Positions 1-44,413 of a DNA stretch of 44,413 nt are shown one piece after another. Source of the DNA: Basidiobolus meristosporus CBS 931.73. Its lineage: Eukaryota > Basidiobolomycota > Basidiobolomycetes > Basidiobolales > Basidiobolaceae. The notes beneath the pieces were generated by a model, which was not told the DNA's origin, ran no database searches, and was given only the letters and a program-made list of their open reading frames with translations. The first letter of the stretch is position 1; every line of letters starts with the position of its first letter. The DNA lies in the NCBI GenBank assembly GCA_002104905.1, contig MCFE01000695.1:1-44413 (forward strand). The letters are read 5' to 3'. The position numbers were made by a program, and so were the translations under genes.

Positions 1-617
1 CGATTGTTCTTAAATAAACGCCTTTGCTGAGTTCGGACTGCTAGTTATGCGGTGGATAAATACGTACTCCACTAAAGTTATAGTATATACTGAGCGTCAA
101 TCGGACTTGGATCAACTTAAACCGCATTAGCATACAACCCATCTACGTAGCCACATAGTCCTCTGGATGTTGGAAATGATCCAATCAATGCTGACCACAA
201 CTGGTTAATCATCTGGATCTCCCGCTTCTGGGGACGATCGGCCATATCGGAGCAGAGTATACTCGAACAACTGATTCAGAATCTGGAGGATTAACCCTTT
301 AGCCAGCGGACTGGAGTTCCTGAATCAATTGCTGGAACAAGAGAAATTTTTTCCCCTTCACACAGCGATTCTCCCTGTAGCCAGTCAGGATGCAGAAAAA
401 TTTGGTAGGCCAGATATAGTCTCCCCGAGAATATCTGGATTGCCCTCTTCCCACTGTACGTGCCGTTCGAGCATCTCTTTGTAGGTAGGATATAATCGAT
501 TGCCATCTATATAGAGTAGTGTCTACATGAGACCGATGCACCTCGATTGTTATCTGTGGAATCATCCTACCCATCCATCTAACGTAGGTTGTTCATTGAC
601 TAGGACAGTGAATTAAA
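1..617. other. intergenic, no gene seen
   Basis: This stretch lies upstream of the uL22 ribosomal protein gene. Both strands have only short overlapping open frames without domain-like composition. The last 100 bases before position 618 presumably hold the uL22 promoter and 5' leader, but I see no clear TATA box or other defined element. Confidence 0.5.
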
Positions 618-1169
618 ATGGTCAGATACTCTGCCACTCCAGCCAACAGCGCCAAGTCTGCCCAAACTCGTGGTTCTTACCTTCGTGTTCACTTCAAGAA
701 CACCCGTGAGGCCGCCGCTGCCATCTCTGGCATGAAGTTGCAAAAGGCTATCACTTACCTTGAGGACGTCAAGGCTCATAAGCAGTGCATCCCTTTCCGT
801 CGCTTCGCTGGCGGTATTGGCCGTTGCGCTCAAGCCAAGGCCTTCAACACCACCAAGGGACGCTGGCCTGTCAAGTCGGCTGAATTCTTGTTGGGTCTTC
901 TCAAGAACGCCGAGAGCAACGCCGAGAACAAGGGTTTGGAAGCCGAGACTTTGATCATCAAGCACATCCAAGTCAACCAAGCTCCCAAGCAACGTCGTCG
1001 TACTTACCGTGCCCACGGTAGAATCAATCCATACATGAGCTCCCCCTGCCACATTGAGATCATCGTTTCCGAGGAGGATGCCACCGTCAAGCGTGAGGAT
1101 GATGGAAAGGCCCCCAAGCTTAACAAACGCCAATTGGCTCGCAAGAGATTGGTCGCCAGCCGTCAATAA
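618..1169 (+). CDS. RPL17: 60S ribosomal protein uL22 (L17)
   Basis: Structural protein of the large cytosolic ribosomal subunit, lining the peptide exit tunnel. The 183-residue single-exon product matches the family's usual length of about 184. It starts [20 protein letters not shown] and carries the conserved core ([22 protein letters not shown], then [15 protein letters not shown] around residues 57-72). The [20 protein letters not shown] signature lies near residues 128-147. The tail is lysine/arginine rich, as in eukaryotic members. The ATG at 618 begins the conserved N-terminus, so the start is secure. A likely polyadenylation signal (AATAAA) lies at about 1231. Codon use is that of a highly expressed gene. 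A long antisense open frame overlaps it and is a coding shadow. Confidence 0.97.
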
Positions 1170-4080
1170 ATTCCTCGTACATTCGGATGTTCTTGTATGA
1201 AGTACGCATCTACGTACCCTCTCTGCTTTGAAATAAAGTTCCACTCCTGGATTACATCAATAATATTGGATTAGAGTATACTTGCGAGCGTGGCGCCGTC
1301 TTCAGACAGCACACTGCTCGAAGTACAGTTACGCATACGTAACAAACCGCCGGCTGCCACCGAAGATTGCTCATTCCCAACGTATCTACGCCCGTACCAA
1401 TAAACCACCCAACCACACCACCTGCCCTGTAAACTTGTCCCACCTGCATATTGCACTAAAGCATTGGCTTTGAGGGCATGCTCCTTCAAGATTTTCAATG
1501 TATATATATATGTGTGTGTGCACTTGGTTCGCATCAAAGATATCGGCTCCTCCTTTGGGTCGTTGATACATTGAACAGGTGATCTTAACCGACCTTTGTG
1601 CAACCTCATCAGTGAAAGTCCATGATATATTTGTATGTATGTCGGATGCATTGCATTACTCTCCTTGTGATCAGGTGGCCAAACACCGGATCATTCTCTG
1701 CTTTCCATCCGAAATATACAGCCTGTTGAGACTGCAAGACTTTCGGAGGGTTGGAGGAGTCCGTTTGTTGCGCCCAGGTAATCTCAATACAAAAGAATCG
1801 AGATACCGACACAGTTATGAGTAGCATGCCGAGATTTTCATCAGTTGCACAAACAATGGCTTATCCATATACCCAGAATCCACGCCTGGACAAGTGGGTC
1901 GAAATTCATCAACATCACACATTGGCCGCCTGCCATGAAAATTGGGCCCTCGACTTGCTAGCCATCTGGGGCCCAAATCGGTAGTTGGTTGCCCGAGGTT
2001 TGGTAAGAGATATCAATTCCATTCCTTGACTGGTAGGTGGGGAATCAGTTGAAATGATCGCTATTGCAGGACCATGTCCAAGAAATCGAGTACACACTAT
2101 GGCAGATACTGTGTATGGCACCCAGTTGTTCATAAATGATGGCGGTTTCCCACTCGGTCGACTGGTTGGCCATCAATTTGGACTTCGTGTGATATGCTCC
2201 GAATCCTTTATATTGGTAGCCTACCGGTCCTTAAGCACACCTGTCACGTTCCCCAGCCGAAGATTGTGCTGAGGAAGGTAGGAAATTGGTGAGCATCTTG
2301 TGTTTGATAAAGTGACATCTTTCTAAAGAGGGCTTTGGGACATTCATGGGCATTCTAAGGTTCTTCACTGGAATCCTCATACCATTTCCCAAGAACCCAA
2401 GGCTCTATCAACACAGGGGTACCATCAATTTGGTGAAGTTCACATTGAGGAGAAGAACATTGGTTGATCTTTGTGGTCAGACAGAGTAACATAGGTGGCC
2501 CCAAAACTTGTTTGATATAGGATACTTGCTCTCTGGGTTGAGTTCAGGAACAGAGGAACTTCCCCAAAAGTATTTGCTGGAGCTTCATACAACGGTAATT
2601 TCCTGTGGTTATGTTGTGTAGAATCAACGAGAGCCCCCTCCACTTCCCGTCACTGACCCTTACCCTAAAGTGACCTGACGAAACGTGTTGGCTGGATGTC
2701 AAGATGGTCATTCGTGTCTGGGATCAACGGGAAGACGGCCATGAACGGGTGGGAAGACCGCAGCCGATCGGAATGATTAGTGTGGGGTTTGCGACTGTCC
2801 GAAGGTTATCTACATCAGTGATACACAACAATCATCCCCTAAGGTTGGTGCGAGAATGAACCACACGATCTTCGAGGATCACCGGCACCACCACCATTCA
2901 AATACCCACGCGAAGAAGCCTAGAACTCCTAGGCAGTCGGATCCCCATCAGAAGCGCACCACAAAGAGGGGATAGGATTTGGATTTGGATCCGGATCCGG
3001 ATCCGGATCTATAGCGTCCCTCGAAACCCGTTTGTTCGACCTTGCGCTGGTTACCATCAAGACTCTGCAACCAGTGTAGCAACCACAGGCATCACATGCC
3101 GAGACCGAATGAGAGCGAACCGGTTGGTGTGGTCTTGATACCATTGACCAGATATGATCGACGTAATGATGAGTCGAGTTTGTCTCGTGGTCATGCTGAT
3201 GGAGTGCTCACGCTTCTTTCCCCACGGCACAGAAACCTGACTGGAGATGGCCAGGCAGATGTTCGACACCCTCGGCTTGGTGCGACGTTACTCCCTGCAA
3301 GAGGAGGATCCGGGTCTCAGCATGACACGGCGTCGTTTGGCCTCAGGAAAGAATGTCGGCCAATTTCCAGCGCAAGTGCCCGACCTCGAATGTAACGGGG
3401 CTAACCTGATCTTGATGGGCTGTTTGCAGATGATCCGTAGGGAAGATCAGTATAGTAGAGTAGATGATCTCTCATCTACCAGGAGTGCACCATGTCCCGA
3501 ACACAACGACTCTAGGTATCCTGTCATATGGCTCGGCCGGTTTCGCTGCCCCTGCACACTTGTTTGCTGATCGATAGGAACCGAAACACACATATCACTA
3601 ATCCGGCATTTTCTCAGCTACCCACCAGCTATGTGCGGCACTCGCAGTCATCGAAACTGGCCTGCCTTATCCCTGGTACGAATAGTGCCCGGGCGAAGGG
3701 GGAAGGGAGGGAACGACCAAGGGTTGGGCTGGGACACAACGATCGGTGGATGGGCAGATGCTTGATAATTGATTACTTTAATGGTTTCGTAGAGTGGGCC
3801 AGGGGTTAAAAATAACATAATCTAACAATTCCCGAGGGCTTTAACTATATAGATGCGAGGTGTACACGGTGTGCTCTAACGATGGAGGCACATGAATAGA
3901 TGGGAGTGGCAGGAAGGTGAGCTGTACGAACAAAATTGCAGTGATTCCAAGAAAAATACTCGGGTGTAGTGGAGCTGGGTGCGTACTGTGTTACTTCGAC
4001 GGGTCAGCATACCAGGGGACAAAAGAGGGGCCCAGATATGGCGGGATTTTCCGGGACCCGAGTTGCATCGTCCTGGGTGA
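1170..4080. other. long intergenic stretch, no gene recognised
   Basis: About 2.9 kb without a convincing gene. It holds the uL22 3' end, a TA/TG microsatellite at about 1500-1520 and a GGATYY hexamer repeat at 2974-3010. Open frames are short, lie on both strands and have arginine-, serine- and histidine-rich translations without recognisable domains. A spliced gene or a long noncoding RNA cannot be excluded by eye. Confidence 0.5.
2974..3010. repeat. GGATTT/GGATCC hexamer simple repeat
   Basis: Six consecutive near-identical hexamers grade from GGATTT to GGATCC. Read in one frame on the minus strand they give a Asp-Pro/Asn-Pro run, but there is no supporting gene context, so I treat it as a simple repeat. 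Confidence 0.8.
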
Positions 4081-5620
4081 CTAGGCTTCGATGAGCTCGG
4101 CTGGGAGGAAAGTCCATACTGTGCCAACGATCGCCATGATGCTGCATATGCCGATCAAGCTCCAATCGAACATCTTGCGCCCTCTGGTGAGCTCGTTTTT
4201 GAACAGCTGGAGGTGGCAGGCCAGTGGCAATATGGCAGAGATGGTGAAGCAGGAGAAGGACCCCAACAAGGCCATCACGCGGTGGAAACCTGGTATCAGA
4301 ATGGCCACCATACAGACGAAGAGACAGAGCGCGGTGCGGAACACAATTCGGCGATACTTCGAGGCGCGGATGTTCAGGTTAAACGGGGCGTTGCTAAAGA
4401 ACACCTCCAGAATTAGGTTCGCCGGGTTCAGAGTCAGTCCGAACTTGCTAATTGGGTTGAGCACCACGGTCCACACAACAAGTCGAGTCAGAAACTGATT
4501 GTAATTGGGATTCTCAACCAGGTTCATGATGATCTCGTGTTGAAGTGAGTTGCCAAACATCAAGTAGCCACCACCGGCCATCACAAGGTAGATAACACTG
4601 GTGATGATGTAGGAGTACTTCAGCACAGCAGGGAACTTCTCCGGGCACTTCATGTCGCGATATATGCTGGCAAATACCGCATGACCGGCAAACCCTGCCA
4701 TCAGAAGACCGAAGCTAATAGGGATAGCCCATGGCATAGCGGGCCAGAGAGAAGTGGAGGCTGGCACCAACAGCGACCCGGGGGAAACTGTGGTGGAAAA
4801 TCCGTTTATAACCACCACGGCCACAAGTGCCACGGTAGATATAATCCCAATGATAGAGGTGTAGGCCAAGATACCAAGCGGCACCCATGTAGAAGGGATC
4901 AAAACAAGGATCCCGATCACCTTCAGCAGGTTCAGGTTTGATTCGGGATATAAGGCATGGATAGAGTCGGCAAACACCATCAGCAATGCCACACTTGCTG
5001 CTAGTAGCTCAGCGACCAGAAGTACGGCCATAGCTATTCTTCCCTTGTTTCCGAACGCAGCGTAACCCACGTCGGACAACGAGAGCATGGCGGGGTTCAA
5101 GTCCAGGCACCTACGAAGCAGAATAGCGGTGTAGCGAGTCAGCAGGCAAAAGCATAGCAGCAAGAACAAGCCGAGCACCCAGCCAGTGATCTTGAAGCCA
5201 TAGGGTAAGGATAGAATACCAAGGCCCATAAGTACATTCACTGCATTGAATACGGACTGTGAGAAAGTGCTTGTAGGCTCATCAAAGCCGTCCCCCTCAT
5301 GAGGCGAAGGCAACAAGGGCTTTTCCTCGGGATTCAAGCTACTGGGGAGCTTGGCAATCTGTTCGGACGTGGTGGTAGGAAGACTCATGGTGCATTCCGT
5401 GGGTCGAAGATACTCCTCGCCTACAATATCCTCGGGGCTAGAATTGGGGTAAGTGAAAGAACACAAGCACAGCCAAGGGCAGAAGAGCTTACTCGGGAAA
5501 GGCATTTGCCAGCAAGTGAAGGGTGGTGCTCTTGTGGGAAGAAGATAGCACGCCCTCGGTGATTCTAGAAGTTCTTGAGCGAGCTGACCGAACAGTGTAA
5601 GTTGAGCGGTACGAAGACAT
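4081..5620 (-). CDS. AAAP-family amino acid transporter, AVT1-like
   Basis: Polytopic membrane transporter of the amino acid/auxin permease family. Its closest resemblance is to yeast vacuolar Avt1, which exchanges neutral amino acids for protons across the vacuolar membrane. I infer two exons: 5620-5493 (start ATG) and 5437-4081, with a 55-nt intron (GTAAGC...TCTAG), giving 494 residues. A hydrophilic N-terminus of roughly 90 residues, rich in Ser/Thr/Pro, precedes the first membrane segment, which has the family signature FNAVNVLMGLGILSLPYGF. About ten further hydrophobic segments follow, ending in a short tail (AELIEA). A start without the intron would give a Cys/Phe-rich N-terminus unlike the family. 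The substrate is inferred from the family, not visible in the sequence. Confidence 0.9.
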
Positions 5621-8600
5621 CACGAAGCTAGGGAACAAAGACGAGATAAGAAGACGCTACTAAAGACTCGGCCGAAAGAAAAGACGATTGATTGTCCCGT
5701 AGACAGCACTGACTGACCAGCATGATTGCTTTATAAAGCCAAGGATCACCAGATAGCCGCCTGAAAATATACTAACGTGATGTTACAATGATACAGTATC
5801 TCGCATATCCAGTCCATGATCAAGTAAGGAAATAAAAAGTATTTTAACTGGACAATTATCCGTTTCATGGAGACAAGCCAGCAACCCATGTTACGTCAAT
5901 TCTTATTGCAAGTACATAAATCGTTAATAATTAAACTGAAAACTCCATGGCCGCCGGACTGATATAGATAGGCAACTACAAAAAAGGATGAATTGAATCA
6001 ACTGGATGCTAAAGCCATACAATAGATCAAACACCATAAAGAGTAAATGGGTGATCATTTTGGTCCATCCGATATTATTGTCCTTCCCTGACACTCACAC
6101 TCGCGTATCATCGACAGAAATCAACATGTTAAGGGGGCCTATCACAAGGGAGAAACTCAAACCAGAGTGGTCAGGGAGTAGGGCGTAGGAGAGATTAGGC
6201 CAGAGTGTGTATCCTAGACATACTCCTTGCGCACCCAGTGCTGTCTGAGCCAGCACAAGTGCAACGGTGGTCAGATACAAGATCTCGTCTACACTCGAGT
6301 GCTACGTCCTATGCATCCAGGATGGTGCTTGTGGGGTGCTCGGGCACCGGGGTGAGTGTAGTCATGTCACATACTCGAGGCATGGCTGAGCCTACGGTGA
6401 GCAGGCATACATGCGTTGTTAGAGCTCCTGAGGGATCATGAGGAGCGGCAGTAGTTTCGAAGCGTCAAATGCGGGAAGTTTCACACGCTAATTAGTGATA
6501 CTTGATGACTTCGGTGGATAACTGTTCGGAGCATGTACACTCTATGACTCATGGGAAGCTGACTGAGGATGGTGACACAGTCAGCAGTATAATCATGCCA
6601 TTTACCTAGACTGATCTGGTGGATGGTGGTATTAGTTTGAACGCTGTGTGGCACCTGAAGTTTTCAAGACGAAAGCATTCGAGGTGGCAACCGCTGCATC
6701 AACACGGCAATCTTTCTGGATCGGAAGGGCACATAAATGACCGGTTTAACCAAGTTACTGGCAGGCGGATGGAGCAGAAGGATGGCTTGATCAGTGCGAA
6801 TGCCAATACGTGTCGATACGAAGGCAGCGGCTGTCACATGGGCAGGTAGACATGCTCAGAAGGTGAATGTGCCCGACGCACGCAATGATTTACTACATCA
6901 TTGGCTAGGCATGAGCTGGGCCAGGAATGGTTGGCTGCAGCCCAGCAATCAGACTCAATTGAATGTTGTGAGAGGAGGTGCATGATTGAGACATCGAGGT
7001 AATCTTTGGCTTGTGACTGACAAATGGAATTCCGAGAACCCAAACCACAATCGCCCATCCAGCTGATTTTCACTGATCATTCCTTTATCAAAGCGGTGCT
7101 GCGAGCGACATGTCCCACTCGCTTCCACACCCTACAAATACGGCCATCAAGTGAGTGAGTCCAAGGCCGACCACAGGCCACACCACCCAACAAACCACCA
7201 AGATCAAGAACCCATCTGGCAGCTAGCCAGTAATTTGATACGTACAAGCGTCGAGGGTTGGGCCGTTGTTGAACTGGACTGCAACAGATGCCTGCCAGCC
7301 CATCAATCGATGTTTCTATTTAGATCCAGGATGGTGGTACAATGGTTGTAGAGATTAAACTTCAAATCTAACCAGATCGCTGTTGGAGATTATACTGTGT
7401 TGGAATGGCCACTCTATTGAGTCTCGCCTTCCCATTCAGTATAGAATAAGCAGTATTAATTGGTCCACCTTCGGTGTGGTGGCCTTGTCCATATTTGGAA
7501 GGTTAGATACCACCATCTGGGTGGGAATTTATTGGCCCATGTGAATCGATGATCAGGTGGTATATTCCATGGTGCTTCTCTGCTCCTCTGCTCCTCGCTC
7601 AGTATGTGGAGGCCGGAATATTTGCAGCATTGAGGCGGCCAAGAAAGCATTGGCAGCTAAGTTCTCGGTTCATCCAGTGCAGCTCGCTTTGTGGAACTAG
7701 ACTATACGTGAGGTTGTGGCAAGGGCATGGCATATGCATATCTGATTTCTGATTTTTATGCGTGGTTTTCCACGCCCTCCGATTCTCTGATTCCATATGA
7801 CGTGCTTTCTGTGGCATCCCCAACAAGAGATACAAACTCCCCTTTTCCTAGAGCCGTGCAATAGGAATGTGGTTGGTCGCTTCACCAACCGGATTGGCAA
7901 AAGAGGTGTACAGGCCTGCTTGTGAATGCTTTCTGGATATGCCTAAATCGTTAATCGGCACTTTGCGGTGTCCGCTCAGTGCTGCAACACTTTTCAAGGG
8001 TAGTGAGGGTCTTGAGCAAATGGAGATTTATCTTGGGACACCCCCTATGGGTACCACACGGTCTCCTTCCACCCAAGACTTGGCCATTTAGACGATACTA
8101 TGTGGATTCCGGTATTTCCCGCTCCCAGATTTCCTTTCGGGATATAGCCATCGCCAACAATCTTCTTGGGAGTGATTGGCGGACAGGGATGCGAACCTTT
8201 GCTTTTTGACCTGCACATGCGCTGCAGCGAATAATTAGTCCTGCGCCTAATTTTCCACATTGTGGATGTCTCCAACGCTCTTGTCCTTATTTAGCCTTTG
8301 GCAATTTTCAGCCACCCTTTAGTAAATAAAATCATTGGGAATTGGCGGGAGCTGATCTAAAGTCCAAATCCAACCCAAGTCTCTTCATGCTGCACATCAC
8401 TTTCCAGGTTGGGCTAAAGATCCATTCCACTTGTAGATGGGTTACTCTTGATAGGAAAGAAGTGAAAGCGTGCTGGCTGTAAACACTCCTAATCACATAG
8501 GTCAATACAATCAACCCTTGCATAGGGTGCCATGTTACAGCCTCTTGGAGATGAGTGGAAGTGAGGCTGATGTATCATATATCATGATGGATGGCCCATG

Positions 8601-9841
8601 AAAAGTGGTTGAAGGCACTGCGGCCACCTTCTCTGCAAGCTTTGCGATTACAGCCCTGATGCATGTGTATCAATGGCCATTTCGGGGTAGTGGACTTTAG
8701 ATATGACATTGCCGCTGCAAACAAACAAGTTATCCAGAGATGTACTTGCCATGAACCACTCAACTTCATCATCATCTAGAATACAGTTTTCTTCATTTGT
8801 TTAACTCAGTTCAAAGCATCACTACTCCTGTGTTATTTGGGAGGCACTTCGAACCCATCCAAACCTACTGCAGATTGGCAGTGAGCGCTTGTCCTTGAGT
8901 TCTTGATGCTTTTTGTGGCCATCTATGTCGCCCTAAGAAAAAAAATTAAGAAAAGGCCAGCAGAATGCCGTCATAATATCAGCTGAATTCCAAGTTTTGC
9001 CAAACCTACAACTCTCAATATCTCGGGTACTAGCTATTAGGCAGACCAGCAGACATACTTTCTAGGAGAAGACTAGGCCACCTAGCAATCATGCCAAGTA
9101 TGGTAATTTGCCACCTACTACTAGCACCAAAAATTGCAACTGGAAATTTGAAGGAAAAACACCAGCTGAATGCCAGCAAAATACCATAAGAATACCAGCA
9201 GAGTACCAGTTAAAAATCTAATACTGGCAGAATACCAGCAGATTATCCTATGAATTCCAAGTTTGAGATTTCTCATAGGGGTCTCAACCTACTGAGATGT
9301 TAATCTGCAAGTGCAGCTTTGATCATGGGATTCACCGCACAGATCCATGGCCTGACACTGGTCGAGATGACAGAGTAAATGAAAATCGGTAGGTAGCCGT
9401 TTAGGAACCGTACCCGGGCAATACCTTGCTGTCTCTTAACTCGACAACAGCATGATTGGCACCGCCCTAGTATTGTCAGAAACTTAGTCTGGTTGGTTGG
9501 TCATGCTTTCATGGAGACTATACGACCCCTGCTGCCGCAGGCATTTCCTGAGTGTTTAGGCAGTGTTACCATTGGCCCCAAAAATACGTGAAACACGCTA
9601 GAGTTAGCTACGCTGGCAGCACTTCTAACAAGCCCACCACCCCTTACTTGGAAACCAAAAAAAGACGCGCCTAGGGTGGCGAGCATTGACCAGTGGCAAG
9701 AACACAATGAGCTTTATTCATTTAGCAAGTAGCTAGGGACTAGTAAGAGCGGGCCCCACTTCACCTGTCCACTATTATGGGTGGTAGGCTGTTCCGCGAC
9801 TGGCTACGTGCAGAGAATATAGGGGTTGGGGGGTAAAGTAA
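5621..9841. other. long intergenic stretch, no gene recognised
   Basis: About 4.2 kb between the head of the transporter gene and the tail of the V-ATPase H gene. I find no ORF with domain-like content, no rRNA and no convincing tRNA. A patch at 8953-9262 repeats short CCAGCAGAATACC-like words. The first 200 bases presumably contain the transporter promoter. Confidence 0.5.
8953..9262. repeat. degenerate CCAGCAGAATACC-type word repeat
   Basis: Variants of (AA)TACCAGCAG recur at irregular spacing (about 8959, 9170, 9191, 9201 and 9230). The word TGAATTCCAAGTTT occurs near both ends (about 8985 and 9250). This looks like a decayed local duplication or the edge of an old repeat element. No coding potential was seen. 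Confidence 0.45.
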
Positions 9842-11796
9842 CTATTCCCATGCGTTGGTCATGAGCTTTTGGACTGCGAGAAGCGCCTGGTATCTGACCT
9901 CGGGGTTTTCGTGTGTCATCAGCTCCATAATACGCTGCTTCGCCCCGATCTCTTGTACCACTCGCTTGCCGTTCACATAATGCTTGACGTATTGGCCAAT
10001 ATCATGGGAGGCAACAGCGAGTACAATAGGGTCGGTGGATGTTGCCAATAGCCTTCCCAGACGTCTTAAAAAAACTCCGAGATCAATAGGCTGGATGTGT
10101 GGATCGAAAACATGGCTGAACGTTACCTCAAGAGCTCATGGTCATTCTCGTTGAAGCGTGCGCTGTTCTGAGTCCAGAACTGCTGCGATTGGTGTGGAGG
10201 TGACCAGGAAAGCTTTCCGGACTCTACCTCACCAATGTACTCGTCCCATGTGCTATTTCCAGGAGCATCGAGGTGTTAGTAAAGAGGAGAAGCATGCGGA
10301 TGAGAAATCGTCCTACGTCAAACTCTGGAAATTCTCCTCAAGTTGGCTCTTCAAAAATTCAATGTCTTCTATGATGTCCGGATCGGACCACTTGCGGGTA
10401 GCAAGGTTTTCGCTGAAATTCAAAAGCTTGTGCACAAGCATGGACGCCATGTTTTCTTCTGGGGCCTTCTCAATCAGATTCTGTCCAACGTGCAGTCGTT
10501 AGCCTTACTATCCAGCAGGGTGGGCTTGTGTATGGAGAGAGAGGTTTTACCTTGAAAGTAGAGATGATCACTCGAATGACCTTTTCTTTGACGGATGCCT
10601 TGGCCACATCAATGAAGATCGGAATAACGTCGTACTTCCTGGAAATGACCGAGGGTTAGCAATTGCTCTGCTTTTGAAGCGTGCTCAAAGTCGATCAACA
10701 TACGCGCCAATTTCACCTGCTATCGACTTTTCAAATGATAAAAGCCAGAAGCAGAAGATCACTTGGTACTGCATCTGGGGGTTGTTGTTATTTCTCTTCA
10801 GGAGATCTAAAAGACTACCAGAAATCGAATCAGCCGCAAGGATGGGTGCTGTCCAGCTAGCTAGTTCTACTTACGACGAAACACCGTTGCGAGTCTCGTA
10901 AAACCTCCGCCTGTAGGCCGACACCTTCAGTAAAGACTCCAGATTTTGGACTGCAATGTCCGATACGCTGATGTTCTTGCTCTGGAGCTGAGCAGCAATC
11001 CATTGAAAGAAATCCCGAAGATCCACGCCTTCATCGCTATCAGCAGTGCTTTAGGCAAGCGCATAGGTTAAGGTTAATGAGAATTACGCTGTATGGGCTA
11101 TCGATAACTCTACCATAGCAAAGTAGTGAGGATTTTGCTTGATTTCAGTGCAATGAAATCATCGTCTTTGGAAAGACACCTGAAAGAAACCTGATTTGAG
11201 ACTCGGTGCGTGCTAGAACCGGCAAGTTGAAACTCACTTCAGAAACGGGGAAAAGGGGTATTTGGGGTTTTCTACGCAAGTTTGGTGGAAATAGATGGCA
11301 TTATTCTCGTTCGCTACACACGAGAGATGCGCTAGTTAAGTAAACGAAGCGGTTTAAACGCACGAGTAATAAGCCCACCATCAAGAATATCGTCGGCGAC
11401 AACTAGGAGTTGTTGAAGAGATTCGACTTTGGCAACCTTGTCAACGAGGTTTACAAGCGCCCCGACTAGTACGGCCCCAACTTCCTTTAAAATGCTTTCT
11501 TAGACATAGAAAATAGGTGGAATTGGAATAAAGAGTACACTACTGGTAAAGGAGCACGTGTCTCTGCAGAAGAGGTGTGATAGCTCTTCAATATCTGATA
11601 CTCCTCCTCTGTGACAAGCTCGGAATTTCGATAATCCTAAAACCTGTTAGACTGGTCGAAAGCGAGTTGTACTGTTCATAGCGGACAATACCTCCCAAGA
11701 GAGTTGTTTTTGGCGGACAGTGGATGTGAGCTCGTCTAGATATACGTTGGAGACGAGAGAGACTGGGAATACGTCGTTCATTGAAGAAGATGACAT
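9842..11796 (-). CDS. VMA13: V-type proton ATPase subunit H
   Basis: Regulatory subunit H of the peripheral V1 sector. It activates ATP-driven proton pumping and blocks ATP hydrolysis by free V1. I reconstruct 11 exons: 11796-11692, 11636-11558, 11498-11379, 11313-11238, 11179-11114, 11048-10875, 10814-10704, 10638-10551, 10480-10317, 10252-10127 and 10064-9842. They total 1332 nt, or 443 residues (yeast Vma13 has 478). Family landmarks are the N-terminal RQKQLSWEDYRNSELVTEEE, then MQYQVIFCFWLLSFEKSIAG, KYDVIPIFIDVAKASVKEKV, GKLSWSPPHQSQQFW and the C-terminal VLAVASHDIGQYVKHYVNGK and EVRYQALLAVQKLM. Introns are 54-70 nt, several with CTAAC branch motifs. The least certain junction is exon 2/3 (donor GTGCTC, acceptor CTAAG), chosen because it alone keeps the frame. 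Confidence 0.93.
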
Positions 11797-12543
11797 ACTG
11801 TATGCTTAAGGGAGAGCAAGCTTTGCGTAAAATTGGAGTCAGGGCTATGCTATCAATAAGTATTACTTCACGTATCACAGTTACATCAATATCATTGATC
11901 AATGAAATCCCAACGATGCCCCTAGGCAGTGTATGTTCTACGAATGCGTCTACAATATCACACATGCCGGCTGAGAAATTATATCGGAAATAAGCAGCTT
12001 CCCCCATCCATTTCTCGCCATTTGGGTTCCAAAAAGGAGAATTACGGCGAGCCAAAAACATCCGTTTTGCGATATGATGAATTAACTTAAATTCGAGTGG
12101 CTTGTACGTTCCAACCTTAACCTAGCCAAGGTCGCACAAGCGGTATACTCTGCTGTTTGGTGACGTTGCGGCCAGGTATGAGGTACGCCTCCAAGTCAGC
12201 ACTCGCTCTCCCTTGCCCAAGGCAGCCCTTAGTCAGGTCTTGTCTCTGGGTGGGAGCTTGGTTCAAGGCGGCACTGGCAACTCTAGGCCTTAGCGGAGAT
12301 GCCGTGCAAGTCCTGGCCAGTCGTCCAGGCCATTGCAGAAAAGGCGAAAAACGCAGAAAACAGTAAATGATTGGATTCTGAGGAAAAAGGATGATTGATG
12401 AAATCGGTCTGATTGGCAGACACGCAGGCGAATTGGCTAGGTGGGCGAATCAAGATGACGGAGAGAGGGAGGGAATAAAAGTTGGATTAAAGGCTCGGAG
12501 GCTCTCTCTTCCAACATATCGACCTACTTGGCCGTTCTTCAAC
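11797..12543. promoter_or_regulatory. shared upstream region of V-ATPase H and eL38
   Basis: These 747 bases separate the two divergent genes and must hold both promoters. An open frame on the minus strand runs from 12061 through the V-ATPase start into exon 1 in another frame. Its translation shows no domain, so I take it as chance. Pyrimidine-rich sequence precedes the eL38 start at about 12495-12543. No defined binding site was identified. Confidence 0.4.
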
Positions 12544-12882
12544 ATGGTTAGCATTTATACCACAGACGCGCGATCTTGTCCAACCACCAGCATCGTGACT
12601 TTCAACTTCGATGGATGGATCCGCGAATTTGCATAGATACGCAACATGAGACTAACCAGCCCTTTTACCCTACAGCCTAAGCAAGTCCAAGACATCAAAA
12701 ACTTCCTTGAAATCGCTCGCCGCAAGGATGCCAGGTCCGCGCGTATCAAGAAGAACGGCGCTGAGGTCAAGTTCAAGATCAGATGCTCCAAGTATCTCTA
12801 CACCCTCGTTGTCGCCGACCTTGACAAGGCCGAGAAGCTCAAGCAATCCCTCCCCCCTTCCCTTACTGTTGCTGAAATCTAA
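12544..12882 (+). CDS. RPL38: 60S ribosomal protein eL38
   Basis: Small protein of the large cytosolic ribosomal subunit. Exon 1 is only the ATG at 12544-12546. Intron 12547-12675 (GTTAGC...TACAG, 129 nt) follows and exon 2 is 12676-12882. The 69-residue product ([20 protein letters not shown] onward, ending PSLTVAEI) matches the usual 69-70 residues of the family. Joining the bare ATG to CCTAAG restores the universally conserved MPKQ start, which decides the model. An AATAAA signal lies at about 12896. An intron directly after the start codon is common in fungal ribosomal protein genes. Confidence 0.96.
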
Positions 12883-13380
12883 TCTCTGCTACGCTCAATA
12901 AACCTGAAAAAACCAGTTTCGTTTTTTCTCGACCACCATCCAACCTCCATAGAACTCTTTAATCAATTTGTGGTACATTGGCGGGAAGGCCTGAATCTTC
13001 GATGGAAGTGGGTTTCACTGGCCCTGTTGGGACGCCCATTGGAGGCAACCCACTCCCGGCACAAGCAATAGTGGATGGGCTTAGGCTTAGCGTGGCCTCC
13101 TCTTGAAGGGCGCTTAGCCATGATGCATGGCGTGTTGATTTCCAGGTAGTGCAGCATTCCATCATCTTCCATTTGGCCAAATATTTCCGTAGATCATTCT
13201 TGGTCACGAAATCTTGTGACCCGCATCTCAATATTTTTTTAGACATCCAAGCTGCCATGCTATTTTTTTTCCTTTTTCTCTCTTGCTCTTAAATCCCCAG
13301 CATATTAAGCCGATTTACTCTTTAACCTCGAACGCGTATCGTCATTACATAACTTGTCGTGTAGCACTTTACCTAACAAC
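12883..13380. other. intergenic, eL38 3' end and TFIIS upstream region
   Basis: About 500 bases. A minus-strand frame of 99 codons (13258-12959) is present, with a Cys/His/Arg-rich alternative frame inside it. It shows no family I can name, and I do not call it a gene. Poly(T) and pyrimidine-rich tracts at about 13260-13290 precede the TFIIS start. Confidence 0.4.
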
Positions 13381-14895
13381 ATGGGATTATTTGATGAAGT
13401 TTTGGGACTTAAGAAGGACCTGAAGAAGGCCATGGAGACCTCCAAGTTCTCGGTGAGCTTCGCAATCTAGACACTTTCTCTTTGTATTCTCTACCATACA
13501 CTTTGATTGGCCCCTGTTTCCCCACTGCCTTTGGTTGAAGTGCTCGTTCGGCTGGATTGCCACGGAGCTTCAGTCTGCTTGCCCATAGGCACTCTTCGAC
13601 CTTCCCCACGCCTTTCTGGTTTCCAGCCCCAAGCTACGCGACGCTGTGTGTGTGCTTAGCCTAAGCGGGGGTTGTGTGGTAGTAGAATACAAGAGAAATC
13701 TCGTTTAGTTTGCCCGTACTTACACCTTTTCTTGTACGTCGTGACTAACCCTACCCCTCCCCGTTGGTGGGCTATTTCTTGAACAGACCGCCATCGATGT
13801 TTTGAACAAGCTGCGCCAGATCCCGGCCAACGAGGACCTGTTAAAGGTTTTTCCTATCACCCGGTATCTTTGGACGAACACGTCAGTTCTAACGGTTTCC
13901 CTCGGGCTTTCTTTTTTTTTTAGAAAACCGAGGTTGGTTTGTTTGTGGGAAAACTTAGAAGTAACCCAAGTGCTGACGTTGCTAAAGCAGCTAAGGAGGT
14001 TGTGAAGAAGTGGAAGGATGATGTTGTAAATAAGAGCAAACAGGAAAAATCCTCCAAACCTTCCTCACCTGTCCACAAAAGACCCGTGGAGGAGAAGCCA
14101 AAGAGTGAGTATTTGCGTAACCCTGGTTTGGGCTCGACCGTTTCTAACTGAAGGATGGTCTTCTAGTTATCACCAAACCTGCTGCCTCCACCCCAACTTC
14201 CCAAAGATCTGCTAGTCCCAAAACTCCCAAGGATGATAAGGAAAGAACGGTGGCCACTGATAGAGTCACTCTCAAGTCCACCGGAAACAAGGCTAGAGAC
14301 AAGTGTGCTGAGATGATTTACGCCGCGCTTGCCACCAACAGCGATGCCGGTGGGTGTTCCTTCTTGGGTTTGGCTCGTTGTAATCTGACTGACATTCTAT
14401 TCCATTGCCAGACTCCGAAATTATCAGCGCCAAGGCCACCAACATCGAAAAGAACGTGTTCGGGGACTTCGAAGCGGTCGATTCCAAGTACAAGGCGAAG
14501 ATGAGATCTCTTTACTTGAACTTGAAGGACCGGAACAATCCAAGCTTGAGAGCAAGCGTTTTGGCTGGGGAGATTTCCGTCGAGAGGTTGTGTACCATGT
14601 CCACTGCAGATATGGCCTCGGAGGAGAGAAAGGCCCAAGACCGCGCGATCCAAGAGGAGAACCTCTTCAAAGCCCGCGGCGCGGGTCCTACTGCTGCCGA
14701 AACAGACGCTTTCAGATGTGGCAAGTGTGGTGGAAGAAAGTGCACCTACTTCCAAATGCAAACCAGATCTGCCGATGAACCTATGACTACATTTGTCACT
14801 TGCACAATATGTCAAAACAAGTGGAAGGTAACCCTCATTCTATTGCACGTGTCCTAAGGGTTTTGTTTAACATTGTTGTTGTGTAGTTCTGCTAA
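13381..14895 (+). CDS. DST1: transcription elongation factor TFIIS
   Basis: Rescues backtracked RNA polymerase II by stimulating its intrinsic transcript cleavage. Six exons: 13381-13452, 13787-13846, 13924-14104, 14167-14349, 14412-14827 and 14887-14895, giving 306 residues (yeast Dst1 has 309). The N-terminal LW domain (residues about 1-80) includes LNKLRQIPANEDLLKKTEVG and VVKKWK. A Ser/Pro/Lys linker follows, then the Pol II-binding central domain (about 130-250). The C-terminal zinc ribbon has FRCGKCGGRKC and CTICQNKWKFC. The acidic hairpin RSADEP carries the catalytic Asp-Glu pair. The last exon encodes only Phe-Cys-stop, completing the conserved WKFC terminus. The first intron (334 nt) is much longer than the others. 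Confidence 0.96.
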
Positions 14896-15201
14896 GCCTG
14901 AGCCAATTGGGTTACTTGTGACCATCTTGATGAACCGTTGCCCCCTCCCCCCAAAACCATTGATTTACTGGCTATTATCGTAACGAATAGTCGGCTTATA
15001 GAAAGTGCCGAGAATCATAGCTGAACTTGGTTTTCAGAAGAAACTTTGGCTTTGTTTATACTTTGTGATACTCCTCTACTTTATTACTCTCGGTAAAATA
15101 AATCTTCACGAACATTGGGAATAATAGAGTAGGGAAACCATTTCATTAGTGCACAGAGAGGCGATCAAAATTGATGAATGGAGTCAAGACATTGGGAACA
15201 G
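14896..15201. other. intergenic between convergent genes
   Basis: Three-prime ends of TFIIS (plus strand) and the universal stress protein gene (minus strand) face each other here. An AATAAA-like motif on the plus strand (about 15097) could serve TFIIS. Nothing else was seen. Confidence 0.4.
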
Positions 15202-15720
15202 TCAGCGTCTCTCCTCCTTGACAATAATCAATGGCATGGTCAAGTGGTGTGCGCAGTAGTCGCTAACACTCCCCAGCAGGGCCCGTTTAATGGTGCCCAG
15301 GCCACGAGACCCCATAATAACCAAGTCCGCCTTCACCTCAACGGATTTGCGCAGGATCTCATCTCTGGCATCGCCGCGCATCGCAAAGGCCTGGCTGAGG
15401 ATGTTCCTCTGTTTTAACAGTCGGGTGAACTCGATGAGTAGCTTGTGACTGCCATCGCGATATTGGTCTTCGACCGTGGTTGCGTAGCCGCCCATCTCTA
15501 CATAGCTGGTAGCGAAGTTGCCGCTGCTGGCATACAACGGACGCACATGAATGAGCACCACCATGTCGGTCTCTGGTCTCAGGAAATTTTCGATGGACCA
15601 GTTGATCGCGTATTTGCTGCTCGAAGACTCGTCTACCGGGATGAGAACTACACGGTTGGTTCTGGCGGTGTGTTCATCTTGGTGAACTATATGATCATCA
15701 GCGGCTGGGTCCGAGCTCAT
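15202..15720 (-). CDS. universal stress protein, UspA family
   Basis: Small alpha/beta nucleotide-binding protein of the Usp/HUP superfamily, probably cytosolic. It is 172 residues from the ATG at 15720. I prefer this start because the 24 residues added by the next upstream ATG (15792) are not family-like, and the Usp domain begins about 20 residues after the chosen start. The domain opens with TNRVVLIPVDESSSSKYAIN and ends MPLIIVKEERR. The ATP-binding pattern G-2x-G-9x-G-S is complete (GSRGLGTIKRALLGSVSDY), so this is an ATP-binding Usp. Asp in VPVDES-type context at the first strand is kept. The physiological role cannot be read from sequence. It uses TGA as stop, showing that TGA is a normal stop codon here. 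Confidence 0.93.
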   Translation of the reverse strand: MSSDPAADDHIVHQDEHTARTNRVVLIPVDESSSSKYAINWSIENFLRPETDMVVLIHVRPLYASSGNFATSYVEMGGYATTVEDQYRDGSHKLLIEFTRLLKQRNILSQAFAMRGDARDEILRKSVEVKADLVIMGSRGLGTIKRALLGSVSDYCAHHLTMPLIIVKEERR

Positions 15721-16245
15721 CAGGAACGGTCGAGTAAAATGGACTCCTATGTGCGTGTAGAGGCGTGCCTTTATCCCAATTTGGCCAGACAAGTGGATTG
15801 CAATTGGATTTGACAGAAGTATCCTGCGTTGCGATGGTGCCTATGGCAACAGCTGGATGAACATTTATCACCTCCAGCCCTTGAGTGGCTCTCACAGCGA
15901 TTTGCGAACACATTCAGATCCCAATCACTAGCGATCGAGAGCCGATTCCTGGCAAGCGCATGTTTCTGAGGGAGCAGCGTCGTTGCCCTCTGTGGTAGGC
16001 CACAATTCGCCTAGTGATTTCCAAGGGGTATGGCTGCGCAATCATGCGCGAGGGCTGATGATGGTTGGTCCGGTTTGTTCCTGATGAGGGGTAGACAAAC
16101 GGGCTTCGCATAGATGTGCATGTTGACCAAAAATAGATCTGTTTATTATACATTCAATGGAGGTCCAGTTACTCCACTGGACACGCCGTGAAGGTGGTGG
16201 TGAAGAATTTTGAAAACATAATTAGACAATTAGTGTAGTGCATGG
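15721..16245. other. intergenic, no gene seen
   Basis: About 525 bases between two minus-strand genes, holding the universal stress protein upstream region and the dehydrogenase 3' end. Open frames are short and show no domain. Confidence 0.4.
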
Positions 16246-17938
16246 TTACATCTTGGCGCCGAACGCCTTGGCCACCTTGAGGCTTTGTCTCATTCCCAGG
16301 TCAAGCATGATCTCCTCGGAGCCGCCTGGGATAGCATATGCTCGCACTTCACGGTACAGGCGCTCAATCTTTTCGCCTTGACCACCGCGGCTGTATGCAA
16401 GGCCGCCGAAAATTTGTGCAGCCTCGCGCGCGCAAAACTCGAATGTTTGTGTACTCTGGGCCTTGAGAAGGGCAATGGGGCCGCCAAGAGCAACCATCTG
16501 CATATCCTTGGGCATCTCCCGGGTCATGTTGATCAAGGACTCCATCCATGCGTGAACCGCCTCGATCTTTCCGGCCATTCTGGCACATTTGTCGCGGATC
16601 ACTGGGTGGTCGATGAGTTTCTTACCGAAGGTCTTGCGCTTGTTCGCGTATTTGATGGACTCTTCCAGACAAACACGGGAGAATCTGGATGCTTGGATGG
16701 CGATGCCCATCCGTTCGTGGTTGAAATTGTACATGATATACTTGAATCCCTTGTTTTCCTTCCCGATGAGGTGACTCTTGGGAACCTTGACATCCTCAAA
16801 GGTTATGTACGAGGTGCCGGAGCTCCAGACTCCAGAGCAGAGCATTTGTCTAGTGGTGACACCTGGCATTGAGCGCTCGATAAGCAGCAATGATACTCCC
16901 CCCATCCCCTCGCCGCCAGTTCTAACCGCAACGGTGAAGTAGTCAGCCCAGACTCCGTTTGTGATCCACTTCTTCTCGCCGTTGACGATGTAGTGCTCAC
17001 CGTCGTCGCTTAGCTTGGCCTCGCAACGGATGCTCGCCACATCACTGCCGGCATAGGGTTCGGTAATTGCAAGGCAAATGAACTTCTCTCCGGCCAAGCA
17101 GCCTGGTGCTACCCTACGCTTCAGCTCATCGGAGGCAAAGTTCAGGATAGGTGGAAGGCCAATGCCCAAGCCGCCCATGATGCCCCAGAGGACCCCGCCA
17201 CTGCCACATCTGGCCATCTCATCACAGATAATGAACTCGTGGAATGCATCAAACTCCTCTGGACTGACGTCGCCGATGATGTTCTTTGTGCAGGCAAACT
17301 CACTTGGGTAAGGGTGGCCAACCACGCCGCCAAGAATCCCTGCTTTGGCAAGCTTCGTGTACAGCTCCTTGGGAATGGATTTTGCCTCATCCCATTCATG
17401 GGCGAAGGGCATGATCTCCTTGTCAACAAACTCGCGAACCGCTGCTCTGAGGCGCTTGTGACTGTCGTTGTAGTAGGGACTGGGCGAATAGTACCAGGAA
17501 GGATCGCCGAAGGGAACCAGCTCACCGAAGTACTCCGGATTCATTTCGGTGGAGGCGGCAGGCTTCTTGGTGCCGGAAGCCTCACCAATGCTCCCGACAA
17601 GAAGCTTGGGGCCCCACTGGTCAAGGATGGCCTTGTTGTGGAAGTTGTCGAACTGCTTGGAGGCATCGGTGCCCGCCACACGGATTAGAACCTAATGAGA
17701 AGCATGTCAGCGTCAACATCCAGCTTGTGGAGACACCTGGGCTGCAGATACCTTCTTGCCACCGGGGTGCTCGCCCAGGAATTTGCTAACGTCATAAACC
17801 TGCAAAAGACGCGGGGAATCAGTACTGTGCACGGGATGATCGGATGCAGCTGTGCTGTACCTGGCCATGGACAATGATCCAGCAGTCATTCTCACTGTTA
17901 TGCTTCTGAACCTCCTGAATGGTGAAGGATTTGCTCAT
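16246..17938 (-). CDS. cytochrome b5-acyl-CoA dehydrogenase fusion
   Basis: Flavoenzyme that introduces a trans-2 double bond into acyl-CoA in beta-oxidation, fused to a heme domain that could take or pass electrons. Exons 17938-17861, 17799-17752 and 17691-16246, introns of 61 and 60 nt, 523 residues. The cytochrome b5 domain (residues about 1-75) has SENDCWIIVHGQVYDVSKF, the heme-ligand HPGG and the second histidine in FDNFHNKA. The dehydrogenase part (about 120-523) has CLAITEPYAGSDVASIRCEA, GEKKWITNG, NHERMGIA and IFGGLAYSRGGQGEKIERLY, then RAYAIPGGSEEIMLD near the end. No mitochondrial presequence is seen. The C-terminus GAKM fits the type 1 peroxisomal signal (small-basic-Leu/Met), so peroxisomal location is likely. 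The fusion is known in fungi; the natural acyl chain length is unknown. Confidence 0.95.
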
Positions 17939-20333
17939 GTTGGCTATAGTTGATGAGTGGGGTGGCAGGGTGGAAGAGATGGAATTAGTTGCTTGACCAG
18001 GGAAGGTCAGGCCGGATTAAATATAGCGTCATGAATTAACTGGCTGGAATTGCTACCTCACGTGAAGAACTGGGCATTCGTTCGGTATCATAGGGTGTGT
18101 GTGGAATTGTTGTGGGGAACCGAAGCATTTCACGTGAGGATCATACTAATCGATCAAGAGTTCTCAGGGCATTAACTGACAGAGCAACAATCGATGGGAA
18201 TATATTGGTAGGCTTTCAGGTGGACAGCCATCAGTCCAAAACAATCACGGTGACAGCGTGGAGTATTACGAGGGGTGAGATCCAGGCGAGCCTGTCATAT
18301 ATCTGAGCTACAATGGTGGAAATCGCTGGCATGATGGGACGTAAGCTTTCGACTGTCACGAAGTGTTGCTGAGGAGACATATGGGCCGCGGTTGGTCGTG
18401 TTGGTGCAGCATGGTGTTCTTCCCTCTGACCAGTGTCGAAGAGAAGTCGCCCCGCTGCCTCATGATCGTATTGCTGCCAAGTCGGACGAAAGCCATGTCC
18501 ACCGTATGCCAGCGGAGATGACCATTACTAATGGTCATTGTCGGTGGTGACCGCACATCCGGTTAGTGAGAGGGTTCATTGAGAGGGGTGAGTTCAGTAG
18601 TGCTAGGTTGCTGTGTAGCCAATCAATACCCAGAGCCTGAATCATATGAAAATCAGTGAGATTGGAACGCTGCAACGGATTAGAGTTGCGTCACAGCTGC
18701 CCTTATTACGCTTATTGGCCTAATCATGTGTTGTGTTTGTTTCCTGATGAAAATCGTTAGAGCACGCTTGAAGGTCACCGGGACACTCATTAGGCTGACC
18801 ATTTAAGCTGACTAAACAGAAACCAGGTGTCTTAAATCTCAGGCAATTAATGGATCACATCGTGATTGATGGTATTGCTGTCCAATAATCCTAGATCAGG
18901 CCAATCATCTGGAGATGCGTATTTCATGATACAAATACCCAAATCACCTTACAACACACTCTATGTCCAGACTTAACACAGATCAACCGCTGAATGCCCC
19001 GATTCCCATCAATGTTCGGTTGTTTGGGAAATAAGCAAGCAAGAATCGCTGTGCCGCACATTGGTGTTTCGAGCGTAGAGGCACGTTGTGCCTGTTTTTG
19101 CAGGGTCATGTGTTATACCCAGAATTTGGTAGAAGCCATTAAGGTTGCCATCAATGAATCGATCATGGTGGAAACCTACAAAGATTCTTTTTTTTTGTAT
19201 TAGACACTTCGATTATTGTATAGTGTAGTTTTTCCATTCATATCCCGGCCAACCTATGTGGCCGATACTTTTCAGTGACTCTATATGGCTTCATTGAACT
19301 AGTCAATTTGTGATGCAGAGCTCAAATGCAGCGATTAATACTTGGTGTTACAAACTACCATGTAACCAAATGTACCAAAGGTAGCATGGCCAGCAAATTA
19401 AATGGCTTGTTGCAGATACTGCTTGTTGCAAACAATTAGTTTGACTCATGGCCATTTGATATCATACTTTTTTCAACATCTGACTGATACTATATACATG
19501 CTTCTTCCCATAAGCTTCTTTGCTCTATAAACTTCCATACTTTGACTCCATCTTCTAAATGAAATGGGAACATTGGAAGAGAATCGGAATATTTAGGTGT
19601 AACTGCAAAATCCATAATATATGGCGCATGATTGCTTTGCCAAGACCATATAAATGTGATATTTGCACATTTATGTTCAATGAATCATTATACAAAAGCT
19701 ACATAATCTACTTATCCTTGAAATCAGTTCTCATATTTCCAACGATTCTACAACAGAAGCAACTCTAGTGGAAAAACCTTAGCCTGTCAAATCAGTAACA
19801 AAACTATCAGTACTTGGAGCTCTCTGAAAGCCTGTATTCCCCTGTAAAATGCATGGTAGACAGCTTGACACCTGTAATACTAATTGTAGCAAGATTCTAG
19901 GCAGTGCCAAAAGCAATCTTGTCAGCTAAAAAGTCCCAAAAGTAGTGTGCATAATTTGAGCACTCTTGTATGAGCTCAAATATCCTGATTACTTCCAGGT
20001 CTTGACTAATTTAAGGAGCAAGACAACTAAATCTTGAGTGAATAAGCAATAAATTTGCCACAGGCTAAATAAAGCTTTATGACATATAAACAGCTTAGAT
20101 GCTAAATATTTGCAACACCAATTTTAAATGAAAGCAAATCCACTAGATGATTCCAATGCTGGAAATCCAATGGTACAATATCATGGAACTAGCAAGGACA
20201 CCATATTCTGGCACTTGATATTACATGAATGTATTGTGTGATTGTCTATGAAGCCACAAGATATGTTCTATAGGCTTTTATTACCTCTTGGATGCTCATA
20301 ATACTAAGGGACTTCCCTGACACATGCCCATAC
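17939..20333. other. long intergenic stretch, no gene recognised
   Basis: About 2.4 kb upstream of the dehydrogenase gene. It grows AT-rich from about 19,100 onward. Short open frames have no recognisable content. The AT-rich part next to the solo LTR may be decayed mobile-element sequence, but I cannot assign it. Confidence 0.45.
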
Positions 20334-20681
20334 TGTTATAAATTTTGCAATTACACCTAAATATTAACCTAACTTGATTACTTTGATAAAATATCTACTG
20401 ATTTAGAGAATTCTGACCCAATTCTTTGATGGGACTTACTCAGAATATTCTTGCCAAAGTATCAGGCACTCGGATTGTACTACATGTTGAAGTAGTCCAA
20501 ACACCTCCATGCTTTACACAAATGCTTCTGTGACCTTCCTAAGTATATTCCACCTATTTGTATTGCCAAGGCCTTGTCAAAGTAAAAACACTACTTTTAC
20601 AATCAATAAATCATTAAGTGAAAACCACATAATCTGCTTGTCCTCCCAATCCCTGTGATATCTCCCAAAACTCTAACAGCA
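20334..20681 (+). mobile_element. old solo LTR of the copia element
   Basis: These 348 bases align along their full length with the 349-bp LTR of the copia element at 29195-33881, but in opposite orientation and with many substitutions (I estimate roughly 75-80% identity). It begins TGTTATAAATTTTG and ends CTAACAGCA. It keeps the block ACAATCAATAAATCATTAAG and the following CACATAATC almost unchanged. No primer-binding site follows it and no polypurine tract precedes it, so it is a solo LTR left by recombination. I found no target duplication, which fits its age. Confidence 0.85.
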
Positions 20682-22181
20682 GATGTTTCATTGGCAAACC
20701 ACTGATCAAAAGTAGAATAGCTATTAGAATTTCTAAAGCATTTTCAGTAACTCCTGAAGCAGTGTAATACAATCCACTTTATTTACCCAAAAGATAACTA
20801 TAGAGTGAATGAGGCAAGACTCTCGGGAATGTCCAGAGACTGCTGCTAATGCATTCTTGGCAAACAATCCAATAGAAAGATTTAGGGGAGAACCTGTGAG
20901 CATATTAGTAAATCACAGAATATCTTGATCTGTACGCATGTCAGCATATCAGTTAAGGAGCTGGTAGGAGAGTTATCACACCAAAGACATTACTACCAAA
21001 CCTAGGAGACAACGTCCTGGACTACAATTGATGATCAGGAATGTTCAGTGCACAACCCACATATTAATTTGAGATAATTGATATAAGGTCGGAAATACTT
21101 GGGATTGTATAAGTATTTTGCATGTTAAATCCAAAAACCTCAATAAAACCTCTCCAAATATTCTGCTTCAGGTGATTTGGGGTTTCCAATGCACCGGGAT
21201 TGTAGACAGTCTTGGTCTAGGGAGTAACAGCCATGCTTGTTCCTTGAATGGGGATTCAATATCGCAATACATATTTACGACAAAGCAAACATCGGGATTA
21301 AAGCAGCATCATCCCGGGAATCCTTGACACGTATGATAAGTGGAAAGAAATGGCCACACCCGCCAAACCATTGGCTTTTCTCATGTGATACAACAAATTG
21401 AGTGTCAAGGGAAACAACCACCGTACGTAATTGTATTTTCACGTTGTATTGGTTCCTGGCTGTTAGATCTCAGCTAAATACCGTACGAGAGTATGGATAT
21501 TCAAAATATCTTCAGATTTTTGTTGTTAGATATAGGGCGACTGGACATGGTTGCTGATTATTTTATCAAACACTTATATACTAGATGCTATACACACCTG
21601 GGAGGACTAGTGTTGAATTGATGCGACGAGTAGCGCCGATGTTACCATACGTTTGCTTAGTCAATCTTCCCTGTAGGATTGAGTATGCGCACTTTGACAT
21701 TTAGCGACATTCTCATGGTTTGGTGAACAAGTCCTTCGGTTTGACATGTCAACTTGCAAAAAGGTTCCATGCGATATATCAATGTGTGATCCTGGCATCT
21801 AAAGGATGCTCTAGATCAGAGTTGTAGCTGTAATTTTGTCAACAAAGAACATTCTCGCTCATCATTTAGTTCATTGATTCGTGCTTATCTGCCCAATATG
21901 GGCCCGGTTCTTACTTCGCTATCTTCCCAATATGGATACGATTCTGATTTTGTAAAGGCAACTCATTCTTATCTGCTTAGTGCAAGCTTTATTTTTCATT
22001 CGTTATCTTCCTGATTTGGATGGAGTTTGTTCGTATCTTCCCAATGTAAGCATAGCGCAGATATCCTCTACTTCCTGGTTTGGTCGTCTAAACATAGATC
22101 GCAAGGGTAAAATTTTGTCGATTGAGGGGAACTATAAAGGCGTTCGGTTTTCCATGTTGAATTTTTCCTACGAACAATCTA
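20682..22181. other. intergenic, MFS upstream region
   Basis: About 1.5 kb without a recognised gene. The last 300 bases hold repeated TATCTTCCCAATATGG-like words (see separate entry) upstream of the transporter. The rest shows nothing definite. Confidence 0.4.
21888..22045 (+). promoter_or_regulatory. repeated CCAAT-containing words upstream of MFS gene
   Basis: Four variants of (T)ATCTTCCCAATATGGAT occur at about 21888, 21919, 22004 and 22033. Three contain CCCAAT. The spacing places them 140-295 bases upstream of the MFS start codon. CCAAT is the core bound by the fungal HAP/CBF complex; whether these are real sites is inference from repetition alone. Confidence 0.35.
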
Positions 22182-23789
22182 ATGTCGTTGCCAAGCACCG
22201 CCCATATCGTAATCAATAAACCCATCGGCAGCTCCCTCGAGCAACAGCCTCAAAAAGAGCTGCCAATCACCGAGACAGTTGCAGAAGTGCCTTATTCTGT
22301 ATTCTCTCGTAACAAGAAGCTGACTATCGTTTTGATTTGCTGTTTCACCGGTATTATGTCGCCACTGTCTAGCAACATATACTTTCCTGCATTGGATACC
22401 ATTCAAAAGGTATGTTTACAGCTAGCAGCAAGGGAGGAATGTTCTTGTTCTAATCATTGCCCATAACAGGATATGAACACCACGACAGAACTTGTCAACT
22501 TGACAGTGACTGTCTACATGATCTTTCAGGGATTGTCTCCTTCCCTGTGGGGATCATTGGCTGATATTTGGGGACGTCGTCCCGTCTATCTAGCCACCCT
22601 CTTGGTCTATGTAGGGTCTTGTGTTGGTCTAGGACTAACTCCCAATTTTACTGCGTTGCTGATTCTTCGGATGTTGCAAGCATGCGGCTCCAGTTCAGTG
22701 ATTGCTATTGGGGCAGGTGTAGTGGGTGACATTGCTGCACCTTCAGAGCGGGGTGGCTACTTTGGGATTTTCTCCCTGGGCCAAATGCTAGGATTAGTTA
22801 TTGGCCCCGTGCTTGGTGGCATCATCGCAGAATATCTAACATGGCGGTGGATATTCTGGATCCTACTCATCATCGGTGCATGCTTTCTTGCAAGCATCTT
22901 CTTCTTGCTTCCCGAGACTCTTCGTAGTCTTGTGGGAAATGGTTCAGGATACGCTAACCCTACGCCTGCTCAATGGTGGCAACGCCGTAAGGCAAAGAAA
23001 TGTAGCCATCTACAAATTGACGGGGATGGGAAGAAGAGTAAGAGCAGATTTCTTCAAATCCCCAATCTGAGTCAGCCATTCTTGTTTCTGCTAGAAAAAG
23101 ATGTGATTGTTGCCTTGATTTATAATGGCATTCATTATGCCACTTACTATTGCTATCTGACATCAACCACTAGTCAATTTACGAAAATTTATAGTTTAAG
23201 TGAAATTCACATTGGCCTATGCTTCCTGTGTCAGGGTGTGGGCTGCATCCTGGGTAGCTACTTCCAGGGCAAATTACTTGACCACAACTTCAAGACTACT
23301 GCTATCAAGTCTGGCTTTGGTGAGGCCAGACGTGGCAATTTGCCTCCCAACTTTCCAATTTTTCGCGCTCGCCTGCGTTCATTGTGGATCAATGTAATCC
23401 CAATTCAAGTAATCACTTTACTATACGGGTGGATGCTTCACATCCGTGCTCCTTTGGCTGTAGTGTTGATGCTGCAGTTCTTCATGGGTGCTGCTAGCAC
23501 GTCTATGATGAATGTCTTCCAGACATTGGTGGTAGATTTGTTTCCTAGCAAAAGCGCCAGTATTACAGCTACAAATAATTTTGTACGCTGTCTATTGGGT
23601 GCAACAGCTACTGTTACTATTGAGCCCGGTATTCGAGGCGTTGGTGTGGGTTGGATTTTCACTATTGTGGGCTTGATATGTATTGTCTCCAATTTGCTCA
23701 TAATTGTACTACTCAAGTTTGGCAATCAGTGGAGACAAGAGCGGATGGCAAGACTAGCAAAGCAAGTAGACAGGGATGCTCAAAGCTAG
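22182..23789 (+). CDS. MFS transporter, DHA1 drug:H+ antiporter type
   Basis: Twelve-helix proton-coupled exporter of the major facilitator superfamily. Exons 22182-22409 and 22470-23789 with a 60-nt intron (GTATGT...AACAG), 515 residues. Motif A lies between helices 2 and 3 (WGSLADIWGRRPVYL). ILRMLQACGSSSVIAIGAG matches motif B. The antiporter motif C is LGQMLGLVIGPVLGG. A charged central loop (residues about 240-275, WWQRRKAKKCSHLQIDGDGK) separates the two halves. The closest known groups are fungal Tpo/Qdr-like polyamine, drug or organic-acid exporters. The substrate cannot be decided. The repeated CCAAT words upstream may regulate it. The adjacent gene downstream is a decayed glycosidase, so there is no metabolic cluster to suggest a role. 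Confidence 0.93.
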
Positions 23790-24059
23790 ATAATGCAAGC
23801 CCATAGACTTATGTATTCTTTTAGTATAGATCTGTATATTTTGACATAGACATCTCAATGTACTGACAACTAGGAATAATAAATGTAATTGCATTTCGCA
23901 GAGCTCACTCAGTTGAAACCAGAACCTTTACACCAACGTAATTAAATCTTTCCCATGAATACCCATGAAACATCGCATACTTGGAGTTCATTTTATATTC
24001 TGGTGGTATTATGCTGGTGTTTTTCTTCAATTTGTTAGCTGTAAATTATTGTTGAAGCA

Positions 24060-25680
24060 GTGGGTAGCTTCTTACCAAATTTGGTAAGAAGGTTGTTCAC
24101 CAAGGTTCACTATGTAGATCCTCAAGAGCCACTATTTGCTACACTGGCGGAGGAGTTCATCAAGCTTCCGAAGCAATTCTACGGCGAAAACGTTACTGAC
24201 CACTACATTCTGGATCTTTATAATGAATTGTTACCAGCCTCTTCAGATAAGCAATACTTGAAATCCACCACCAAGGCTGTCGTGCACGCACTCAGAAAGG
24301 CCGACAAGAACGCTGTTTGGGTGATGCAGAGTTGATTCTTGACCAGCACTCAGTTCTGGACTCCGGGTGTTACCAAGTCGTTCTTGGATGGGATCTGGGA
24401 GACTGAGGGCAAGGCGTTTGTCATCGATCTTTATTCTGAGGAATTGCTGCAGTGGAAGTATACAGATGGTTACTACGGCATGGATTGGGGATGGAGCATG
24501 TAAGTTATCGGTCGATGGGTGATTTCGGGTCCACTAATGAAAGTCTCCTAGGATCGACAATTTTGCTGGCGGACAAGGAATCTTCGGGGTTCCTCCCACC
24601 GTGTTGGCTGAGCCATTTGCTGGGTACCATCATTCCGCAAAGAGCATGAGGGGAATGGGGGTCACGCCTGACGGGACTAACACCAATGAATTCCTGTACC
24701 ACATAGTAACTGATATCGCTTGGAAGGATCCTAATCAGCCTTTGAGCGGTAAACCATTGGTAGACCAGTTCATCCAGCGGCGCCACGGTCCCAAACAAAC
24801 TACCCCGTTGATGTTGGAGGCCTGGGACCAGATCTCCAAGTCCTTGTGGAACATCACTGGAGAGCCTGACCGGTAAAGCTAAATCATATCTGGACCTCAG
24901 CCCGAAGTTAGATATGGTGGCATATGGATCGAGACCAAGAGGGAGGAAGCGCTCATACCGCTGTTCAGCAGGGGCTGGATGAACTTGCTCAAGAGGACTC
25001 GTTGCTAGAGCTGACTCTAGGATCGAAAGCCAATAATGCATCAACCGGGCTCCGCTTCGATATAATTGACGTGACTCAAGAGGTTTTGTTAAATACAGTA
25101 TTGCCAACATTGCAAAAGGAATTGGTCAAAGGATTTAACCAGACTGATGTGCCTCGGATTACCCTCTATGGCAGTCTAATAGAGGCATTGATACTAGATA
25201 CCAACAGGTTGCTCTCAACGCACACTCAGTCCCACCCTGGTAAATGGTTGGGCTACGCAAAGGCCACGGCCAAGAACATGAAGGTGACTGCCGGTGAGCA
25301 ATTCATCACTCAACAAGTTACTTGGAATTCCAGGCGTGTAACCAAATCACTTGGTGGGGTCCAGCTTCTCATGGAGCCTTAGCCAACTATGCTCCCAAAC
25401 ACTGGGCTGGGCTTGTCAAGACATGCCATCTTCCTAGATGGCAGCATTTCTCAAAGTCCTTGCTACAGGTTGCTCGTGCAATGGCAAGGCCTATGACCAA
25501 GATAGGTTCAATGCCGAGGTTGCTGCATTAGAGAGCAAATGGCAGTATGGTACATGGGGGCGAAACAAAGGGGAGACATGGGACCCTTTACCGCAGGATG
25601 ATATGGTTGTGGTAGCACAGGGAATTTTTGGTAGATGGGGTAAACTGGCTACCAATATTTCCCAAAATAAATCTGCCTAA
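24060..25680 (+). pseudogene. alpha-N-acetylglucosaminidase (GH89) pseudogene
   Basis: Remnant of a glycoside hydrolase family 89 enzyme (the human lysosomal NAGLU family), which removes terminal alpha-linked N-acetylglucosamine. Only about the C-terminal 60% remains. It opens at a point matching the middle of the catalytic domain (VHYVDPQEPLFATLAEEF) and keeps the acid/base context LYNELLPAS. A stop (TGA at 24333) sits where the family has tryptophan. A 52-nt intron (24500-24551) is still well formed, and splicing gives MDWGWSM-IDNFAGGQGIFG. The frame then breaks near 24870-24930, near 25330 and near 25485. The C-terminal part is FDIIDVTQEVL, NQITWWGPASHGALANYA and DRFNAEVAALESKW. AATAAA lies at 25692, before retrotransposon B1. 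Clearly a decayed gene; I see no N-terminal half upstream. Confidence 0.9.
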
Positions 25681-25734
25681 AGCATTTTGTCAATAAAACC
25701 TGGAATACTCCATTATTAGTCATAAAAATGTGGG

Positions 25735-26758
25735 TTAGGGGAGGGAAAGTCACCAAGTTGGTGAAATCTTTATTTGAGTCAAGAGCTAATCTAAGTACAA
25801 ATAAAGAAGTCAATTAAGAGGTCTCGAACCTCTCTAGTAAGTAATCTAACTTATGTTTTGTTTCATTTCTAATGTTTGTTTCAATGAAGTAAAGTTCATC
25901 AGGGGTAAATATAAGATTCAAGGGTTTTGGGGGAAGTACACATTGTAGATGTTTCTGATCAATAATATCCAAGACTGGAACCCAGCCTGGGATTAGGTGT
26001 AGTAGGAAAGGTGTGTGGACTTGTAAGTAGCTCTGCCACATAGATCTTAGATGGCCCTGCACCAGTAGTCTTGGTTTCTCAGCTTTTTGAAGTTTTGAAG
26101 CAAGCTCTGTTACTACAGCAGAGCCAACCAGGGTGTGACAGCAAGAAGATCTCAGAGAGGAGTTAGATTCAAGCCATTGTTTGATGGAGGGGTTATGTGA
26201 TTTCTGATGTTTGACTAGGTAGGAAGCATGAAAATAGACCATTTGGGTTATGTATGGGTAGAACCCAAAGGCTCCATTAGTTGCATGGATATAGGGAGAT
26301 ACTGGAAGATAAGGTACCAAGGATCTGATACACTGATGGAGAAATTTATCCAGGTGGTGATGTTCTCTGGAGGTTAGGGGTATAATGTGGAGACCAAATT
26401 CAAGTACTGGCAGTACATACTGCTTTAGAAGTATAGGGATCTTTTGAATTGGAGTTTCTGGAGTGACTACTACTAGAAGCTTTTTAAGGGCCTGTTGGGC
26501 AAGACAGATCCTATTATTCAGGTGGAGCATTGAGTCAATCCCATGTTGACAAAATGGCAGACCTAGATATATGGCTGTTTGTTGTGGCAGAATGCTAGTG
26601 TTCTGTATAGTTGTAGTGCACCCAATTGTGACTGTCTTGGAAATTGAGAGTGAGAGGTTGTTGGCAGCCTAGTACTTATCAATGATGGCAGTGTCTGTTA
26701 TGGGATTAGGAGTAGCAATCTTGATAACATCCACATAGAGAGTTAGTAGTAGATAGGG
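25735..26758 (-). mobile_element. non-LTR retrotransposon B1, 5'-truncated
   Basis: Minus-strand fragment of a LINE-like element, family B. The sense strand starts inside the reverse transcriptase at the catalytic motif, here LLLTLYVDVIKIA, so the second Asp of the usual [FY]xDD is Val. It has one in-frame stop shortly after. It then runs through the thumb/C-terminal region (open from 26530 to 25814: LLKQYVLPVLEFGLHIIPLTSRE, NGAFGFYPY) to the stop at 25814. A short 3' tail contains AATAAAG, a small stem-loop and the terminus CCCCTAA. It is a clear paralogue of element A but strongly diverged. Its 5' break lies directly at the 3' end of A1. Confidence 0.9.
25750..25764 (-). promoter_or_regulatory. 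3'-terminal stem-loop of B1
   Basis: The sense strand reads TCACC-AACTT-GGTGA, a 5-bp stem near the very 3' end of the element. Families A and B share the stem, while the loop differs. It probably serves as the RNA signal recognised by the element's reverse transcriptase; this is inference from conservation. Confidence 0.5.
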
Positions 26759-29194
26759 TTAGGGGGGGAGACAGTCATCAACAGGTGAAATCTTTATTTC
26801 AGCGGAAACAAAGAAGCCAGCACTACTGTTGTAGCTTTGATACAAGAGTGTGTAGCTGAGGGGAATTTGTAGGTAAGTTAATAAGAAGTGATGATAGTTC
26901 TTCAGTGCTCAAGACACTGTTCAGTGGGAAGGGGGGTAGCAAGAGAGGTAAGAATGACTTGTGAACAACATTAATGAGGGGAATATGATAAGGATTGATA
27001 TTCATCATAAAGGGAGTGTGCTGCTGCAGATATTGCTGCCAAAGGTTGGTCAAGTACTTCAGGTAGGCCAGCTTGGGTTTTTCTGACTGCAGAATGTAGT
27101 GAGCAAACTTCTTGACTTCAGGATCTCCAAGTATAGTTCTCCAGCAGGAGCCAGGTGTAGTGCGGTGTGTTCTCTTCCAGGCCTTAATCAGTGGGTTGTT
27201 GCAGTGGTGAAGTCTGAGATATAATCTGGTTCTAAGGTAGAGAAGTCTGATCTTATAGGGCATAAACCCAAAAGCACCAAGAATAGCATGTCTGTAGGGG
27301 CATTCAGGCAAATGAGGCACCAAGGAGGTAATGCACCATACTGCAAACTTGTCAAGCTTAGTGCAGTCTCTAGAAGTAAGAGAGAGAAGTGGTAAGCCAT
27401 ATTCCAGGACAGGGAAGACAAACTGCTTGAGTAGAAGGAGGCAGCTGGGAGCTGAAGTTGTAGGAGGAGTAACAGCCAGTAGCTTGTGGAGTGCCTGTCT
27501 TGCCAGGATAATTCTCTTCTTCAGGTGTGCTCCAGAGTCTAGTCCAGTAGGAAGGAAAGGAAAGCCAAGATATGTAGCAGAAACCTGAGCAGGTAGAGTG
27601 GAGTTCTCCAAGTTGATGGGAGAGCCCAAAGGTGCTGTCTTTGCAATGGAAAGCTGGAGATTATTCTTCTGCAGATACTGGTGGATGGTCTGGGAGTCTT
27701 GTTGCACATTGGAGGAGGATATTCTGATGTCATCAGCAAAGAGAGTAACCAGGCAGTCAGCTGACAGTCTTGGGAAATCATTCAGGAGGATGGCAAACAG
27801 TATAGGACCAAGCACAGAGCCTTGAACCACTCCATTAGGAACTGAGAACACAGCTGATTGCTCACTTGGGTGCAGAATTCTTGCTTGTGGATCCAGAAAC
27901 AGAGACCTGACAAGGAGGGTGAGAGAGGTACTGGAGAAGCATTGCAACTTGGACCAAAGCAGATTTCTGTCAACTGAATCAAAGGCCGTGGTAATATTAA
28001 ACAGAACAGAGGGATACTTGCACTGGAGAGAGTGATCTTGGCTAAGTATGACTGCATATTCCAAGGAGAGGCCAGGAACAAAACCAAACTGTGCAGGATG
28101 AAACTTGAGGGAGTCAGAGTAGAGCTCCTGAGCAAGCAGAAGCTCAAACACCTTTCTGCAGGTGGGCAGCAGAGATATTGGCCTGTAGGAGCTAGGATCC
28201 AGGTGCTTTCCTTTACCCTTGTACAGTGGCAGAACATTTGCAAAAGACCATTCCTCAGGAGTAAAAAGCTGGGCTGAGCATTGCTGAAACAGTGGAAGCA
28301 GAAGTGCAGACATGGCCTTGGTACTAGTCTTCAGAAGCTCATAGGAGATTGTGTCCACACCTGGAGCAGTAGAGTTGGGAAGCCTCTTGAGCACATTATG
28401 GATTCTCCCTTGATCAAGTGCAAGTGGGATGGGCAGAGTCTTGAAGCCAGGATGAAAGCCAGGAGTTGAGTACTGCTTTGTAGAGAAGAAGACGTTAGCC
28501 AGCTGTTCTGTTGAAGGTAACTTCCTGGAAGAGGGCCTCATTGCCCTGTAGAGTCTTGATACTGTTCTTGTTATAGAGTTGGAAGATTGCAGAGGCAAAG
28601 AACTCATAATATGATCCCAGAGCTGAGTATGCAGAGTGTGGTGAATTGCCTTGGAGTGGTGTATTGCTGTCAGGAGGAGTTTCTCTGTTTTTGGGTTAGG
28701 GAAACTCAGGTAGCTTTGTTGCAGGGCTGAAACAATGGATTCCCATTTTCTTGAGGTAACAGCAGTAGTCTTGCATGGCAGTGAGAGGGAGGCAGACACC
28801 AGAATCAGATGCTTCACAAAGAGCCAGGCATAGTTGAGATCATCTGGCAGAGAAAGTAGCAAACTGGCAAGCTTCAAGTAGTTCCCAAAGTCTTTCTTCT
28901 GATTCTTGGTAGCTTTGTGGGTGAGCACAGTAAGTTTTGGCAGCTTCTTCTTCACAACTGGTTGCATAGAAAGGGACCAGGCTGGGTGGTCAGAGGCTCA
29001 CAAGGATCCTAGCTCAGCTCCAGAGAATTGCTTAACTTCATTCACAAAGTAGAGGGCAGCAGCAGAAGGACAGATCCAGTCAACACATCTTTTCTCAGAT
29101 TGAGCACCTAGTGCTAGCAGGTGGCTTTCTCTCAGGAAGTTCAGTAGGAATGTAGACCTTGGCTTCATTCTTGCAGTCAGAGTAGTCTAGTTCT
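26759..29194 (-). pseudogene. non-LTR retrotransposon A1, ORF2 main part
   Basis: Sense strand is minus. This is the 3' part of an A element whose 5' part lies at 33882-34394, beyond the inserted copia. It encodes the last third of the endonuclease domain (VDWICPSAAALYFVNE, SDHPAW) and the complete reverse transcriptase (open from 28967 to 26823). Landmarks are YKGKGKHLDPSSYRPISLLP, QFGFVPG, GVVQGSVLGPILFAI and FADD. Lesions compared with copy A2: TAG at the copia junction, TGA at 28998-29000, and in RT motif A the catalytic Asp changed to Asn (FNITTAFD, near 27,997). The copy is therefore inactive. The 3' untranslated tail is only about 65 nt, with AATAAAG and terminus CCCCTAA. Confidence 0.92.
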
Positions 29195-29543
29195 TGTTGT
29201 AAGAGTCTTGGAGATATTGGAAGTGATTGGGAGAACAAGTAGATTATGTGGTTTTCACTTAATGATTTATTGATTGTAGAAGTAGTATTTATACTTTTAC
29301 CTAGTCTTGGCATAACAAACACGTAGAATAGGTTAAGGAAGGTCCCAAGAACATGTGTGCAAAGTTTGGGGCTGTTTGGACAACTTTGAGAATTTTCATG
29401 TTCTGGGTACCTGGTATTTTGGTGAAAATATTCTAAGTAAATCCCAACAAGGAATTTGGTCAGTATTCTCTAGGATTTGAAGGTAATGATCTAAGTGACT
29501 AAGTTAGGTGAATATTTAGGTGGAAATACAAATTTTTACAACA
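29195..29543 (-). repeat. copia 3' LTR
   Basis: This is the downstream LTR in sense direction, 349 bp. A TATA-like GTATAAATA and an AATAAA (in CAATCAATAAATCATT) lie in its second half, giving the usual promoter and polyadenylation functions. It is nearly identical to the 5' LTR. Confidence 0.95.
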
Positions 29544-29552
29544 CTCCCACTC
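29544..29552 (-). promoter_or_regulatory. copia polypurine tract
   Basis: Sense sequence GAGTGGGAG sits immediately before the 3' LTR and two bases after the pol stop codon. It is the expected primer site for plus-strand DNA synthesis. Confidence 0.8.
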
Positions 29553-29554
29553 AG

Positions 29555-32500
29555 CTAAATGTTCATACTGACTAGTCCTAATTTTGACCTAAGATATTCA
29601 AACTTGTCTCTAGCTAATGGTTTGGTAAATATGTCTGCAATCATTTCATCTGTAGGACAGTAAACTAAGCTAACTAAGTTATTCTCTATAGCTTCACGTA
29701 TGAAATGATGTCTAATATCTATGTGCTTGGTTCTAGCATGAAAAGTTGGATTTCTACCTAATTGTATACATCCTTGATTATCTTGAAATAAAGTAATAGG
29801 CGTTTTTTGACATAGGCCTAAATCTGTAAAGAGCTTTCTTAACCACATTGCTTCTTTTGTAGCTTCACAGGCTGCCATATACTCTGCCTCTGTAGTAGAA
29901 AGTGCTACGGTTGGTTGCTTTCTTGAATCCATGAAATTGCTCCTTTACAGTAAAGAAAGGTGTATCCTGTGGTGGATCTTCTGTCTTCTAAATTTCGTCC
30001 CCAAGCAGCATCAGAGTATCCCACAAGATCCTGTTCTGAATCCTTATAAGTGTATCTTAAGCAGATATCAGCAGTTCCTTTTAGGTATCTAAAAATCCGC
30101 TTAACTGCTGCAATATGATCAGATCCATAATTCTGATTATGTTGGCTGACAACTCCCACTGAATATGAGATATCTGGACGTGTTCCAAGCATGATATACA
30201 TCAGACTGCCGACCATAGATTGATAAGGAAAGTCAGGGCTTTCAGATGGCACCAAGCTCTCTTGATTTGGTTGAGTTTTGACCAAGTTAAGGTTTGTCTC
30301 CATTGGGGTAGCTGCCGGTTTACAGTCTTCCATTTTGTACTTCTTTAGTATATCTTGAATATACTTGGATTGGCTTAGGGTAATAGTCTGGGTACTTCTG
30401 TCTATGGAGAACTTAATCCCTAAGTAGTAACTGAGTTCTCCTAGATTGGACATCTTGAACTCCTTAGATAGGCTGGATTTAGTCTCTTCCAATGTTTCTA
30501 GGTTATTGGCGGCTATAATAAGATCATCCACATATAGAGCTAATAGAACTGGATTTGCTCTATCTGGCTTATAGTATATACTATAGTCAGCATTACTCCT
30601 TTTGAAACTCAAAGATTCCAAATAAGAATCTATCTTGCAATTCCAGGCTCTTGGTGATTGTTTGAGACCATATAGTGACTTTTTAAGCTTGCAGACCAAA
30701 TGGGGGTTATCTTGGTCAACAAACCCATCAGGCTGGTCCATATACACGTCCTCATCAAGTTCTCCATTCAAAAATGCAGTTTTTACATCCATTTGATGAA
30801 TAAAAAACTTATATTTGGCTGCAATAGCCAATATTAATCTGATGGAATTAAACTTGGCTACCGGTGCAAAGGTCTCAGTATAGTGCAAGTCCTTTTGTTT
30901 GAGAGTATCCTTTGGCTACAAGTCTTGCTTTGTATCTTTCAATTGTACCATCAGCCTTGTACTTTTGTCTTGAAGACCCATCTGCATCCAATTGATTTTC
31001 GGTTGATTGGTAATTTGACTAAGTCCCAAGTTTGATTTTCCATCAGGGCCTGATATTCCTCAGTCATTGCAGATCTCCAAAACTTTGTCTGAGGGCTATT
31101 TAGGGCCTCTTTTACAGTCTGGGGTTCATCAATATGGACTGAATAGGCATAGGCTAAGTTTGTACCCTCATTGATATAGTAATTTGGGCTATTTCTTGTC
31201 CGAATTGGATCTCCGGGCATTTGATACTGGAATGATCACTTCTGGGATATTCCTGGGCACTGATTCTGGCTGAACCACGGTTGTAGAGTCCTCTGGAGTG
31301 AAAAAATTTTCATTGTTTTGCTCTGATTCAATCCTGACAATTGGTGGACTTGAGATCAAATTTTCGTCATCATCTGATGTCATTTTTTGTGAAAATTTTG
31401 AATTTTCATCAAACAACACATCCCTGGACTTGATCAGCTTCTTTGCTTTGGTATTGTAGAGTCTGTATGCCTTACTCTCATTGCAGTAGCCCAAAAATAT
31501 GCATTTTACACTTTTTGGCTCAAATTTTGACTGATTTCCGGCCAGTTTTTTGGCATATGCTGTACACCCAAATATTCTTAGATGTTCTGCACTTGGTCTG
31601 TATCCATACCATGCTTCAAATGGAGTAGAATCACAAAGTATTCTGTTATAACTCCTATTTTTAAGATATACAGCAGTGGCAACTGATTCCGCCCAAAAAT
31701 CATAGGATAATTTTTGATCATGGATCATAGATCTTGCCATATCAATTATTGATCTGTTAGCTTGTTCTGCTACTCCATTTTGCTGTGGGGAGTATGGTAC
31801 AGTAGTCTCTTGCTTTATCCCATGAATTTTGCAGAAGTGGATGAAGAGTTTTGAGGTATATTCTCCACCATTGTCAGAGCGTATTTTCTTGATTTTTTCA
31901 CCAGTTTCTCTCTCCACCATGGCTTTAAACTCCCTGAACTTAGACAGAGCTTCTTCCTTTCTCTCCATGAAGTAGACCCATGTGTATCTTGTATAATCAT
32001 CAATAAAAGTGATTAAATACTTCATCCCGCCTAAGGATAAATTTTGCATAGGTCCACACAGATCTGAGTGAATTAGATCTAATTTTTTCTTAGTTTTGAT
32101 TAACCCAGAGCTCTTGAACGGTTGTCTGGCTTGTTTCCCATATATGCAGGCTTCACAGTGCTCCAAATTAGCTGGGGGATCAATTTTCACTCCAGAAATT
32201 AGCTGATCTTTGATCATTTTACGCAAATAATCAAAATTGATGTGTCCAAATCTCCTGTGCCAAAGCATTGGTGTTTCTTCATTTAAGTTACTTATATTGG
32301 CTTCCAGATATGATGGAATATAAGTCAACTTGTATAGATTCTGATCTCTGATGCCCAAAGCAATATGAGCACCATTTTGATCAGTGATCCTGCATCCAGA
32401 ATTGTCAAAACTGAAACTGAGTCCTTCTGCTGTGGCCTTGCTTACAGAGAGTAGGTTCTTGGCTATTTCTGGTACATAGAGTACTTCTTTAAAGGTCAGT

Positions 32501-33528
32501 GTATGGCTTCCTTCACTGCTTCTAAGGTTTACTTGGATAGTTCCTTCTCCCACTGCATCAAGTGTTCTATTGTCACCCATGAAAACCTTCTTAATTGGAA
32601 TTTCTTGATATTGGGTAAAAAGTTCTTTTTGGTGTGTAAAGTGTTGAGAAGCTCCAGAGTCAATATACCACGTCTGAGAATCCTTGTTTGTGGTCATATT
32701 TAGTGCAGATATGAATAGTCTATCTTCAGTTGTTGCAGCATTTCCATATTCAGGCTTCTTTTGCTGATAATCTCTCTTTTTGAGACACCGGTCTGATGTG
32801 TGTCCTTTCCTTTTGCAGTAGTTGCAAAATAGGTTGCTGTTGCCTTTGTAGGGTCTTGGGTACCTCCTTTGTTGGTTATCATTGCTTATTAAAGCATTTT
32901 CTTCTTCCTTCTTATTGGCGCTTGATTTTCTTAATTCTTCATCCAGGAGCCTTCCATATACGTAATTTAAGGTCAAATCTTCAGTTCTGGACTCTAGGGC
33001 TGATACAAGGCCCTGAAACTCGTCTGTCAGGCTATTCAGGATGGTAACTATCACATCCTCATCAGTAGTTGGTACGCCCACAGATTCCATCTCATCTACC
33101 AGCAGGGTAATTCTGTTAATTAGATTTTTCATTTCTTCTCCTGGCAGCATCTTTGTAGTAAAGAATTTTCTTCTCAGATACATTTTCTTGGCAGCTGAAC
33201 ATGACTGGTAGGTGTCTTCTAATGCCTTCCAGGCATTCTTTGCCGTTTTTGCTCTTGAGCATTGAATTAGCAATTTGTCCTTGACATTAAGGCAAATGCA
33301 GTTAAAGGCACTTTGTTCTTTCTTCTGGTACTTCAAGGCTTCCTCTCCCACGTTTTTAGGAGGGCATTCTTCTCCCATGACAATATCCCAAAGGCCTCTT
33401 TCTTGTAGCAGCATCTTCATCTTCACCTTCCACACTTGGTAGTTAGATCCATCCAACTTTTCAGCAGAGGGAAAAATTCCAGTAATAGCAGTAGTAGACA
33501 TTGCAGAGAGTGACAGCTTGGGGCTCAT
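29555..33528 (-). pseudogene. copia Gag-Pol polyprotein, frameshifted
   Basis: Single gag-pol frame in Ty1/copia order. Gag (DGSNYQVWKVKMKMLLQE), a CCHC knuckle (CNYCKRKGHTSDRC), protease DSGA, then integrase with HHCC (CEACIYGKQARQPF) and DDE landmarks (SDLCGPM, IRSDNGGEY, SPQQNGVAEQ). Reverse transcriptase follows with RWVFK, MDVKTAFLNG and the active site YVDD, then RNase H (STTEAEYMAACEATKEAMWL and HIDIRHHFIRE). The likely start is the ATG at 33528, which lies inside the primer-binding site. The frame is open further upstream, but that lies before or around the LTR promoter. Frame breaks occur near 31,215, 30,963, 30,892 and 29,928, each apparently a small indel; the coding content is otherwise well kept. 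Confidence 0.93.
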
Positions 33529-33532
33529 AACC
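33520..33532 (-). promoter_or_regulatory. copia primer-binding site, half-tRNA iMet type
   Basis: Directly after the 5' LTR the sense strand reads GGTTATGAGCCCC. It is complementary to the anticodon region of fungal initiator tRNA-Met (GGGCTCATAACC), not to a tRNA 3' end. Drosophila copia and yeast Ty5 use such internal priming with a cleaved half-tRNA. The ATG inside this site is in frame with gag. Confidence 0.8.
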
Positions 33533-33881
33533 TGTTGTAAGAGTCTTGGAGATATTGGAAGTGATTGGGAGAACAAGTAGATTATGTGGTTTTCACTTAA
33601 TGATTTATTGATTGTAGAAGTAGTATTTATACTTTTACCTAGTCTTGGCATAACAAACACGTAAAATAGGTTAAGGAAGGTCCCAAGAACATGTGTGCAA
33701 AGTTTGGGGCTGTTTGGACAACTTTGAGAATTTTCATGTTCTGGGTACCTGGTATTTTGGTGAAAATATTCTAAGTAAATCCCGACAAGGAATTTGGTCA
33801 GTATTCTCTAGGATTTGAAGGTAATGATCTAAGTGACTAAGTTAGGTGAATATTTAGGTGGAAATACAAATTTTTACAACA
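33533..33881 (-). repeat. copia 5' LTR
   Basis: This is the upstream LTR in sense direction, 349 bp. The TATA-like box (sense GTATAAATA) is at 33632-33624, so transcription probably starts near 33,600-33,590. The polyadenylation hexamer lies shortly after. Confidence 0.95.
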
Positions 33882-34394
33882 GTTCTCAGGATGGGGAATG
33901 TTGAGATCTCCAAGCAAGATAACAGGTGTTGATATAGATTGTTGGTATTGCTGAACCTTCTGGCATATAACTTGCACTTCCTGAAGGGCAAGACTTGGAG
34001 GCAGATAGCAGAGCACCAGACTGATAGTTGGCAACTGGAGAGCAGCACAGTAAGGGGAGTAAAGAGGAACACAGAGCTGAGGAGTATTGATGGTAGAAGA
34101 GATGAAGCAGATAGAGGAGGTATTCTTTGTTCTAGGAGTAGAAAAGCAATATAGATTAGTCAAAAGTATAGAGGGTAGCTGGACATCAATCAAGCACAGG
34201 AGGGAAAATCTTGAAAGAAGTCTCTCTAGAGTTGGTCTTGATGGCTGTATGCTGTTGCTGTTAAGCAACAGAACTTCAGGTAGTCAGACAGAGGTTGTAG
34301 CTTCTTCAGAGGCAGCATTGATAATGTGACCTGCAGAGTCCCAGAGCTCTTCAAATGGTGCATCACCTAAGTCAGCAAGGAGGGAAATGGCATG
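33882..34394 (-). pseudogene. A1 retrotransposon: ORF1 end and ORF2 start
   Basis: This is the 5' part of the same A1 copy, continuing from 29194 across the copia insertion. The sense strand holds the last codons of ORF1 (DSAGHIVNAASEEATTS), the stop TGA at 34286-34284, and in the same frame the endonuclease start (PEVLLLNSNSIQPSRPTLER to ILLGDLNIPHPE). It ends abruptly at 34394, where copy A2 continues into ORF1, so A1 is 5'-truncated. The readthrough-like signal is conserved (separate entry). Confidence 0.92.
34252..34286 (-). promoter_or_regulatory. UGA-CUA plus hairpin at ORF1/ORF2, copy A1
   Basis: Sense order: TGA CTA at 34286-34281, then nine bases, then the stem CTGTTGC (34271-34265), loop TTAACA and GCAACAG (34258-34252). 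It equals copy A2 except for one loop substitution. See the A2 entry for the interpretation as a stop-codon readthrough signal. Confidence 0.6.
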
Positions 34395-34617
34395 GGTTAG
34401 GGTGTAGGTGTTATAGTAAGGGCTAGGAAAAGGTTAGAAGAGCAGGGGGTCTGGGGGATGCAGTCTCCTAGAGAATAAAAAAGCAGGGGGTTTGGGGGAT
34501 GCAATCCCCCATACTGCTCCCAAACTCTTTAAATTCACTTTGGATTACTTTTCTCTCATTCTTGGTTCTGGTCCCTTAGGGTTACAAATCCTCCTCCTAA
34601 CCCTTATCACCCTAACC
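34395..34617. mobile_element. short TIR element (MITE-like), 223 bp
   Basis: The ends are imperfect inverted repeats: left GGTTAGGGTG...AGTAAGGGCTAGG, right CCTCCTAACCCTTATCACCCTAACC. The interior holds two copies of an AGCAGGGGGTYTGGGGGATGCARTC word, the second followed by a GGGGGATGCAATCCCCC hairpin. There is no coding capacity. It abuts the truncated 5' end of A1. Class and target duplication are undetermined. Confidence 0.55.
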
Positions 34618-35039
34618 ATAAATATTTTTACCCTACAATTGGCACATTGTGTGCCCATATAGTGGGCATGTCTGGGCCAATATTTGTCTCCCTATACTGT
34701 CTATATGCTCCGTATAATTCTTGATGAACATTTAATTGATAAACTGTTACTTTTAATGTATAACTAATAATTAATGGGAATCATCCCAAACTGGCCACAA
34801 TCCCATATTTTGATAAGCTTTGGGCACCATAAATTGCGCGTCCCTAATATGATAAAAAATTCATGGCCAATACAAATTTTCTGTAACCCAATTGCTTTTA
34901 CCCAATATAAAGTGTATCCCAAAGTTCAATATTTATTATGGCTATAATAGAAACTTTATTTGACACCATTGCAACTACTACTTGTGTTCTATGCGCACAT
35001 GTATCCTGCAGGAATTGTCAAACTTAACCACATGGTACA
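34618..35039. other. AT-rich spacer, no gene seen
   Basis: About 420 AT-rich bases between the MITE-like element and the tandem repeats. A short hairpin TGCCCATATAGTGGGCA is at about 34651. No open frame of interest. Confidence 0.4.
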
Positions 35040-35511
35040 AAAGTGCTTTTATTGTTCATCATGATAGTTTTACATGAGTTCCTAATGCACTTTGAAAGTA
35101 CGCAGTAGCCATACCCCAACAGGTTTTAGGATGTCCACTTGCTTTGTCTACTTGTGTCTAGCGGGAGCTATCAATCATCAGCCACGCAATACTGAAATGC
35201 TTTTATTTTTCATCATGCTAGTTTTGTATGAATTCCTAATACACTTTCATAGTGCGCAGTAACCATACCCCAACAGGTTTTAAGGATACCCACTTGCTAC
35301 GTTTACTTGTGTCTAGCAGGAGTCAATAATCATCAGCTGCGTGGTAATAAAGTGCTTTTATTTTTCATCACAATAGTTTTGCATGAGTCCCTGACGCACT
35401 TTTATAGTGCGCAGTAACCATACCCCCAGAAAGTAGTGTAGATGCTTACTTTAAACGCTCACTTGTGTATTGTACGGACTATCAACAAACAGCCGTGTGG
35501 GAATGGAACAT
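35040..35511. repeat. three tandem repeats of about 155 bp
   Basis: Units start at about 35040, 35195 and 35350 with AAGTGCTTTTATTNTTCATCA. They share CATGAGTTCCTAATGCACTTT-like and GTGCGCAGTAACCATACCCC blocks and ACTTGTGTCTAGC near the end. The third copy is the most diverged in its second half. No coding capacity was seen. This may be a small satellite or the subterminal repeats of a mobile element. Confidence 0.85.
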
Positions 35512-35536
35512 CATAGAAAAGCATTGCTTTATTGTT

Positions 35537-36402
35537 AGCAAGTATTGATGCGCAAATAGTGGTACTATGTGAATTATTGAGTAACTATTTACTCTAGTTG
35601 GTTCCAAGATATTCCTAGACAATAGACTTGTTCCTTTGGATAGTGCCACATTGAGCCATGAGTGCCAAATGATGCCATAGTGTGCCAGGGAGGCCAAATA
35701 AACATATACTTGGCCACAAAGTGTGAAACATATATCTGAATCTTCATGCAAATCAGCCCCTCTGTATCACCCATAGTGTTGGAGAAAATCCATTTTTTGA
35801 CCTTTTTTTTTAGGTAAATGTTGTGCGGGATGTGTAAGTGCACAAAAGGATTGAAGACATGCATCAGGTACTCAATACCCATGGCACTCTGAATCTAGCT
35901 CCTGTGGCTTGTAACATGTCACAAAAATGCATGGCACTATCTTGGTCCACTGGTACTATCTGGCACTATATTTAATTATTAGCCCTAAAGTAAGATCTAT
36001 ACAAAGCACTTATAGTGCTAGATAATACCAGTGGACTAAGATAGTGCCATGCATTTTTGTGACATGTTACAAGCCACAGGAGTTAGATTCAGAGTGCCAT
36101 GGGTATTAAGTACCTGATGCATGTCTTCAGTTCTTCTGTGCTCTTACACATCCTGCACAGCATTGACTTAAAAAAAAGGTCAAAAAATGGATTTTCTCCT
36201 GCATCATAGGTGAAACACAGGGGCTGCTTTGCATGAAGATGCATACCTATGTTTCACACTCTGTGGCCTAGTACAGGTTCATTTGGCCTTCCTGGCACAC
36301 TACATTATCATTTGGCACTCATGGCTCAATGTGGCACTATCCAACGGAACAAGTCTAATATGCTCAAAATCAGTATTAGCATCAATAGCTTGCTCTTTGA
36401 TC
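35537..36402. repeat. large inverted (foldback) repeat
   Basis: Left arm about 35537-35985 and right arm about 36003-36402 are inverted copies around a short AT-rich centre. Paired words include GCCATGCATTTTTGTGACATGTTACAAGCCACAGGAG near the centre (described by its ends GCCATGC and CACAGGAG), then TGCATCAGGTA, a poly(T)/poly(A) tract, and AGACTTGTTCC/GGAACAAGTCT towards the outside. The outermost similarity is AGCAAG(C)TATTGATGC. The arms contain small indels and substitutions. No gene lies inside. A transcript through it would fold into a hairpin of about 400 bp. Confidence 0.85.
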
Positions 36403-36764
36403 ACTAAACCACCGCACCCAATATGAGGTGGCCTTGATTTGTCTAGCCGTCAAGGAATGAAACCAGAGTACAGTCACAAGCAAGGCAAAAGTGAAATGTG
36501 ATGAAGTAAGTGTATATGAAAGTAATATAAATCTACAGGACAGAAGAGAACAACTAGTAGTTAAGCAGCACTCACTGATACTCCACCAAGTAGAGCACCA
36601 ACACGGACAATAAACAAGCCATGAGGGGAAAGCTTAAGGACCGCTAATCAGGGATCAAGACCAAAAGAGGAAGCTGCCTCTACCATAGCAGTCCTTGTGC
36701 TCCAAAGGAAGACCAAGAGTCTACTATAGACAAAGATTGCGGCAGGAAGATCAGTACAATTACC

Positions 36765-37082
36765 AGTTCTGGTAGTGGTACCTTTGGAAGTCCCAAATAC
36801 CCGGAGAAAACCTCAAAAAAATTGGCAGATGACTCAGTTGTCCTGAGGAGAAAATAAACCAATGCAATTGAGCAGTTTGGAGACAAACTTCAGCTTAGTT
36901 CTTCTTTGCCTCACTATAAAGTACTCCAAGTGGCTTATTTGGATTTTAAGCGTATGAAGGAGAATCAGGCAGAGACTGATAAATTAAGTGATAGTCAATT
37001 GCATCACTTCTTAGATCAGGTAGAGAAACAGTTGCACAGCCAAGAGATGGAACAAGAATTGACAGTTACAGAAGCTAAATAA
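36765..37082 (+). pseudogene. unrecognised ORF remnant 1 of plus-strand module
   Basis: One frame reads SGSGTFGSPKYPEKTSKKL, a stop (TAA at 36855), then 74 codons rich in Glu, Gln, Lys and His (LPHYKVLQVAYLDFKRMKEN, SQLHHFLDQVEKQLHSQEME) to TAA at 37080. The second part looks helical, probably coiled coil. I do not recognise the family. It belongs with the two ORFs that follow on the same strand. Whether the inner stop is a mutation or the product is spliced is unknown. Confidence 0.35.
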
Positions 37083-37314
37083 TTTTGCCAATGTAGTTTT
37101 GCATTTTAATAAAATATAAGGGTGCTAACAAGAACAGAATAAAGTTAACTTATGTGTACATCAAATGATTCAAATACTGGCTAGATGGATGTTACGTAGG
37201 AGCAAGAAGCTCAGTAACCTCAAAGGACAGATATGATGAATGGGCCACCTACATCATCCAAATGAGTATAAAAGTGGAGAAAGTAGACATAATCCTTCAT
37301 AAACAACAAGAAGC

Positions 37315-38099
37315 ATGGAAGCAGGCAGTAGCTGGGTAGATGCCAGGAGTGAAGGTAGAGTACAAAGAGAGCAAGGAAGGGGACAAGGATGTGGAAGAGG
37401 ATGTGGAACTGGGCGCGGAAGGGGAAGAGGGCAAGGAAGTGGCCAAATCCAAGAGGAGCATGAAGGAGGTGTTGCAGAAACGTGAATGATGCAGAGCAAG
37501 TTGCTGTAGTCACTGCCAGGCGGCGGGTCAACCAAGTTTCCCAAGCATTGTCAGAGGTCTGACAAGAACTTCTGGAATATAGGACAACATTGCACCATGA
37601 GATATTGCGATGTATGTGCCAGGAGATTAAACAGAGGAGGGGTGATATTGTAAAGCTAAATCAGGATATTGCTGGACTTCAAGCCCAGATTGATTTCAGT
37701 TTCCACCATTCTACTGAGGCATTAGTGGCACAAATGGTGGAAAAGTTTGCCTGCATCAGGGCAAGCAATGAGCAGGGTGCATCTTCCAACCCAGGTGTAC
37801 TTGTGAGCAACAGTATTGGAGGGGATACTACTTCCTCCCTTGAACCTACCATAAGCCAAGAGACAAGAGCAGAATCCTCCACAACAATGAGAATGGCCCC
37901 CATGCAGGGTGATATGGAAGTGTGCAAAGAAGACATGGAGAAGCAGAGTGGGGATACTATATGCCAACCAGAAACTGTAATGGAGGCGGAGAGACCAAGT
38001 CATATTGTCATCTTAAAAATACCACAGGTTGATTCATTGCTATCACTTCCCCCATCATCACTATCTGTGCCCCCATCACCACTGCCATCCTCTGGCTAA
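37315..38099 (+). pseudogene. unrecognised RG-rich and coiled-coil ORF 2
   Basis: From the ATG at 37315 the frame encodes a short head and an Arg/Gly/Gln-rich stretch (GRGQGCGRGCGTGRGRGRGQ) to TGA at 37483. After a frame change near 37,485 a coiled-coil begins (NDAEQVAVVTARRRVNQVSQ), is broken by TGA at 37560, and goes on in the same frame to 38099 (EILRCMCQEIKQRRGDIVKL). A Ser/Thr/Pro-rich tail follows. The continuity of the coiled coil across the TGA argues for one original protein with two lesions. RG-rich segments often bind nucleic acid. No family recognised. It lies between ORF remnant 1 and ORF 3 on the same strand, probably as part of one decayed element. Confidence 0.45.
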
Positions 38100-38290
38100 C
38101 TTGAGTAAATAAAGAATTTCCACCATCCCAAATCAATGAATTGACAAGTAATAAGTTGAACTGATAAGATTAACAATTTGCAGACTAATATATGTAAAGT
38201 ATGTAGTACTTAAAAGCTTTCAAGTTGTGGTGTATTATCAAGTATTCACCATCACATAAATCATGCAGTAGTTGTTGTATCCCTATCCCA

Positions 38291-39344
38291 ATGGCATTGG
38301 AAGCCGGCAGTTACAAGGAGCATTGGAAAAGTTTTGGTGTTTACCTGGCAACAGTGGCAGGTGTAACAAAACGCAGCTATTGCTTGATGACCATTACCCT
38401 GTCTATGAGATACTTGCTATTATATGGAGGGTATTCTGTTGAGCACTTTCAAGACAGCAAAATATCCCCGCCTTATGATGAGCGTAGAGCTAAAGAAACA
38501 TCTGGCTGTGGAATACTCTATGAACCCAGCTCAAAGGTTCAAATGATTCACCTTGCAGATTTACATGGTGATGAAGACATCACAGTGACAGTTCTCCCAG
38601 CTCCATACAACATATCAACTACAGAGGCAGCCAAAGGGGTGATTTTAATTGGCAACAGCTGTGCTAGTGACCACAAGAATCTCTACATATATGGTATTTT
38701 GAGCTCAGCCGTAGAGAATACTCAGGGCAACATAAAAGTGCCAAAAAACGGGGGGAAAAAGCAATACAAAGCAAGAGTGGGGAGACAATCAGTAGAAGAC
38801 TGAGCAAGCTGGAGGTAATCACATACAAAGATGGCAATGGATGCTCCAGAGTATTGGAGACAAGGCCATTCTTGAATAATCCGGCAAATGTGCCTTCAGC
38901 AAGAGGTTGGGCAGTTCTTACGTACCCATTTGATTGCTTATTCTTGCTGGGCAGCTATCCTACACCATTGGAACCACCTTATACTCAACCAAATGGGAGT
39001 CTTTTAAACAAGTTCTACTGTTTGAAATTGCAAACTGGTGATTGGGAAAGACAATATGTACACTTAGCAATACAGGAGCTTGGAGAAAACTTTATTGCTG
39101 TGGTAAACAAGTATGGCAACCAAATCCAATACATCAACAATGCAAATGTTACATTCACCTATGATGTCAATAATCAGATCTGGATTTACCCTCCCAATCT
39201 AAGTCAGGAAGAAATGAGTACAAAGCAGCTACTAGGGCACATTCTTAATGAAGTGGCAGCAATCTCTCAGCGGCACAAGAGGGAAGGCAAAGGAAGTGCT
39301 GAGACTGAAAATATCTTGAAGCATAGTGCCCATGGTCTTACTTA
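38291..39344 (+). pseudogene. unrecognised ORF 3, about 350 residues, broken
   Basis: Start ATG at 38291 (MALEAGSYKEHWKSFGVYLA). The first frame runs to TGA at 38801. A second frame that overlaps it continues from about 38,750 (ISRRLSKLEVITYKDGNGCS, then ARGWAVLTYPFDCLFLLGSY, GNQIQYINNANVTFTYDVNN) to 39344. The most likely cause is a one-base slip in the A/G-homopolymer run at about 38,741-38,762. The composition suggests beta-strands with many aromatic residues, which could fit a structural protein, but I know no family match. Its end coincides with the 3' terminus of retrotransposon B2, so the natural C-terminus may be cut off. Confidence 0.5.
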
Positions 39345-40132
39345 GGGGAGGGAAAGTCACCAAGGTAGGTGAAATCTTTATTTGACTTTAGACAAGTCTA
39401 ACTACAAATAAAGAAGCCAGTTGGGAATAGAATATTCCCAAAGTAAACACTAAGTTGAATATGAATAAATCTAAGCTAAAGTTAAGGCAGTATCCCAGAG
39501 TACACTGGAGTTCAGGTTCATGGGGGAGTGGAGTAGATAAGCTTGAGAGATATGATAATCTTTGAGGAAGTGGGTAACAGCAGGTGAAGGGGAGTTTTTG
39601 ATAAGTGAAGTGAATCTTGAGAGCAGAGATTCCTCTAAGGAGAAGGTCTTGTAAACTGGAGAATCAGGAAACTCTTTGAAGGCATGGTCAGTAGGCTCCC
39701 AGTAAAGCTGGTCAGAGACATTTTGAGAGAACTCTTTAGCAATACTTTTGTCAAGTACTACCTCCAGAGTGTGATGGTTGATAAATCTCATGTTAACAAT
39801 CTTGGATAAGTTGTAACCTTGTTGCTTGAGATACATCCTATGCTCAGATATAGGAATAAACTCCACATTGGCAAAGTAGCAGACAGCCCAGTCAGTAGCA
39901 GGAGGCAAATTGGAAGTGGCAGGAAACTTTCTTTTAGTCTTGGGAGGAGCAGCAGGATGTCTTGAGGAAGCAGGAACAGACTTTTTGACAACTTCAGAGT
40001 AAGAAGAATGAGCAGGAGCAGATGATTCTTGGGGAGTCTTGTTGGCAGGAAGAGTTGGCTCAGGGACAATAGATTCTTGCAGATCAGAGAAGGCAGAAAA
40101 GAGCTTTTGAACTTGTTTCTTGAGTAGGGCAT
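39342..40132 (-). mobile_element. non-LTR retrotransposon B2, ORF1-only copy
   Basis: Sense strand minus. It starts within ORF1 (LLKKQVQKLFSAFSDLQESI) and encodes a Ser/Pro/Lys linker and the RRM-like C-terminal part (LPPATDWAVCYFANVEFIPI, LEVVLDKSIAKEF) to TAG at 39471. About 60 bases later comes the family 3' tail (CTTCTTTATTTG, AATAAAG, stem-loop, CCCCTAA). ORF2 is absent altogether. It resembles mammalian HAL1 half-LINEs or an internal deletion. ORF1 is homologous to that of element A but clearly diverged. Its 5' break abuts the 3' end of A2. Confidence 0.85.
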
Positions 40133-42961
40133 TTAGGGGGAGACAGTCACCAACAGGTGAAATCTTTATTTCAGTTGAAACAAAGAAGCCAGTGCTACTG
40201 TTGTAGCTTTGATACAAGAGTGTGTAGCTGAGGGGAATTTGTAGGTAAGTTAATAAGAAGTGATGATAGTTCTTCAGTGCTCAAGACACTGTTCAGTGGG
40301 AAGGGGGGTAGCAAGAGAGGTAAGAATGACTTGTGAACAACATTAATGAGGGGAATGTGATAAGGATTGATATTCATCATAAAGGAAGTGTGCTGCTGCA
40401 GATATTGCTGCCAAAGGTCTGTCAAGTACTTCAGGTAGGCCAGCTTGGGTTTTCTGACTGCAGAATATAGTGAGCAAACTTCTTGACTTCAGGATCTCCA
40501 AGTATAGTTCTCCGGCAGGAGCCAGGTGTTGTGTGGTGTGTTCTCTTCCAGGCCTTAATCAGTGGGTTGTTGCAGTTGTGAAGTCTGAGGTATAATCTGG
40601 TTCTAAGGTAGAGAAGTCTGATCTTATAGGGCATAAACCCAAAAGCACCAAGAATAGCATGTCTGTAGGGGCATTCAGGCAAATGAGGCACCAGGGAGGT
40701 AATGCACCATACTGCAAACTTGTCAAGCTTAGTGCAGTCTCTAGAAGTAAGAGAGAGAAGTGGTAAGCCAAATTCCAGGACAGGGAAGACAAACTGCTTG
40801 AGTAGAAGAAGGCAGCTGGGAGCTGAAGTTGTAGGAGGAGTAACAGCCAGTAGCTTGTGGAGTGCTTGTCTTGCAAGGATAATTCTCTTCTTCAGGTGTG
40901 CTCCAGAGTCTAGTCCAGTAGGAAGGAAAGGAAAGCCAAGATATGTAGCAGAAACCTGAGCAGGTAGAGTGGAGTTCTCTAAGTTGATGGGAGAGCCCAA
41001 AGGTACTGTCTTTGCAATGGAAAGCTGGAGATTATTCTTCTGCAGATACTGGTGGATGGCCTGGGAGTCTTGTTGCACATTGGAGGAGGATATTCTGATG
41101 TCATCAGCAAAGAGAGTAACCAGGCAGTCAGCTGAGAGTCTTGGGAAATCATTCAGGAAGATGGCAAACAGTATAGGACCAGCACAGAGCCTTGAACCAC
41201 TCCATTAGGAACTGAGAACACAGCTGATTGCTCACTTGGGTGCAGAATTCTTGCTTGTGGATCCAGAAACAGAGACCTGACAAGGAGGGTGAGAGAGGTA
41301 CTGGAGAAGCATTGCAACTTAGACCAAAGCAGATTTCTGTCAACAGAATCAAAGGCCTTAGTAATATCAAACAGAACAGAGGGATACTTGCACTGGAGAG
41401 AGTGATCTTGGCTAAGTATGACTGCATATTCCAAGGAGAGGCCAGGAACAAAGCCAAACTGTGCAGGATGAAACTTGAGGGAGTCAGAGTAGAGCTCCTG
41501 AGCAAGCAGAAGCTCAAACACCTTTCTGCAGGTGGGCAGCAGAGATATTGGCCTGTAGGAGCTAGGATCCAGGTGCTTTCCTTTACCCTTGTACAGTGGC
41601 AGAACATTTGCAAAGGACCATTCCTCAGGAGTAGAAAGCTGGGCTGAGCATTGCTGAAACAGTGGAAGCAGAAGTGCAGACATGGCCTTGGTACTAGTCT
41701 TCAGAAGCTCATAAGAGATTGTGTCCACACCTGGAGCAGTAGAGTTGGGAAGCCTCTTGAGCACATTATGGATTCTCCTTTGATCAAGTGCAAGTGGGAT
41801 GGGCAGAGTCTTGAAGTCAGGATGAAAGCCAGGAGTTGAGTACTGCTTTGTAGAGAAGAAGATGTTAGCCAGCTGTTCTGTTGAAGGTAACTTCCTGGAA
41901 GAGGGCCTCATTGCCCTGTAGAGTCTTGATACTGTTCTTGTTATAGAGTTGGAAGATTGCAGAGGCAAGGAACTCATAATATGATCCCAGAGCTGAGTAT
42001 GCAGAGTGTGGTGAATTGCCTTGGAGTGGTGTATTGCTGTCAGGAGGAGTTTCTCTGTTTTTGGGTTAGGGAAACTCAGGTAGCTTTGTTGCAGGGCTGA
42101 AACAATGGATTCCCATTTTCTTGAGGTAACAGCAGTAGTCTTGCATGGCAGTGAGAGGGAGGCAGACACCAGAATCAGATGCTTCACAAAGAGCCAGGCA
42201 TAGTTGAGATCATCTGGCAGAGAAAGTAGCAAACTGGCAAGCTTCAAGTAGTTCCCAAAGTCTTTCTTCTGATTCTTGGTAGCTTTGTGGGTGAGCACAG
42301 TAAGTTTTGGCAGCTTCTTCTTCACAACTGGTTGCATAGAAAGGGACCAGGCTGGGTGGTCAGAGGCTCTCAAGGATCCTAGCTCAGCTCCAGAGAATTG
42401 CTTAACTTCATTCACAAAGTAGAGGGCAGCAGCAGAAGGGCAGATCCAGTCAACACATCTTTTCTCAGATTGAGCACCTAGTGCTAGCAGATGGCTTTCT
42501 CTCAGGAAGTTCAGTAGGAATGTAGACCTTGGCTTCATTCTTGCAGTCAGAGTAGTCTTGTTCTCAGGATGGGGAATGTTGAGATCTCCAAGCAAGATAA
42601 TAGGTGTTGATATAGATTGCTGGTATTGCTGAACTTTCTGGCATATAACTTGCACTTCCTGAAGGGCAAGACTTGGAGGCAGATAGCAGAGCACCAGACT
42701 GATAGTTGGCAACTGGAGAGCAGCACAGTAAGGGGAGTAAAGAGGAACACAGAGCTGAGGAGTATTGATGGTAGAAGAGATGAAGCAGATAGAGGAGGTA
42801 TTCTTTGTTCTAGGAGTAGAAAAGCAATATAGATTAGTCAAAAGTATAGAGGGTAGCTGGACATCAATCAAACACAGGAGGGAAAATCTTGAAAGAAGTC
42901 TCTCTAGAGTTGGTCTTGATGGCTGTATGCTGTTGCAGTTAAGCAACAGAACTTCAGGTAG
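40133..42961 (-). CDS. non-LTR retrotransposon A2, ORF2 (EN-RT)
   Basis: Endonuclease-reverse transcriptase of a LINE-type element. The segment given runs from the codon after the ORF1 stop to the element's 3' end; the ORF2 stop is at 40195-40197. The endonuclease starts at once (LLNCNSIQPSRPTLE, GDLN, VDWICPSAAA, SDHPAW). The reverse transcriptase follows with intact motif A (FDITKAFDSVD), GVVQGSVL and a C-terminal thumb (LLKQFVFPVLEFGLPLLSLT). Compared with A1 it has two one-base losses, near 41,180 and in a T-run near 40,452, both shifting the frame. The first ATG in the frame comes only after GDLN, so ORF2 has no AUG of its own for the endonuclease. The tail has AATAAAG, a stem-loop and CCCCTAA. 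Confidence 0.92.
40147..40160 (-). promoter_or_regulatory. 3'-terminal stem-loop of A2
   Basis: The sense strand reads TCACC-TGTT-GGTGA, the same stem as in B1 and B2 (39357-39372, loop TACCTT). Copy A1 (26775-26788) has one stem mismatch (GATGA). This is the probable template-recognition signal of the reverse transcriptase. Confidence 0.5.
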
Positions 42962-42964
42962 TCA
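42930..42964 (-). promoter_or_regulatory. UGA-CUA stop plus hairpin: readthrough signal
   Basis: ORF1 ends with TGA (42964-42962) followed by CTA. The same frame then stays open into ORF2. Twelve bases after the TGA starts a perfect hairpin: CTGTTGC, loop TTAACT, GCAACAG (42949-42930). UGA-CUA with a 3' structure is an established readthrough context (several plant and alphavirus polymerases; UGA-CUA also acts in Ustilago and mammalian genes). The reading here is inference, but the missing ORF2 AUG supports it. Confidence 0.65.
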
Positions 42965-44413
42965 GGCAGAGGTTGTAGCTTCTTCAGAGGCAGCATTGAC
43001 AATGTGACCTGCAGAGTCCCAGAGCTCTTCAAATGGTGCATCACTTAAGTCAGCAAGGAGGGAAATGGCATGGTTCTTGAGGAAGTATGCCACATCATAG
43101 GAGGGGGCTTGTCTCTTGATGGCAGCAAAGAAAGACAGAATGGCAACATGGGCTGGAGGCTTGTTGAACAGTAGAGAGTCAGAGGATTCAGATTCTTCAG
43201 GCACTATCTTGAAGTCAGTTTTCAGCCAGTTAAGGTTCTTCTCCACAAAGGCAACAAATGGGTCAGCAATGTTTTGGTCTAGGATAACCTCCAGAATCTT
43301 CCCTTTTCTCCAGGCCAGGTTGACAATTCTTGAGAGCTGAATATTGCATGCCTTGAGTGCTTTCCTGATGTTGGAAATGGGAGTCCAGGGAACTTGCTTC
43401 AAGTACACCACAGTCCAGGTAGAAGCTGGTGGTAGGTTTGCTGGGGGCTTGTAAGTCCTTCTGTGTGGCAATGGAGCTGCAGTAGTCAGATTGGAGTCCA
43501 CATTCTCAGTAGAGGGTTTTCTTGATGTGTCTTGCTGAATGGTACTGGAGCTGGATGTGCTGATAATTCTTGCTAGAACCTTGCCTGCATAAGTCTGAGG
43601 TATAGCTGAGGTGACTGTAGAGGTGGTGGCAGCTGGTGCAGGTGGAGAGGCAGAAACTGAAGCAGGAACTGAGGTCACCTGGGAGAAGGCAGTAGAAGCA
43701 GGTTTTCTGGGAGGAACAGAGTTCACTATCCAGTTGTTCTGTAAAACACTGGAGTAGCTTTTCTGTGGAACAGGATCTTGCTCTTGAACAGGAACAGAAG
43801 CAGGAGGCTGGGGCTGAGCAGTAGTGGTAAGGCAGTGGCACTCCAAGGAAGCTTTTTGCAAGGCATCTCTGGCAGTTTTCAGGGCAGTATTGGCTTCATT
43901 CTTGAGCTTCTTGCATTGGGCATCCAGTCTCTTGTTTTCAATAGCCAGGGCAGTATTGGCAGCCTCTAAATCAGCAATTCTCTTCTCAATTGCAAGGAAT
44001 CTCTGAAGAAATGCATCAGTAGAAGTGCTGGCATCTGGGAGAGCAGTGGCAGGAATAGAGTCCATTGACAGTGGGCTTCTTGGAGGCAAGGAAAGTGGAC
44101 TGGCAGATTCAGGCACAAAAGGAGATATCCTGGCAGGAGGAGAAGGAGTATCCAAGGCAGTAACAGAGGCAATTCTTGTTGGTGAAGCAGCAGCAGGGGA
44201 GGCAAGCCTGTTCAGAAACTGGGCAGGAGAGAGTGCTTGAGGAGAGGGAGTCTTCAGCTTGCCAAGCATGTCTTCCATCAGAGTGATACCAATATTCCTG
44301 GTGCATTTGCAGAGAAAAGTAAGCTTCCTGAGTCTGCCAGCTCTTCCATTCCTTCTGATAGTTCCTTTGTTTCCACAGTTGGGGCAAGAAATCTTCTTGA
44401 CAGACTTGTCAAA
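42962..44413 (-). CDS. non-LTR retrotransposon A2, ORF1 (partial)
   Basis: RNA-binding ORF1 protein of element A2. The frame is open to the window edge, so the N-terminus is missing. Order of visible parts: a zinc-ribbon-like CPNCGNKGTIRRNGRAG...CKC at once after the edge; Ser/Pro/Ala-rich segment; coiled coil (FLQRFLAIEKRIADLEAANT and following heptads) about residues 120-170; Ser/Thr/Pro linker; an RRM-like domain (PASTWTVVYLKQVPWTPISN, IVNLAWRKGKILEVILDQ); and a helical C-terminal part ending EEATTSA at TGA. The coiled coil-RRM order recalls L1 ORF1p, while the zinc ribbon replaces the CCHC knuckles common in other LINE clades. It is homologous to B2 ORF1. Confidence 0.85.
   Translation of the reverse strand, partial: FDKSVKKISCPNCGNKGTIRRNGRAGRLRKLTFLCKCTRNIGITLMEDMLGKLKTPSPQALSPAQFLNRLASPAAASPTRIASVTALDTPSPPARISPFVPESASPLSLPPRSPLSMDSIPATALPDASTSTDAFLQRFLAIEKRIADLEAANTALAIENKRLDAQCKKLKNEANTALKTARDALQKASLECHCLTTTAQPQPPASVPVQEQDPVPQKSYSSVLQNNWIVNSVPPRKPASTAFSQVTSVPASVSASPPAPAATTSTVTSAIPQTYAGKVLARIISTSSSSTIQQDTSRKPSTENVDSNLTTAAPLPHRRTYKPPANLPPASTWTVVYLKQVPWTPISNIRKALKACNIQLSRIVNLAWRKGKILEVILDQNIADPFVAFVEKNLNWLKTDFKIVPEESESSDSLLFNKPPAHVAILSFFAAIKRQAPSYDVAYFLKNHAISLLADLSDAPFEELWDSAGHIVNAASEEATTSA

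Follow-up and report, generated by a model that had tools for sequence, protein, structure and literature searches.

The means by which LINEs express their second open reading frame (ORF2) is described as unsettled even for mammalian L1 (PMC5009743). In the fungus Ustilago maydis, a CUA following UGA is reported to be sufficient for stop-codon readthrough, with UGA plus CU as the main determinant and the two bases immediately 3′ of the stop carrying the most weight (PMC4207609). Readthrough has also been proposed for Tj1, Tosmo1-3 and Tcry1, and the stop codon of Tj1 is reported to be necessary for transposition (PMC10085805). A similar prediction was made for Candida Tca2, for which no readthrough was reported in a reporter assay (PMC7175516). 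As to the codon preceding the stop, a study using a human reporter describes good readthrough with the alanine P-site codons GCC and GCA, and AUU as the worst of the isoleucine codons (PMC9841425). Our search of the literature, which covered open-licence papers, found no precedent for readthrough in a LINE. The original prediction that prompted the present analysis knew of no description of UGA-CUA as the ORF1/ORF2 switch of a fungal LINE; novelty holds for LINEs only, since fungal LTR elements carrying TGA-CT at the gag-pol boundary have been described (PMC10085805). The UGA-CT arrangement is, in other words, already published for fungal retroelements, and what is new here is its occurrence in LINEs.

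The window analysed here is the whole 44,413-nt stretch of contig MCFE01000695.1 from Basidiobolus meristosporus CBS 931.73. Its final 4.3 kb comprise, on the minus strand, a LINE copy belonging to what we term family A. ORF1 (42965..44413, minus; 483 codons, its 5′ end lost at the contig end) and ORF2 occupy one continuous frame that is coding on both sides of a single TGA (42962..42964, minus), the candidate leaky stop. Directly after it lies CTA (42959..42961, minus), which serves as codon 1 of ORF2 and as the proposed readthrough context, and which is present in family B as well. The TGA-CTA that had been described as dividing the two ORFs is in place at 42964-42959. The open part of ORF2 (41153..42961, minus; 602 codons) encodes the endonuclease and the start of the reverse transcriptase, and the remainder (40198..41180, minus) lies in other frames. 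Frameshifts near 41180 and again near 40450 break ORF2, leaving this copy defective. Elsewhere in the window, another copy of family A, itself interrupted, also has TGA (34284..34286, minus) followed by CTA. A copia-type element (29195-33883), with an LTR-like repeat of ~350-390 bp at each end, interrupts this second copy near ORF2 codon 133.

The LINE copy closes with a 3′ tail (40136..40170, minus), AATAAAGATTTCACC..GGTGAC..CCCCCTAA, which is common to family A, family B, an ORF1-only element and a short SINE-like sequence. It occurs in the window at 40170, 39382, 26798 and 25774, and after ORF2 in the loci L049 and L050, as if the elements sharing it were mobilised by the same machinery. 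The ORF1-only element (39471-40118, minus; L101) encodes a protein resembling the C-terminal region of LINE ORF1 (36%) and ends in TAG. At least 151 matches to it are found in the genome and, since the LINE-like 3′ tail rather than an ORF2 follows directly after the TAG, it provides no junction.

Scanning the genome (89 Mb in 1311 contigs) at up to three mismatches returned 154 junctions, 149 of them on the reverse strand, and TGA was present in 99 of the 100 matches listed. A match in contig C577, with CCC at the stop site, was discarded as a candidate sense codon, being a 5′-truncated copy joined to the 3′ tail of another element. Of 222 candidates, 40 were scored, and the 30 family-A loci with the best scores were fetched; all 30 have TGA-CTA. 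Eight of these loci combine a complete ORF1 of 523 open codons with an ORF2 that stays open over the entire 620 codons fetched. Complete reads of L049 and L050 (the same loci as L031 and L035) revealed an ORF1 of 523 open codons, or 502 amino acids from its ATG, then TGA-CTA and an ORF2 of 922 codons ending in TAG. Together with a further 19 hand-picked copies (19/19) and the second window copy, TGA-CTA is found at 50 of 50 family-A junctions. Given that the family-A copies are near-identical (99-100% among the 40 scored), the TGA is a property of the working family, and selection is not implied by these counts.

The position of the copies at contig ends identifies family A as a telomere-inserted LINE. 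All but one of the 30 fetched junctions lie <6 kb from the right end of their own contig, and TTAGGG 24-mers number 7428 on the forward strand and 81 on the reverse strand genome-wide, a skew from which it follows that right contig ends are mostly telomeric. Nearly all telomeric contigs of this genome are thus oriented with the telomere to the right. Where flanks were read, telomeric repeats border L049 and L039. With regard to element class, the reverse transcriptase of ORF2 was recognized by the Pfam model RVT_1 (2.6e-25), and the Pfam endonuclease models scored below their own cut-offs. A profile alignment of ORF2 with 13 other LINE ORF2 proteins starts at residue 4 (E 4.8e-53). The similarity points to an APE-type LINE with both endonuclease and reverse transcriptase in ORF2. 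The ORF1 proteins of family A (42965-44413) and family B (L055) have an N-terminal zinc-ribbon-like Cys motif and a coiled-coil-like stretch; every Pfam match to them at E up to 1 was below cut-off. Loci L001-L008, fetched with PF00078, proved to be Ty3-type elements rather than LINEs and were dropped, and tblastn of viral contigs and prokaryote genome contigs found no relative.

In the profile alignment, a nearly invariant Asn column (N16 across the 13 other LINE ORF2 proteins) coincides with the eighth residue after the stop in family A (42938..42940, minus in the window). We take this Asn to be the first catalytic residue of APE-type endonucleases, which had been predicted to lie a few codons past the stop. 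The first in-frame ATG of ORF2 in L049 is codon 142, downstream of the GDLN motif at codons 125-128, so that the predicted lack of an AUG ahead of GDLN was confirmed; in family B the first in-frame ATG is codon 59. No ATG in any frame is found from -32 to +100 nt of the stop in L049, or from -146 to +103 in family B, and no AUG overlaps or sits beside the stop in A or B, or at the junction of a third family, C. With the Asn at codon 8 and the first ATG only far downstream, the stop must be crossed if the protein is to contain this residue.

Eight ORF1 relatives were aligned. Seven of them, the family-B protein and six from metagenomes, end no more than a few residues from the C terminus of family A's ORF1; the eighth, P0096 from Basidiobolus ranarum (55% identity), does not. 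The five closest ORF2 relatives, of 664-923 amino acids, are not fused to ORF1. P0001, P0003 and P0004 come from contigs equal in length to those of the ORF1 proteins P0097, P0095 and P0094, respectively. One ORF2 relative, P0001 (63% identical), has a methionine two codons past the site, which could be encoded by ATG, GTG or TTG. A start codon is accordingly possible there, and the lineage of P0001 may have one just after the site.

The window also contains the 3′ part of a diverged ORF2 (25814..26734, minus) that is 43% identical to that of family A, the match covering 25961-26734, and led to family B (137 matches; ORF1 of 552 amino acids in L055, ORF2 of 949 codons in L053). Overall, B is 47% identical to A in ORF2 and 34% in ORF1. 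Among the 25 family-B junctions read, 24 have TGA at the same position and in the same frame as in A (4 + 20 copies). TGA-CTA is found in 23, TGA-GTA in one (L076) and CAA in one (L054, in G000:C830). L054 has decayed and carries several stops; its frame is continuous across the site owing to the CAA that replaces TGA. That CAA is the sole sense codon encountered where the original prediction would have TGA, and in the intact L049 and L050 the frame is the same on both sides of the TGA. Family C amounts to four DNA matches in total, just one of which, a decayed copy, spans the junction; it reads GGGATT TGA CTC CCA and aligns with family A's ORF2 at 40% identity, beginning at the codon after the stop. 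The codon before the stop is GCC in A and B and ATT in C. UGA followed by CU is thus kept among the diverged families A, B and C and, as these families are related, we regard TGA-CTA as having one origin that was kept rather than three.

How far A and B have diverged can be gauged from four-fold degenerate sites at identical residues, which agree at 84 of 215 positions in ORF2 (39%) and 21 of 92 in ORF1 (23%), placing silent sites near saturation. Likewise, only 23 of the 93 aligned leucine pairs in ORF2 use the same codon; CTA makes up ~9% of these positions in A and ~23% in B, and the junction is the only one at which both have it. The junction also lies in an identical run of 13 nt, TCTGCCTGACTAC, compared with a longest run of 12 elsewhere in ORF2 (2859 alignment columns); the longest runs in ORF1, for comparison, are 16, 13 and 12 (1731 columns). 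Based on the four-fold divergence, the unique shared CTA and the 13-nt run, the TGA-CTA hexamer looks to be under constraint.

A hairpin beyond the stop had been proposed as part of the signal. In the window copy, a perfect 7-bp stem with a 6-nt loop (CTGTTGC-TTAACT-GCAACAG; 42930..42949, minus) does begin 12 nt after the TGA, as described. The 20 nt are unchanged in 50 of 51 family-A sequences (two copies counted twice), with a loop change in the remaining one, and the hairpin of the second window copy differs solely in its loop. It stands out only slightly from chance: shuffling the 40 nt gave an equally good fold in 5 of 200 trials, and shuffling 60 nt gave such a stem in 123 of 5000. Over 150 nt, folding in A is ordinary (z -0.71). 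In family B the predicted energy is 0 kcal/mol over 40 nt, and z is -1.62 over 150 nt, with 11 of 200 shuffles as good, so longer-range structure may exist there. In the 60 nt after the stop, B and C both lack a 7-bp stem. Being absent from both, the hairpin is ruled out as a signal common to the families, and readthrough of the viral type, with a required and conserved 3′ stem, is not what is found here; the hairpin may nevertheless assist readthrough in A. Of the switch as originally envisaged, the UGA-CUA component thus gains support (B keeps TGA-CTA, C keeps TGA-CT, and no start is shared) and the 3′ structure does not. Of the features whose conservation had been suggested as a check, the hexamer and the frame are kept in B, and the hairpin pairing in neither B nor C.

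We consider programmed readthrough of UGA-CU(A), yielding an ORF1-ORF2 fusion, to be the best-supported reading of this junction, with a probability of roughly 0.8. An alternative is that ribosomes stop at UGA and restart nearby at a non-AUG codon, in a variant of the UAAUG coupling of SART1, a telomeric LINE for which coupled stop-start translation is reported (PMC5972666). Such reinitiation would suit a junction at which the end of ORF1 abuts the start of ORF2 without a gap, family A has CTG at codon 5, and P0001 may carry its start at codon 2. However, AUG is absent near the junction in A and B. The CTG of codon 5 is replaced by CTC in B and by TTG in C, and codon 4 reads GTT in A and ATA in the other two. 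No near-cognate start is thus common to the three families, none of which has an AUG placed at the stop as in SART1; reinitiation would moreover leave the persistence of TGA and CTA specifically unexplained, and we think it unlikely. It is more doubtful still that the stop is bypassed at the RNA level, whether by being spliced out or by translation of ORF2 from a shorter transcript initiated within the element. New copies arise from RNA, so routine splicing would be expected to yield some without the junction; we saw none, although searches that sought similar junctions would miss them. The shorter transcript would still be without an AUG upstream of the catalytic Asn.

Two further explanations strike us as very improbable. 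Against the host reading UGA as sense, through a changed code or as selenocysteine, the intact ORF1 and ORF2 of L049 and L050 have no other in-frame TGA. A search for tRNA-Sec gave 13 matches with none over the cut-off, in an assembly that may be incomplete, and the two of the 13 that were fetched are tRNA-Ser(tga) and tRNA-Arg(tcg); a host tRNA-Sec for selenoprotein decoding is thus not observed. The original prediction had cited a TGA stop in a neighbouring host gene at 15202; an ORF does end in TGA there, but it is a putative gene only. Alternatively, the TGA could be a commonplace inactivating mutation in a single copy or a dead lineage, which would be in keeping with the frameshifted state of the window copy. 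Against this, the codon is present at all 50 family-A junctions, including those of copies with both ORFs intact, and at 24 of 25 in family B.

Certain observations do count as objections to the readthrough reading itself. Family B has its exceptions, CAA in the decayed L054 and GTA in L076, and family C is represented at the junction by one decayed copy, in which the stop is preceded by ATT, a weak P-site codon in the human context (PMC9841425). The possible start codon just past the site in P0001, at 63% identity, is a further one.

Under programmed readthrough, the two ORFs of a telomere-inserted APE-type LINE would be a single frame split by a leaky UGA. The majority of ribosomes would terminate there and release the ORF1 protein, and a minority would decode the UGA, aided by the CU(A) after the stop and perhaps by the GCC before it. 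Decoding would generate an ORF1-ORF2 fusion in which the endonuclease starts a few residues past the stop, and the ratio of ORF1 protein to fusion would be set by the stop context, much as for Gag and Gag-Pol. The anatomy of the junction, the intact copies and the conservation of TGA-CT among related families are observed directly; the occurrence of readthrough, its rate, the residue inserted and the fate of the fusion are inferred. More broadly, it seems likely that readthrough at UGA-CUA, and the ORF1-ORF2 fusion it yields, is how an entire lineage of telomere-inserted LINEs in Basidiobolus-like fungi obtains its reverse transcriptase, an arrangement kept beyond silent-site divergence.

Put simply, a chromosome-end LINE probably makes its copying enzyme by way of a weak stop, which a distant relative in the same genome keeps. 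If so, LINEs would be able to reach ORF2 by a route other than stop-start reinitiation or spacer-type initiation, and the logic of Gag and Gag-Pol would extend to them, with the same solution in fungal LTR and non-LTR elements. The activity of a telomeric element would be tied to the fidelity of termination and, given the location of these elements in telomeres, termination efficiency could affect telomere make-up. The motif would also be compact and transferable, so that a handful of base changes would be enough to test the ORF1:ORF2 ratio.

Known systems share some of these features. Mammalian LINE-1 likewise has two ORFs per RNA with the ORF2 product the rarer, but its ORFs are separated by a 63-nt spacer and unconventional initiation has been proposed (PMC5009743, PMC5972666). 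FoTeR and MoTeR1 are also fungal non-LTR elements within telomeric repeats, although they are described as having one ORF and a restriction-enzyme-like endonuclease (PMC12857005). Zorro3 of Candida albicans is a fungal LINE with ORF1 and ORF2, and differs in having several stop codons between the ORFs and a poly(A) target (PMC7175516). SART1 resembles family A as a LINE at telomeric repeats in which translation of ORF2 is coupled to termination of ORF1; its junction is an overlapping UAAUG stop-start, whereas here there is no AUG (PMC5972666). The identical hexamer is found in fungal and animal metabolic enzymes subject to UGA-CU(A) readthrough, but these gain a short peroxisomal tag, while the predicted gain here is a 922-residue enzyme on a nucleic-acid-binding ORF1 protein (PMC4207609). 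Finally, the fission-yeast LTR retrotransposons Tj1, Tosmo1-3 and Tcry1 all keep, between their structural and polymerase parts, a TGA that is in frame and has CTA or CTG after it; they belong to the Tf1/sushi group of LTR elements and have GAA ahead of the stop, in contrast to the present APE-type LINE, in which the stop is preceded by GCC in families A and B (PMC10085805).
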